Origin: an uncultured Pelagibacteraceae bacterium
GTDB lineage: Bacteria > Pseudomonadota > Alphaproteobacteria > Pelagibacterales > Pelagibacteraceae
NCBI GenBank assembly: GCA_902605645.1
Contig: CACLDE010000002.1
Span: forward strand, 1-64,000
Length of the DNA stretch: 64,000 nt
Direction of reading: 5' to 3'
The notes beneath the pieces were generated by a model that had not been told where the DNA came from, did no database searches, and saw only the letters and a list, made by a program, of their open reading frames with translations. Positions 1 to 64,000 of this stretch are shown piece by piece. Within the stretch, counting starts at the first letter, position 1, and every line of letters starts with the position of its first letter. A program made the position numbers and the translations under genes.

Positions 1-650
1 CCGGCCCTTTAGCTGGAGGAATTTATGGAAAGGCTATGAGAAACGGCCTATGGAGTTTAAAAACTGTAAATATAAGAGACTACGCTGACGATAAACACAA
101 AACTGTTGACGACACTGTATTTGGTGGTGGAAGTGGAATGTTAATGAAGCCTGATATAGTAGCGAATTCTTTAGATAAAAATATTTCCAAGGGAGAAAAA
201 ATTTTTTATTTGTCTCCAAAAGGTAAAAAATTTAATCAAAGTTTTGCTAATTCTTTAAGTAAACAAAATGGCATTAATTTAATTTGCGGTCATTTTGAAG
301 GAGTAGATGATCGTTTATTGTCCACGAGAAATATTGAAGAAATAAGCATAGGAGATTATGTTTTATCAGGCGGTGAAACCGCTGCATTTGTAATATTAGA
401 TGCTGTTTTAAGACTTATACCAGGAGTGTTAGGAAACAAAGACTCCATAAAAGATGAAACTTTTGAAAATAGTCTTTTGGAGTACCCTCAATTTACAAAA
501 CCTAAAACCTGGGAAGGCAAAAGTGTTCCAGATGTACTATTTTCAGGTGATCATGCGAAAATTAAAAGCTGGCGTTTATCTCGATCTGAGGATATAACAC
601 GTCGCCAGAGACCTGATCTTTGGGAAAAATATTTAAAAGATAAAAAATAA
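1..650 (+). CDS. trmD: tRNA (guanine-N1)-methyltransferase TrmD, 5'-truncated by window start
   Basis: The frame is open upstream of the ORF-track Met at 36 to the window edge ([19 protein letters not shown]...). TrmD-like motifs [12 protein letters not shown] and [13 protein letters not shown]; followed by rplS as is usual. Confidence 0.95.
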
Positions 651-1180
651 TGAAAAATATAGAAGACATAAATAGAGAATCTGTAAAAAAAATACTTTCT
701 TCAAAAAAGATAGTTGATTTTTCTCCTGGAGATACAATTAAAGTAGGTGTAAAAATTATCGAAGGCAAAAGAGAAAGAATTCAATATTTTGAAGGTGTTT
801 GTATAGCAAAAAAAAATAGAGATATAAATTCTTCATTTACAGTAAGAAAAATATCTTTTGGAGAAGGTGTAGAAAGAACCTTTGCACTTTATAGTCCAAA
901 TGTAAGTTCTATAAAAATTGTCAGATCTGGAAAAGTAAGAAGAGCAAAATTATATTATTTAAGAGACAGAAAAGGAAAATCAGCAAGGATAGCTGAAAAA
1001 ATAAAAAAAAAGATTGGTATCGACATCGCACCAGAGCCTAAACAAGCTATTGAGAATGTAGCGTCGGATGATAAAATCAAAAAAGAAACATCAACTGACG
1101 AAAAAAAAACTGAAGTATCAAAAGTTAAAAAACAGACTTCTGATGAAAAATTGGAAGCTGAGAATAAACCAAAAAAATAA
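650..1180 (+). CDS. rplS: 50S ribosomal protein L19 with Lys/Glu-rich C-terminal extension
   Basis: [30 protein letters not shown] and [19 protein letters not shown] are L19 signatures; overlaps the trmD stop. Confidence 0.95.
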
Positions 1181-1189
1181 TATTCTCAT

Positions 1190-2590
1190 ATGTCAAAAAC
1201 ACTCTACGATAAAATTTGGGATGACCACCTTGTTCACGAAGACAATGATGGAACAGCTTTACTTTACGTTGATAGACATCTTGTTCATGAGGTCACTAGT
1301 CCCCAAGCTTTTGAAGGATTAAGAATTCAAGGCAGACAAGTTAGAAAACCAAAACTTACTTTAGCCGTTCCTGATCACAATGTTCCAACTACTGATAGAT
1401 CAAAAGGTATATCTGACAAGCAATCTAAAATTCAAGTTGATACTTTAAGAAATAATTGCAAAGAATTCGGAATAAATTTATTTGATGTTAATGATAAGCG
1501 ACAAGGGATAGTTCATATTATTGGACCAGAGCAAGGTTTTACACAACCAGGGACAGTAATCGTATGTGGAGATAGCCATACAGCTACCCACGGAGCTTTC
1601 GGTTCTCTTGCATTTGGAATAGGCACTTCTGAAGTGGAGCATGTATTAGCTACCCAAACTTTAATTCAAAAAAAATCTAAAAATTTTAGAGTAAATGTGA
1701 ACGGAAGTTTACCGGCAGGAGTTACGTCAAAGGATGTTATCCTTAAAATAATCGGAACAATCGGAACTGCCGGCGGAACAGGTTATGTAATTGAATTTGC
1801 TGGTGAAGTAATAAGAAATTTAAGCGTAGAACAACGTATGACTATATGCAATATGACTATAGAAGCTGGTGCCAGAGCAGGATTAATAGCTCCAGATGAT
1901 AAAACTATAGAGTACTTTAAAGATAGACCGATGTCTCCAAAAGGTGAGAACTGGACGAAAGCAGTTGACCATTGGAAAAAACTTTTTTCTGATAGTGATG
2001 CAAAGTTTGATAAAGAAGTAAACATTGATGCAAAAGATATTGAACCATTAGTAACATGGGGAACATCTCCGCAAGATGTCTCTCCAATTACTGGAGAGGT
2101 GCCAGATCCAGAAAAGGAAAAAGATAAAGATAGAAGAACAGCAATGTACAGATCCCTAGAATACATGGGTTTAAAACCTAAAATGAAAATTTCTGATATA
2201 AAAGTAGATAAGATCTTTATCGGAAGTTGTACAAATGGAAGAATCGAAGATTTAAGGATGGCTGCAAAACTATTAAAAGGAAAAAAAATTGCAAGCGATG
2301 TAAGTGCAATGGTTGTTCCAGGATCAGGATTAGTTAAAAAACAAGCTGAGGAAGAAGGTATTGATAAAGTTTTTAAAAATGCAGGATTTGAATGGAGAGA
2401 ACCAGGATGCTCTATGTGTTTAGGAATGAACGAAGATCAGCTTTCATCAAAAGAAAGATGTGCATCAACTTCAAATAGAAATTTTGAAGGTAGACAAGGA
2501 AGAGGCGGCAGAACTCATCTTGTAAGCCCAGGAATGGCTGTGGCCGCAGCAATAAAGGGCTATTTAGCTGACGTTAGAGAAATTAATTAA
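1190..2590 (+). CDS. leuC: 3-isopropylmalate dehydratase large subunit
   Basis: Aconitase-family motifs ([40 protein letters not shown]); followed by leuD. Confidence 0.97.
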
Positions 2591-3187
2591 ATGGAAAAAT
2601 TTATTAAATTAAAAAGTATACCTGCGCATATTTCTTTAATGAATATAGATACGGACATGATAATTCCTAAGCAGTTTTTGAAAACTATTAAAAGAACTGG
2701 TTTAGGAAAAAGTCTATTCTATGAAATGAGATATGATGAAAGTGGAAAATTAATAGAAAAATTTATATTAAATAATGATCCATATTCAAAATCAAAAATT
2801 CTCTTAGCAGGAAAAAATTTTGGCTGTGGTTCTTCAAGAGAACACGCTCCATGGGCCTTACTCGACTTTGGTATAAGATGTGTAATAAGCCCCAGTTTTG
2901 CTGATATCTTTTATAATAACTGTTTTAACAATGGCATTCTTCCTATAATTATTGATGAAAAATCAATCCAAGAATTATCTGAATATTCTAAAAGAAAAGA
3001 AGAGATCGAAGTTGATTTAAATGAGCAGGTGATTCTTTATGGTAATAAAAAATTGACATTTGATATAGAGCCTGCGAAGAAAAAAAGACTTTTAGAAGGT
3101 TTAGATAATATAGGACTTTCACTTAAAAAAATACCAAATATAGAAAAATTTGAAAATTCTATGAATAAAACTAAACCTTGGATTTAA
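2591..3187 (+). CDS. leuD: 3-isopropylmalate dehydratase small subunit
   Basis: NIDTDMIIPKQFLKTIKRTGLG and GKNFGCGSSREHAPWAL motifs. Confidence 0.97.
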   Translation: MEKFIKLKSIPAHISLMNIDTDMIIPKQFLKTIKRTGLGKSLFYEMRYDESGKLIEKFILNNDPYSKSKILLAGKNFGCGSSREHAPWALLDFGIRCVISPSFADIFYNNCFNNGILPIIIDEKSIQELSEYSKRKEEIEVDLNEQVILYGNKKLTFDIEPAKKKRLLEGLDNIGLSLKKIPNIEKFENSMNKTKPWI

Positions 3188-3190
3188 ATA

Positions 3191-4297
3191 ATGGCAATAT
3201 CTAACACTAGAAAATTATTATTATTACCTGGAGATGGCATTGGGCCCGAGGTAGTAAGAGAAGTAAAGAAAATAATTGAATGGCTAAATAAGAATAAATC
3301 CTTAGACTTTAAAATTGAAGAAGAACTAATCGGGGGTGCATCTATCGATGCACACAAAATTCCTATTACAGATGAAGTTTTTTATAAATCTTTAGAGTGC
3401 GATGCGGTTATATTAGGAGCATGTGGAGGACCAAAGTGGGATAAATTAGAATTTTCAAAAAAACCTGAAAGAGCTCTTTTAAAATTGAGGAAAGAGTTAA
3501 AACTATTTGCAAATTTAAGGCCAGCAATTTGTTTTGAACAACTGGTTGACTCTTCCACTTTAAAGCCTGAAATAGTTTCAGGATTAGATATTATGATTGT
3601 AAGAGAACTTACAGGCGGAATATATTTTGGGGAACCAAGGGGTATTGAGCCAATTAAGAATAACGAGCGTAAAGGAATTAATACACATACGTATACAACC
3701 ACTGAAATCAAAAGAATAGCTAAAGTGGCGTTTGATCTTGCTAAGAAAAGAAAAAACAAAGTAACTTCTTGTGAAAAATCAAATGTAATGGAAGCTGGGG
3801 TCTTATGGCGAGAAGAAGTTCAAGATTTGAAAGATAAAGAATATAAAACCGTTGAATTAGAGCACATGTTAGCAGATAACTGCGCAATGCAGTTATTGAG
3901 AAATCCAAAACAATTTGATGTAATTTTAGCCGATAATTTATTTGGAGACATGCTATCAGATGAGGCGGCTATGTTAACTGGTTCTTTAGGTCTTCTTCCA
4001 TCCGCTTCCTTAGGATCCAAAGATAAAAATGGAAAGCTGAGATCACTTTATGAACCTGTTCATGGATCTGCACCAGATATAGCTGGAAAAAATGTTGCTA
4101 ACCCGATCGCAACAATTCTTAGTTTATCAATGGCTTTAAGATATTCCTTGGATTTAGATAAAGAGGCTGATTTATTAGATCAAGCTGTTCAAAAAGTTTT
4201 AAATGACGGTCTTAGAACAAAGGATATTGTATCTAAAGGGAATAAAGAAGTCACCACTTCTCAGATGGGTGATGCAATTATATCAAAATTAAATTAA
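3191..4297 (+). CDS. leuB: 3-isopropylmalate dehydrogenase
   Basis: [51 protein letters not shown] motifs. Confidence 0.97.
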
Positions 4298-4307
4298 TAT
4301 TAACCAA

Positions 4308-5306
4308 ATGAAATTTGCAATTATTGGTGCTACGGGAAACGTAGGAAGAAAAACGATTGATATTTTAGAAAAGTCTAAATTAGACATTAAAGAATTACAT
4401 TTAGTTGCCTCAAAAAATAGTTTAGGAAAAAAAATAAAATTTAAAGGCAATGACCTAAATGTAGTTGCTTTAGAAAATTTTGATTTTGAAAAAGCAGATA
4501 TAACTTTTTTTGCTGCAGGAAGTTCTATTGCAGAAAAATATGCAAAAAAAGCCTCTCAAAAAACTATTGTAATCGATAATTCAAAATTTTTTAGAATGGA
4601 TAAAGATGTCCCCCTTATCGTACCAGAGGTAAACTCGGAGGATATCAAAAAACACAAAAATATTATAGCAAATCCAAATTGCTCTACTATTCAAATGGTT
4701 TTGGCGCTTAATCCTCTGCACCAAAAATTTAATATAAAAAGAGTAGTAGTTTCAACATATCAAGCTGTTTCTGGAGCCGGTCAAGCTGCAATGGATGAAC
4801 TAATGAGTCAGACAAAAGATTTTTTAGAAAAAAAAAAAATTAAATCAACAAACTTTACTAAACAAATAGCTTTCAATTTAATCCCTCATATAGATGTATT
4901 TGTAGAAGACGGGTACACCAAAGAAGAGTGGAAAATGGAAAATGAAACAAAAAAAATATTAAGTGAAAAAATAAAAGTTTCTGCAACTTGTGTAAGAGTT
5001 CCAGTTATTACATCGCACTCTGAGTCGGTAAATGTAGAATTTGAAAAAAATTATAACATTGATGAAGTTAAAAAATTGTTAAGTGAGACTTCAGGTTGTA
5101 AACTTGTTGATGAACATGTTGATGGAGGTTACATAACCCCACTCGAAGCTCAGGATGATTTTAAAACTTATATCTCAAGAGTGAGAAAAGATAGATCTAA
5201 TGAAAAAGCTATAAATATGTGGATAGTTTCAGATAATCTTTTAAAAGGAGCGGCACTTAATTCAGTGCAAATTGCACAAACATTAGTAAAGTACGGCATT
5301 AAATAA
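4308..5306 (+). CDS. asd: aspartate-semialdehyde dehydrogenase
   Basis: GATGNVGR N-terminus, NPNCSTIQMV catalytic Cys motif, QAVSGAGQAAMDEL. Confidence 0.95.
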   Translation: MKFAIIGATGNVGRKTIDILEKSKLDIKELHLVASKNSLGKKIKFKGNDLNVVALENFDFEKADITFFAAGSSIAEKYAKKASQKTIVIDNSKFFRMDKDVPLIVPEVNSEDIKKHKNIIANPNCSTIQMVLALNPLHQKFNIKRVVVSTYQAVSGAGQAAMDELMSQTKDFLEKKKIKSTNFTKQIAFNLIPHIDVFVEDGYTKEEWKMENETKKILSEKIKVSATCVRVPVITSHSESVNVEFEKNYNIDEVKKLLSETSGCKLVDEHVDGGYITPLEAQDDFKTYISRVRKDRSNEKAINMWIVSDNLLKGAALNSVQIAQTLVKYGIK

Positions 5307-5311
5307 ATTTT

Positions 5312-5689
5312 ATGGAATACAATAAAAATCCTCTAACACCACACTTACAAATATATAAATGGCAAATTTCATCGTTGCTATCTATTACTCATAGGATTAC
5401 AGGTGTAATTAACGCTATTGCTATAAGTTTAATATGTATCTGGTTTTTATTAACCGTTAATAGCGAGAAAATTTTATTTGAAAATATTTTAAATAGTTTT
5501 TTTGGAAAATTTTTAGCTATCTCATTATGTTGGACATTCAGTTTTCATATACTTAATGAAATTAGACATTTAGCATGGGATGCTGGTTACGGTTTTGACC
5601 CTAAAATTTCAAAAATAACTGGTTACACAACTTTAATTTCATCATTTTTATTAACAATAATAATTTATTTTTTTGGAGCGAGTCTTTAG
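5312..5689 (+). CDS. sdhC: succinate dehydrogenase cytochrome b556 subunit
   Basis: PLTPHLQIYKWQISSLLSITHRITG motif; sdhCDAB order. Confidence 0.93.
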   Translation: MEYNKNPLTPHLQIYKWQISSLLSITHRITGVINAIAISLICIWFLLTVNSEKILFENILNSFFGKFLAISLCWTFSFHILNEIRHLAWDAGYGFDPKISKITGYTTLISSFLLTIIIYFFGASL

Positions 5690-5691
5690 TT

Positions 5692-6015
5692 ATGAATAAA
5701 TCGACAAAAAAATGGTTATTTATAAAGTTTAGTTCATTAATATTAATCCCCTTTATGGCTTGGTTTATTATTAATTTTGTTTCTATTCTTAATAATGATT
5801 ACAACAGGCTTATTTCTTTCTTAAGTGAACAACCGTCAAAAACTTTGTTCTCAATTTTTGTTTTTTTGTCCCTTTTTTTCTATTCTTTAACGATTAGTGA
5901 GATTTTTGAGGACTATATGGGTAATGAAAAAATCAAAAATGTCGCAAATAAGTTCGTATATATTTTTGCTATACTATTGTCTTTTGGAACTATAATAACC
6001 ATTTATAATTTATAA
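5692..6015 (+). CDS. sdhD: succinate dehydrogenase membrane anchor subunit
   Basis: Small TM protein between sdhC and sdhA; assigned mostly by context. Confidence 0.8.
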
Positions 6016-6016
6016 T

Positions 6017-7792
6017 ATGAAAAGCTATAAAATTATTGATCACGAATACGATGTAGTTGTCCTAGGAGCCGGCGGATCAGGCTTAAGAGCAGCGGTGGGT
6101 TTATCAGAAGCAGGTTTAAAAACGGCATGTATTTCAAAAGTATTTCCAACTAGAAGCCATACTTCAGCAGCTCAAGGTGGAATTTCAGCCGCACTCGGTA
6201 ATATGGGCGAAGATGATTGGAGATGGCACATGTACGATACCGTTAAAGGTTCAGATTGGTTAGGAGATCAAGATGCAATCGAGTATCTTTGCAAAGAAGC
6301 ACCAAAAGCAGTTAAAGAATTAGATAAATATGGAGTACCTTTTAGTAGAACAGAAGATGGAAAAATATATCAGAGACCATTCGGCGGCATGACTAAAAAT
6401 TATGGGAATGGAACCGTCCAAAGAACTTGTGCTGCAGCAGATAGAACTGGACATGCGATACTACATACTTTGTATGGACAAGCACTAAAACACAATACCG
6501 AATTCTTTATAGAGTATTTTGCATTAGATTTAATTATGAAAAATGGAGAATGCAAAGGACTTATAGCTTGGAATCTTAACGATGGAACAATTCATAGATT
6601 CAAATCTCATATAACTATTATTGCTACAGGGGGTTACGGAAAAATTTATTACTCTGCTACATCCGCTCATACATGCACTGGAGACGGAAATGGTATGGTG
6701 TTAAGAGCTGGTTTACCATTACAAGACATGGAATTTGTTCAATTTCATCCAACAGGAATATACGGTGTTGGATGTCTTATATCCGAAGGTGTAAGAGGTG
6801 AGGGAGGGTTTCTTTTAAATTCTAAAGGCGAAAGATTTATGGAAAGATATGCTCCGAGCGCAAAAGATTTAGCTTCAAGAGATGTTGTTAGCCGATCCAT
6901 TGCTATCGAAATAAATGAAGGACGCGGAGTTGGAAAAGAAAAAGATCATGTGCATCTCCACTTAGATCATTTAGATCCTAAAGTAATTGATGATAGATTA
7001 CCTGGTATAGCCGAGTCGGCAAAAACTTTTTCAGGTGTTGATGTAACAAAAGACCCTATACCCGTAGTTCCGACAGTTCATTATAATATGGGCGGAATAC
7101 CCACAAATTACAAAGCAGAGGTTTTAACCTTGAATGGATCAGAAAAAACTGTTCCTGGACTTATGGCAATCGGTGAGGCTGCATGCGTTTCAGTTCATGG
7201 TGCTAACAGACTAGGATCAAACTCATTGATAGATTTAGTAGTTTTTGGGAAAGCTGCAGCTAAAAGAGCAGCTGAACTTGTAAAACCAAATACACCTCAT
7301 GAAAATTCTCCACAGCCTGAGATGGAAAAATGTTTAGATAGATTCGACAAAATAAGAAATTCCAAAGGTGAGACAAATACATCTCAACTTAGACTATCTA
7401 TGCAAAAAACAATGCAAAGTAAATGTGCGGTATTTAGAACTGAAAAAACTTTAAAAGAGGGTGTGGAAGAAATTAGAAAACCATTTGAAGGATTAGATGA
7501 CATATCCGTTAAAGACAAATCACTTTTATTCAATACAGATCTTGTGGAGTCTTTAGAATTTGATAATTTGATAAGACAAGCTATGACCACTATGGACTCG
7601 GCATATCACAGGAAAGAAAGTAGAGGAGCTCACGCAAGGGAAGATTTTTCAAAAAGGGACGATAAAAAATTTATGAAACACACTTTAGCTTGGCAGAACG
7701 GAAAGGAAGTTAAAGTAAAATACAGAGATGTTCACGCAAGAACATTGACTAACGATGTTCAATATTTTCCACCTAAAGAAAGAGTATATTAA
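6017..7792 (+). CDS. sdhA: succinate dehydrogenase flavoprotein subunit
   Basis: [41 protein letters not shown] motifs. Confidence 0.98.
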
Positions 7793-8568
7793 TGGCTGAG
7801 TTTTCCCTGCCAAATAATTCAAAAATAGTCGAGGGAGAATATTACAAAGATAAAACCGGTTCTAAAAACATTAAGAAAGTAAATGTTTATAGATGGAATC
7901 CTGATGACGGCAAAAACCCAAGGATTGATACTTTTGAAGTTGACATGGATAACTGTGGACCTAAAGTATTGGATATCCTTTTTAAAATAAAAAATGAAAT
8001 TGATTCATCATTAACTTTTAGAAGATCTTGTGCACACGGAGTTTGCGGTTCATGCGCCATGAATGTTGACGGCATAAACACATTATCTTGCATCAAATCT
8101 CATAGTGATATTAAAGGAGAATTAAATATTTACCCATTACCTCATTTGAAAGTCGTAAAAGATTTAATTGGTGATTTAAGTAATCTTTATAAACAGTATG
8201 AATCAATTCAACCATGGTTAAAAACTTCAAAAACAAACACAGAAAAACAAGAAATCTTACAATCTCAAAAAGATAGATCAAAACTCGATGGATATTATGA
8301 ATGTATATTATGTGCTTGCTGCTCAACGTCTTGCCCAAGTTACTGGTGGAACGGAGACAAATACTTAGGTCCAGCGGTTCTTCTACAGGCTTACAGATGG
8401 ATAAGTGATAGTAGAGACGACGAGAAGAAAGAAAGATTAAAAAAAGTTGCTGATGAATTAAAATTATACAGATGCCACACTATCATGAATTGCACCAATT
8501 CATGTCCAAAGGGCCTTAACCCAGCAAAAGCAATTGGGTCTATAAAAAAAATGCTTGCAACAAGCTAA
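7792..8568 (+). CDS. sdhB: succinate dehydrogenase iron-sulfur subunit
   Basis: [18 protein letters not shown] and [17 protein letters not shown] Fe-S motifs. Confidence 0.98.
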
Positions 8569-8589
8569 AAGCTTATTTATTCAAAGGCT

Positions 8590-10083
8590 ATGAAAATAAT
8601 TGAACATTTCATTGGAGGTAAAGAGTACTCTGGAAGTTCAAAAAGACTTTCACCTGTCTACAATCCGGCCACTGGAGAAGAAACAGCTAAAGTAAAACTT
8701 GGAAGTATAGAAGATTTGAATCGAACTGCAGAAGTTGCTCAAAAGGCTTTAGCAAGCTGGTCAAATACTCCACCTTTGCAAAGAGCAAGAGTCTTATTTA
8801 AATTTAAAGAATTAATTGAAAAAAATGAAGATGAATTAACCAAAATAATCGTCTCTGAACATGGAAAAGTTTATGAAGACGCCAAAGGTTCTTTAACGAG
8901 AGGATTAGAAGTAGTTGAATATGCTTGTGGAATACCTCAAATGTTAAAAGGTGAGTTTACAGAAAACGTAGGCAAAAATGTAGACAGTTGGTCACTAAGA
9001 CAACCTTTAGGTGTTTGTGCAGGAATAACACCTTTTAATTTTCCAGCGATGGTTCCAATGTGGATGTTTCCAATGGCGATAGCTTGCGGAAATACCTTTA
9101 TACTTAAACCATCTGAAAAAGATCCATCTTGTTCAATAAGATTAGCTGAATTATTTAAAGAAGCAGGTTTACCTGACGGAGTTTTTAATATTGTTAATGG
9201 AGATAAAGAAGTAGTGGATGCAATTATAAGTAACAAGAAAATTTCAGCAGTTAGTTTCGTAGGGTCTACGCCAATAGCAAAATATATTTATGAGAATTGT
9301 GCTAAAAATGAAAAAAGAGTTCAAGCTCTAGGAGGTGCAAAAAACCATTGTGTTGTAATGCCAGATTGTGATCTTGATCAAGCTGTAAATGGTTTAATGG
9401 GTGCTGCATATGGTTCAGCTGGTGAGAGGTGTATGGCTCAGTCCGTCGCTGTTGCTGTAGGAAATATTGGAGACAAACTAGTTAAAAGTCTCAAAACTAA
9501 AGTTGAAAATTTAAAGGTTGGACCTGGAATGGACAAAAATTCTGAGATGGGTCCATTAGTAACGAAAGAACATTTAGAAAAGGTTAAAGGTTATGTGGAT
9601 ATTGGTATACAAGAGGGTGCAGAACTTATAGTAGATGGGAGAGATTTAAAATTACAAGGATACGAAAAAGGTTATTATATGGGCGGATGTTTGTTTGATA
9701 AAGTTGAAAAAGATATGAGAATTTACAAAGAAGAAATATTTGGTCCAGTTCTCTCTGTTTTAAGGGCTAAAAATTTTGAAGAAGCTCTTAATTTAGTTAA
9801 CGACCATGAATTTGGTAATGGTGTGAGTATTTTTACTAGAGACGGAGATGTTGGCAGATCTTTTTCAAGCAAGGCAAAAATAGGTATGGTTGGAATAAAT
9901 ATACCAATACCAGTTCCCATGGCATTTCATAGTTTTGGTGGTTGGAAAAGATCTCTATTTGGAGATCAACATATGCATGGTCCAGAAGGAGTAAGATTTT
10001 ACACTAAACTAAAAACAATTACATCTCGCTGGCCAGATGGTTTAAAATCTGATCCAGAATTTGTAATGCCAACAATGAAATAA
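8590..10083 (+). CDS. mmsA: methylmalonate-semialdehyde dehydrogenase (CoA-acylating)
   Basis: ALDH fold; [44 protein letters not shown] motifs typical of MmsA. Confidence 0.93.
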
Positions 10084-10085
10084 AA

Positions 10086-11042
10086 ATGAAAAAAAAAATT
10101 ACTTTAATCGGGGCTGGTCAAATTGGTGGGACACTTGCCCACCTTATAGCATTAAAGGGATTAGCAAATATCGTTTTATTTGACGTAGCTGAAGGAATAG
10201 CCAAAGGTAAAGCATTAGACATTGCTCAATCTTCTCCAGTGGAAGGATTTGACATAAGCTTAATAGGAACAAGCGAGTATAAAGATACTGAAAATTCTGA
10301 CGTTGTAATAATAACAGCGGGTGTCCCGAGAAAACCAGGAATGTCAAGAGATGATTTACTTGGTATAAACCTTAAAATTATAAAACAGGTAGCTCAGGGA
10401 ATTAAAGATACATCACCAAATGCCTTTGTCATTTGCATTACAAATCCTTTGGATGTAATCGTAATGGCATTACAAAAATACTCTGGGTTACCGAAAAATA
10501 AAGTAGTTGGAATGGCAGGAATTCTAGACTCATCTAGATTTATTTATTTTTTATCAGAAAAATTAAATGTGAATGTAAACAAAATAAAATCATTTGTATT
10601 AGGAGGTCATGGCGATACAATGGTAGCTATGTTAAATCATACCAAAGTAAATGGTGAACTAATTTCAAACATAATTAAATCTGGAAAACTGTCTCAAGAG
10701 GATCTTGATAAAATTGTCGATAGAACAAAAAAAGGAGGAGCTGAGATAGTAAAGTATCTTGAGAAAGGGTCCGCTTTTTATGCACCAGCTGCTGCAGGAG
10801 TTGAAATGGCTGAAAGTTATATTAAAGACTTGAAAAAAGAGTTGCCATGTGCTGCATATTTAAATGGGGAATATGGTGTCAAAGATATTTATGCTGGTGT
10901 TCCAGTTATAATTGGCAAAAATGGTGTTGAAAAAGTAATTGAAATTAAATTATCTTCTGGAGAGAAGGAACAATTTGATAAATCAATAAAGGCTGTGCAA
11001 GACTTATTTAATGCAGGCAAAAAAATTGACACTTCTCTGTAA
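10086..11042 (+). CDS. mdh: malate dehydrogenase
   Basis: [40 protein letters not shown] motifs. Confidence 0.96.
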
Positions 11043-11075
11043 AAATATCTTATATATTTAAGGAATAGTTTATAA

Positions 11076-12626
11076 ATGCAAAATACGAATAAATTTTATT
11101 ACTTAAGTATTTATCTAATATTAATCATTTTTTCTTTTTTAGTAAATTTTTACTACTCAAGTTTTGGAGTTGAGCCTATGGACTCCTTCGTTTTATTTAA
11201 TGGCGGCTTTAAAGTATTAAATGGCTTGATACCGTTTAAAGATTACTGGTTAGTAACTGGTCCATTAATGGATTATCTAAATGCGTTTTTTTTCAAATTG
11301 TTTGATGTAAGTTGGACAAGCTACATCATACATTCATCATTAACAAATACTTTAATTACTGTTTTGGTTTTTACATTGTTAAAAACTTTAGGTTTAAATA
11401 AAATATATAATTTAATTTATACTTTAATGTTTTCTTTGCTTATGTACCCTAATGTTGGGGTCCCATTTGTTGATCATCATGCAACAATTTTTGTTTTATC
11501 TACTTTTTGCTTATTTATTATTGGTGTAAAAAAGAATAACAATAAATATTTTTTTCTCATTCCTTCTTTATTAATAATTGGTTTTTTATGTAAACAAACT
11601 CCAACTACTTACGGAGTATTTGCAATCGCATTTTTAGGCATAGTATATCTGTTTTATTCAGATAATATTAAAAATTTTTTACTCACTACATTATATGGTT
11701 CTTTTTTATCTTTATTTGTTTTAATATTTTTTTTTTATTTAACAAAAATTCCAATATCTAATTTCTTAACCCAATACATTTACTTTGCAGGATCAATAGG
11801 TGATTATAGGTTATCAAATTGGAAGCCTGATTTTTTTGGAATTATACATGAATTTAAATTTATATTGATCCCATTCATATATTCTATTTATCTAAATATA
11901 ATCTATTACAAAAACAAAATAAAAGATCAATTTGTTATTTTATTATCTATAAATTTTTTTACTGTCTTAATGATTTTTCATCAATTACTGACCATGAATG
12001 AAAATTATATATTTTTTTTAATTCCATTATTAACTGCTTTTATCCATATTTTTAATAAAGATAAAAATATGAAAAATATTTTCTTGTATTCAGTCGTTGC
12101 CTTTTGTCTATTTGCTGTCACAAAATATCATCTGAGATTTAATGAGCAGAGAAAATTTCATAGATTAGAGAAAGTAAACTTAGAAAAAGCTGTAGATGCA
12201 AATACAATACATAGTAAGCTCAAAGGTTTAAAATGGATCACAAAAACTTTTAGTGATGAACCCAAAAAAGAAATTGAAATAATTGTTGAGTCTATTGAAA
12301 TTTTAAAAAATGAAAAAGGAAAATTTTCTGTAATTACTGATTATTTATTTATTCCAGCAGTTTTAAACATTAATGATTATTCGCCAAACCAGTGGTATCA
12401 TCCGGGAGTGAGTTATCCTTTAAAAGATAGCAAGTACTATGATAATTATAGAAGTTTTTTTGTTAAAAAACTAAAAACTAATCAAATAAGCAAAATAATT
12501 ATAGTTGGTAATGGACTAGAAAATTTATTAAAGTCAACTTTTAATACAGATTGTTTTAAAAAAACTAAACTCAGTGAAATAACTTTTAGATTAGAAATTA
12601 AAAAAGATTGTGCTGATTTCAAATGA
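11076..12626 (+). CDS. polytopic membrane protein, putative GT-C/GT39-like glycosyltransferase
   Basis: Multiple predicted TM segments; FNGGFKVLNGLIPFKDYWLVTGPL segment typical of PMT-like surface-glycan membrane proteins. Function inferred. Confidence 0.55.
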   Translation: MQNTNKFYYLSIYLILIIFSFLVNFYYSSFGVEPMDSFVLFNGGFKVLNGLIPFKDYWLVTGPLMDYLNAFFFKLFDVSWTSYIIHSSLTNTLITVLVFTLLKTLGLNKIYNLIYTLMFSLLMYPNVGVPFVDHHATIFVLSTFCLFIIGVKKNNNKYFFLIPSLLIIGFLCKQTPTTYGVFAIAFLGIVYLFYSDNIKNFLLTTLYGSFLSLFVLIFFFYLTKIPISNFLTQYIYFAGSIGDYRLSNWKPDFFGIIHEFKFILIPFIYSIYLNIIYYKNKIKDQFVILLSINFFTVLMIFHQLLTMNENYIFFLIPLLTAFIHIFNKDKNMKNIFLYSVVAFCLFAVTKYHLRFNEQRKFHRLEKVNLEKAVDANTIHSKLKGLKWITKTFSDEPKKEIEIIVESIEILKNEKGKFSVITDYLFIPAVLNINDYSPNQWYHPGVSYPLKDSKYYDNYRSFFVKKLKTNQISKIIIVGNGLENLLKSTFNTDCFKKTKLSEITFRLEIKKDCADFK

Positions 12627-13339
12627 AAATATTGGAAAAGCTGGCTATAATTTTTTTCGATTTTTTGGATAAATTCTTCCATCAGAAAAGAATTATCAAA
12701 ACTTTAAAAAAAGAAGTATCCAATTTGAACAATTTTATTGATGTAGGGGCTTACAAAGGTACTTATACAGATTTAATTTTAGATAATTACAAACCAAAAA
12801 AAATACTAATGTTTGAACCTCAGGAAGAAATATTTAAGTATTTAAAAATGAAATATAATGACAATAAAGATATTTTTTTGTTTAACAAAGCACTATCCAA
12901 CAAAGATAAGTCAGCACAATTTAATTTTAATAAGCATAATTTAACATCATCTTTGTCAAACTTAGATCCAGGTAATAGTTATTTAAAATTGAAAGCTAAA
13001 TTATTTGGAACTACATCTGAAGGAATGATCATTGATATAAAAACTATTCAGACAACAACTCTATTTTCAATTTTAGAAAAAGAGAATATAGAAATTATAG
13101 ATTTTCTTAAAATTGATACCGAGGGACATGAATTAGAGGTACTTCAGGGAATGAGAGAAAAAATCAATAAAGTCAAATGCATATTAGTTGAATTTCATCT
13201 TGATGAAATTTATATCAATTATAATCCTGAATTTTTACATCAATTTTTAATTTCGAATAATTTTAAGCTTATTGAAAAATTCAAGTTTCCGTTTACGACC
13301 TGGGAAGACAGACTCTATATTAATAATTCTTTTAGTTAA
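12623..13339 (+). CDS. FkbM-family methyltransferase
   Basis: FIDVGAYKGTYTD, MFEPQEEIFKYL, DFLKIDTEGHELEVLQGM motifs. Confidence 0.88.
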   Translation: MKILEKLAIIFFDFLDKFFHQKRIIKTLKKEVSNLNNFIDVGAYKGTYTDLILDNYKPKKILMFEPQEEIFKYLKMKYNDNKDIFLFNKALSNKDKSAQFNFNKHNLTSSLSNLDPGNSYLKLKAKLFGTTSEGMIIDIKTIQTTTLFSILEKENIEIIDFLKIDTEGHELEVLQGMREKINKVKCILVEFHLDEIYINYNPEFLHQFLISNNFKLIEKFKFPFTTWEDRLYINNSFS

Positions 13340-14963
13340 TTTTTTTGTATATTTCATACACGATAAATTGATTAATTGAATAATCACTTATTTTTCTAAA
13401 ATTACTTGGTATTAAGTATTTTTTACTTTTAAACTTATTAACTTCAGATAAATTATTATTAAATATATACTTTGCTTTATTATATTCTTGACCAACTATA
13501 TTGATCAATTTTTTTTCATTATCATTTAAAAGTTTAATACTTCTTTCTAATGGTATATATGAGGCCACACCTATATTTATTCTTTCGTTTGAGTTTTCTA
13601 AAGCTAATATTTCTTTTAAAAATTTACTCCCAGCTAGTCCCCAATAATCAATTTCAAAATCTTTCTTCTTCGTTTTTTGAATTAATTGATTAAAATATAA
13701 ACTTTGAAATGGGTGATATTTTGATATCTCGTAAAAAGTAAACAAAATTAAAATTCCTATTGAGAAAAAAATAATTTTTATACTCTTAAAATTAATACTT
13801 AATAAGTTCAGTCCGATACATGCTAAGTAAATCATAAAAGAATGCAGAAAGTATAAATGTCTCCAACCTGTATACAAAACTGCAGAGGATAAAATTATAT
13901 AAAAAAAAATTGAATTAAAAATAAAAAAAACAATTAAATCTTTTTTTTCATTTTTACCTCTCCAAAAGTCGTTAAATGGAAGATCATCTTTTACCTTCAA
14001 GACCCTAGAGTATAATCTTTTTAAACAGTAAACAAACCCATACATAAAAAGTAATAATGTTATAAGCGGAGTAGTAATTAAAATCCATACTGGAAGGTAA
14101 CTCATAGGTAAACGATTTGAGTAGATATAATCTCCATTAAACAACATTTGAATTTTAATTATATATTTGGAAAAAATATTAAAACTATACAAAAAATTAT
14201 TTAAAGGACTGCTCCATAAATAGGGCCACAACAAAATTAAAAATGACAGAAAGAAAGTTAAGAGTAAAAAAGAGTTGAATATTTTTTCTTTAAAGGGATT
14301 TTTCTGTATTATCAAAAAAGCTAAAAAGGATACTGGTAAAAATAAACCCAGTATCCTTAAAGCACTTGTTAAGGCTGCAAAAAAGGAGAATAAAATTAAA
14401 TTTCTAATATTTAAATTATTGATGGTTTCAAAAAAAAAATAAAGAGAAATTGTAACTAAAGATAAAAAAATTAGGTCTTTATTATTATAAAAACTATCAC
14501 CAAAGATTCTTGGAGAACTTATATATAATAAAAGTCCAAAAAAAATTACGATTTGTCCTTTAAATCTTGATTTTATTATTAAGTAAAAATAAATTGAGCT
14601 TATAAAAAATATTAAAAAATTCGCCTGGTGCCTCATTAAAAAATAGTTTTTTGAACTTTCAACTTTAAATACTGTTTCTAAAAACGCTAAAGGCAAGTCA
14701 AAAACAACTCCATAAAAAGGAAAATCGTTTGGATTCGGAAGAGTAAAACCTTTTATATCATTAAGTCTATTTAGAGCTTCAATTCTTAAACTATCGAACG
14801 GTAAAAATTCTAAAACATAACACAACCAATAAAATCCAGAAAATCTTTGGAATTCTTCATCAATAGAAATGCCATAATCCTCAACTATTGATATTCCTAT
14901 AAAAAAATAAATTAAAAAAATGAAGAAGTAAAAATTTTTTTGAAAAAAGTTGATTGCTTTCAT
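13332..14963 (-). CDS. polytopic membrane protein, putative GT39/ArnT-like glycosyltransferase
   Basis: Many TM segments; YGISIDEEFQRFSGFYW near N-terminus and SPRIFGDSFYNNKDL loop typical of GT39-like proteins. Confidence 0.55.
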   Translation of the reverse strand: MKAINFFQKNFYFFIFLIYFFIGISIVEDYGISIDEEFQRFSGFYWLCYVLEFLPFDSLRIEALNRLNDIKGFTLPNPNDFPFYGVVFDLPLAFLETVFKVESSKNYFLMRHQANFLIFFISSIYFYLIIKSRFKGQIVIFFGLLLYISSPRIFGDSFYNNKDLIFLSLVTISLYFFFETINNLNIRNLILFSFFAALTSALRILGLFLPVSFLAFLIIQKNPFKEKIFNSFLLLTFFLSFLILLWPYLWSSPLNNFLYSFNIFSKYIIKIQMLFNGDYIYSNRLPMSYLPVWILITTPLITLLLFMYGFVYCLKRLYSRVLKVKDDLPFNDFWRGKNEKKDLIVFFIFNSIFFYIILSSAVLYTGWRHLYFLHSFMIYLACIGLNLLSINFKSIKIIFFSIGILILFTFYEISKYHPFQSLYFNQLIQKTKKKDFEIDYWGLAGSKFLKEILALENSNERINIGVASYIPLERSIKLLNDNEKKLINIVGQEYNKAKYIFNNNLSEVNKFKSKKYLIPSNFRKISDYSINQFIVYEIYKKIN

Positions 14964-15006
14964 AATGATTAAATTATAAAAATACTTTAAAATTTAAGTT
15001 TTGCCA

Positions 15007-16167
15007 ATGAATATTCACGAACATCAAGCTAAAGAATTACTTAAAGAATTTGGGGCTCCGGTTTCAAAAGGTGTTGTAATCCATAATCTAAATGAAATTG
15101 ACGAAAAAATAATAGAACTAAAATCAACTAAATTTGTTTTAAAAGCGCAAATTCATGCAGGCGGTAGAGGTAAGGCAGGTGGTGTGAAATTAGTAGAGGA
15201 TATTGATGAACTAAAAATAGAAGCAAAAAATCTTTTTGGAAAAAAATTAATTACACCACAAACTGGCCCCAATGGCAAAGAAGTCAAAAGACTTTATATT
15301 GAAGAAGCCTCAGAAATATCAAATGAATATTATCTATCATGTTTAATAGATAGGCAAACTTCTAAGATAGCTTTTATAAGTAGTAAGGAAGGTGGAATGG
15401 ATATAGAAGAAGTAGCTTCAAATAACCCGGAAAAAATAATTACAACAAAAGTTGAGCTTTCTAGAGAGATCAAACCAGCAGATATCAAAAAAATAATTGA
15501 TCCATTTAAATTTAGCAAAAGTCAAATAAAAGAAGGTTTCAATTTAATTAAATCAATTTATAAAACACTTATAGAAAAAGATGCTAATTTGATTGAAATT
15601 AATCCTCTAATTATAACAAAGACCGGAAAAATAATTTGCCTAGATGCAAAAATTAATTTTGATGATAATGCGCTTTTTAGAAGACCTGAAATTCTTAAAT
15701 TAAGAGATTTAAATGAAGAAGACCCAAAAGAAATAGAGGCAAGTAAACACGATTTGGCTTATATAAAACTTGATGGAAGTATAGGATGTATGGTTAATGG
15801 TGCGGGCTTAGCAATGGCAACAATGGACATAATTAAGCTATATGGTGAATCGCCAGCTAATTTTTTAGATGTTGGAGGTGGAGCATCAAAAGAAAAAGTT
15901 TCAGCTGCTTTTAAACTCATTCTATCTGATAAAAATGTAAAAGGAATTTTAATAAATATTTTTGGGGGAATTATGAGATGTGACGTGCTCGCCCAAGGCG
16001 TTGTTGAAGCAGCTAAAGAGACAAAACTAAATGTACCTTTAGTAGTAAGATTGGCGGGCACTAACTATAAAGAAGGTAAAAATATTTTAGATGACTCTGG
16101 TCTTAAAATACTATCTGCATCAGATTTAAATGACGCAGCTAAAAAAATTGTGAATGCTATAAAATAA
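15007..16167 (+). CDS. sucC: succinyl-CoA synthetase beta subunit
   Basis: MNIHEHQAKELLKEFGAPV; AQIHAGGRGKAGGVK; FGGIMRCDVLAQGVV. ORF track starts at a TTG (15001); ATG at 15007 matches the family N-terminus better. Confidence 0.97.
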   Translation: MNIHEHQAKELLKEFGAPVSKGVVIHNLNEIDEKIIELKSTKFVLKAQIHAGGRGKAGGVKLVEDIDELKIEAKNLFGKKLITPQTGPNGKEVKRLYIEEASEISNEYYLSCLIDRQTSKIAFISSKEGGMDIEEVASNNPEKIITTKVELSREIKPADIKKIIDPFKFSKSQIKEGFNLIKSIYKTLIEKDANLIEINPLIITKTGKIICLDAKINFDDNALFRRPEILKLRDLNEEDPKEIEASKHDLAYIKLDGSIGCMVNGAGLAMATMDIIKLYGESPANFLDVGGGASKEKVSAAFKLILSDKNVKGILINIFGGIMRCDVLAQGVVEAAKETKLNVPLVVRLAGTNYKEGKNILDDSGLKILSASDLNDAAKKIVNAIK

Positions 16168-17043
16168 ATGTCAATTTTAGTAGACAAACAGACAAAGGTT
16201 ATTTGCCAAGGGTTCACAGGTTCCCATGGAACTTTTCACTCAGAACAAGCTATAAAATACGGTACAAAATTGGTGGGTGGTGTAACACCCAAGAAAGGTG
16301 GTCAAAAACACCTTGGACTCCCAGTTTTCGATACTGTTCAAGAGGCCAAAGATAAAACTAAAGCATCAGCGACAATGATTTATGTTCCACCTAAGTTTGC
16401 TGCATCAGCAATAATTGAAGCTATAGATGCAGGTATTGAGTTAATTGTATGTATTACTGAGGGAATACCAGTAATAGACATGGTTAACGTTAAAAAAATT
16501 TTAAAAAAAAGTAAAAGTAGATTAATTGGCCCCAATTGTCCTGGAATAATTACTCCTGCTGAATGTAAAATAGGTATAATGCCAGGGAATATTCACAAAG
16601 TAGGATCTGTGGGCATTGTATCAAGATCTGGAACCTTAACTTATGAAGCAGTGGCGCAAACAACCTCTAATGATCTTGGACAGTCCACTTGCATAGGAAT
16701 TGGTGGAGACCCAATTAACGGAACCAACTTTATAGATTGCTTAGAATTATTTTTGAAAGACGATTTAACCAAGTCTATTGTAATGATTGGAGAAATAGGC
16801 GGCAATGCTGAAGAAGAAGCCTCAGAATTTATAAAAAAATCTAAGATAAAAAAACCTATGGTTGGTTTTGTAGCAGGTTTGACTGCACCTCCTGGAAGAC
16901 GAATGGGCCATGCTGGAGCTATAATATCTGGTGGAAAAGGTGGAGCTCAAGATAAGATTGAAATAATGAAATCTGCTGGCATAACTATTTCCAAATCTCC
17001 AGCAGATATAGGCAGAACTCTTTTTGAAAAACTAAAGGCTTGA
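16168..17043 (+). CDS. sucD: succinyl-CoA synthetase alpha subunit
   Basis: [43 protein letters not shown] motifs. Confidence 0.98.
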
Positions 17044-17075
17044 TTTTAGAGAATATGTGTTATTATTAATTATTA

Positions 17076-19964
17076 ATGTCAGTTGATAAGAACAATCTTA
17101 CATATAAAAAAACTTCATTTTTATCCGGAGTAAATAGCGATTATATAGAGGAAAACTACGCTTTATACTTGCAAAATCCTAAGTTGTTACCCAACGATTG
17201 GATTGAATTTTTTGATGGATTAAATGAGGATTCTAAAAATATATTAGAAAATTTTAAAGGACCTAGTTGGAGCCCAAAAAAGGTAAAGCATATAGATAAT
17301 TTTCAAAAAGTTAAAACTCAATCAGAAGAACCAGTAAACGAATTAACATCAGTCAAACAAGCTTCTATGGACTCTGTCAGAGCAATAATGTTAATCAGAG
17401 CCTACAGAATTAGAGGACACTTAATTGCGAATTTAGATCCATTAAATCTTCAAATAAAAGAAGAACATCAAGAACTTAAACCAGAAACTTATGGATTTAA
17501 AAAACAAGATTATAACCGTAAAATATTTTTAGATGGAGTTCTTGGCCTACAATATGGAAATTTAAATGAAATCTTAAAGATATTAAAAAAAACTTATTGT
17601 TCCACAATTGGTTACGAATTTATGCATATGAGCGACCCTGAGGAAAAAGCTTGGGTTCGTAATAGGATAGAGGGTCCAGAAAAAGCTATTACTTTTACAG
17701 ATAATGGAAAAAAAGCAATATTGAATAAAATTATCGAGGCTGAGGGATTTGAAAAGTACTTACAGGTCAAGTTTGTGGGAACAAAAAGGTTCGGATTAGA
17801 TGGAGGTGAGTCCTTAATACCTGCTTTAGAACAAATTATTAAAAGAGGAGGAAATTTAGGAGTAAAAGAAATCAAAATTGGTATGCCTCATAGAGGTAGG
17901 CTTAATGTTCTGGCTAATGTTATGGGTAAACCCTATCAAGCAATTTTTAGCGAATTTTTTGGGAAAGGTATTTCAGCTAAAGAAGATTTTGAGGGAGATG
18001 TAAAATATCATTTAGGAGCTTCCTCCAACAGAGAATTCGATGGAAATGTTGTTCATATAAGTTTAACTGACAATCCATCACATTTAGAAGCCGTTAACCC
18101 TGTAGTTTTGGGACAAGTAAGAGCAAAACAATTTTTTCATAAAGATCCAAATAGAAAATCAGTTGTGCCTGTGCTAATTCATGGTGATGCCGCCTTTGCT
18201 GGTCAGGGAGTAGTTGCTGAGTGTTTTGCAATGTCAGGTTTACCTGGACATAATATAGGTGGAACTATTCATGTTATTGTAAATAATCAAATTGGTTTTA
18301 CTACTGCCCCAAGGTATGCAAGATCTTCTCCTTACCCATCAGATGTTGCAAAATTATCTCAAGCCCCAATATTTCATGTTAACGGAGATGATCCTGAAGC
18401 TGTTGTACATTGTGCAAAAATAGCTACTGAGTACAGACAGAAGTTTAACCGAGATGTTGTAATTGATATGGTCTGTTACAGAAGGTTTGGTCACAACGAG
18501 GGAGATGAACCTTCTTTTACTCAGCCGATAATGTATAAAAAAATAAAATCACATCCAACAACTCTTACCATCTATTCTAAAAAGATTTCGTCTGATGGGT
18601 TGTTAGATGTAAATCAAGTAGAAAAGAAAAAAAAAGAATTTAAAAAATTTTTAGAAACTCAATTTAATGACTCGAAAAATTATAAATCTGAACTGAAATG
18701 GTTCGATGGGGTCTGGTCAAGATTTAAACCAGGTTTAGGAAAAGATAAAAGGGGGGTCAGTGGTGTAGATAAAAAAACGTTGATAGAAACTGGTAAAAAA
18801 ATATCTAAAATTCCTAATAACTTTAGCATACACAAAACTTTAAAAAAAATACTAGAACAAAAGCAAAAAATGTTTACAGAAAATTCTCCAATAGATTGGT
18901 CAACAGCAGAGTCATTAGCATTTGCCACCTTGTTAATTGATGGTTTTTCAGTAAGATTGTCAGGTCAAGACTCAGCAAGAGGAACTTTTAGCCAAAGACA
19001 TTCTGTTTTAAGAAATCAAGAAAATCACGACAGATACATTCCATTAAATAATTTGGCTAAAAAACAAAAAAAATTTGAAATAATTGACAGTTTACTATCC
19101 GAGTTGGCAGTATTAGGTTTTGAGTTTGGTTATTCTCTTTCAGAACCCGAGACATTAGTTTTATGGGAAGCTCAATTTGGAGATTTTGCAAATGGCGCAC
19201 AAGTAATAATTGATCAATTTATAACTTCAGGAGAGTCTAAATGGGGAAGAGCAAGTGGTTTAGTTCTGTTGTTACCTCACGGATATGAGGGTCAAGGTCC
19301 AGAACATTCATCTGCAAGGCTAGAGAGATTTTTACAGATGTGTGCGGGAGAAAATATTCAAGTTGTTAATTGTACTACACCAGCAAATTATTTTCATGCT
19401 TTAAGAAGGCAAATGCATAGAGCATTTAGAAAACCTTTAATAGTCATGACTCCTAAATCTTTACTAAGAAACAAACGATGTGTTTCATCAATTGAGGATT
19501 TTACAAAAAAAAATAGTTTTCACAGAGTTCTTGAAGATCATGCTTATATAAAAGATACTAAAACTATCGAGCTAGCAAAGGATAAAAAGATTGAAAGGGT
19601 AGTAATGTGCTCTGGTAAAATTTATTTTGATTTGCTTGAGGCAAGAGAAAAGTCAAAAAATAATAAATTAACAATAATTAGAATAGAACAACTGTATCCT
19701 TTTCCAGCAAAAACATTAGCAAAAATTTTAAAAAGATACAAAAACGCTGATTTTATTTGGTGTCAAGAAGAACCAAAGAATATGGGTGCTTGGAATACTG
19801 TGAGAAATTACATTGATAGGACTCTTGAAATAATTGAATTTAAAAACAATAAAGTCAAATATATTGGAAGAAATGCCTCATCCACAACTGCGACTGGAAA
19901 TTATAATAAACACCTTGCAGAACAAAAAAAAATATTAGAAAAGGTAATTGGGAAACTTAATTAA
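17076..19964 (+). CDS. sucA: 2-oxoglutarate dehydrogenase E1 component
   Basis: [40 protein letters not shown] motifs; 962 aa. Confidence 0.98.
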
Positions 19965-21313
19965 TGTCTGAAAAAATCGTAGTACCTACTCTTGGAGAAT
20001 CTGTTACCGAAGCTACAGTAGCGAAATGGTTAAAGAATAAGGGAGATAAGGTCTCCTCTGACGAACCTTTGGTCGAATTAGAAACTGATAAAGTAAATGT
20101 TGAAGTTCCATCTCCATCAAATGGAATATTAGACAGCATCTCTGTCAATGAAGGAGAAACAGTTAATGTTGGAGCATTACTTGGATCAATTACCCAAACA
20201 AAATCATACTCTTCTGACTCTGCAAAAGATTTAAATGAAAAAAAATATTCTCCACCTAAACTAGAAAAGAATAAAAAAGAAAAAATTTTAAATAAAATTA
20301 CAGAACCTGAAATAAAGACAATAAAACAGGTTGAGTCATTAGCCCTTAATGAGGAGATTAATCAAAAAGTTTTTGATGATGAACCACTTGTCTTAGAGGA
20401 AGAACCACTTGTATTAGAAGAGACATACAATGAAAATAAAAAAATAGAAAATACTGAGCCGAGAGTTTCTCCGGCAGCTAGAAAAATGGCATGGGAAAAA
20501 AAAATTGATATTCAATCAATCAAAGGGAGCGGTAAAAATGGATTAGTTTTAAAAGAAGATATAATGAGCTTAATGGGTGTAAAGCCTGCACCATCAGATA
20601 GGAAGATCGCTCAAGGCCCAGAAGAAAGAATAAAAATGACAAGACTAAGACTTACTATCGCAAAAAGATTGAAAGAAGCTCAAGAAAATGCAGCAATGCT
20701 TACGACATTTAATGAGGTTAATATGCATGAAGTAATTAAAATGAAAAATGATTATAAAGAAGAGTTTCAGAAAAAATATTCTGTCAAATTAGGTTTTATG
20801 TCTTTTTTTGTAAAAGCTTGTATAATAGGCTTAAAAAATTATCCTGCTATTAATGCTGAAATCCAAGGTGATGAAATTGTTTATAAAAATTACTACAATA
20901 TTAGTATAGCTGTAGGGACCGATAAGGGTTTAGTTGTTCCAGTTATAAGAAACTCCGATGAGCTATCTTTTGCCGATATCGAGAAAAATATTGGTATGCT
21001 AGGCCAGAAAGCAAGAGATGGAAAAATTACTATTGAAGATCTTCAAGGAGGCACTTTTACAATAACTAATGGAGGAATTTATGGATCTATGTTATCAACT
21101 CCAATTTTAAATCCACCTCAGTCAGCAGTACTTGGAATGCATAATATAATCGAAAGACCAATCGCAGAAGATGGAGAAGTAAAGATAAAACCAATAATGT
21201 ATTTGGCATTATCATATGATCACAGAATAATAGATGGAAAGGAAGCAGTTTCATTTTTAAAAATAGTAAAGGACTCTTTAGAGCAACCAAAGCGATTATT
21301 TTTAAATCTATAA
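19964..21313 (+). CDS. sucB: 2-oxoglutarate dehydrogenase E2 component (dihydrolipoyl succinyltransferase)
   Basis: Lipoyl site [16 protein letters not shown]3-binding [11 protein letters not shown], catalytic [15 protein letters not shown]. Confidence 0.97.
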
Positions 21314-21316
21314 TTT

Positions 21317-22720
21317 ATGAGTGACAAATTTGATATTATTGTAATTGGTGGAGGCCCAGGCGGATACGTATGTGCTATCCGAGCTGCACAGTTAGGACTA
21401 AAGACCGCTTGTGTTGAGAGCAGGGGTACTTTGGGTGGAACTTGTCTTAATGTTGGGTGCATTCCCTCTAAAAGTTTATTAAATCTCTCAGAAAATTTCA
21501 ATAAAGCTAAAAAAAATTTTTTCAATCAAGGTATAGAAGTCTCAGATGTGAAGTTAAATATAGAAAAAATGATGAGCAATAAAAATAAATCTGTGCAAGT
21601 TTTAACTAAAGGTATTGAGTTTTTATTTAAAAAAAATAAGGTTAGCTACTTAAAAGGTAAAGGAGTAATATTTTCACCAACCAATGTAGTAGTTTACGAT
21701 CAAGGAAAAAAATCTTCTTATAGTGCAAAAAATATTGTTATAGCCACTGGGTCTTATGCTTCTTCGTTACCAGGAGTAGAAATAGATGAAAAAAATATTA
21801 TCTCTTCTACTGCGGCGCTTTCTTTACATTCTGTCCCGAAAAATTTAGTAGTTATTGGAGGTGGATATATTGGTTTAGAAATGGGTTCTGTTTGGAAAAG
21901 ATTAGGAGCAGAAGTTACTGTTATTGAAAATTTACCTTTTATTACACCAGGAATGGATCGAGAAGTTTCTAATGAATTTCAAAAAATATTAACAAAACAG
22001 GGAATTAAATTTAAATTGAACTCTAAAGTTTTATCAATTAAAGATCTTGGTAGTGAAGTTAAAATTGAATACCAAAGTAATGAGAAAAATATCAAAGAAA
22101 CAATTTCAGCTGATAAAACTTTAATTTCTGTTGGAAGAAAACCTTATACCGAGGGACTTAATTTAGATAAGATAGGTGTTAAAAGAGACGAAAAAGGTAG
22201 AATTAAAGTAAACAAAAAATTTCAAACAGATGTTAAAAATATTTATGCAATTGGTGATGTTATAGAAGGGCCTATGTTAGCGCATAAAGCTGAAGAAGAA
22301 GGAATTGCAGTTGCAGAGCTATTGGCTGGTCAATCCGGACATGTAAATTATGACGTAATACCGGGAGTCATTTACACTTCACCAGAGGTAGCATATGTTG
22401 GTAGATCCGAGGAGCAATTAAAGAAAGATGGAATAACATATAAAATTGGGAAATTCCCTTTTTTAGCAAATTCAAGAGCAAAAGTTAATAATGAGACCGA
22501 GGGTTTTGTAAAAATTTTAGCAGACAGTAAATCTGATCGTGTATTAGGCGTTCATATTATTGGTCCTCATTGTGGAGATATGATAGCTGAAATGGCTTTG
22601 GCAATGGAATTTGGTGCGAGTGCTGAAGATATAGCAAGAACTTGCCATGCGCATCCAACTCATACAGAGGCTATAAAAGAGGCAGCATTAGCTGTTGATA
22701 AGAGACCAATTCATTTTTAA
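21317..22720 (+). CDS. lpd: dihydrolipoyl dehydrogenase (E3)
   Basis: IGGGPGGYVCAIRAAQLG, GGTCLNVGCIPSKSLL redox motif, HAHPTHTEAIKEA. Confidence 0.97.
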   Translation: MSDKFDIIVIGGGPGGYVCAIRAAQLGLKTACVESRGTLGGTCLNVGCIPSKSLLNLSENFNKAKKNFFNQGIEVSDVKLNIEKMMSNKNKSVQVLTKGIEFLFKKNKVSYLKGKGVIFSPTNVVVYDQGKKSSYSAKNIVIATGSYASSLPGVEIDEKNIISSTAALSLHSVPKNLVVIGGGYIGLEMGSVWKRLGAEVTVIENLPFITPGMDREVSNEFQKILTKQGIKFKLNSKVLSIKDLGSEVKIEYQSNEKNIKETISADKTLISVGRKPYTEGLNLDKIGVKRDEKGRIKVNKKFQTDVKNIYAIGDVIEGPMLAHKAEEEGIAVAELLAGQSGHVNYDVIPGVIYTSPEVAYVGRSEEQLKKDGITYKIGKFPFLANSRAKVNNETEGFVKILADSKSDRVLGVHIIGPHCGDMIAEMALAMEFGASAEDIARTCHAHPTHTEAIKEAALAVDKRPIHF

Positions 22721-22748
22721 TTGTTATAAAATAAAATAAAATTCATTT

Positions 22749-24710
22749 ATGGAAGTCCCTGTCCTATTACCAAAAGTTTTTAACTATCCATTTACTTACA
22801 GTAACGATCCAAAAAAAATTAAAAATCTTAATGAAGGTGATATAGTTATAGTCCCATTTGGAAAAAAAAAGGAAATCGGTGTTGTTTGGGATAAAATTAA
22901 CCACACTAAAAAAAAATTTAAACTCAAAAAAATTGAAAAAAAAATCTCAAATACAGGTTTGAACACAAAAATAATTAAATTTATCAATTGGTTCTCCATT
23001 TATAATATTGTTCCTAAAGGCTTAATCTTAAAAATGTGTCTAGGAAATTTGAAAAATTTTGACATAAAAAAGAAAAAACAAATATTAAAAACTGATATCA
23101 AAACAACAAATTATATTTTAAATAAAGAGCAAAAAAACGCCTTAGAAGAACTTATTAGTTTAGGAAATAAATTTAATGTTTCAGTATTACAGGGAATTAC
23201 TGGTTCAGGTAAAACACTAGTTTATTTTGAGAGAATTAATAGGGTAATAAAAGAAAATAAACAAGCTTTAATATTAATTCCTGAAATATTTCTTACAACT
23301 CAATTTAAAAATAGATTTAAATTATTCTTTGGTTTCGAACCAGCAATTTGGCATTCAAAAATAAGTATAAATAAAAAAAAGGATATTTGGATTTCAGTTG
23401 CAAAAAATAAAATTAAAATAGTTTTAGGGGCTAGGTCAGCTTTGTTTTTACCTTTCAAAAAATTAGGTCTTATTGTTGTCGACGAAGAGCACGACTCTTC
23501 TTATAAACAAGAGGATAGTGTAATTTATAATGCTAGAGATATGGCCATATCAAGGGCCTCTATTGAGAATATTCCTATTCATTTAATAACATCAATTCCA
23601 TCATTAGAGACTTATAGGAATATTGAAATAAAAAAATATAGAAAAACTCAATTAAAAAATAGATTTGAAAATTTTCCTTTGCCAAAAACAAAAATAATAA
23701 ATCTTGATATAAAGAATTTAAACAAAAAATTTATTTCAGATGAAACAATTAATATTGTAAATTCTTATTTAGAAAAAAAAAATCAAATACTTTTCTTTTT
23801 AAATAGGAGAGGTTATGCCCCATTCCTTATTTGCAAAAAGTGTGGCTACAGACATATTTGTCCTAATTGTTCAATATACTTAACTTATCATAAAATATTG
23901 GAAAAAATTATTTGCCATCATTGTGGCTATAAAAATAAAACTGAAAAAAAATGTAAAGATAAATCTTCTTTATGTGAATTTTCTATGTATGGCCCTGGGG
24001 TTGAAAAAGTTTTTGAGGAATTAAGAAATCTTTTTCCGCAAAAGGTAGTGAAAATATTTTCAAGCGATTATCTAAACAAAAAAAAACAATCAGAAAATCT
24101 AATTAAAGAAATAAGTGAAGAAAAAATAGATATTTTGGTTGGAACTCAAATGATTTCAAAAGGTTTTAATTTTCCAAAGTTAAATTGCATAATAGTTGTT
24201 GATGCAGACTTTACAGGGAAAGGCTATGATTTAAGATCTACTGAAAAAAGTATTCAACTTTATAATCAATTAAGCGGTAGAGCTGGACGGTTTTCAAAAG
24301 ACTCTATAATTGTGTATCAAACAATAAATCCTAAAAATGAAGTTTTAAAAAATATTACAGAGAATATAACTGAAAATTTTTACGTTAATGAATTAAAAAT
24401 AAGAAAGCAAAACAATCTTCCACCATATTACAGGCTGATTTCTATTATCGTTTCATCGGAAAAAAAGGAAAACAGCTACCAAGGAGCCCAAGAAATTAAA
24501 AGAAAAATTGAAAAATTAAACAACATTCAAATTCTTGGTCCTGTTGACTCACCCATTTTTAAGAAAAAAAAAATGTTTAGGACAAGATTATTAATACGTT
24601 CTGAAAGCAATATTATATGTCAGAAACCATTGGCCAAAATTTTGGAAAATCTTAAAATATCGTCTAAAATTAAACTTACAGTTGATGTTGATCCAATTAA
24701 TTTCACTTAA
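22749..24710 (+). CDS. priA: primosomal replication protein N' (PriA helicase)
   Basis: GITGSGKTLVYFERI, LIVVDEEHDSSYKQED, CKKCGYRHICPNCSIYL zinc motif, GRAGRF. Confidence 0.93.
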   Translation: MEVPVLLPKVFNYPFTYSNDPKKIKNLNEGDIVIVPFGKKKEIGVVWDKINHTKKKFKLKKIEKKISNTGLNTKIIKFINWFSIYNIVPKGLILKMCLGNLKNFDIKKKKQILKTDIKTTNYILNKEQKNALEELISLGNKFNVSVLQGITGSGKTLVYFERINRVIKENKQALILIPEIFLTTQFKNRFKLFFGFEPAIWHSKISINKKKDIWISVAKNKIKIVLGARSALFLPFKKLGLIVVDEEHDSSYKQEDSVIYNARDMAISRASIENIPIHLITSIPSLETYRNIEIKKYRKTQLKNRFENFPLPKTKIINLDIKNLNKKFISDETINIVNSYLEKKNQILFFLNRRGYAPFLICKKCGYRHICPNCSIYLTYHKILEKIICHHCGYKNKTEKKCKDKSSLCEFSMYGPGVEKVFEELRNLFPQKVVKIFSSDYLNKKKQSENLIKEISEEKIDILVGTQMISKGFNFPKLNCIIVVDADFTGKGYDLRSTEKSIQLYNQLSGRAGRFSKDSIIVYQTINPKNEVLKNITENITENFYVNELKIRKQNNLPPYYRLISIIVSSEKKENSYQGAQEIKRKIEKLNNIQILGPVDSPIFKKKKMFRTRLLIRSESNIICQKPLAKILENLKISSKIKLTVDVDPINFT

Positions 24711-24790
24711 TGTAATATATCATCTTGAAGGGGCTATTAAGCTATGCTAGGACCATTTATTTCTTAAATAATTGTTAAACAGGATAGAAA

Positions 24791-25348
24791 TTGAGTGGGA
24801 TTAAAACATTTTCAAACGAGACCTCTGAGCGATACGCACTAGCTTTATTTGAGCTAGCTAGCGAAAAATCAGAATTAGAAGCTATCGAAAAAAATATATC
24901 ATTTTTACTTAAGTTTTGTAAAAACAATTCAGATTTCAGCAGTTTTTTAAAAAATCCAACTTATCAACTAGAGTTACAAAGTAAAGTTTTTGCTGAGTTA
25001 TCAAAACTTATGAAGTTAAACAAGAACTTTAGTAATTTTCTACAATTATTAATTAGTAAAAGAAGGATATTTTTTTTAGATAAAATTTTGAGCAAATTTA
25101 TTAAACTTTCATCAAAAAGCAAAGGTAAAGTCGAGGCAGTACTTACATCATCTAAAGACCTTACCCAAAATGAAAAGGACAATATAAGTCAAGAAATATC
25201 AAAAGCTATTAAATCAAACATAGAATTTATTTATAAAACAGATAAAAGCCTCATAACTGGTATAAAAATTCAAGTAAGCAGTCTATTGATTGATACATCT
25301 ATTAGAAATAAACTTAAGAGAATTAAACAATCAATAATGGAATACTAA
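24791..25348 (+). CDS. atpH: F-type ATP synthase delta subunit (TTG start)
   Basis: [14 protein letters not shown]-terminus; first gene of atpHAGDC; AGGA motif upstream of TTG. Confidence 0.92.
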
Positions 25349-25349
25349 A

Positions 25350-26881
25350 ATGGAAATTAATCCTTCTGAAATAACAAAACTACTCAAAGAGCAAATCAAA
25401 AATTTCGGTGAAAAAGCTGAAGTTTCTGAAGTGGGTAAAGTTTTGACCGTTGGTGACGGTATAGCTCGAGTTTATGGTTTGGATAATGTCCAAGCAGGGG
25501 AAATGGTCGAGTTCAATGATGGCTCAAAAGGAATGGCTCTTAATTTAGAGAACGATAACGTTGGTATAGTAATATTTGGCGATGATAGACAAATTAAAGA
25601 AGGTGATACTGTTAAACGTACAAATTCTATTGTCGACGTCCCAGTTGGCAAAGAATTATTAGGCAGAGTGGTAGATGGATTAGGTGTTCCAATAGATGGG
25701 AAAGGAAATCTTTCTGCAAAAATTACTAGGAAAAGAGTAGAAGTAAAAGCTCCAGGCATCATTCCGCGTCAATCAGTTAATGAACCAATGCAAACTGGTT
25801 TAAAAGCAATTGATAGTTTAATACCAATCGGTAGAGGTCAAAGGGAACTTATAATTGGAGATAGACAAACTGGTAAGACAGCAGTTGCAGTTGACACGAT
25901 AATAAATCAAAAAGCAATAAATGAATCTAACGATGAAAAGAAAAAACTATATTGTGTCTATGTGGCGATAGGCCAAAAAAGATCAACAGTAGCTCAAATT
26001 GTTAAAACTTTAGAAGATGCGGGAGCAATGAAATATACAACGGTAGTATCAGCAACAGCATCTGACTCAGCACCATTACAATTTTTAGCTCCATACACAG
26101 GTTGTACTATTGGAGAATATTTTAGGGATAATGGTATGCATGCATTAATAATATACGACGATCTATCAAAACAAGCAGTTGCATACCGTCAAATGTCACT
26201 CTTATTAAGAAGACCTCCAGGTAGAGAGGCATATCCGGGAGACGTTTTTTATTTACATAGCAGACTTTTAGAAAGAGCAGCAAAGTTAAATGAAAAAAAA
26301 GGAGGGGGCTCTTTAACAGCACTTCCAATAATAGAAACTCAGGCAGGAGATGTATCTGCATATATTCCAACGAACGTTATCTCAATTACAGACGGTCAAA
26401 TATTTTTAGAAACTGAATTGTTTAATCAAGGAATAAGGCCTGCCGTAAATGTTGGCCTTTCTGTTTCTAGAGTGGGGTCAGCAGCTCAAACTAAAGCTAT
26501 GAAAAAAGTCGCAGGCTCAATTAAACTTGAACTAGCACAATACCGTGAAATGGCAGCATTTGCACAATTTGGATCTGATTTGGATGTTTCTACTCAAAAA
26601 CTTTTAAATAGAGGATCTAAGCTTACAGAATTATTAAAACAAAACCAGTACTCGCCACTTACGGTTGCCGAACAAGTTGTTTCTATTTTTACCGGAGTAA
26701 GCGGCTATCTAGATGATATTGATTTAAACAAAATTAAAAAATTTGAGTCAGACTTACTGGAAAAAGTAAGAAATGATCACACAGAGATATTAGAAAATAT
26801 TAATACATCTGGAAAATTAGAAGAGGATATCAAAAATAATTTAGTAGAAGTAATAAAGTCAGTTAAAAAAGGATCTAGATA

Positions 26882-26882
<1 letters not shown>
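25350..26882 (+). CDS. atpA: F-type ATP synthase alpha subunit
   Basis: [13 protein letters not shown] Walker [34 protein letters not shown]. Confidence 0.98.
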
Positions 26883-29175
<2,293 letters not shown>

Positions 29176-29180
29176 GTATA

Positions 29181-29561
29181 ATGTCTGAAGAATTCAAAAT
29201 TGAAATAATTACTCCAGATAAGAGTATTTATTCAGGTAATACTGAGGAAGTTGTACTCCCATGTTTTGAAGGACAGGCAACAATTCTTAAAAACCACATA
29301 CCGCTCATTACTTTTTTAAGACCTGGAATAGTAGAGATAGGCAAGGATGAAAAATTCTACGTAGAAGATGGAACCGTAGAGTTTTCAGACAATAACCTTT
29401 TGATATTATCCACAACAATCCAAAGTTTTAAAATGATTAATGCTGATCAAAAAAATAGTATGATAAATGAAGCTGAAAGAATGCTTTCTTCAAATCAAAT
29501 TTCCGATAAACAAAAATATATTTTGAATTACAAAATTGAGACTTTAAAACAAATTAATTAA
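29181..29561 (+). CDS. atpC: F-type ATP synthase epsilon subunit
   Basis: Operon position and beta-barrel pattern (EIITPDKSIYSGNTEEVVLPCFEGQATILKNHIPLIT). Confidence 0.93.
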   Translation: MSEEFKIEIITPDKSIYSGNTEEVVLPCFEGQATILKNHIPLITFLRPGIVEIGKDEKFYVEDGTVEFSDNNLLILSTTIQSFKMINADQKNSMINEAERMLSSNQISDKQKYILNYKIETLKQIN

Positions 29562-30021
29562 AAAAAATTTTTAACTCAAGTTTTAATTTTTTATAAACAT
29601 CTCTTTTAAAATCTACTATTACATCAGTTAATGCATTATAATCTATCCATTTCCACTCAATAAATTCTGGATGATTTGTATTCAAATCTATTTCAGTATC
29701 GTCTCCAATAAATTTCACTATAAACCATTTTTGTTTTTGACCTCTATACTTACCTTTCCATATTCTTCCTAATAAATTTGGAGGTAACTCGTACTCAAGC
29801 CAATTATCAATTTCTTTCAATAATTTAATTTTTGTTATACTGGTTTCCTCTTCAAGCTCTCTTTTCATTGCATTGAATGGAGTCTCATTAATATTTATTC
29901 CGCCTTGAGGCATTTGCCACTTATCTACAGGATTATCTTTCCTTTTAGCAACGAAAACTTGATTTTTTTGGTTTAACACTATGATACCAACACCTTGTCT
30001 CATTGGCAGTCTGCTTAACAT
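29554..30021 (-). CDS. rppH: RNA pyrophosphohydrolase (Nudix)
   Basis: Nudix box GGININETPFNAMKRELEEETSI; N-term RQGVGIIVLNQKNQVFVAKR and WQMPQGGI. Confidence 0.92.
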   Translation of the reverse strand: MLSRLPMRQGVGIIVLNQKNQVFVAKRKDNPVDKWQMPQGGININETPFNAMKRELEEETSITKIKLLKEIDNWLEYELPPNLLGRIWKGKYRGQKQKWFIVKFIGDDTEIDLNTNHPEFIEWKWIDYNALTDVIVDFKRDVYKKLKLELKIFFN

Positions 30022-30024
30022 TTT

Positions 30025-31167
30025 TTATGATTGAAAAAGTTTGATAGCATACTTCAATTGGTTATCATTATCAGACTCAAATTCGAATTGATTTTGCTCT
30101 TCTACAAAAATATCAGGCGAGACACCAACCTCTGAAATTGACTTACCTGAGGGTAAATAATATTTAGAAATTGTTAGCCTTATACCACCACCATTTCTGA
30201 GTGGAATTATTGATTGAACAGAACCTTTTCCGTATGAATTTTCTCCAAGTATAATCGCTCTTTTGTGATCTTTAAGAGCTCCTGCAAATATTTCTGATGC
30301 AGATGCTGAACCATTATTGATTAAAACAATCATAGGTTTCCCTTTAATTCCATCACCAGATCTTGCAAAGAATTTTCTCGTCTCACTAATTCTTCTTCCC
30401 CTGGTAGAAACTATTTCTCCCTCTTCTAAAAAAAAATCAGTAATTGTAACAGCTTGATTTAAAAGGCCCCCTGGATTATTTCTTAAATCGATTATGTAAC
30501 CTATTAATTTTTGCTTTTCAAAATTTTTAATTTTTCCAATAAATTGCTTATCACTATTTTCATTAAAAGATTTTAATTTTATATATCCTATATTTTTCTT
30601 TGTACCCAAAATTTTTGACTCCACCGACTTCACTTCTATAATTTGCCTTTGTATATTAAAAGTTAGAGATTTCTTTACTTCTTTTCTTCTTATCGTAAGT
30701 TCAATACTTGATCCAACAGGCCCCCTCATTAGTTTCACAGCTTCCATTAATGTTTTACCTTGAACCTGCTCTTTATTTATTCTCACAATATAGTCTCCAG
30801 CTTTAATTCCAGCTTTCTCTGCTGGGGTGTCTGATATTGGAGCGATTACTTTCACAACACCAGCTTCCATTCCTATCTCAATACCCAATCCACCGAATTC
30901 ACCGCTTGACTCAGTTTGCATGCTTTTAAAAAGGTCTGGTGACATATAAGCCGAATATGGATCTAGGGACTGCAATACCCCATTAATTGCAGAATCCATC
31001 ACATCAGCTTGATCTATTTCATCAACATATTCTTGTTTAATTTTTTCTAATACTTCTCCAAATAAATCGATTTTTTCATAGAGTTTATTCGACGTTGTAT
31101 TAGAATACAATTTTGTATTAAAGAAAACTAAACAAATAATAATTATATAAAAAAAATTTTTTTTCAT
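30025..31167 (-). CDS. ctpA: S41 carboxyl-terminal processing peptidase
   Basis: PDZ plus S41 motifs: IIDLRNNPGGLLNQAV, VLINNGSASASEIFAGALKD, YGKGSVQ. Confidence 0.93.
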   Translation of the reverse strand: MKKNFFYIIIICLVFFNTKLYSNTTSNKLYEKIDLFGEVLEKIKQEYVDEIDQADVMDSAINGVLQSLDPYSAYMSPDLFKSMQTESSGEFGGLGIEIGMEAGVVKVIAPISDTPAEKAGIKAGDYIVRINKEQVQGKTLMEAVKLMRGPVGSSIELTIRRKEVKKSLTFNIQRQIIEVKSVESKILGTKKNIGYIKLKSFNENSDKQFIGKIKNFEKQKLIGYIIDLRNNPGGLLNQAVTITDFFLEEGEIVSTRGRRISETRKFFARSGDGIKGKPMIVLINNGSASASEIFAGALKDHKRAIILGENSYGKGSVQSIIPLRNGGGIRLTISKYYLPSGKSISEVGVSPDIFVEEQNQFEFESDNDNQLKYAIKLFQS

Positions 31168-31511
31168 ATTAAAGCTTTCTCTTTGGGCAAATCTTCAGAC
31201 CACATTTTTTCAAGATCGTAAAATTCTCTCTTTTCAGGATGAAACAGATGAACTATCACGTCTATAGCATCAACTAGTTTCCAATCATTACTTTCATAAC
31301 CCTCTATTCTGCAATCACATAAACCGTATTTTTTAAGTTCCGATAAAATATTTTCTGACAAGGACTGCAAGTGTCTTGAAGATGTGCCAGAAGCGATAAT
31401 CATATAATCTGCAATATAAGATTTCCGTTTAAGATCAATAGCAACAATGTTATTAGCTTTATTTTTATTTAATGTATTTTCTATTAATTTTTTAATTTTT
31501 TTTACTTCCAT
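31164..31511 (-). CDS. rsfS: ribosome silencing factor
   Basis: IASGTSSRHLQSLSENI and DWKLVDAIDVIVHLFHPEKREFYDLEKMW. Confidence 0.93.
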   Translation of the reverse strand: MEVKKIKKLIENTLNKNKANNIVAIDLKRKSYIADYMIIASGTSSRHLQSLSENILSELKKYGLCDCRIEGYESNDWKLVDAIDVIVHLFHPEKREFYDLEKMWSEDLPKEKALI

Positions 31512-32040
31512 TAATAATTTCGTTTCTTAATTGTGTAGAAGATATATCAATCCTCAAATTTTTTAAAAATTTAATATTTTTGCTTTTCAGATGCTTCATT
31601 ATAACAGATTTTTTTGCTTTTGTGTCAAATCCTTTTCTAGAAAAAACTACTAAAATACACAATTTTAATAACTGTTTATAATTCTTCCATTTGTGAAAAT
31701 TAATTAGATTGTCTGAACCGACAATAAAAAATATTCTATATTTAAAACGTTTTTTTAGAAATTTTATCAATGCTATTGAGGTTTTAGATTTAATTCTATC
31801 TTCGTAATATTTCAATTGAATTTTTTTTTGATTCCTAATAATTTTATGACATAACTTTCTACGAAACGAAAAAGGAAAAAAGGGACTTTTTTTAAGTGGA
31901 TTTTTTTTTGTTATTACCCAAATTACTTTTTTAAGTTTTAAAAGCTTTATACTTTTCTTGCTCACATATAAATGACCTTTATGAGGAGGATCAAAACTTC
32001 CTCCTAGAATGCCGATATTTTCAAAATTATTTTTTACCAT
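31492..32040 (-). CDS. nadD: nicotinate-nucleotide adenylyltransferase
   Basis: GILGGSFDPPHKGHL, FIVGSDNLINFHKWKNY, DISSTQLR. Confidence 0.93.
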   Translation of the reverse strand: MVKNNFENIGILGGSFDPPHKGHLYVSKKSIKLLKLKKVIWVITKKNPLKKSPFFPFSFRRKLCHKIIRNQKKIQLKYYEDRIKSKTSIALIKFLKKRFKYRIFFIVGSDNLINFHKWKNYKQLLKLCILVVFSRKGFDTKAKKSVIMKHLKSKNIKFLKNLRIDISSTQLRNEIINGSKKN

Positions 32041-32045
32041 TTATT

Positions 32046-33287
32046 TTATGGTCTTGTAACGCTATTACCTTTTACAATATACTTATAAGAAGTTAGCTGA
32101 TTCAACCCAACTGGTCCTCGTGGCGGTAGTTTATTTGTTGAGATTCCAATCTCTCCCCCAAAACCAAACTCACCTCCATCAGCAAATTGGGTCGAGACAT
32201 TATGCATTGCAATTGCACTATTTACATTGTTAAGAAAAAAAGATGTATTTTTTTTATTATTTGAAATTATGCAGTCTGTATGCATTGTTCCATACTTTAG
32301 AACATGAGAGACTGCTTCTTTAACATCTTTAACACTTTTTATTGATAATTTAGCATCAAGATATTCTGTTTTCCAATCCAATTCTTTTGCCAATTTTAAT
32401 TTGTTATAAAATAATTTATTAATTTTTTTATCAACTACAACTTCACAACCATTATTAATTAGCGAGTTGATAATTCTAATACCTTTTGTTTTTAAAACCT
32501 TTTCATTTATTAAAAGTGTTTCTAAAGCTCCACAAATACTTGTCCTTCTCATTTTAGCATTTAATATTACTTTTGTTGCTTTATTAAGATTACTTTCTTT
32601 ATCTAAATAAATATGACATAGGCCTTCTAAATGACCAATTACATGTATTTTTGAATATTTTTGAACTTTAGCCACCAAACTTTTTCCACCTCTAGGAACT
32701 ATTACATCGATATAATTACTCATTTTAGAAAGTAAAAAATCTACGATCTTTCTATTTTTATTCTCGATAAACTGAAGACAATTTTGATTAATTTTGTTCT
32801 TTTTCAAAGATTTTCTAAATAAATTTGAAAGAATTTTATTTGAATAAAACGCTTCGCTTCCCCCTCTGAGAATTGCACAATTGCTTGATTTCAAACACAA
32901 TGCCGCAACATCTGCAGTCACATTTGGTCTGCTCTCGTATATTATGCCTATTACACCAATAGGAGTGGTTACTCTTCTTATATTCAACTTGTTTTTCCCT
33001 ACCCAACTTTCCAACGTTTTACCTACGGGATTTGGAAATTTTCTAATTTCATTAATAGAATTTATTATACCATCAATTTTTTTTTCATTTAGAATAAGTC
33101 TATCAAGTATATTATCTCTTTTTAAATATTTTACATCTTTGGCATTTTCTCTAATAATTCTTTTTTTATTTATCGAAATAAGTTTTATATAATCATTAAG
33201 AGTTTTATTAATTCTTTTATGATTTATTTTTTTTAAGTTTTCAAATGCAATTTTTGATTTTTGTCCAATTATTAAAATTTTTTTCAT
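32046..33287 (-). CDS. proA: glutamate-5-semialdehyde dehydrogenase
   Basis: TPIGVIGIIYESRPNVTADVA; GGEFGFGGEIGISTNKLPPRGPVGLNQLTSYKY. Confidence 0.96.
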   Translation of the reverse strand: MKKILIIGQKSKIAFENLKKINHKRINKTLNDYIKLISINKKRIIRENAKDVKYLKRDNILDRLILNEKKIDGIINSINEIRKFPNPVGKTLESWVGKNKLNIRRVTTPIGVIGIIYESRPNVTADVAALCLKSSNCAILRGGSEAFYSNKILSNLFRKSLKKNKINQNCLQFIENKNRKIVDFLLSKMSNYIDVIVPRGGKSLVAKVQKYSKIHVIGHLEGLCHIYLDKESNLNKATKVILNAKMRRTSICGALETLLINEKVLKTKGIRIINSLINNGCEVVVDKKINKLFYNKLKLAKELDWKTEYLDAKLSIKSVKDVKEAVSHVLKYGTMHTDCIISNNKKNTSFFLNNVNSAIAMHNVSTQFADGGEFGFGGEIGISTNKLPPRGPVGLNQLTSYKYIVKGNSVTRP

Positions 33288-33288
33288 A

Positions 33289-34380
33289 TTATATTTTTAC
33301 CATATCATCCTTGTGAACAACCTCTGTTTTGCTAGAATAGCCAAGTATTCTTTCTATTTCGTTGCTTTGTCTACCTTTAATTTTTCCTATCTCACTGGAT
33401 GAAAAGGATGCTAAACCCCTAGCTAGTTTATTATTATCTTGATCTGCTATCAAAATGTTTTCACCTTTGTCAAATTTACCACTAATTGTCTTTATACCTG
33501 CTGCTAATAAACTTTTCCCATTTTTAAGCGCATTTGCCGCTCCCTTATCTATGAAGATTGTGCCATAAGATCTTAATGAGCTTACTATCCATTTTTTTCT
33601 TGCAGCCATCGTAGATATTTTGGGTACAAATTTCGTAAATATTTTTTTTTCCACCATATACTTGATTGGATTTTTTCTATTTCCGTTACCTATAAACATA
33701 TGACAACCAGCATTCATACAAATGCTGGCTGCTTCAAGTTTAGTAATCATTCCTCCGGAACCATAATTTGTAGTTTTTTTGTCTGCCAATTTGTAGATAT
33801 TATTGTCTAAATTTTTAACTTCTTTAATTAACTTTTTTTTATCACCTTTGTCATAAAGTCCATCAACATCGGAAAATATTATTAGTGTATCGGCACCTAT
33901 AATCTGGGCAACTCTTGCTGCAAGTCTGTCATTATCACCATATTTAATTTCAGAAGTTGCAGTAGTATCGTTTTCATTAACAATTGGTATAGCTTTTAAT
34001 TTAAATAAATTATCAAATGTTCTTTTAACATTTAAAGCCCTTCTTCTTTGTTCGGTGTCATCAGGAGAAATTAAAATTTGTCCAACTTTAAAATCATTTT
34101 TTTGGAATATTTTTTGAAATTCTTCAGCTAAATGTATCTGCCCTATCGAAGCTATAGCCTGGCTCATATCAAGCTTAATTTTTTTCATTTTTATTTTTAA
34201 ATAACTTTGACCGAGAGCTATAGCTCCAGAAGAAACAATTACGATATCTCTATTTTTTTTGTATTTTTTTATGTCTTTGATTAAACTATTTACCCAGGCT
34301 TTTTTAAAATTTCCTTGTTTATCTATTACGGTAGTAGACCCAAGTTTAATAACTATCTTTTTTGAATTATCTATTAGCAT
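33289..34380 (-). CDS. proB: glutamate 5-kinase (with PUA domain)
   Basis: VIVSSGAIALG, NENDTTATSEIKYGDNDRLAARVAQI, GSGGMITKLEAA. Confidence 0.95.
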   Translation of the reverse strand: MLIDNSKKIVIKLGSTTVIDKQGNFKKAWVNSLIKDIKKYKKNRDIVIVSSGAIALGQSYLKIKMKKIKLDMSQAIASIGQIHLAEEFQKIFQKNDFKVGQILISPDDTEQRRRALNVKRTFDNLFKLKAIPIVNENDTTATSEIKYGDNDRLAARVAQIIGADTLIIFSDVDGLYDKGDKKKLIKEVKNLDNNIYKLADKKTTNYGSGGMITKLEAASICMNAGCHMFIGNGNRKNPIKYMVEKKIFTKFVPKISTMAARKKWIVSSLRSYGTIFIDKGAANALKNGKSLLAAGIKTISGKFDKGENILIADQDNNKLARGLASFSSSEIGKIKGRQSNEIERILGYSSKTEVVHKDDMVKI

Positions 34381-34501
34381 TTCGCCTTTTTTTTGATTTA
34401 CTTGGCAGCAATCCTTTATTTACAGCTCTAGCTCTTTCCGAAAAACCCAGTTTTTCTCCATTTTTAATCTTTCTTTTTATAGTAGATAGCTTTGCAACCA
34501 T
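34367..34501 (-). CDS. uncharacterised basic small protein, 44 aa (MVAKLSTIKRKIKNGEKLGFSERARAVNKGLLPSKSKKRRNANR)
   Basis: Complete ORF read by hand on the minus strand; starts 8 nt after the obgE stop and overlaps the proB start by 14 nt; fills the only gap in this operon. Below the ORF-track cutoff. Confidence 0.5.
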   Translation of the reverse strand: MVAKLSTIKRKIKNGEKLGFSERARAVNKGLLPSKSKKRRNANR

Positions 34502-34509
34502 TTTTAAAT

Positions 34510-35523
<1,014 letters not shown>

Positions 35524-35531
35524 TTATACTT

Positions 35532-35786
35532 TTAGCTGGGGATTACAGAAACAAAAGTTCTGTTAAGTTTTGATTTTTTAAATTTTACTTTACCTTTAAT
35601 TAAAGAATAAATTGAATGATCTTTTCCCATTCCAACGTTATTTCCTGGGTGAATTTTAGTGCCTCTTTGTCTTACTATAATATTTCCTGGAATAACTAGT
35701 TGATCACCGTATCTTTTAACTCCAAGTCTTCGTCCTTTACTATCTCGTCCATTTCGCGATGATCCACCTGCTTTTTTTGTTGCCAT
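35532..35786 (-). CDS. rpmA: 50S ribosomal protein L27
   Basis: [44 protein letters not shown]. Confidence 0.98.
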
Positions 35787-35794
35787 TTAATTTC

Positions 35795-36202
35795 CTATTT
35801 TTTTTCAGTCTTTTTTATATCTTTTTTTGTTACTTTTACAACTTTCTTTTTTTCAACTATTTTAGCCTCATCAATTACTTTCCCACCTTTGGCTAAAATT
35901 TTTGTAATTTGTATTTTTGAATGTTGCTGTCTATGCCCATTTTTTTTTCTAGAATTTTTTCTTCTTCTTTTATGAAATACCAATATCGTTCTATCTTTAA
36001 CATTATTTAGAAGTTTTGCTTCAACTGTAGCGCCATCTATATTAGGATTTCCAATTTCGGTGTTTTTATCATCATTTAAAAGTAAAACGTTATTAAATTT
36101 TATCGTTTCACCTTTTTTTGCATCAAGTTTCTCTATTTCTAAAATTTTACTAGTAGAAACCTTATATTGCTTCCCGCCTGTTTCAATTATTGCAAATGAC
36201 AT
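35795..36202 (-). CDS. rplU: 50S ribosomal protein L21
   Basis: MSFAIIETGGKQYKVS; HKRRRKNSRKKNGHRQQHSKIQI; Lys-rich C-terminal tail; next to rpmA/obgE. Confidence 0.96.
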   Translation of the reverse strand: MSFAIIETGGKQYKVSTSKILEIEKLDAKKGETIKFNNVLLLNDDKNTEIGNPNIDGATVEAKLLNNVKDRTILVFHKRRRKNSRKKNGHRQQHSKIQITKILAKGGKVIDEAKIVEKKKVVKVTKKDIKKTEKK

Positions 36203-36267
36203 AAATTTCTTTCATTTAGTTTCCACGCAATATAGCCTTCAATTGTATCAAGTCAAGAATATTGAGG

Positions 36268-37035
36268 TTAAAATACGTCCTTTAAATCTCGTAATTTCGA
36301 AAAAACTTCCTCATCCGAAGAATCCTTGAGATTTAAAGCCAGTTTAATATCATCATCGTCATATCTTAAAAAAATATTAGTTTTTAATTCTTCACCTATA
36401 GTTGTTGGTATAGTTGGAAGATCATTTTTTATTTTTGAATTAATTTCAATAGATTTTTTTTTAAGCATTGAATTATTTGGATCATACTTTAAACAAAAAT
36501 TTAAATTTGATTTTGTATATTCATGTCCGCAGTATACTTTTGTTTCTGGAGGTAAAATTTTAAGTTTGTTTAATGAGTTGAACATATCTGTATGTGTACC
36601 CTCAAATACTCTACCACATCCTAAAGAAAATAGAGTATCGCCAGTGAATACAATTTTTTCTCTCTCAAAGTAAAAAGCTATATGCCCTATTGTATGACCC
36701 GGAATAAATATTGTTTTAAATGTTAGATTTCCAATTTTTTGTCTCTGGCTATTTTTTAACAAAATATCAATTCCAGGGATACGATCTTTATCATCTTCAA
36801 ATCCTATAATTTTGGAATTGTATTTTTTTTTGAGCGCAATATTGCCATCAACATGGTCTGCATGATGATGAGTATTTAGTATGAAATCCAATTTATTATA
36901 TTTTTTAATTACTTCATCGCATGGAATGAATACAGAAGGATCAACTATTGAAACTGTGTTAGTTTCTTCTTCAAATATCAAATAACTAAAATTATCACTT
37001 AAACACTTGATTATCTCTATTTTCATTTTATCCAA
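36268..37035 (-). CDS. gloB: hydroxyacylglutathione hydrolase (glyoxalase II)
   Basis: Metallo-beta-lactamase motif THHHADHVDG, GHTIGHIAFY, GDTLFSLGCGRVFEG, YCGHEYT. Confidence 0.93.
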   Translation of the reverse strand: MDKMKIEIIKCLSDNFSYLIFEEETNTVSIVDPSVFIPCDEVIKKYNKLDFILNTHHHADHVDGNIALKKKYNSKIIGFEDDKDRIPGIDILLKNSQRQKIGNLTFKTIFIPGHTIGHIAFYFEREKIVFTGDTLFSLGCGRVFEGTHTDMFNSLNKLKILPPETKVYCGHEYTKSNLNFCLKYDPNNSMLKKKSIEINSKIKNDLPTIPTTIGEELKTNIFLRYDDDDIKLALNLKDSSDEEVFSKLRDLKDVF

Positions 37036-37636
37036 TTAAAAATATTCCTAATTTTGAAAAAAGATTTTTAATTTCTAAATTACTCTTTTTGATCAAGGAA
37101 GTTTGATCTTCATTTACTCCAACGACCTTTTTAATGTTTATATTTTTTTTATCACAAAAATTAAAAAGATCCTTAATTGTACACATGTGTAAATTTGGGG
37201 TATTATACCAAGTATTTGGTAAAGTTTTAGTTACTGGCATTTCTCCAAAAAATAAAAGTTTTGCTCTTACTTTCCAGTATCCAAAATTTGGAATAGAAAT
37301 AATTACTGATCTGCCGACTCTTAAAAGATCCTTTAATACTTTTTCTGGATTATAAAATGCTTGAAGGGTTTGACTCAAAATCACATAATCAAATGATTGG
37401 TTAGGAAACTGATGGAGCTCTGTTTCAGCATTGCCTTGAATGACAGGCAATCCTTTATGAATACATTGTTGAACATTTTTTTGATCAAGCTCCAATCCTC
37501 GAACTTCAATATTTTTTTTCTCACGAAGTAAATCCATCAAAGAACCATCTCCACAACCAACATCTAACACTCTTGTATTGTTAGGTAATAAATCTGCAAT
37601 TACTTTAAATTCTTTTTTCATTTTTAAATTTTTCAT
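37028..37636 (-). CDS. metW: methionine biosynthesis protein MetW (SAM-methyltransferase fold)
   Basis: RVLDVGCGDGSLMDLL, next to metX. Internal Met at 37621 is an alternative start. Confidence 0.93.
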   Translation of the reverse strand: MKNLKMKKEFKVIADLLPNNTRVLDVGCGDGSLMDLLREKKNIEVRGLELDQKNVQQCIHKGLPVIQGNAETELHQFPNQSFDYVILSQTLQAFYNPEKVLKDLLRVGRSVIISIPNFGYWKVRAKLLFFGEMPVTKTLPNTWYNTPNLHMCTIKDLFNFCDKKNINIKKVVGVNEDQTSLIKKSNLEIKNLFSKLGIFLIG

Positions 37637-38744
37637 ACATTGAGTCTACAAAACTTTTAAGAGTTCTTAAAAAATCTGGCACCTCCAGTAAGAAAGAATC
37701 ATGTCCTTTATCTGTGATTATTTCTGAATAAGAAACATCTGCTCCTGAAGCATTTAAAGCTATAACTATGTCTTTGTTTTCCTTTGTTGTATAAAGCCAA
37801 TCAGAAGAAAATGAAATAATTAAAAATTTAGTTTTCTGTCCCTTAAAAGCATCAACTAGACCTCCTTTAAATTGTTTTGAAAGATCAAAATAATCCATTG
37901 CTCTTGTAATATATAAAACAGAATTTGCATCGAATCTTTCTACAAATGCATAACCTTGGTGTCTTAAGTAACTTTCAACCTGGAAGTCTGCGTTAAAACT
38001 AAATTCGTAATCTGCTTTTTCTTGTAATTTTCTACCAAATTTTTCTTGCATACCTTTTTCGGATAAATAACTTATATGCCCAACCATTCTTGCAACTGCT
38101 AATCCATTTTTAGGCTGAACATTTTTAAGAAAATATTTTCCTTTATCCCATACTGGATCAGCCATAATAGCTTGACGTGCTAATTCATTTAAAGCAATAT
38201 TTTGTGCACTGTGACTAGAACTGCAAGCAATAGGAATTGCTGAAAAAGTTTTATCAGGAAAAGTCGAACAGAATTGTAAAAGCTGCATACCTCCCATTGA
38301 TCCTCCAGTCGCACATAAAAGTTTTTTTATTCCAAGATGTTCAAGTAATGATTCTTGGGCTCTCACCATATCTCTAATTGTTATTACTGGAAAATCCAAT
38401 CCGTAAGGTTGTTTAGTTTCTGGATTGATGTCTCTTGGTCCCAAAGATCCCATACAACCACCTATTACATTTGCACAAATTACAAAATATTTATTTGTAT
38501 CAATAGCCTTTCCTGGACCGACAGCAGTAACCCACCATCCATCTTTGTTTGTAACAGGGTTAGTTTCAGATATAAATTGATCACCTGTAAGCGCATGGAA
38601 AACTAAAATTGCATTGTCTTTATCTTTGTTCAATTTTCCGTAAGTTTCATAGGCTAGGGGAAAATTGTTAATTGTTTTTCCACAATCTAATTTAAGTGGT
38701 TTTGAAACTTTAATTTTTTTTATATCTTCAAGTTTTCTGTTCAT
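37605..38744 (-). CDS. metX: homoserine O-acetyltransferase
   Basis: Alpha/beta hydrolase; FPLAYETYGKL, NVIGGCMGSLGPRDINPET, ATGGSMGGMQLLQF. Confidence 0.95.
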   Translation of the reverse strand: MNRKLEDIKKIKVSKPLKLDCGKTINNFPLAYETYGKLNKDKDNAILVFHALTGDQFISETNPVTNKDGWWVTAVGPGKAIDTNKYFVICANVIGGCMGSLGPRDINPETKQPYGLDFPVITIRDMVRAQESLLEHLGIKKLLCATGGSMGGMQLLQFCSTFPDKTFSAIPIACSSSHSAQNIALNELARQAIMADPVWDKGKYFLKNVQPKNGLAVARMVGHISYLSEKGMQEKFGRKLQEKADYEFSFNADFQVESYLRHQGYAFVERFDANSVLYITRAMDYFDLSKQFKGGLVDAFKGQKTKFLIISFSSDWLYTTKENKDIVIALNASGADVSYSEIITDKGHDSFLLEVPDFLRTLKSFVDSMYEKFKNEKRI

Positions 38745-38745
38745 C

Positions 38746-38773
38746 CAAAAAAAAAGCCCAGCTAAACTGGGCT
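38746..38773 (-). terminator. terminator-like hairpin plus 9-nt U-tract between SAM-II aptamer and metX start
   Basis: Minus strand AGCCCAG-TTTAG-CTGGGCT followed by TTTTTTTTT directly before GG-ATG. Confidence 0.7.
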
Positions 38774-38831
38774 ATCTCCTGTTTAGCTACATTTATTAAG
38801 CGCCTGCAATTTGGTTAAATCGGCGCCCCTG
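38774..38831 (-). promoter_or_regulatory. SAM-II riboswitch aptamer upstream of metX
   Basis: Minus strand GGGGCGCCGATTTAACCAAATTGCAGGCGCTTAATAAATGTAGCTAAACAGGAG matches the SAM-II core (GATTTAACC...TTGCA...P1 closure...ATAAATGTAGCTAAA..AGG) and sits before a methionine gene. Confidence 0.93.
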
Positions 38832-38922
38832 AGAAATTAATACTAAATAGTCGTAAACTTGTCAAATTCATATGTAATGGAACTAGCATTACTTTAGCTT
38901 TTTATATATTAACTAAAATAAA

Positions 38923-39999
38923 ATGAATTTACCGAAGCCAAAAAAAATTAATGCAGAAAAGTATGTTGCTGGACTAAGCTTATTTAAACAGAAAGCAGCA
39001 AAAATTAAACTATCGGCTAATGAGTCTGCATTGGGCCCTAGTCCAAGAGCAATAAAAGAATTTAACAAAGTAGCAAAAAATTTAAAAAGATATCCTGACT
39101 CAGATGGTATTTTTCTGAGAAATGTATTAGCTAAAAAATTTCGACTTGATCCTAGAAGAATTATACTTGGATCAGGATCAGACCAAATATTTGAATTAAT
39201 ATGTAAATCATTTCTTAACAAAAATGATGAGGTAATTGTTCCTGAGTTTAGTTTCATAATTTATAGAATTTATAGCAAAATTTATGGTGCAAAGATTAAA
39301 TATGCTAAAGAAGAAAACTTTAAAATTTCCATTAAAAATATTCTTTCTAAAGTTACTAAAAAAACAAAAATTGTTTTTTTGGCTAACCCTAACAATCCAA
39401 CTGGAACAATTATTAGTAAAAAAGAATTATTAAAATTAAGAAAAAAGTTAAGAAGTAATATATTGTTAGTTGTTGACGATGCTTACTTCGAATATGTAAA
39501 AAATAAAAATTATTTACCAGGTATGAAGTTATTCTCTAATTCTAAAAATGTTATAGTAACAAGAACATTTTCAAAAATTTATGGTCTAGCTGGATTAAGA
39601 GTTGGATGGGGATATGGCCCTAAAAATTTGATATACGCTTTAAATCAAGTTAAGCCGCCTTTCAATATTAATAGAGCCGCTTTATTTGCTGCTGTTGAGT
39701 CAATTAGAGATATCAGGTGGTTAAATAAAGAAATAAAACATGTAAATAGATGGGCTAAAATTTTTTACAATAATTTTAAAAATTTAGGAATAGAAACTAA
39801 TTCAAGCTATGGAAATTTTTTACTAGTAAACTTTAATAAGATAAGAGGTAATTCAAAAAAAATATTTTTTAAACTAGCTAAAAGTGGAATACTGGTAAGA
39901 AAAATGGATGTGTATAAGATTAAAAATTCCTTAAGAATAACAATTGGGAACAACTATGAAAATAAAAAATTTATTCATACTATAAGAAAGATAATCTAA
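38923..39999 (+). CDS. hisC: histidinol-phosphate aminotransferase family protein
   Basis: PLP aminotransferase: KLSANESALGPSPRAIKEF, LGSGSDQIFELI, VVDDAYFEY, RTFSKIYGLAGLRVGWG; next to tyrA-like gene. Confidence 0.85.
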   Translation: MNLPKPKKINAEKYVAGLSLFKQKAAKIKLSANESALGPSPRAIKEFNKVAKNLKRYPDSDGIFLRNVLAKKFRLDPRRIILGSGSDQIFELICKSFLNKNDEVIVPEFSFIIYRIYSKIYGAKIKYAKEENFKISIKNILSKVTKKTKIVFLANPNNPTGTIISKKELLKLRKKLRSNILLVVDDAYFEYVKNKNYLPGMKLFSNSKNVIVTRTFSKIYGLAGLRVGWGYGPKNLIYALNQVKPPFNINRAALFAAVESIRDIRWLNKEIKHVNRWAKIFYNNFKNLGIETNSSYGNFLLVNFNKIRGNSKKIFFKLAKSGILVRKMDVYKIKNSLRITIGNNYENKKFIHTIRKII

Positions 40000-40904
40000 T
40001 GTTTGAAAAAATCGCTATAATAGGTTGTGGTTTAATAGGTTCTTCAATTCTTAGAAATATTAATAACAATAAGATTAGTAAGTCTGTTACAGTTTTTGAT
40101 AAATCAAGGGATGTAATTGAGTTTATTAAAAAGGAAAATTTATGTAGCAACCTATCAAAAGATATCAAATCTGCAGTTAAAGAGTCCGATTTAATAATTC
40201 TTGCAATTCCTTTAAGTTCTTACAAAGAAGTTTTATTATCTGCAAAAGACTCTTTTAAAAATGATGCTTTAATTACTGACACTGGCTCAGTAAAAAAAGA
40301 GGTTAACAAAATATTTGAAAATTTAAATCTAATAAATATTTCTTGGGTAGCATCCCATCCTATTGCAGGAACAGAGGAAAGCGGTCCATCTGCAGGTTTT
40401 AAAGATTTGTTTAAAAATAGATGGACGATTATTTGTGACAGCAAAAACTCAAATAAAAACAAAGTCGAAAAATTAAAAAAGTTCTGGGAATTTTTAGGAA
40501 GCAAGGTAAAATTAATGAGCATTGATGACCACGATTACATACTTGCATTAACAAGTCATTTACCTCACGCAGCAGCCTACAATATTGTAAAAACTGCAAT
40601 AAATACTGATGAAAAATTTAAAGATGAAATTATTAAATATAGCGCTGGAGGTTTGAGAGACTTTACACGTATTGCATCCTCTGATCCTTTAATGTGGAGA
40701 GATATTTTTATTGATAATAGTGAAAATATCATAAAGATTTTAGACGAATTCTCAAAGAATATTGAAGATTTTAAAAAAGCTATTACAGAAAAAAATGGCG
40801 ATAAACTTTTAAAAATATTTACATCTACCAAAAACGTCAGAAAAGAAATTATTAAAGCTGGTCAGGATGTTAAGTCCCCTGATTTTGGAAGAAAAAAAAA
40901 TTAA
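39999..40904 (+). CDS. prephenate/arogenate (cyclohexadienyl) dehydrogenase
   Basis: IIGCGLIGSSILRNI, DTGSVKKEV, SHPIAGTEESGPSAGFKDLFKNRW. Confidence 0.9.
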   Translation: MFEKIAIIGCGLIGSSILRNINNNKISKSVTVFDKSRDVIEFIKKENLCSNLSKDIKSAVKESDLIILAIPLSSYKEVLLSAKDSFKNDALITDTGSVKKEVNKIFENLNLINISWVASHPIAGTEESGPSAGFKDLFKNRWTIICDSKNSNKNKVEKLKKFWEFLGSKVKLMSIDDHDYILALTSHLPHAAAYNIVKTAINTDEKFKDEIIKYSAGGLRDFTRIASSDPLMWRDIFIDNSENIIKILDEFSKNIEDFKKAITEKNGDKLLKIFTSTKNVRKEIIKAGQDVKSPDFGRKKN

Positions 40905-41608
40905 CGTAAACTATCTATAGAAGAATAAATTTCTCTCTCTAAATCATTTACAAAAACATTTTTATCTTTTCCAGGCTCTATAGGCTCTAAGAAACATATC
41001 TCAATGTTGTGATTGTACTTTAAAAAACTATTTTTTGGCCAAACTTTGCCAGTATTTAAAGCAACAGGAACACATGGTAAATTTAATACTTCGTAAATTC
41101 TACCTGCACCTTTTTTAAAAGGTAGTTTTTCACCAAATTTTACTCTTGTTCCCTGAGGAAAAATTAATAGAGGTCTTTTACTGATTTTAATATTGTTTTT
41201 AATTTTGTCAAAAAAATTTAAGTTATCTTTTGTTGTAGTATCTCTTACAATATCAATTGAACCAATTTTTTTTAAATACCAACCAAATAAAGGAATTTTA
41301 AGAAGTTCTTTTTTAAGAATAAAAATAGGATATTGTAAAGGAGCTTGGAGTATGAATGTTTCAAGTAAAGATTGATGGGCGCTAGCAACAAAAAATCTTT
41401 CATTTTTTTTTAAATTTTCTGTTCCAGAAAAAGTAACTTTAACACCTAGTATAAATCTTAATAAAAATATAATTATATAAGCCAATATCTTCCCACAGAT
41501 TAAAGTAGCTTTACTTGGTAAAATTAATGTTGGTATAGCTATAGTGAAAACTAAAATTAAGGTTAAGTAAAATAATATGGTAAATAAGAGCGATCTTATA
41601 AATTGCAT
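40901..41608 (-). CDS. plsC: 1-acyl-sn-glycerol-3-phosphate acyltransferase
   Basis: SAHQSLLETF (HX4-type motif), IFPQGTRVKFGEK, PCVPVALNTG. Confidence 0.88.
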   Translation of the reverse strand: MQFIRSLLFTILFYLTLILVFTIAIPTLILPSKATLICGKILAYIIIFLLRFILGVKVTFSGTENLKKNERFFVASAHQSLLETFILQAPLQYPIFILKKELLKIPLFGWYLKKIGSIDIVRDTTTKDNLNFFDKIKNNIKISKRPLLIFPQGTRVKFGEKLPFKKGAGRIYEVLNLPCVPVALNTGKVWPKNSFLKYNHNIEICFLEPIEPGKDKNVFVNDLEREIYSSIDSLR

Positions 41609-42837
41609 TATTGATTGAGTAAACTTTTTATATCTTGTTTTTTTCTAATTACTCTAGCCTTAGTTTTACTTATAATTACCTCGGCTATCAAAGGTTTAGT
41701 ATTATAGTTTGAAGATAAGGAAGCTCCGTAAGCGCCAACATCTGAGATAGCGACGTAATCAGATTGACTAATTTTTTGGTATTTATTATATTTAATAAAC
41801 TTACAAGTTGTCTCACATATTGGTCCAACAAATTCTAGAGGTCCTTTATTTTTTTTATTATTCTTCATTATTGGTATTATATTATGTACCGCATCATAAA
41901 GTGCAATTCTCATAAAATCATTCATACCAGCATTTAGTATTGCAAATGTTTTATTAGATCCTTTTTTTAAATATTGAACTTTAGTCACCAAGATAGCCGT
42001 ATTCCCTATTATTGTCCGACCTGGTTCGAAAATAATATTACAATTATATTTCCTCTTAAATTTTTCTACTAAATTAGAGTAATTTTTCAGATTAATTTTT
42101 TTATCGTTTTTTTTATAAGTAATTCCAAATCCTCCGCCAAGATCTACGAATTTAAAGTTAATTTTAGTTTTTTTTATTATTTCCTCCAAAACTTTTAAGG
42201 TTTTTTTAAAGGGATTTTCATTCAATATTTGACTACCAATGTGTACACTTATTGCGTTAAGTCTTAAATTTTTTAATTTTTTACTATTTAAACAAAATGA
42301 AATTAAACTTTTTTTTGAAAGACCAAATTTATCTTCTGCTTTACCAGTAGAAATTTTTTTATGTGTAGGAGCATTAATATCAGGATTAAGTCTGATACCA
42401 ATAGCAGTACTTTTTTTTAATCTTCCCGAAATTTTATTAATTAGTAAAGCTTCATTTTCTGACTCCACATTAATCAATAAAATATTTTTTTTGATAGCTA
42501 ACCTAATTTCCTCCTCTGTTTTGCCCACGCCAGAGAAAACTATTTTATTGGGTTTTATACCAGATTTGATAGCTTTAAGTAATTCACCTCCCGATACTAC
42601 ATCAGCTCCAGATCCCATCTTTCTTAAAACTTTTAAAATTTGAATATTTGAATTTGCTTTTACTGAAAAACAAATTAACGGTTTTGATTTTTTGAAATTA
42701 TCTGAAAAAGATTTATAATTTTCAATAATATTTCCTTCAGAATAAAGATAAAACGGAGTATTAAATTTTGACGTGAGTCTTTTTACAGAAACACTCTCCA
42801 CAAATAAATTCTTATTTTTATATCGTATGTAAGACAT
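41608..42837 (-). CDS. lysA: diaminopimelate decarboxylase
   Basis: ICFSVKANSNIQILKVL, SVHIGSQI, FEPGRTIIGN, GPICETTCKF. Confidence 0.95.
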   Translation of the reverse strand: MSYIRYKNKNLFVESVSVKRLTSKFNTPFYLYSEGNIIENYKSFSDNFKKSKPLICFSVKANSNIQILKVLRKMGSGADVVSGGELLKAIKSGIKPNKIVFSGVGKTEEEIRLAIKKNILLINVESENEALLINKISGRLKKSTAIGIRLNPDINAPTHKKISTGKAEDKFGLSKKSLISFCLNSKKLKNLRLNAISVHIGSQILNENPFKKTLKVLEEIIKKTKINFKFVDLGGGFGITYKKNDKKINLKNYSNLVEKFKRKYNCNIIFEPGRTIIGNTAILVTKVQYLKKGSNKTFAILNAGMNDFMRIALYDAVHNIIPIMKNNKKNKGPLEFVGPICETTCKFIKYNKYQKISQSDYVAISDVGAYGASLSSNYNTKPLIAEVIISKTKARVIRKKQDIKSLLNQ

Positions 42838-42840
42838 CTA

Positions 42841-42951
42841 TCAAATTTTTTTTGTAAAATTATGAATTGATCCTTGGTATTGTGGATCTGATTTTTTCCC
42901 ACAGGATTCTAAAATAAACATTAATGCTATTAAACCAATAACAAATTTCAT
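42841..42951 (-). CDS. tiny lipoprotein, 36 aa (MKFVIGLIALMFILESCGKKSDPQYQGSIHNFTKKI), LptM/YifL-like candidate
   Basis: Hand-read ORF between argH and lysA; signal sequence plus lipobox-like ILESC followed by GKK; overlaps the argH stop by 4 nt. Confidence 0.65.
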   Translation of the reverse strand: MKFVIGLIALMFILESCGKKSDPQYQGSIHNFTKKI

Positions 42952-44336
42952 TTAATTTCCTTTTTATATTTTCTTATCATATTTTTTATATTTCTTTCAG
43001 ATGTTCCGCCATAAGAATTTTTTGAATTCATGGAGTTTTTTACGTGAAAAATCTTTAAAACATTATTATTTAAGTTTTTATAAAATTTTTTAATTTCATT
43101 CAAAGTTAACTCATCTAAATTTTTTTTATTTTTTTCAGCATAATTAACTAATTTTGATGATATTTTATACGCTTCTCTGAAAGATAGCTTTTTATCTTTG
43201 ACAAGATAATCTGCAAAATCTGTTGCCGTTGTGTAACCAGTTTTTGCCATATTATACATTCTAGTTTTATTTGGGTTAACATTTTTAATTAGCTCATTAC
43301 TTACAATTAAGGTATCCTGCAATGTATCAAAACCATCGAATACTAACGCCTTATCGTCTTGTAAATCTTTAAAATATGAAATTGGAAGTCCTTTCATTAT
43401 AGTTAAAATAGAATTCAATTTTCCATAATTAATTCCAGTTCTTCCTCTTATAAGCTCAGCAGGATCAGGGTTCTTTTTTTGCGGCATGATAGAAGAACCT
43501 GTAAGCATTTTGTCATTAAAAGTGATTAATTGATAAGCATCTGAATTTAATATGATAAAGTCTTCAGCCATTCTGGACAAATGCATTGCGCATACTGCAC
43601 AAGCATACAGAAAATCTATTGCGAAATCTCTATCCGAAACAGTATCAATTGAGTTACTAGTAGGTTTTTTAAAACCTAACTTTTTAGATGTAAAATTTCT
43701 ATCTATATTATAAGAAGTCCCAGATAAAGCCGCAGCCCCTAAAGGAGACTCATCAATTAATTCTAAATTATTTTGAAATCTTAGCTTGTCTCTTTTAAAC
43801 ATTTCATAGTAGGCTAAAAGATAGTGAGCAAAAGAGATTGGTTGCGCATTTTTAAGATGAGTAAAACCTGGCATTACAGTGTTAACATTTTTATCTGCTT
43901 TATTAACGATATTTTTCATAAAAGAGTTTAATTCTTTTACCAAAATTAGCGATGAGTCTTTTACCCAAAGCTTAAAATCAGTAACCACTTGATCATTTCT
44001 TGATCTAGCAGTATGCATATAACCTGCTGAGTCACCGATTATTGCATATAATTTTTTTTCAATATTGAGATGGATATCCTCAAATTTTTCTTTAAATACA
44101 AATTTACCTTTTCTAATCTGTCCTCTAATTTTTTCTAATCCTTTCAGTATTTTCTTTCCCTCTTTTGCAGGTATAATTTTTTTCTTAATTAACATTTGGG
44201 TATGTACCTTTGAAGCAAAAATATCTTGTTCGTAGAGTCTTTTATCTACGTTTATTGAAGCTCCAATTCTTTGAAACGATTTAGAAGTTGAGCTTTTAAA
44301 TCTGCCTGACCAAACTGTCTTGTTTTTATTTGTCAT
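42948..44336 (-). CDS. argH: argininosuccinate lyase
   Basis: WSGRFKSSTS, HTARSRNDQV, GSSIMPQKKNPDPAELIRG. Confidence 0.96.
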   Translation of the reverse strand: MTNKNKTVWSGRFKSSTSKSFQRIGASINVDKRLYEQDIFASKVHTQMLIKKKIIPAKEGKKILKGLEKIRGQIRKGKFVFKEKFEDIHLNIEKKLYAIIGDSAGYMHTARSRNDQVVTDFKLWVKDSSLILVKELNSFMKNIVNKADKNVNTVMPGFTHLKNAQPISFAHYLLAYYEMFKRDKLRFQNNLELIDESPLGAAALSGTSYNIDRNFTSKKLGFKKPTSNSIDTVSDRDFAIDFLYACAVCAMHLSRMAEDFIILNSDAYQLITFNDKMLTGSSIMPQKKNPDPAELIRGRTGINYGKLNSILTIMKGLPISYFKDLQDDKALVFDGFDTLQDTLIVSNELIKNVNPNKTRMYNMAKTGYTTATDFADYLVKDKKLSFREAYKISSKLVNYAEKNKKNLDELTLNEIKKFYKNLNNNVLKIFHVKNSMNSKNSYGGTSERNIKNMIRKYKKEIK

Positions 44337-44365
44337 AAACTATGTTATTTTCAATTTAAATTAAT

Positions 44366-44899
44366 ATGAAAATTAGTAAATCTTTTAAAATCATAACATT
44401 GGTTTTTACAGGCTTTTTATTTGTTAATAACCCTTTTACTTATGCGGAGCTTCCTAACAATCTTGTTCTTCACGATAAACCTAAAAAAATTGGCAATATA
44501 ACTTTTAAAGACATTAATCTCCAAGATGTGGATTTATCTAAGAATAAAGGCAAGATCATGGTGCTAAATTTTTGGGCAACTTGGTGTGCACCTTGTAAAA
44601 ACGAAATGCCATCACTTGAAAAACTTGCTCAAAATTTACCTGAAGTAGATGTATATCCTATCAACATGGAACCACCAAATAAACTTAGAGTTAGAGATTG
44701 GTTACAAGACATCGGTGTTGTAAGTTTAAACACTTATTTTGACCCTAAACTAGATTTAGCAAAAAAGTTTAAGTTAATTGGTATGCCTACTACAGTTTTA
44801 TTGGATAAAGATGGAAATGAGTTCGGCAGAATAATGGGAGAATTTGAATTTGATGAAAAAAATTTTTTAAACTTTTTGAAAGATAAATCTAGTCTTTAA
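44366..44899 (+). CDS. TlpA-family thiol:disulfide interchange protein
   Basis: Signal peptide and thioredoxin-like motif NFWATWCAPCKNEMPSLEKLA; cis-Pro MPTTVLLDKDG. Confidence 0.9.
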   Translation: MKISKSFKIITLVFTGFLFVNNPFTYAELPNNLVLHDKPKKIGNITFKDINLQDVDLSKNKGKIMVLNFWATWCAPCKNEMPSLEKLAQNLPEVDVYPINMEPPNKLRVRDWLQDIGVVSLNTYFDPKLDLAKKFKLIGMPTTVLLDKDGNEFGRIMGEFEFDEKNFLNFLKDKSSL

Positions 44900-45089
44900 A
44901 AAAATAAGCTAGTAATACTAAAACGATAATTGCTATGAATTGTAATAAAACTCTTAACTGCATTAATTTATTAGAGTATTTTTTACTAGTACTTCCACCT
45001 TTGAATAAAGTATAAATACCTAAGATTAATACTATGGCAACAGCACCTAGAAGAGAAAAACCGATAAAGTTAAATAACAGTTCCGACAT
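44889..45089 (-). CDS. HIG1-domain-like small membrane protein
   Basis: 66 aa, two TM segments with SKKYSNKLMQLRVLLQFIAIIVLV, resembling the alphaproteobacterial HIG_1_N pattern. Confidence 0.65.
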   Translation of the reverse strand: MSELLFNFIGFSLLGAVAIVLILGIYTLFKGGSTSKKYSNKLMQLRVLLQFIAIIVLVLLAYFFKD

Positions 45090-45104
45090 AATGAAACATA
45101 TATA

Positions 45105-45758
45105 ATGGGCTACTCACTAAATACAACTATTATTAACTCATCCGATAAACAAAAACCTGATAATGCTGTTATTCTTTGCCACGGATATGGTGGGGATGGA
45201 AATGATATTTCTATTTTAGCAAATTATTGGAAAAATTATCTTCCAAAAACTGTCTTTATATGTCCAGACGCACCAGAAAAATGTGCAGTGAGCCCAACTG
45301 GTTTTCAATGGTTCGACTTAATGGACCAAACAAGTGATGAAATTCTGACAAAGTCGCTAGTTGCTGAAATCAAATTAAACAAACTGATTGACGAAGTTAA
45401 AGTAGAGTACGACTTTTCAGCGGATAAAATTATTTTATGTGGTTTTAGTCAAGGATGCATGATTAGTTTGCAAACAGGATTAAAAAGACAAGATAAGATC
45501 AATTCAATAATAGGTTATTCAGGAAAAATTATAGACACCAAACACATTGAGAATAATATTAAGGCTCGCCCAGATATTATATTGATGCATGGTGATAAAG
45601 ACGAGGTAGTCCCAGTTAGTTTTTTGCTTGAGGCCAAAGAATTATTTAATAGAATTAACTATGAGATACAAACAAAAATTTTTCAAAACTGTGAACATAG
45701 AATACCCCAAGAAGGGTCGAGTCTTGGCTTAGAATTTATAAAAAAAAAATTATACTAA
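45105..45758 (+). CDS. phospholipase/carboxylesterase family alpha/beta hydrolase
   Basis: ILCHGYGGDGNDI, GFSQGCMISL nucleophile elbow, LMHGDKDEVVPV. Confidence 0.85.
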   Translation: MGYSLNTTIINSSDKQKPDNAVILCHGYGGDGNDISILANYWKNYLPKTVFICPDAPEKCAVSPTGFQWFDLMDQTSDEILTKSLVAEIKLNKLIDEVKVEYDFSADKIILCGFSQGCMISLQTGLKRQDKINSIIGYSGKIIDTKHIENNIKARPDIILMHGDKDEVVPVSFLLEAKELFNRINYEIQTKIFQNCEHRIPQEGSSLGLEFIKKKLY

Positions 45759-45817
45759 CAACAATATGCCACAAAATTATAACTTGATTTAATTTTTTAT
45801 ATCATTTAGCTTAAGGC

Positions 45818-46387
45818 ATGATTATTTCTGCAAACGATAAAGTACCTTTAGAAAAATGTCCTGCCCTAGTCTTAAACGCAGATTTTAGACCTTTAAGTTA
45901 TTACCCTTTATCATTATGGTGTTGGCAAGATGCAGTTAAGTCAGTTTTTTTAAATAGAGTAAGTATAGTTTCAAATTATAAAAGAAAAATTAGAAGCCCT
46001 TCCTTTGAGATGAATTTACCTAGTGTAATCGCATTAAAAAATTTTGTTAAACCCTCGGATAATCCAAACTTCACAAGGTTTAATGTTTTTTTAAGAGATA
46101 AATTTACATGTCAATATTGCGGAGATAAAAAAGATCTGACTTTCGATCATCTTTTGCCAAAGTCGAAAGGTGGAATTACAGATTGGGAAAATGTCGTAAC
46201 AGCATGCTCAACTTGCAATGTTAAGAAAGGTGGAAAACTATTTGAAGTTAGTGGAATGAAATTATTTAACAAACCTTATAGACCCACAGTAGATGATTTA
46301 CATAAAAATGGAAGAAATTTTCCACCAAACTTTCTACACGAAAGCTGGATGGATTATCTTTATTGGGATATTGAGTTAGAGCCTTAA
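45818..46387 (+). CDS. HNH endonuclease family protein
   Basis: CQYCGDKKDLTFDHLLPKSKGGITDWENVVTACSTCNVKKG. Confidence 0.88.
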   Translation: MIISANDKVPLEKCPALVLNADFRPLSYYPLSLWCWQDAVKSVFLNRVSIVSNYKRKIRSPSFEMNLPSVIALKNFVKPSDNPNFTRFNVFLRDKFTCQYCGDKKDLTFDHLLPKSKGGITDWENVVTACSTCNVKKGGKLFEVSGMKLFNKPYRPTVDDLHKNGRNFPPNFLHESWMDYLYWDIELEP

Positions 46388-46921
46388 TTAAATTTTTTCT
46401 GAAATCGCAATTGCTACTCTTGAGGATGTCTTTATTACTTTATCTAAAACACTGTATAAACCTTTTTTGGTAGCCCCACTTTCGTAGGCTATATCTTTAT
46501 GATCTAATTCATCTTGTCTGAACTTCATAATTTTCTTTTTTAGTTCTTCTTCATCCTCTCTAAGTTTATAAGTCTGATCTTTATAATGTCCGTCGATTAC
46601 TTCTTCCACAGATGCTGTACATAACATTGCTGCTTTTTTTCCCAACATGGCAGTACCAAATCCCAAAGTTATTCCCATTAAGTCCCACAAAGGTAGTAGT
46701 TTAGTAGGTTTTATATTTCTTTTTTGTATTTCTTTATCAAAAAATTCGAAATGTTCTCTTTCGTGTTCTCGCATATCTTCAATTTTTCTTTTAAGCTCAT
46801 CATCTTTTTTGAAAGTTTTTAAAGCTAATAATTGACCTTCGTAAATCTTTATAGCCCCACGTTCACCAGCATGATCTACTCTAATTATTTCTTCTAAAGT
46901 TTTTTTGTCAGTTTTATTCAT
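46388..46921 (-). CDS. coq7: demethoxyubiquinone hydroxylase (COQ7 family)
   Basis: RVDHAGERGAIKIYEGQL, EHEREHFEFFDKEI, ASVEEVIDGHY, DELDHKD di-iron motifs. Confidence 0.93.
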   Translation of the reverse strand: MNKTDKKTLEEIIRVDHAGERGAIKIYEGQLLALKTFKKDDELKRKIEDMREHEREHFEFFDKEIQKRNIKPTKLLPLWDLMGITLGFGTAMLGKKAAMLCTASVEEVIDGHYKDQTYKLREDEEELKKKIMKFRQDELDHKDIAYESGATKKGLYSVLDKVIKTSSRVAIAISEKI

Positions 46922-47381
46922 TTTTTGCTATCAATCTTAATAATATATAACTTATTACAATAGATAAAAATGCGTTAAATGTAGCAAGCGATAAACCAAA
47001 AATCTTAAAAGTCACATCTTTACAACTTATTGGGGTTTTTTCTAAACTTTTTAAAAGATCATCTGGATTTTGAATATTTGTATTTAAACCAAGTTCGCAC
47101 AATAAACTTTCACTAAAAACACCTTGTTCAATACCCACATGATATACAGATGTTACCGCACCAAAAACAAATAATAATAAAATAATAGATAGTAATATTT
47201 TTTCCCACATATTTGTAAAAATTAGAAATGAAATTATTACTATAGATCCAATATACGGAACACGCTCAATTTTACAAAGATTACAAGGTTCATGACCAAG
47301 AACAAATTCAACAAAATAAGCAAAACTTAATGCTATAAAACTTAAAAAAATTAGTGAATTTAAAATAATTTTTTTATTCAT
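46914..47381 (-). CDS. DsbB-family disulfide bond formation protein
   Basis: Four-TM protein; FVLGHEPCNLCKIERVPYIGSI and second Cys pair (LLCELG...PISCKDVTF). Confidence 0.85.
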   Translation of the reverse strand: MNKKIILNSLIFLSFIALSFAYFVEFVLGHEPCNLCKIERVPYIGSIVIISFLIFTNMWEKILLSIILLLFVFGAVTSVYHVGIEQGVFSESLLCELGLNTNIQNPDDLLKSLEKTPISCKDVTFKIFGLSLATFNAFLSIVISYILLRLIAKNE

Positions 47382-47382
47382 G

Positions 47383-47979
47383 CTATTTAAAATAAAAATA
47401 CAGTCCTAAAATAATAACAACAATTAAAACTCCTATTATCGTAAACCATTTGTAACCTTCTTTTTTTAGTAGTATTTCGAATTTATCACCTAACTTCATT
47501 GAAAAGTATGACACAATAAAAAATCTTAATCCCCTAGATATAAAGCTTATTATTATAAATATATAAATATTAAATCCGATAAAACCACTGGTGATTGTAA
47601 AAACTTTGTAGGGTAGAGGAGTAAAGCCAGCTAAAAACAATGTACCTATCCAAAAAACTAAACCAGCTTTATTAGAGAGTTTCTCTTGTAATTCAAATAC
47701 TTTGTCTTCATAATTATAAAATTCTATAATGGACATAGAAAACTCAAAAAATAGACTACCTAAAAAATAACCCAAAACACCACCTAAAACTGAAAATATT
47801 GTTGCAACTAAGAAAATTTTAAAATACTCCTCTTTTTTTGCTAGAACCATAGGAACAATCATTACATCAGGCGGAATAGGAAAAAATGAACTTTCGATAA
47901 AAGAAACAAAAGCTAAAAAGGGCTTCGATAATTTATGTCTAGCTAATTCTAAACATCTATCATATAATTTCTGCAACAT
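47383..47979 (-). CDS. YqaA/DedA-like (SNARE-associated) membrane protein
   Basis: SFIESSFFPIPPDVMIVPMVLA; AGFTPLPYKVFTITSG; GGVLGYFLGSL. Confidence 0.83.
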   Translation of the reverse strand: MLQKLYDRCLELARHKLSKPFLAFVSFIESSFFPIPPDVMIVPMVLAKKEEYFKIFLVATIFSVLGGVLGYFLGSLFFEFSMSIIEFYNYEDKVFELQEKLSNKAGLVFWIGTLFLAGFTPLPYKVFTITSGFIGFNIYIFIIISFISRGLRFFIVSYFSMKLGDKFEILLKKEGYKWFTIIGVLIVVIILGLYFYFK

Positions 47980-47995
47980 TAATACTTATATAAAC

Positions 47996-49081
47996 ATGTC
48001 AGAGAAAAAAGAAATAAGAAATTTAGATAATCTCACAAAAGTAGATTTTAAAAAAAAAGAGGTTAACTTTAAAGACGAATTCATTAGTAAGACAGAGGTT
48101 CATTCAATATTATCTACAAATTTTGGAAGAATAAGTGATCATTGGTTCAAATTTTCAACGACATGGAACTACAATGCTTATCAAACATTTATGGATATGG
48201 ATAAATATCTTATCCTAATATACTTAGTGCAAAAGTCTTTTCGTCATTACGCTGATATTTTGATAATCCATTCAGAAGAACAATTTTATACAAAAGAAGA
48301 ATTTGAAATTGAAAAGATAAACTTAATTGAAATTTCTGAAGATCTATCAATTGCAAAAGAAACAGTAAGAAGGAAAATTAATGAATTAAACGAAAATCAG
48401 ATAATTATGAGAAAAGGAAAAAAAATCGTATTAAAACCTTTAACATTTATTCATCAAAGACCAAAACATTCAATTAGAACTTTATCTCATTTTCTTCATG
48501 TTTGCTCAAAATACTTAGCCACGCAAGACTGGTTCGGTCCTGCTGTTGATCCAACAGAAATAGAAAATTTTATTAGAGAAAATTTTACACTTGTATGGAG
48601 ATTCTTCTTCAGGTTTAAAATTCCATTTTTAATTAGACAAAGAAAATTTCACGGAGATTTAGAAAGCTTCATCGTTTCTGGGACTATATTTGCCAATAAC
48701 ATAGTCCGTTTAAAAGAAAAATATAAAAATAATCCAATAACTAAAAAAACTTATACAAATGACCTCGGTGAAGAAAATTTCATAGAGTGGGCAAAGTTTA
48801 TAATTTTGTCTAAAGAAACCATTCTCGGAATGAATGCTTCCTCAATTTCTGAAATTACTGGCATTCCAAGAGCAACAGTTATAAGAAAACTTAGAATTTC
48901 TGAAAAATCGGGTATGATACATCGAGATAAACAGCAACTTTACACAATTGGTAAGATTTATAAATCTAAACTTAAAGATGTTGGAAAATTATTTTCTGAA
49001 AACCAAGTCGATTTATGTAAGTTTGTATCAACATTCTTTGAGCTTTATAGAAATCCAACTATTAACAAAAATCTTAAATAA
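47996..49081 (+). CDS. putative transcriptional regulator with two helix-turn-helix segments
   Basis: N-terminal ISEDLSIAKETVRRKINELNENQIIMRKGKKIVL and C-terminal SISEITGIPRATVIRKLRISEKSGMIHRDKQQLY both read as winged-HTH. Confidence 0.65.
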   Translation: MSEKKEIRNLDNLTKVDFKKKEVNFKDEFISKTEVHSILSTNFGRISDHWFKFSTTWNYNAYQTFMDMDKYLILIYLVQKSFRHYADILIIHSEEQFYTKEEFEIEKINLIEISEDLSIAKETVRRKINELNENQIIMRKGKKIVLKPLTFIHQRPKHSIRTLSHFLHVCSKYLATQDWFGPAVDPTEIENFIRENFTLVWRFFFRFKIPFLIRQRKFHGDLESFIVSGTIFANNIVRLKEKYKNNPITKKTYTNDLGEENFIEWAKFIILSKETILGMNASSISEITGIPRATVIRKLRISEKSGMIHRDKQQLYTIGKIYKSKLKDVGKLFSENQVDLCKFVSTFFELYRNPTINKNLK

Positions 49082-49123
49082 ACTCTTTAATTAAAGTATT
49101 ATTTCATAATATACTTTGATTAA

Positions 49124-49210
49124 GGGCGAATGGTGGAACTGGTAGACGCGCCGGACTCAAAATCCGGTGGTAGCAATACCTTGAGAGTTCGAGTCTCTCT
49201 TCGCCCACCA
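49124..49210 (+). tRNA. tRNA-Leu(CAA)
   Basis: GGGCGAA...TTCGCCC 7-bp acceptor stem, loop ACTCAAAATC with CAA anticodon, long variable arm TGGTAGCAATACCTTG, GTTCGAGTC T-arm, encoded CCA. Confidence 0.96.
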
Positions 49211-49214
49211 ATTT

Positions 49215-50891
49215 ATGAATATTAGTAAAATAAATAGTTTAGTTGAACTTTATTTTAAAAAAGCTCAAGTAGTTAACGGAAAAAAACCATTTTTAAAATG
49301 GCTAAAATTAAACGAACCAACTTATACTTGGGAAGATGTCACTTTAAAAATCCTCAAACTTTCTTCAAAGATAAAGTCATTTATAAATGAGGGGGACCGA
49401 TGTTTAATATTATCTGAGAACAGACCGGATTGGCTAATAACAGATATTGCTATTATGAATGCTGGAGGTATTTCGGTTCCTATATTTACCACTTATTCTG
49501 CAAGTGATTATGAGTATATTTTAAATGACTGTAAACCTTCAATTATAATTGTTTCTAATCAAAATCAATTTAGCAAAATTAAAAAAATTATTAATAGTGA
49601 TATAAAAAAAATTATTTCTTTTGAAAAAATTGATACTGATAGTTTGTTAATAAAAGAAATAATAGATGAAGAAATTGACGAAAAAATAATCAATAAAAAT
49701 TTAAAAAGAAATATGCCAGCATGTATAATTTACACTTCTGGCACATCAGGAAATCCTAAAGGAGTAGTTTTGAGCCATGGAGGAATTTTATCGAATTGTG
49801 AAGGGGCAGTTGAATTATTAGAGACTTTAATTGAGAAAAAAAATCCTATTTTTTTAACTTGGTTACCTTTATCTCATTCATACGAGCATACGGTGCAATT
49901 TATACAAATCATAGTTGGCGCAAAAGTTTTTTATGCAGAAAGTTTAGAAAAATTAATTTCAAATATGGGTATAGCAAAACCAACAATTATGACAGCTGTA
50001 CCGAGATTCTACCAAAATTTATATACAAAGATAAATAATAATTTTGAGAAGCAGAATGGAATAAAAAAATATTTGATTTTTAAAACTTTATTTTTAGGAA
50101 AAAAAGTACTCAAAAAGGAGAAATTAAACTTTTTGGAAAAAATCTTAAATTTTTTATGTGAAAAATTAGTAAGAAAAAAAATTAGAAAACAATTTGGTGG
50201 AAACCTCCAGGCTTTCGTTTCAGGGGGAGGCGCTCTTGATCAAAATATAGGGGAATTTTTGAATTCTGTAGGCCTACCAACTTTACAGGGATATGGCTTA
50301 ACTGAGGCCTCTCCAGTTGTAAGTTGTAATTTACCAGATTTGGTAAAAGTAGAAACAGTAGGTCCTCCGTTTAGAACAAATAAAGTTAAAATTGCTGAAG
50401 ATGGCGAAATTCTTATTAAAGGTGAAAATGTGATGCTGGGGTATTGGAATTTAAAAGAGGAGACTGAAAAAGTAATTAAAAACGATTGGTTACATACAGG
50501 AGATATAGGGGAACTAGACAATAATAATTATTTAAAAATCACTGATAGAAAAAAAGATATAATTGTTAATCTCGGTGGAGACAACATATCACCAAGTAAA
50601 TTAGAAAATATTTTGTGCTTAAATGAACATATAAAACAATCTTTTGTATACGGTGATAAAAAAAATTATTTAGTAGCATTAATTGTAAGCGAAAAAGAAA
50701 TTAAAGATAAACAAATTAAACTCATAATTGAAAATATAAATAAAAGTTTAACTTTAATTGAAAAAATTAAAAAATTTGTATTGATTTATGAAGAATTTAC
50801 AATTGAAAACAAAATGTTAACACCAACTTTAAAATTAAAAAGAAAAGAAATAATTAAAAATTATAAACAACAACTAGAAAACCTTTATTAA
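49215..50891 (+). CDS. long-chain fatty-acid--CoA ligase (AMP-binding)
   Basis: IYTSGTSGNPKGVVLSHGG, LQGYGLTEASPVVS, HTGDIGELDNNNYLKITDRKKDIIV. Confidence 0.9.
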   Translation: MNISKINSLVELYFKKAQVVNGKKPFLKWLKLNEPTYTWEDVTLKILKLSSKIKSFINEGDRCLILSENRPDWLITDIAIMNAGGISVPIFTTYSASDYEYILNDCKPSIIIVSNQNQFSKIKKIINSDIKKIISFEKIDTDSLLIKEIIDEEIDEKIINKNLKRNMPACIIYTSGTSGNPKGVVLSHGGILSNCEGAVELLETLIEKKNPIFLTWLPLSHSYEHTVQFIQIIVGAKVFYAESLEKLISNMGIAKPTIMTAVPRFYQNLYTKINNNFEKQNGIKKYLIFKTLFLGKKVLKKEKLNFLEKILNFLCEKLVRKKIRKQFGGNLQAFVSGGGALDQNIGEFLNSVGLPTLQGYGLTEASPVVSCNLPDLVKVETVGPPFRTNKVKIAEDGEILIKGENVMLGYWNLKEETEKVIKNDWLHTGDIGELDNNNYLKITDRKKDIIVNLGGDNISPSKLENILCLNEHIKQSFVYGDKKNYLVALIVSEKEIKDKQIKLIIENINKSLTLIEKIKKFVLIYEEFTIENKMLTPTLKLKRKEIIKNYKQQLENLY

Positions 50892-51021
50892 ATTTAATTT
50901 TAAAATAATATAAATTTATTCAAAAAACATTGATAATACTTAACTTTTTTAACTTTTAAAAAATTAAACAATTTTAATAAAAAAATTAAATTTATTTGCA
51001 AACTTACACTTTACTTTGTGT

Positions 51022-51043
51022 TTGACATCAAAGAAAAAAAACT
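51022..51043 (+). promoter_or_regulatory. candidate strong sigma70-type promoter for the tiny basic gene
   Basis: Perfect TTGACA (51022-51027) downstream of a very A/T-rich UP-like stretch; -10 is weaker (TAAAGT after a 16-nt spacer). Confidence 0.4.
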
Positions 51044-51099
51044 TAAAGTTAAATTATCAAAACGAATCATAACGATTTGTTTATAAACAGGGAGATAAG

Positions 51100-51165
51100 A
51101 TGGCTAAAAGAAGAAAAAAAGCTAAAAAGAAAAAAGCTAAAAAAAGAAGAAGAAGAAGAAGATAG
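51100..51165 (+). CDS. 21-aa extremely basic peptide MAKRRKKAKKKKAKKRRRRRR
   Basis: ATG preceded by AGGGAGATAAG (SD-like); TAG stop; terminator hairpin follows; occupies the largest otherwise non-coding gap. Below the ORF-track cutoff. Confidence 0.6.
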   Translation: MAKRRKKAKKKKAKKRRRRRR

Positions 51166-51190
51166 TACTCTTCTAAATTCTTTGTTAATT

Positions 51191-51224
51191 AAACGCCCTT
51201 TTTGATTTTTTAAAAAGGGCGTTT
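51191..51224. terminator. terminator hairpin between the tiny basic gene (+) and carD (-)
   Basis: AAACGCCCTTTTT-gattttt t-AAAAAGGGCGTTT inverted repeat in a convergent gap. Confidence 0.8.
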
Positions 51225-51230
51225 CTATTT

Positions 51231-51902
51231 CTAATGTTCTAACAAGTTTTTGCCTCTACCAAGTGCTTTGTCCATCTTTTTTTGAACCTCTTCTGGGGTA
51301 GTTTTTAAAACAGCTTCAAATTCTGACTTAAGTCTATCATAGGCTTTTTCGAATAGTTGTCTCTCAGAATAAGACTGATCAGCTAATATATCAGTATTTT
51401 TATTTAGGTCTTTGACTACTTCAGCCAACTCATAAATTTTACCTGAGTTAATTTTTTGATCATATTCCTGTGCTCTTCTACTCCACATAGTTCTTTTAAT
51501 TTTGGGTTTGGTCTTCAGTATTGAAACACACTTATTAATTTGATTTATTGAAGATACAGGTCTAAGATTTGATTGTTGATTAATCGGTACAGTTAGAGTT
51601 AGTTTTTCTTTTTCAATAAAAATTTTATAAAATTGAATTTCGATTTGGCCAATTTTGGCTTTTTCAACAGCAGTAATTTTACCGACTCCATGTTTAGGAT
51701 ATACAACAAAATCTTTTATATTATATTGTTTCTTTTCAGTAGCTTGTTTTTTTATCTTTTTTATTTCTGGTTTTTCTTCTTGATTTAAGTTTGTTTGTTT
51801 TTTTGACTTATCTTCAACTTTTGATTTTTTAGTCAGCAAAATTTTTGTCTTTTTTGAACCTTTAACTTTTTTTGCTTTTTTAAATTTCTTCTTTTTTGGC
51901 AT
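51231..51902 (-). CDS. carD: CarD/CdnL-family transcriptional regulator with Lys-rich N-terminal extension
   Basis: IKDFVVYPKHGVGKITAVEKAKIGQIEIQFYKIFIEKEKLTLTVPINQ; adjacent to fdxA as in other alphaproteobacteria. Confidence 0.9.
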   Translation of the reverse strand: MPKKKKFKKAKKVKGSKKTKILLTKKSKVEDKSKKQTNLNQEEKPEIKKIKKQATEKKQYNIKDFVVYPKHGVGKITAVEKAKIGQIEIQFYKIFIEKEKLTLTVPINQQSNLRPVSSINQINKCVSILKTKPKIKRTMWSRRAQEYDQKINSGKIYELAEVVKDLNKNTDILADQSYSERQLFEKAYDRLKSEFEAVLKTTPEEVQKKMDKALGRGKNLLEH

Positions 51903-51904
51903 AT

Positions 51905-52243
51905 TTATTTAAACGGCTTTTCTGAAAAATGTTTATCGAATTTATTTTTAACTTTTTCATATTTTTTATGTTCAGGCATCGGATCTTTTTTTTTATTGAT
52001 ATTAGGCCATATTGCAGAAAACTTTTTATTTAGCAACAACCATTTATCTTTATTTTCTATTTCTATTGTATCAGGCACTATAGCTCCTATAGGGCATTCT
52101 GGTTCACAAACTCCACAATCAATACATTCATCTGGATTAATTGCCAGCATGTTTTCCCCCTCATAAAAACAATCTACTGGGCAAACCTCAACACAATCTG
52201 TTAGTTTACATTTGATACATTCATCTTTAACAATATATGTCAT
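51905..52243 (-). CDS. fdxA: ferredoxin (7Fe FdxA type)
   Basis: [21 protein letters not shown] and [16 protein letters not shown]. Confidence 0.94.
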
Positions 52244-52632
52244 TTTAATTTTAGTAGCCTCATTTTTATTTCACCACTATCTTTATCAGAAAAATAAATT
52301 AATCCACATATTCTTCTCATCAAGTTGGACTCATACAGATCTACATTATTATCTGATATAAGAATTTTCCACAATTGTTCAATAATTTCACTTTTTATTT
52401 CTAAAGATATATCTTTAATTATTTTCGTATAATTTAAAAGTTGATTAGAGTTTTGTTCTAGTTCTTCAGCCTTCTGCATAATTTGATCTACCGGAATTTC
52501 GTTATTTTTATTATTTTTTATAAAACTTAAAATAATTTTTTTTTCTTTTTCAGAATAGATTTCATCTATTTTTGCAGCATGAACGAGTAAAGCTGCTATC
52601 CCTATTAATTCTTTTTTTTCTAATTTAAGCAT
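52240..52632 (-). CDS. TerB-like family protein
   Basis: Helical TerB pattern [26 protein letters not shown] and [20 protein letters not shown]. Confidence 0.7.
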
Positions 52633-52633
52633 A

Positions 52634-55099
52634 CTATTTTAGATTTAAATTTAAAAGTTTTTTAAAAGGATTTTCATCTTTTTTAATATTAATAAATTTA
52701 TTTTTTCTTTTGTTTTCACCAACATATAGATAAGTATCTGCCTCATTACTTTTTTTGTAATTCATGCTTAACATTAAACTGTAAAAACTTTCTTTATTAC
52801 AACCAATTAAATTCATCATTTCAGAGTCTATTTTAAACTTTCTTTTTTCTGTTTTATTTAAAATTTTAATAAATAATTTTTCTAGAATGTCTATACGAAC
52901 ATAGTGATTTTTAAACTTTTCAAAACCGCACAGTAGCAAAAAATTTTTGTTGTATTTTCTGTCTGTAAGGTAGTTTAATCCCGATCTAGGTATATTTTGA
53001 TTGGTAGCCAATTTATAAAATAATCTCCAAAGAGAAATACGAAGAGATACAGCTTTTGGTTTAAGCATTTTCGGTAAATAGATATGATACCTTCCAATTT
53101 TGATACCTAATTCCCAAATTTTCTTTCTCTCATCCAATTTTATAGATTTAACTATTTCATCAACCAATTCTCTTTTGAGAACCCCATTATTTTCAAAAAG
53201 GCGGAACATCAGAGCTCGTATATATTTATTTTTTGCGTATTCTTTGTTTAAACTCAAAAGGTCTCCAAGTATTTCTTTTATGTAATCATCAACCCAACTT
53301 TTTAAAAATGTTTCTAATTTAGATTTAGATAAATCATCTAAAGCATCATCTGCAAAAATTTGAATTTCAGGATTTAGATAATTGTTACCTTTTTTAAGTC
53401 TGGCGATAATATTATTTTTCCAAAGAATGTTACATTTTTCGTCTAACAAGATACTCTCACTAGATGTTATATAAGAAACTCTTTTTTTAAGTTCTTGCCC
53501 AACTCCTTTTCTTGCAGCTTTTTTTATTGATTTAATATCAGTGTCTAATGTTTTAGACGTAAGAGCAATTACAAATTTGAGACCTTTGAGCTCTCCAACA
53601 AACTGGTCATTAATCAAAATCTTGTCGTCTTCGTCAATTTTTGTGTTTAAAACTAAATCTTGTTTTAATCCTTTCGATAGAATACTAATTTTTTTATCGA
53701 TGAAACTGTTAGTTAACTCTTTGTGTAATTTATCCGAAAGTTTATCCTCTATGTTTTTTGTTAATTGTACCCAATAGTCTGAATTTTCAACCCAATTTTT
53801 TTTATTTGCTACATAAGACCAAGTTCTTACATTTGAAATTCTATTAGATAAAACGTCGATATTGCCATGTTCTTTCTCTAATCCTTTAAGCTGTTCCTTC
53901 ATATAATCATTTGGAATTCTTTTTTTTCTCGTTGAAAGATATTTAAAAACTTTATCAATTATATTTATATGTTGGCCATAAGCCTTTTTTTCAAAATCGG
54001 GAATTTGACAACACTCCCATAATAATTCTAAATTTTTGTGATATATAATATTATTGCTTCCTAGTTTTAAAAAATGTCTCAAAACACTCTCGTCCAGAGA
54101 GTCTTGTGTTCTAATTAAATTATTGTTTTGAGGCCTTTGCTCTAAAGAGGAAATTAATTTGTCAGGACTTTTAAAGTTTAGTTTAGAGTTTCTCCAGTAA
54201 ATCATCTTAATTTCTGGCAAGTTATGCTTTTCAATATTTTCTATTTCATCTGAATTTAAAATCTCACAATCCCCAGTTGTTCCAAAAAAACCATCGTTTT
54301 TATATCTACCGGCTCTGCCAGCTATTTGGGAAATTTCAATAAGGTTTAGTCTTCTTGTTTTTTTTCCATCAAATTTTTTGAGATTTGAAAAATAAATTTC
54401 ATTAATATCCATATTTAAACCCATACCTATCGCATCTGTTGCCACTAAATAATCAACATCTCCCGATTGATATAGTTCTACTTGAGAATTTCTAGTCTTT
54501 GGACTTAAAGATCCCATAATAACAGCAGCACCACCTTTTTGCCGTCTGATCAATTCAGCAATTGCATAAACATCTTCAATAGAAAAAGCGATTATTGCAG
54601 ATTTTCTTTCCAGTCTGGATACTTTTTTAAATCCTCCATAAGTTAATTTCGAAAATCTCTCCTTTTTTTCAAAATCAGCATCTTTTATTAAATCATTAAT
54701 AACACCTTTCATTACTTGAGAACCTAAAAAAATAGTAAGTTTTTTACCTCTAAAATTAAGCAGTCTGTCAGTGAAAATATGTCCACGTTCTCTGTCGGCA
54801 CACATTTGAATTTCATCTATTGCAACGAAATCTACGCTTTTATCTTTTGGCATAGACTCAACTGTACAAATAAAATAATCAGCAGAACTTGGTATAATTT
54901 TTTCTTCTCCAGTGATTAATGCTACTCTGTTAAGACCAACTTCATCTACACATTTATCATAAACCTCTCTTGCTAGTAGTCTTAAAGGAAATCCAAAAAT
55001 ACCACTCTCATATTTGAGCATTTTCTCTATAGCTACAAATGTTTTTCCAGTATTAGTAGGACCTAAAAGAGCCAATACTTTATTTGAAGAGTTTTCCAT
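52634..55099 (-). CDS. Suv3/MgpS-like RNA helicase
   Basis: LLGPTNTGKTFVAIEKML, VDFVAIDEIQMCADRERGH, VATDAIGMGLNMDI, ISQIAGRAGRY. Confidence 0.88.
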   Translation of the reverse strand: MENSSNKVLALLGPTNTGKTFVAIEKMLKYESGIFGFPLRLLAREVYDKCVDEVGLNRVALITGEEKIIPSSADYFICTVESMPKDKSVDFVAIDEIQMCADRERGHIFTDRLLNFRGKKLTIFLGSQVMKGVINDLIKDADFEKKERFSKLTYGGFKKVSRLERKSAIIAFSIEDVYAIAELIRRQKGGAAVIMGSLSPKTRNSQVELYQSGDVDYLVATDAIGMGLNMDINEIYFSNLKKFDGKKTRRLNLIEISQIAGRAGRYKNDGFFGTTGDCEILNSDEIENIEKHNLPEIKMIYWRNSKLNFKSPDKLISSLEQRPQNNNLIRTQDSLDESVLRHFLKLGSNNIIYHKNLELLWECCQIPDFEKKAYGQHINIIDKVFKYLSTRKKRIPNDYMKEQLKGLEKEHGNIDVLSNRISNVRTWSYVANKKNWVENSDYWVQLTKNIEDKLSDKLHKELTNSFIDKKISILSKGLKQDLVLNTKIDEDDKILINDQFVGELKGLKFVIALTSKTLDTDIKSIKKAARKGVGQELKKRVSYITSSESILLDEKCNILWKNNIIARLKKGNNYLNPEIQIFADDALDDLSKSKLETFLKSWVDDYIKEILGDLLSLNKEYAKNKYIRALMFRLFENNGVLKRELVDEIVKSIKLDERKKIWELGIKIGRYHIYLPKMLKPKAVSLRISLWRLFYKLATNQNIPRSGLNYLTDRKYNKNFLLLCGFEKFKNHYVRIDILEKLFIKILNKTEKRKFKIDSEMMNLIGCNKESFYSLMLSMNYKKSNEADTYLYVGENKRKNKFINIKKDENPFKKLLNLNLK

Positions 55100-55228
55100 A
55101 ATTGTGTCTGATAAAATTTTTTATACTATATATAGGTCGCCTCTGAGAACAAAATAAGATTAAAACATGACCGAATCAATTTGTCAAATGTTCTTCTTTT
55201 AAAGTTTTAATTGACTTAAATCATCGAG

Positions 55229-55267
55229 TCCCCGTAAGGTGACAAATAGCTTTTATAAAAAGCTATT
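55229..55267 (+). promoter_or_regulatory. paired hairpins around the Shine-Dalgarno and directly before the aminotransferase AUG
   Basis: GTCCCC-GTAA-GGTGAC (one C.U mismatch, GNRA-type loop, SD GGTGA in the 3' arm) followed by AATAGCTTTT-ATA-AAAAGCTATT abutting ATG at 55268. Confidence 0.55.
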
Positions 55268-56503
55268 ATGAAGAATTATACAAAAAAAAGTATTTTAAAA
55301 CTAAAACCTTCCTCAACTTTAATAATAAATGAAAAATCAAAGGAACTTATTGCTAAGGGAAAAAAAGTTTATAGCTTTGGTTTCGGTCAATCTCCGTTTC
55401 CAGTACCCAAAAGTATTGTTGTCAAATTAAAAGAAAACGCTCATAGAAAAGAATACTTACCTATACAAGGTTTAGCAGAACTTAGAAACTCAATCTCCAA
55501 TTACTTAGAAAAAAAAACTGGAAATCGATACCCTACGGAAAATATTCTTATTACACCTGGTTCTAAAGAAGCGATGCTTTTAATGCATGTAGCGTTTAAT
55601 GGTGAAATTATTTTATCAGCACCAAGCTGGGTTTCTTATGAGCCACAAGCAATTATAGGTAGAAACAAAGTACACTGGATTGAAACTTCAAGAGAAAATA
55701 ATTGGTTTCCAACTGGAACACAACTTGAAAAAAAAATCAAATCTATTAATAAAAAAAATTTAATATACATACTTAATTCTCCAAATAATCCTACCGGAAC
55801 AACTTGTAACAATTTAAATGAATTAGCGGCAGTAGCAAAAAAATATAAACTTCTAGTTTTATCAGATGAAATTTATACCGATTTAACATTTTGTAATAAA
55901 TATGAGTCTATTTCAAAATTCTATCCTGAAGGAACATTCATTAGTGGAGGATTAAGTAAATGGTGTGGAGCAGGAGGTTGGAGAGTCGGATTTTTCGCTG
56001 TTCCTAAAAAACTCTCTAATTTTTTAGAAACTATTGTGACACTTGCAAGTGAGTCTTATTCAACAGTAAACACTCCAGCCCAATATGCGGCTGTTCAAGC
56101 TTACAAAGGAGATTTTAGAGAATATAAGAGCAAAACATGTAACATTCTAAGATCTGTAGGAAATTATGTATATAAAAAACTCAAATCAAATAAAGTTTTA
56201 ATAAATCAACCGCAAGGCGCTTTTTATTTAATGCCAGAATTTTTAAATAAAAAATTTAAAAATTCGACTGATTTATGCAAAACAGTGCTAGAAGAAACTG
56301 GAGTAGCGATGCTTCCAGCTTCTGATTTTGGTTTTAACACAAAAAGATTACTTACAAGATTATGTTATATAGATTTTGATGGAAATGAATTCTTAAATGC
56401 CGACATTAACGGAAAAATAATAAGTGATAAAATAATAGAAAAGTACGCACCAAATGTGGTTGAAGGGGTGCAAAAATTATCAAATTGGGCTAAAAATTTA
56501 TAA
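55268..56503 (+). CDS. class I/II PLP-dependent aminotransferase (aspartate aminotransferase-like)
   Basis: ITPGSKEAMLLMH, NSPNNPTGTTCNNL, VLSDEIYTDL, SGGLSKWCGAGGWRVGFF. Confidence 0.88.
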   Translation: MKNYTKKSILKLKPSSTLIINEKSKELIAKGKKVYSFGFGQSPFPVPKSIVVKLKENAHRKEYLPIQGLAELRNSISNYLEKKTGNRYPTENILITPGSKEAMLLMHVAFNGEIILSAPSWVSYEPQAIIGRNKVHWIETSRENNWFPTGTQLEKKIKSINKKNLIYILNSPNNPTGTTCNNLNELAAVAKKYKLLVLSDEIYTDLTFCNKYESISKFYPEGTFISGGLSKWCGAGGWRVGFFAVPKKLSNFLETIVTLASESYSTVNTPAQYAAVQAYKGDFREYKSKTCNILRSVGNYVYKKLKSNKVLINQPQGAFYLMPEFLNKKFKNSTDLCKTVLEETGVAMLPASDFGFNTKRLLTRLCYIDFDGNEFLNADINGKIISDKIIEKYAPNVVEGVQKLSNWAKNL

Positions 56504-56512
56504 AGATTCTCT

Positions 56513-56541
56513 TTGACCTCCACCTTTTTCCATAGTTAAAT
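56513..56541 (+). promoter_or_regulatory. candidate promoter for the TAXI solute-binding protein gene
   Basis: TTGACC - 17 nt - TTAAAT upstream of the ATG at 56569, with GGGGGA SD-like motif. Confidence 0.4.
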
Positions 56542-56568
56542 TATAATTAATAACAAACGGGGGAACAT

Positions 56569-57564
56569 ATGAAAAAACTAATGTCATTGATTTCAGCGTT
56601 TTTAGTGATGTTTGCATTCGCAAGCCCAATCGCTAAATCAGCAGAATTCTTTACTATAGGTACCGGCGGACCAACAGGGGTTTATTTCCAAACTGGTAAC
56701 GCCATTTGTAAAATGTTACATAAATCAGCCATAAGTGCTGACCATGGAAGAAAAAAAGGTACAGCTAAAGCTTACAGATGTACTGCACCTTCAACAGGTG
56801 GTTCAAACTATAATATTGGACAAATCAAAGATGGTGAGTTTCAATTTGGTGTAGCTCAATCAGACTGGCAATTTCATGCTTATAACGGTTCAAGCAAATG
56901 GGAAGGAAATCAGTTCGGCGACTTAAGAGCAGTATTTTCTGTTCACAATGAACCTTTCCAAATTTGGGCTAGTAAAAAATCTAAAATCAAAGATTTCAAA
57001 GGCCTAAAAGGTAAAACAGTAAATATTGGTAACCCAGGTTCTGGCCAAAGAGGAACAATGGAAGAGTTAATGAAAGCAATGGGAGCAGACATGAGTATGT
57101 TCAAAGCAACTACTGAACTTACTTCTTCTGAACAAGTAAAAGCTCTTTGTGACGGTAAAATAGACGCGTTTGGATATTCAGTTGGATTTCCAAATGGTGC
57201 AATGGAGCAAGCAGCAACTTGTAAAGCAAAAGCTAGTCCAATTAATTTAACTGGTGGACCAGTTCAAGGTTTAATTGATGGCGCTGACTATTATGCAAAA
57301 GCTGTAATCCCAGCGGGGACTTACTCAAATCAGAAAAAAGATGCTACAACATTTGGTGTAAAAGCTACTGTTGTTACAAGCGCTAATGTTTCTGAAGAGC
57401 TTGTATACTTAGTAACAAAAGCAGTAATGGAAAACTTCGATGATTTCCGAGCTCAACACCCTGCTTTTGGACCTTTGGAAAAGAAAAACATGATAGCTGA
57501 TGGTTTATCAGCTCCATTACATCCAGGTGCGATTAAATATTATAAAGAAGCTGGATTAATGTAA
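56569..57564 (+). CDS. TAXI-family TRAP transporter solute-binding protein
   Basis: Signal peptide; FFTIGTGGPTGVYFQTGNAICKML; GKTVNIGNPGSGQRGTMEELM. Confidence 0.92.
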   Translation: MKKLMSLISAFLVMFAFASPIAKSAEFFTIGTGGPTGVYFQTGNAICKMLHKSAISADHGRKKGTAKAYRCTAPSTGGSNYNIGQIKDGEFQFGVAQSDWQFHAYNGSSKWEGNQFGDLRAVFSVHNEPFQIWASKKSKIKDFKGLKGKTVNIGNPGSGQRGTMEELMKAMGADMSMFKATTELTSSEQVKALCDGKIDAFGYSVGFPNGAMEQAATCKAKASPINLTGGPVQGLIDGADYYAKAVIPAGTYSNQKKDATTFGVKATVVTSANVSEELVYLVTKAVMENFDDFRAQHPAFGPLEKKNMIADGLSAPLHPGAIKYYKEAGLM

Positions 57565-57584
57565 TTCTACTTCATAATTAGATT

Positions 57585-57618
57585 AAAAAGGCCCAATATT
57601 TTTTGGGCCTTTTTTTTT
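57585..57618 (+). terminator. rho-independent terminator after the solute-binding protein gene
   Basis: AAAAAGGCCCA-atatttt-TGGGCCTTTTT plus T-run. Confidence 0.88.
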
Positions 57619-57640
57619 AGAATAAGGTATCTTGACTAAA

Positions 57641-59969
57641 ATGAATAAAAACATTCAAAGTAAGATAAAAAACAAAATTCAAGAAGATATTTCTCCAACT
57701 CGAAATTTATCAGGTATTCACTTAAAAATAGTTTTTTGGAATAGCTATTCTTTGGACATTTTTTCAACTATGGTATGCGTCTCCTTTTCCCTTTTGGTTT
57801 AATTTTGGTATGTTCAAAGGCTTGCCTGCCAGAGCAATACATTTGGGTTTTGCATTAACCTTAACCTTTTTGATTTTTCCAGCGGTGAGAGGAAAAAAAA
57901 TTTCAGCATTCGATATATTTATAAGTATTGCTGCAGCATTTTGCTGTTTATATATTTATTTCTTTTATGACGACCTCGTTAATAGAGGTGGAATACTTTT
58001 AATAAAAGAGATATTTGGATTTAAAGTGCCAGTTGAACTAATCATAGGTACTTCAGGTATATTAATACTCTTGGAAGCTACTAGGCGGGCAATAGGTTTG
58101 CCCTTAGTTATAATTGCAATTTGCTTTCTTTTATTTTCTTATTTTGGAAAATATGCACCTGATATAATCTCTCATGGTGGATTATCCTTAAAACGATTAG
58201 TAGGCTTCCAATGGTTTGATCAAGAAGCAATTTTTGGAATACCTATCGGAGTATCGGTAGACTTTATATTTTTATTTGTATTATTTGGAGCACTACTAGA
58301 AACTGCAGGTGGAGGAAAATATTTTTTAGATTTAGCTTTTGCAATGGTTGGCAAAATGCGAGGCGGACCCGCAAAAGCGGCTATTCTAGGATCTGGGATG
58401 ACAGGTATGATCTCAGGATCATCAATTGCAAACACTGTTACAACAGGAACGTTTACAATTCCTATAATGAAAAAAACTGGTTTTTCGCAAGAGAAAGCAG
58501 GAGCGATTGAAGTTTCATCTTCAGTTAATGGTCAAATTATGCCACCGGTAATGGGTGCAGCAGCTTTTGTAATGGCAAGTTTTATTGGTGTTACCTATTT
58601 TGAAGTTGTTAAACATGCTTTTTTACCAGCAGTTATTTCATATATTGCTTTGTTTTATATATCACATTTAGAGGCACTTAAATTAGGTCTTAAAGGGATG
58701 GATGATGCTGATGTACCGCATTTGAAAAAAACTTTTTTATCTGGTTTGCATTTTTTAATTCCAATATTTGTTTTAATTTTTTTACTCGTCTATATGAGAT
58801 ACACTGCAGGTTTTTCTATTTTTTATGCAACTTTGTCTTTGATCTTAGTAAATCTAGTAAACAGAATTGTTAAAAATTCAGATTTTAAGACAGGTTTGAT
58901 TGATTGGTACAATCAGACAATTGTTGGTCTTCAAAAGGGTGCTATTAATATGGTTGGGGTTGGAATAGCTATTGCGACAGCTGGTATAATAGTAGGAGCG
59001 GTAGGCTCAACAGGACTAAGCACTAACTTAATCATTGTCATAGAAACAATAGCCAGAGACAACGTAATAATTTTAATATTACTAACAATTATACTTTGTT
59101 TACTTCTAGGAATGGGTCTGCCAACAACTGCTAATTATGTTGTAGTAGCTTCACTTATGGCTACAGTTCTTGTTGATGTTGGAAATGCTTCTGGTTTTAT
59201 TTTTCCATTAATAGCAGTTCATTTATTTGTATTTTATTTCGGTTTAATGGCCGATGTGACTCCACCAGTTGGATTGGCCTCTTACGCTGCCGCTGCAATA
59301 TCTGGAGGTGATCCACTAAGAACTGGACTACAAGCCATTTGGTATAGCTTAAGAACAGGTATTTTGCCCGTAGTATTTTTATTTAATCACGAACTTTTAC
59401 TAATCGGCGTAGATAATATCTGGCAAGCTCTAATAGTAATTATTACCTCTTTAATTGGGATTTTAGTTTTTACTGCTGCAACTCAGCAATGGTTTATAAA
59501 TAAATTAAGATGGTATGAAATTATAGCATTTCTAATCATCTCTTTATCTTTTTTAGCTCCTGACTATGTTTTAAGTAAATTTTATCCAAAATTTAATGAG
59601 CAAAAACTTTCAGCCATAACCATTCAAAATCTTTCATTTGATCCAGCCAAAGAAGTTCATATTAAAGTTACTAGACTAAGCGAGTACGGCGAAAGATATA
59701 AGTTATTTGTCATTGATAAAGGAAAATTTGAAAAAGAATATACTCTAGAACAATACGGTGTAACTTTGTCCAATCAAAATGATCAACTTACTGTAGATAA
59801 ATTAAATTGGAAAGGGGAGGCCAAAAAGTCAGGAATTCAGATGGGGGATATCATAAGTAATTTTAAAATTGAAAACCCTGATAGACCAAATAAAGCTATT
59901 GTTTACCCTTTCGCTCTTTCACTATTATTAATTTTTGGATATAATAATTACAGACGCAAACTTGAGTGA
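57641..59969 (+). CDS. TRAP transporter fused permease (TAXI type), with apparent +1 frame break near 57731-57740
   Basis: ORF-track start 57810 lies inside the family N-terminal region. Upstream frame reads FFGIAILWTFFQLWYASPFPFWFNFG-MFKGLPARAIHLGFAL; its 5' part (MNKNIQSKIKNKIQEDISPTRNLSGIHLKIVF, ATG 57641) is in another frame. Body: GSGMTGMISGSSIANTVTTGTFTIP, LLGMGLPTTANYVVVA. Confidence 0.85.
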
Positions 59970-59975
59970 GAAATT

Positions 59976-60128
59976 ATGTTAAAGCAGATTTATAGATGGT
60001 TCTGCTATATTGGAATTCACAGATACGATATTATTGATACCAAATATGGTTTTGGCGCAGCAGGTTCTACCGAGACTGTGAAATGTAAAGATTGTGGCAT
60101 TGCAAAAATTAGACAAAAAAAAAATTAA
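59976..60128 (+). CDS. small protein, 50 aa, possible zinc-binding (MLKQIYRWFCYIGIHRYDIIDTKYGFGAAGSTETVKCKDCGIAKIRQKKN)
   Basis: Hand-read ORF starting 7 nt after the TRAP permease stop; CYIGIH plus CKDC suggests a Zn-ribbon-like site. Below ORF-track cutoff. Confidence 0.55.
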   Translation: MLKQIYRWFCYIGIHRYDIIDTKYGFGAAGSTETVKCKDCGIAKIRQKKN

Positions 60129-60181
60129 CCAGCATCATTTAAGCGCAGTTTTTTTAAATCAAAAAGGTTTATATAAAATTT

Positions 60182-60631
60182 ATGAAAAAAAGAACCTTTA
60201 TAAAAATAATTTTTTATAGCATCGCATCTTTATTCTTGCCCTTTAAATTGTCATCTATTGAGAAGAAGATAATTAACCCTAATCTTTCTGAAGAACAAAA
60301 AAGAATAATGTTTGGTGAAGGAACTGAAAGAGCTGGTACAAGTCCACTTAATTTTGAAAAACGTAAAGGCTCATATCACTGTGCAAATTGTAATGCTAAA
60401 TTATTCGATTCGGTTTCAAAATTTGACAGTGGAACAGGGTGGCCTTCTTTTAACGAGGCTATACCTGGAGCTTTTAAAACTAAAGTTGACTATTCTTTTG
60501 GTATGAAAAGAATTGAGTATCACTGTGCTAAATGTGGTGCTCATCATGGGCACGTCTTTGACGATGGACCAGGACCAAATGGAAAAAGGTACTGCAATAA
60601 TGGTCTTTGTTTAATATTTGTACCAGAGTAA
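60182..60631 (+). CDS. msrB: peptide-methionine (R)-S-oxide reductase, probably exported
   Basis: GTGWPSFNEAI, YHCAKCGAHHGHVFDDGP, KRYCNNGLCLIF; hydrophobic N-terminus MKKRTFIKIIFYSIASLFLPF. Confidence 0.92.
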   Translation: MKKRTFIKIIFYSIASLFLPFKLSSIEKKIINPNLSEEQKRIMFGEGTERAGTSPLNFEKRKGSYHCANCNAKLFDSVSKFDSGTGWPSFNEAIPGAFKTKVDYSFGMKRIEYHCAKCGAHHGHVFDDGPGPNGKRYCNNGLCLIFVPE

Positions 60632-60634
60632 TTA

Positions 60635-61336
60635 ATGAAAAACTTAATATTAGTAATCATATTATTTTTTCTACCACTGCAACTTAATTCAACTGCAGAG
60701 GTAAATTTCCAACAAAAAAAATTTTATTATGAAAATTTAGTAACTAATTGGACAAAAATTTTTCCTGATAGCAATAGAAACGCTGCAGGTCCGAGATTTT
60801 TTAAGTATCTTATAGACCAAAATTTAACTTACCAAGAATTTATTGAATATAACAAACTTTACTGTCCAGTTTCAGGATCGCTAATTAATCCTGGTCAAAA
60901 ACCCGTATTTATCAATGTAAAAAATTCAAAAAATAATGAACAAACTTGTGGAAATATTTATCAGTGCTGTTTACCGTGTTCATGTGATTTAATGAATTAC
61001 GTAAAAGTAAAAACTATTAATCACAAATTCAAAGATGGAAAAAAGAGAATAAACGTGCTTTTAATAAAAAATCCTTGCCAAAAAAAGGATTTTCCTGAAG
61101 AAGTTAACAGAAATTATTTTTGTAAAAATAATGATTTAAATAAAGATGAAGTATTTATAGTTGATAATCAACTAGTAGTTGGTTTACTACATTCTGCCAA
61201 TAAATGTCAGGCAAAGGATTTATCCGCCATACGTAATAATGAAATGACAGGAAAATTTTGTGCTTTTAAAAATCAAATTCCCATCGATAAACTAAACATG
61301 GGAATGGGTGATATATTTATAAAAATGGCTAGGTAA
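60635..61336 (+). CDS. uncharacterised Cys-rich putative periplasmic protein
   Basis: Signal peptide-like N-terminus; 10 Cys including QCCLPCSCD; starts 3 nt after msrB. Confidence 0.75.
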   Translation: MKNLILVIILFFLPLQLNSTAEVNFQQKKFYYENLVTNWTKIFPDSNRNAAGPRFFKYLIDQNLTYQEFIEYNKLYCPVSGSLINPGQKPVFINVKNSKNNEQTCGNIYQCCLPCSCDLMNYVKVKTINHKFKDGKKRINVLLIKNPCQKKDFPEEVNRNYFCKNNDLNKDEVFIVDNQLVVGLLHSANKCQAKDLSAIRNNEMTGKFCAFKNQIPIDKLNMGMGDIFIKMAR

Positions 61337-61338
61337 AA

Positions 61339-62763
61339 TTACTTTTGAGTATAGGTGTAAGTTTTACCTACTTCATTAATTTTATAAGTATTTTCCTTTC
61401 CATTAGTCCATCTTATTTTGACTAGAAAATCTTTTTCTTTATCTCTTATGCCATAATGAGCTACAGGTTCCATCTGACATAAATAGCCAGATCCAGAGTC
61501 AATAGTTTTCGCGTGTTTTCTTTTATTTGAAATTAAGGTAACCGTTGCACCTCTTGCAGGCGCACCATTTTTATTTAATGGTTTAATTCTAATAAAGTTC
61601 TTTTTTTTATCGATATTAGCCTTATATAAAGTTAATTTTTGAAGACCGACTTCTCCATGAGAAATCAACAACTCAAGTATTCCATCATTATCTATATCTG
61701 CAACTGCTGCACCTGTTCCAAGTCCATTTGGTTCTAATGCAGTTTTAATTGAAATTTCTCTCACTTTTCCGTTATTTAAAATTTTAAACAGTTTATTAGG
61801 TTCACCAATGTTATTCATAAATATTTCATCAAAACCATCGTTATCAAAATCAGCAGAAATTACTGTTCTTATTTTTGACGGAGTATTAAATGGTGAAGTT
61901 GCAATATCTTCAAAGAAATTTTCTCTTTTAACAAATAGTCTATGATAGCCATCCCAGTTTCCATTAATAATATCCAAATTTCCTCTATATAAAATATCTG
62001 AGAGAACAGTTCCTCGACCATTTTGATATGTATCCAGAACTCTTTGAGATGCTGCCATATCAAAATAAATTCCATCTACATTTTTATAAAGAAAATTACT
62101 CCCTCTCTCGTTTGCAGCAAATATATCAATTTTGTTTGATAAAATATGCCCTGAAACTACAGAGCGACCACCAGTAATTTTGTCTAATCCTAATTCACTT
62201 GCTTTATCAGTTATTTTCTTATTAGACATCTCATAAAATCTTGTCGGTCCACCATAATTTGCAACATAAAAACCATACATGCCATCACCTTTTCTATCAA
62301 CACATGCAACTGATCTTCCGGCAGTTAAATTTAGATTTTCTTTATTAATTTCTTGTTCAAATAAATCAATATATTTATTATTTTTTAAATCAATTAATCG
62401 GTCAGAATATCTTTTTACACCGCTATAGGTATCAGTATTTAAAAAATAGATTTCTTCGAAACCATCACCGTCAATATCACACGATGCAACACCTATCGTT
62501 AGTTTCTCTCTATCTGTAAATACTTTACTCTTTGCTACATTAATTAATTTTCCATTAGCAGAAGATAAAGCCAAATTTTTATTACCAAATCCAGTTACTA
62601 TAAATTCATAATTACCGTCATTATTCGTATCGGAGACTGCCACTCCGTAACTAAGTCTATCACCCTGATTTAAAATTTGATTACTAATATCTTTAAAAAA
62701 TTCGGATGAATTAGCTAAGTTAAAACTAGCTAAAAAAATTGAGATTAAATATACTAAACGCAT
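61339..62763 (-). CDS. exported FG-GAP/VCBS-repeat protein with ASPIC/UnbV-like C-terminus
   Basis: Repeated D-x-N/D-x-DG motifs (SDTNNDGNYEF, CDIDGDGFEEI, ADFDNDGFDEIF, ADIDNDGILELL); C-term NGAPARGATVTL...IRWTNGKENTYKI. Confidence 0.85.
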   Translation of the reverse strand: MRLVYLISIFLASFNLANSSEFFKDISNQILNQGDRLSYGVAVSDTNNDGNYEFIVTGFGNKNLALSSANGKLINVAKSKVFTDREKLTIGVASCDIDGDGFEEIYFLNTDTYSGVKRYSDRLIDLKNNKYIDLFEQEINKENLNLTAGRSVACVDRKGDGMYGFYVANYGGPTRFYEMSNKKITDKASELGLDKITGGRSVVSGHILSNKIDIFAANERGSNFLYKNVDGIYFDMAASQRVLDTYQNGRGTVLSDILYRGNLDIINGNWDGYHRLFVKRENFFEDIATSPFNTPSKIRTVISADFDNDGFDEIFMNNIGEPNKLFKILNNGKVREISIKTALEPNGLGTGAAVADIDNDGILELLISHGEVGLQKLTLYKANIDKKKNFIRIKPLNKNGAPARGATVTLISNKRKHAKTIDSGSGYLCQMEPVAHYGIRDKEKDFLVKIRWTNGKENTYKINEVGKTYTYTQK

Positions 62764-62771
62764 AGAAAATA

Positions 62772-63149
62772 TTACAATAGTATTTTCCAGGTTCCTGAGG
62801 CTGTAGCAACTATTCCTTTAGAATTTAAGATCTTACAATTTATAAAAACTAAAGTTTTTGTTTTTTTAAGTATTTCTACTTTTCCTACGAGAATATCACC
62901 TTGTTTGCCAGCAGAGATAAATTTTATATCTAAATTTACTGTAACTGATCTTATGTTACCAGCTGCTATGTGAGCAGCATTTCCCATACCAGTATCAGCT
63001 ACAGTTGCAATAAAACCCCCATGGGCGATTTTGCCTGTATTAAGAAATTTTTCCTCTACTTTAATGCTAAATTCGTAATTTGTTTCGTCTATCTTTTTAA
63101 AAGAAAGATCACCGATATTTTGCATAAAACCTTTTTTAGTTTCGTCCAT
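62772..63149 (-). CDS. PaaI-like hotdog-fold thioesterase
   Basis: GKIAHGGFIATVADTGMGNAAHIA; VTVNLDIKFISAGKQGD. Track start is 63176; MDETKKG at 63149 removes most of the overlap with the upstream gene. Confidence 0.83.
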   Translation of the reverse strand: MDETKKGFMQNIGDLSFKKIDETNYEFSIKVEEKFLNTGKIAHGGFIATVADTGMGNAAHIAAGNIRSVTVNLDIKFISAGKQGDILVGKVEILKKTKTLVFINCKILNSKGIVATASGTWKILL

Positions 63150-64000
63150 ATATTTTTTTACCATAAATTGGTGCAAGTTGAGAGAAAATAACCGCAGACA
63201 ATATTATTATAATCCCTAAAACTTTGAACTCATTAAGATATTGATCTAGTAAAATCCATGCCGCAACAGATGCGAATACTCCTTCTAGAGAGAAAATTAT
63301 TGCGGCAGGAGCGGGTGATAGATGTTGTAGCGCTATAATTTGAAGTAAAAATGCTAAGCCACTTGATAGAACACCTGCGTACAAAAGCTCACCAGCCTCT
63401 AAAGATAACAGTTTAAAAGAAATGAATTCAATTGAAATTGCAGGCACAGCCGAAAACATTGCTGCGATTAAACACTGAAACGCAGCTATAGTTATCGGGT
63501 AATTAAATATTTTTAAAAATTTTGATACGTAGACAATATGAAGTGCCCAAAAAAAAGCTCCAATTACTACGAGAGAGTCTCCAAGTCTTACCCTATAGTT
63601 ATTTAATTCGCTTAAAAGCAAACCTCCTAATAAACACATTATTACTGCAGGCCAAACAGATTTATGTATTTTCTTTGAAAAAAGAAAATAAGCTAATACT
63701 GGAACTATCACTACATATAAAACAGTGAATACTGCTGAGTTAGCCACATCTGTATAAATTAGAGAAATTTGTTGAAATATATTTCCCCCTGCTAAAAAAA
63801 ATCCTAACAAAAGCATATTGAAAATAATGATTTTAAAGTTCGACTTGATTTTCTTTATTTCTTTAAATTCAAAAATAAAAAAAAAAGGCAATAAAGCAAA
63901 AAAACCTAAAAGCAATCTTGCAGCTGAGAAAGTCCAAGGTCCAATGTAATCCATTCCAGTATCTTGTGCTATAAATGCTGTACCCCATAAAAAGGAGCAA
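63136..64000 (-). CDS. EamA/DMT-superfamily permease, 5'-truncated by window end
   Basis: Frame stays open past the track Met at 63954: ..CSFLWGTAFIAQDTGMDYIGPWTFSAARLLLGF; TM repeats. Confidence 0.85.
   Translation of the reverse strand, partial: CSFLWGTAFIAQDTGMDYIGPWTFSAARLLLGFFALLPFFFIFEFKEIKKIKSNFKIIIFNMLLLGFFLAGGNIFQQISLIYTDVANSAVFTVLYVVIVPVLAYFLFSKKIHKSVWPAVIMCLLGGLLLSELNNYRVRLGDSLVVIGAFFWALHIVYVSKFLKIFNYPITIAAFQCLIAAMFSAVPAISIEFISFKLLSLEAGELLYAGVLSSGLAFLLQIIALQHLSPAPAAIIFSLEGVFASVAAWILLDQYLNEFKVLGIIIILSAVIFSQLAPIYGKKIYGRN

Follow-up and report, generated by a model that had tools for sequence, protein, structure and literature searches.

SAM-II riboswitches that act with a terminator are already known, and most members of the class are considered transcriptional (PMC2258182, PMC6061858). 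The original statement that SAM-II is usually discussed as controlling the ribosome-binding site holds for the metX copy from the Sargasso Sea. This metX RNA has been termed a rare translational SAM-II riboswitch and is used in all recent studies; recent experimental and computational work on SAM-II rests on this one RNA, read as occluding the Shine-Dalgarno (SD) sequence (PMC6061858). Similarly, PDB entry 2QWY has been given as an example of direct occlusion (PMC10907184). Here, we analyzed a metX leader in a window of 64,000 nucleotides, i.e., the whole stretch of DNA under study, from an uncultured Pelagibacteraceae (SAR11) bacterium. The evidence described below makes it very probable that the SAM-II riboswitch in this leader controls metX (and metW) by transcription attenuation. 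As judged from genome context, the same reading appears to apply to the crystallised metX RNA, and the description of the best-studied SAM-II member likely needs correction. The leader, less than 100 nt long and taken from marine bacteria that are very abundant, would provide a transcriptional switch that can be tested.

The metX leader and its SAM-II aptamer

The leader is located on the minus strand. It begins with TTGACA, 17 nt, and TATTAA; the SAM-II aptamer and AGGAGAT come next, and then the hairpin AGCCCAGTTTAGCTGGGCT, which runs into nine T and is followed by GG and ATG. The promoter-like element (38865-38837) comprises TTGACA at 38865-38860 and TATTAA at 38842-38837, and the RNA start predicted from it is at the edge of P1. 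It was not reported by a strict consensus scan because the −10 element is weak; the TTGACA is invariant in the 81 metX leaders that we compared (the window and 80 orthologs from Pelagibacteraceae genomes, which are related by descent). A terminator scan identified an intrinsic terminator at 38773-38747, in which the hairpin (38773-38755) has eight pairs and a loop of 3 and is followed by U9 (38755-38747). The SAM-II core, hairpin, T run, and GG-ATG of metX are thus present on the minus strand as originally described and with the coordinates given. The one correction is that a T had been counted double: the run has nine T in all, the first of which also closes the hairpin.

After GG (38746-38745), the metX ATG (38744-38742) lies 2 nt past the U-tract. 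The regulated gene metX (37605-38744, minus strand) encodes homoserine O-acetyltransferase (NCBIfam NF001209, 505 bits versus a cut-off of 331) and overlaps metW (37028-37636, minus strand; NCBIfam TIGR02081), with which it probably forms one operon. The genes downstream of the leader are metX, metW, and gloB, so that the SAM-II leader sits before the methionine/SAM genes metX and metW. On the opposite strand, hisC starts at 38923. Because hisC and the next gene are on this other strand, only the metX leader can use the hairpin.

An Rfam search at the gathering threshold missed the aptamer, and a relaxed search recovered it as a match to SAM_alpha (RF00521) at 38836-38762 on the minus strand, with 24.6 bits against a gathering score of 36 and aligned over the whole model. 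Following the published SAM-II layout, we assigned the pairs from the sequence and placed the aptamer at 38827-38778. It has a P1 stem (38827-38822/38804-38799), L1 GAUUU (38821-38817), a pseudoknot P2 consisting of P2b (UUGCA 38809-38805/UGUAG 38791-38787) and P2a (CC 38814-38813/GG 38779-38778), and L3 GCUAAA, and this core is common to the 81 orthologs. RF00521 has a match in 106 of the 147 genomes of the Pelagibacteraceae, and in none of the 147 does it reach the gathering score; the locus carrying the crystallised SAM-II sequence scores 34.1 bits, which is also below 36. The threshold is therefore not fair for SAR11, and standard annotation will miss SAR11 SAM-II, including the copy of the crystallised RNA. 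Because the window copy is nearly identical to the structurally solved RNA, it presumably binds SAM. Across the whole window, a single Rfam match exceeds its threshold: a tRNA gene (49124-49207, plus strand), whose variable arm is long.

Predicted pairing of the aptamer 3' strand with the terminator loop

As originally noted, AGCTAAAC at the 3' end of the aptamer (38788-38781) is complementary to GTTTAGCT (38767-38760) over all 8 nt. In the antiterminator that these strands could form, the 5' strand, AGCUAAAC, includes GCUAAA, the invariant SAM-contacting strand of SAM-II (GCTAAA is invariant in the 81 leaders), while the 3' strand, GUUUAGCU, is made up of the terminator loop and the beginning of the 3' arm. 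Two inner pairs between GG (38779-38778) and CC (38770-38769), of which the CC are two bases of the terminator 5' arm, lengthen the antiterminator past the 8 nt. Among the 34 hairpins with a T run in 298 kb of this genome (234 kb of other stretches plus the window), this one has the longest complement to L3, i.e., 8 nt; one other has 7 nt, and the rest have at most 6 nt.

The same layout and hairpin are found in all 81 close metX leaders. The terminator loop is TTTAG (UUUAG) in 80 of them, T9 (U9) is present in 80, and the stem is identical in 78, with one complete replacement of A-U by G-C. By comparison, in the same metX genes 54% of pairs differ at fourfold sites and 39% at third positions. 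(We used direct counts, as a loop diversity of 0.061 obtained from an automatic alignment is affected by the alignment itself.) Against this divergence, we conclude that the loop is held fixed, though it would be free to vary in a plain terminator.

Conservation of the complementarity, which had been proposed as a test, extends to at least six contiguous Watson-Crick pairs, between the aptamer 3' strand and the terminator loop and 3' arm, in 101 of 101 distinct metX leaders with this terminator, so that this test does not refute the original interpretation. The full 8-bp form, on the other hand, is restricted to the subclade of the window (9 of the 101 leaders). Of 41 distinct platforms, all retain pairs 2 to 5 between L3 and the loop; pair 6 is present in 39, pair 1 in 36, and pair 7 in 33, whereas pair 8 is clade-specific (Watson-Crick in 7, plus 4 G-U). 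These counts indicate that the 8 bp of the window are a local maximum of a conserved core of 6 to 7 bp. A few loops have lost one or two of the pairs, and most relatives have the GG·CC pairs or a longer version of them. Of the two helices for which covariation had been proposed as a check, the terminator stem has two compensated pairs across genera; the antiterminator displays conservation and optimality only, because its aptamer side cannot vary.

In HTCC1062 and its genus, the SAM-II upstream of metX is not followed by this terminator, and statements on "SAR11 metX" must therefore be lineage-specific. In HTCC1062 and roughly 20 metX leaders from its genus, SAM-II is instead accompanied by a conserved AGTTTTTTTCTCACAATTC, within which CTCACAATTCA is nearly complementary to the aptamer segment TGAATTGCGAG. 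A consensus fold of these terminator-less metX leaders did not reveal a clear platform.

To compare the native loop with alternatives, we replaced the 5-nt loop with all 1,024 variants in the 41 distinct platforms, which represent four genera. For antiterminator stability, in RNA that ended just short of the complete terminator, the native loop had a median rank of 1 of 1,024 and was in the top 5% in 39 of the 41 platforms; in all 41, four or more of the six bases of L3 were paired to the loop side. For terminator stability, UUUAG ranked only 191st of 1,024. CUUAG, which is present in some leaders of other genera, ranked first for the terminator and 12th to 38th for the antiterminator, and a trade-off between the two structures is visible in these predicted stabilities.

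Aptamer folding and the antiterminator had been proposed to be mutually exclusive. In stepwise folding, the antiterminator forms first and is replaced by the terminator only once the 3' arm of the latter is complete. In equilibrium folding of each transcript length, using pseudoknot-free RNA alone, the antiterminator had a probability of 0.95 to 1.00 for RNA ends at 38762-38758, and the terminator had a probability of 0.97 from RNA end 38754 on. The predicted local energies are −10.3 kcal/mol for the antiterminator (folding of the segment) and −12.4 kcal/mol for the terminator, which is the predicted end state of the window leader. The leader thus has the features of attenuation, i.e., a G+C-rich hairpin and U-tract before the gene and a conserved antiterminator overlapping both aptamer and terminator.

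We infer SAM binding by this copy, SAM-dependent termination, and a kinetic trap. At low SAM, the aptamer 3' strand (AGCUAAAC, then GG) would be free as the terminator loop exits RNA polymerase; it would pair with GUUUAGCU, and the GG with CC, to give an antiterminator that holds back the terminator until polymerase has moved beyond the U-tract, and metX would be transcribed. With SAM bound, the same strand would be held in the pseudoknot, the terminator would form over U9, and transcription would end a few nucleotides short of the metX AUG. The decision would be kinetic: as the loop exits polymerase earlier than the 3' arm does, its partner would depend on the state of L3, either free or captured by SAM. 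If the crystallised metX RNA also acts through a terminator, then the key quantity is the speed with which SAM captures L3, relative to capture by the terminator loop, during transcription and not the hiding of a ribosome site.

The same loop in tandem and metF leaders

SAM-II/SAM-V tandem leaders and single metF SAM-II leaders have an unrelated stem (ACCACCG...CGGTGGT). Their terminator loops are mostly CUUUAG and pair over 8 to 9 bp with GCUAAAGCG, and 22 of 23 distinct tandem and metF cases are within the best 0.6% of 1,000 random loops. The base following GCUAAA is C, A, or U opposite G in metX and G opposite C in the tandems. The genome of the window also has a second SAM-II, which precedes a metY-like gene (C4:34400-34950, minus strand) and forms a tandem with a SAM-V (RF01826, 73.8 bits); the terminator loop again carries CGCTTTAG. 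We consider it likely that SAR11 SAM-II riboswitches share a compact expression platform, with the aptamer strand that contacts the ligand doubling as the antiterminator strand by pairing to the terminator loop. An antiterminator made from the SAM-contacting GCUAAA and recurring with another stem looks new in the literature covered; the L3-loop pairing of bhmT may have been drawn earlier.

We identified the bhmT RNA of HTCC1062 from its genome position (PMC2704228) together with the three antisense oligos printed in PMC11508383, whose positions of 83, 98, and 128 agree with the numbering of that paper. In this RNA, CUAAAGCG at 45-52 is predicted to pair with CGCUUUAG at 66-73 with a probability of 0.98 to 1.00 at every transcript length between 78 and 185 nt. 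The nucleotides described as contacting SAM, U46, A47, and A49 (PMC11508383), are in or beside this predicted helix. According to that paper, the SAM-II domain scarcely responds to SAM in the full-length tandem RNA and does respond if isolated or with downstream oligos, which was called puzzling (PMC11508383). An antiterminator between L3 and the linker would account for the lost SAM response of SAM-II in the full-length tandem RNA. If true, this would explain a result that the authors find puzzling, and it is an explanation that they do not propose in the part of the paper available to us.

In another SAR11 genus, eight leaders have SAM-II before a metW-like gene, with a weak A+T-rich hairpin (CACTTTAAAGTG) and T6 to T7; the complement to L3 is only about 5 nt long.

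Alternative explanations and comparison with known systems

We considered four other explanations for the metX leader. First, SAM could act at both levels. It would promote termination, and in transcripts that read through, the purine run would serve as a distant ribosome site that the folded hairpin brings nearer to the AUG. This would add to attenuation and has the precedent of S. meliloti metA, in which the order aptamer, SD, AUG1, terminator, AUG2 is the same and use of AUG2 is proven (PMC9373788); moreover, the window has no other SD ahead of the metX AUG. However, in other genera the purine run is still farther from the AUG and is cut down to GG or GC, and we regard this additional control as possible but unlikely.

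Second, the terminator could be constitutive and SAM independent, limiting metX expression or yielding a small RNA. The S. meliloti metA terminator downstream of SAM-II is not predicted to be SAM controlled and gives sRNAs (PMC9373788), and folding of the window leader is predicted to end in the terminator. A constitutive terminator nevertheless leaves unexplained why the loop is best for capturing L3 and not best for the terminator, and why it recurs with a different stem; we consider this explanation improbable.

Third, control could be at translation only, with SAM hiding an SD-like purine run (AGGAG here, AAGGGG in the crystallised RNA) in P2a and the hairpin being incidental. The purine run beside the aptamer is conserved, and this is how metX SAM-II is described (PMC6061858, PMC10907184). 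An SD in P2 would have to be at a working distance of about 5 to 9 nt from the start codon, but in all 81 leaders the run ends 29 to 33 nt upstream of the metX AUG and is separated from it by the hairpin. The nearer AUG1 abuts the run without a spacer and was rejected as the metX start: 19 of the 81 leaders lack it, that of the window among them, and one has it out of frame. The run also has another role, since its GG pairs with the terminator CC. Finally, true SD-occluding SAR11 copies (GCUAAAGGAGGCAAAUG) differ from the metX leader. Together, these observations make control at translation only very improbable. Fourth, the hairpin could mark where a different transcript ends, or U9 could be a ribosome-binding enhancer of metX. 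This was rejected as the least probable explanation: although the hairpin is in a divergent intergenic region and U9 adjoins the AUG, the neighbors hisC and the next gene are on the plus strand, on which side a T run is absent, and U8 to U10 stays with the hairpin in other genera and in the tandems, where the AUG is far off.

Eight SAM-II-like leaders of the form GCTAAAGGAGGCAAATG have a well-placed SD and precede two families of small unannotated ORFs (55 to 61 and 57 to 63 aa). These are real SD-occluding SAR11 forms, and the contrast between such forms before small ORFs and the metX leader is therefore plain.

Attenuation of metX by SAM-II can be compared with several described systems. Alphaproteobacterial SAM-II riboswitches with a terminator (S. 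meliloti metZ and many others; PMC1273637, PMC2258182, PMC9373788) resemble the window in having the promoter just before P1 and the terminator between P2 and the gene, and in being OFF switches of methionine genes. By inspection of 30 non-SAR11 loci, the terminator arms there tend to match the long 3' strand of P2 (AGGUCGG), and the GCUAAA-loop arrangement is used in none of the 30, which points to a different antiterminator; in the window, P2a is limited to 2 bp and the antiterminator strand is L3 itself. S. meliloti metA has the aptamer, SD, AUG1, terminator, and AUG2 in the order seen in relatives of the window, most of which have AUG1, while the window is without AUG1. Its authors could not predict a SAM-II-driven antiterminator (PMC9373788), and one is evident here. 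In the "Candidatus Pelagibacter" SAM-II/SAM-V tandem (bhmT; PMC9481103, PMC11508383), SAM-II is followed by a terminator with the complement of L3 in its loop, as in metX. Unlike in metX, SAM-V follows, the stem is unrelated, and the antiterminator has 8 to 9 bp or more. In the HTCC1062 tandem, the antiterminator is predicted to be more stable than the terminator (local energies of −14.9 and −8.4, respectively), while the reverse is the case for metX of the window.

A further comparison is with the crystallised metX RNA. We take PDB 2QWY to be the SAM-II sequence printed in PMC8494917. Exact copies of this 52-nt sequence (the CRYSTALLISED RNA) are present in front of metX in 2 of the 169 genomes of this genus, and both are followed by GATGCCCAGTTTAGCTGGGC-T9-GG-ATG. 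That the crystallised "metX SAM-II" stands directly before this terminator, and that some 30 nt separate its presumed SD from the AUG, looks new in the literature covered. The Sargasso Sea metX SAM-II is thus like the window in being an ortholog with the same terminator in two genomes of the genus, and unlike the reading given here in being described as translational (PMC6061858, PMC10907184); its genome context argues for transcription control over SD occlusion.

Follow-up and report, generated by a model that had tools for sequence, protein, structure and literature searches.

Introduction

Bacterial histone-H1-like proteins, such as AlgP, the tail of PhaF, and Hc1 and Hc2 of Chlamydia, are polycations rich in lysine, alanine and proline with a variable repeat length; KPAA-repeat peptides of AlgP were found to bind DNA in vitro (PMC9239181). 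Protamines and protamine-like proteins are tiny, arginine-clustered and almost pure polycations, and the ribosomal peptides eL41 and bTHX are likewise very basic, about 25 amino acids long and universal in their clades. In Myxococcus, CarD is joined to a basic, disordered DNA-binding segment in the form of an HMGA-like domain.

SAR11 bacteria (Pelagibacterales) are the most abundant bacteria in the ocean. Here, we analysed a gene for a 21-residue basic peptide located next to carD in a stretch of 64,000 nucleotides from an uncultured Pelagibacteraceae bacterium (contig CACLDE010000002.1 of assembly GCA_902605645.1)—this whole stretch being referred to as the window. Its nearest relatives among named genomes are Pelagibacteraceae single-cell genomes and HIMB058, which places the window in SAR11. 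The KKAAPKKK-repeat forms encoded at the same place in a sister family (f2) resemble the tail of an H1-like protein in composition; unlike the H1-like proteins, however, the SAR11 gene comes without a folded partner domain, and the 21-mer of the window is built of K/A followed by R clusters, with no P. The likeness to protamines is one of composition, with no ancestry implied; the SAR11 peptide stems from a bacterial gene, HU is also present and lysine exceeds arginine in most forms. In contrast to eL41 and bTHX, the peptide varies strongly in length, is encoded by a stand-alone gene and, as a 21-mer, has no sequence match in the PDB. Finally, the predicted DNA-binding segment is, unlike that of Myxococcus CarD, the product of a separate, convergent gene, and the SAR11 CarD has an N-terminal lysine-rich tail of its own.

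A putative single-gene transcription unit in the largest intergenic gap

A simple ORF-based gene call yielded 62 gaps in the window, with a median of 3 bp and 68% of them shorter than 20 bp. The largest gap (50892-51230, 339 bp) extends from the end of an AMP-binding gene at 50891 to the stop of carD at 51231 on the minus strand, and it holds a single gene—the peptide ORF at 51100-51165. Our results bear out the preliminary description of this DNA, which had reported a 21-residue peptide of M, A, K and R only in the largest gap of a genome with most gaps under 20 bp, and had assigned to it an AGGGAG Shine-Dalgarno sequence, a perfect TTGACA box, a leader hairpin and a downstream terminator, all of which we found where it had placed them. 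The features of the locus are as follows:

49215..50891, plus strand: AMP-binding (acyl-CoA synthetase-like) gene, located upstream both in the window genus and in genome G066
51022..51027, plus strand: perfect -35 box TTGACA amid A/T tracts, present order-wide in the alignments
51044..51049, plus strand: candidate -10 box TAAAGT, weak (4/6), with a spacer of 16 and a putative transcription start
51060..51082, plus strand: leader hairpin AAACGAATC-ATAAC-GATTTGTTT containing the invariant CGAATC (RNAfold, -7.4 kcal/mol)
51089..51094, plus strand: Shine-Dalgarno sequence AGGGAG, conserved in all alignments
51100..51165, plus strand: peptide ORF of 21 codons (ATG at 51100, TAG at 51163-51165), product MAKRRKKAKKKKAKKRRRRRR
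51191..51224, no strand assigned: bidirectional terminator-like inverted repeat AAACGCCCTTTTT...AAAAAGGGCGTTT, common to the peptide gene and carD
51231..51902, minus strand: carD, for the CarD/CdnL RNA polymerase-binding protein (Pfam CarD_C, 1.3e-19; CarD_TRCF_RID, 2.2e-12)

Lysine or arginine occupies 17 of the 21 positions of MAKRRKKAKKKKAKKRRRRRR, which has no acidic residue and a computed pI of 12. No second ATG-initiated ORF with at least 60% K+R was found in the 64-kb window, and none occurred in 60 first-order random sequences of 64 kb. The terminator-like repeat is symmetrical and is thus able to serve carD as well. Further upstream, a tRNA-Leu (caa) gene at 49124-49210 lies inside a 133-bp gap 5' of the AMP-binding gene.

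The leader signals extend beyond the window. In all leaders measured, the distance from TTGAC[A/T] to CGAATC is 38-42 nt; CGAATC and the hairpin are kept throughout the order and are nearly unchanged in the window genus, and all leaders listed have a stem of 6-10 bp that either follows or embeds CGAATC. The 3' arm diverges strongly in genera g5, g7 and g8 (e.g., ATCACATAA...TTATGTGAT) with complementarity retained, which supports a conserved hairpin or, alternatively, a DNA dyad. Compared with shuffled sequences, the hairpin is clearly better in several genera and weakly so in the sister family f2. With the promoter placed as above, the hairpin would sit at the extreme 5' end of the mRNA. Moreover, a whole-genome search for the pattern TTGAC-N32-38-CGAATC returned one site per genome, at the peptide gene, in six of seven genomes, so that a regulon is not indicated. 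In two genomes, AACGAATC or the full TTGAC...CGAATC pattern was observed just 5' of an HU gene, possibly by chance: one site precedes the HU gene of G065 (L166), and the other lies at C2:86606-86650 in G037, where the reality of the site is not established.

Conservation in the Pelagibacterales

The synteny beside carD proposed as a check in the preliminary description was borne out throughout the order: of the 87 carD loci that were readable (those with enough flanking sequence), which come from two families and ten genera of Pelagibacterales, all 87 have the peptide ORF in this position and orientation, converging on carD. Two sister-family contigs, L077 and L080, end too early and lie outside this count. 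A separate named collection, which overlaps with the 87-locus set and shares part of its genomes, so that the two are not independent, gave 74 of 80 carD loci with the ORF. The six misses fall on short contigs ending soon past carD; where lengths were compared, these loci extend about 90-170 bases beyond the carD match, too short for the ORF. On many carD contigs, the assembly was seen to break off no more than a few hundred bases away from carD and the peptide gene, possibly an effect of the low complexity of the lysine codons, and such breaks may explain genomes that seemingly do not have the locus.

The encoded products form a graded series. All 29 carD loci of the window genus that match the gap contain the ORF, with peptides of 20-25 amino acids that begin with MAKR and end in arginine-rich runs, and with the same Shine-Dalgarno sequence and terminator. 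In other Pelagibacteraceae, the peptide measures about 23-50 amino acids: the HTCC1062-like genome G066, which probably is 'Ca. P. ubique' HTCC1062, as its RNase P gene agrees in position and strand with that reported for this strain by Meyer et al. 2009, encodes a 29-residue form (MATKKKAKKAKKKTKKKAKKAKKAKKRKR), and genus g8 has peptides of up to 50 residues with KKAPAKK. The sister family f2 encodes proteins of 76-99 amino acids (sometimes 40) with KKAAPKKK/KRKPAKKK repeats, e.g., MEELKVIFAKARKKAKKKAAPKKKRKAAKRKPAKKKAAP..., and a composition like that of histone-H1 tails. The g8 peptides appear to bridge the short and the H1-tail-like forms. The 21- and 85-residue sequences cannot be aligned, and their common ancestry is suggested by position, regulatory elements and composition. 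The only constant neighbour of the gene is carD, always convergent and with the terminator in common; in f2, the upstream neighbour is instead a csaA-like gene, with an rpoH-like gene beyond it in one locus (both assigned by eye).

Outside the order, no such ORF was present beside carD in 28 other alphaproteobacteria—20 of them spread over the class, the remaining eight being small or AT-rich members—and the gene therefore looks order-specific, as judged at the carD position. Pfam searches with the 21-, 24-, 40-, 85- and 91-residue forms, as well as NCBIfam searches with the 21- and 40-residue forms, gave no match, including to the curated H1-like, Hc1 and Hc2 profiles (Pfam, 21-91-residue forms; NCBIfam, 21- and 40-residue forms), a test weakened by low complexity. 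A PDB sequence search with the 85-residue form produced one insignificant match, to ribosomal L29 (E=0.52). The Rfam search of the gap gave sub-threshold matches only, mostly over the terminator hairpin; the best of them, PyrG_leader, spans that hairpin and scored 33.2 bits against a curated cut-off of 65. The GC-ranked Table 1 of Meyer et al. 2009 (PMC2704228) has no entry for the gap, and no description of the peptide gene was found in the literature searched, the coverage of which was partial. Some of these ORFs may already stand in public SAR11 annotations as hypothetical or histone-like.

Codon-level selection on the peptide gene

The bias towards synonymous changes that the preliminary description had named as support for coding is pronounced. 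We compared 30 nearest-neighbour pairs of equal length with 2000 shuffles in which the same base changes were placed at random, and counted 39 synonymous substitutions where 19.8 were expected, a number reached in 0 of 2000 shuffles. Replacements other than K/R swaps were few (18 against 40.3 expected; 0 of 2000 shuffles as low), K/R swaps amounted to 23 against 17.1 expected, and stops were absent where 2.8 were expected; a smaller, earlier run had given the same result. Additionally, the ORF varies from 20 to 99 amino acids by whole codons with no frameshift, while the spacer between the hairpin and the Shine-Dalgarno sequence varies by single bases. These patterns in the aligned sequences show that the peptide gene is a real protein-coding gene under purifying selection on its K/R/A content; its synteny, preserved frame and synonymous excess contradict a chance ORF.

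Possible function of the peptide

On balance, we hold it probable, although far from certain, that the gene encodes a disordered polycation that binds DNA, and probably RNA, by charge and compacts the nucleoid beside HU. The autonomous single-gene transcription unit would give rise, in all Pelagibacterales examined, to a very short and probably disordered polycation, which would bind DNA and probably RNA non-specifically through its charge—in the manner of the histone H1 C-terminal tail and of protamines—and would help, together with HU, to neutralise or compact the nucleoid of these very small cells. The hairpin at the 5' end most likely allows strong expression of a small gene, either by stabilising its mRNA or as the mark of a regulatory site, and charge density and composition would be kept, with length (20-99 residues) of little weight. 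The strongest hint at such a function, as we see it, is that a single locus, under a single set of signals, shows a natural series leading from 20-residue K/R/A peptides up to repeat proteins like the H1 tail, across which the constant feature appears to be charge, rather than length or motif. Among the readings offered in the preliminary description, the nucleic-acid-condensing one would best fit the H1-tail-like proteins of 76-99 residues at the same place in the sister family. As HU genes were detected in each of the six genomes searched, the peptide would act in addition to HU. Against nucleoid compaction, it may be held that a 21-mer is short for DNA bridging, and that composition alone would suit DNA, RNA, the ribosome or polyphosphate equally well. 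The idea of a polyamine replacement was dropped in view of the gene cluster for polyamines that Pelagibacter itself carries (PMC9992855).

A ribosome-associated peptide, filling an rRNA cleft like the eukaryotic and archaeal eL41 (about 25 residues) or the bacterial bTHX, would agree with the universal presence of the gene in the order, and with its clear Shine-Dalgarno sequence and hairpin leader, as expected of a highly expressed gene. The peptide is similar to eL41 in size and basicity. Nevertheless, we regard this role as unlikely in view of an almost five-fold length range in one order, longer forms whose H1-like repeats do not resemble a ribosomal protein, a solitary gene outside any ribosomal operon and a PDB sequence search in which the 21-mer matched no chain up to E=10—a weak test for so short and low-complexity a query. 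The peptide, being a pure polycation, could also be a more general polyanion partner that forms condensates with, or balances the charge of, RNA or polyphosphate; such a partnership with polyphosphate has been put forward for the tail of AlgP, which is tied to the spacing of polyphosphate granules (PMC9239181). However, no link to polyphosphate genes was seen at the locus, and this mechanism, to which we assign a low probability, overlaps with that of a nucleoid-compacting polycation.

The constancy of carD as a neighbour, even where the upstream gene differs, and the lysine-rich N-terminal tail of Pelagibacterales CarD could both speak for a peptide that acts at promoters in trans, together with CarD and RNA polymerase. 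Myxococcus CarD attains full activity via its DNA-binding HMGA-like domain (PMC4374960), a further point in favour of such a partnership, and the title of another paper, cited in that article, describes the HMGA- and H1-like domains as functionally equivalent. It appears improbable all the same, as the convergent genes are not co-transcribed, the shared terminator may be what keeps them adjacent and CarD already has its tail. The least credible alternative, and a very improbable one, is that the conserved element is an RNA (an sRNA, decoy or leader) with an incidental ORF. Although the order-wide CGAATC and hairpin, nearly invariant in the window genus, are what such an RNA would predict, selection at the codon level is strong, the frame is preserved and no Rfam family reaches its curated cut-off. 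The interpretation in the preliminary description thus stands in part: its coding claim is upheld, whereas the leader peptide that it had also considered is disfavoured because nothing follows on the same strand before the two-way terminator and the convergent carD, and purifying selection on the codons speaks against a non-coding decoy.

Beyond the nucleoid-compacting reading itself, we suggest only tentatively, and with some doubt, that this order-specific minimal polycation (down to 20 residues and about 80% K+R), universal in SAR11, could be a distinct type of chromatin or ribosome component, and that genome streamlining may have cut an H1-like repeat protein to little but charge. A gene found in every readable genome, consisting of almost nothing but charge and falling below most gene-finding thresholds, could be an overlooked core component of the nucleoid or the ribosome. 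The natural series of 20-99 residues within one order would also offer a test of the minimal sequence for a nucleic-acid-condensing protein.

The N-terminal tail of CarD

The lysine-rich N-terminal tail of Pelagibacterales CarD is shortest, among those compared, in the window genus and in g9; in the window genus, the peptide is short too. A tail of this kind was also observed beyond the Pelagibacterales, in two AT-rich alphaproteobacteria (L171 and L173). In G106 (C1:254910-255569; locus L106), one stop interrupts the carD frame, in the N-terminal tail, and the adjoining peptide gene is intact.
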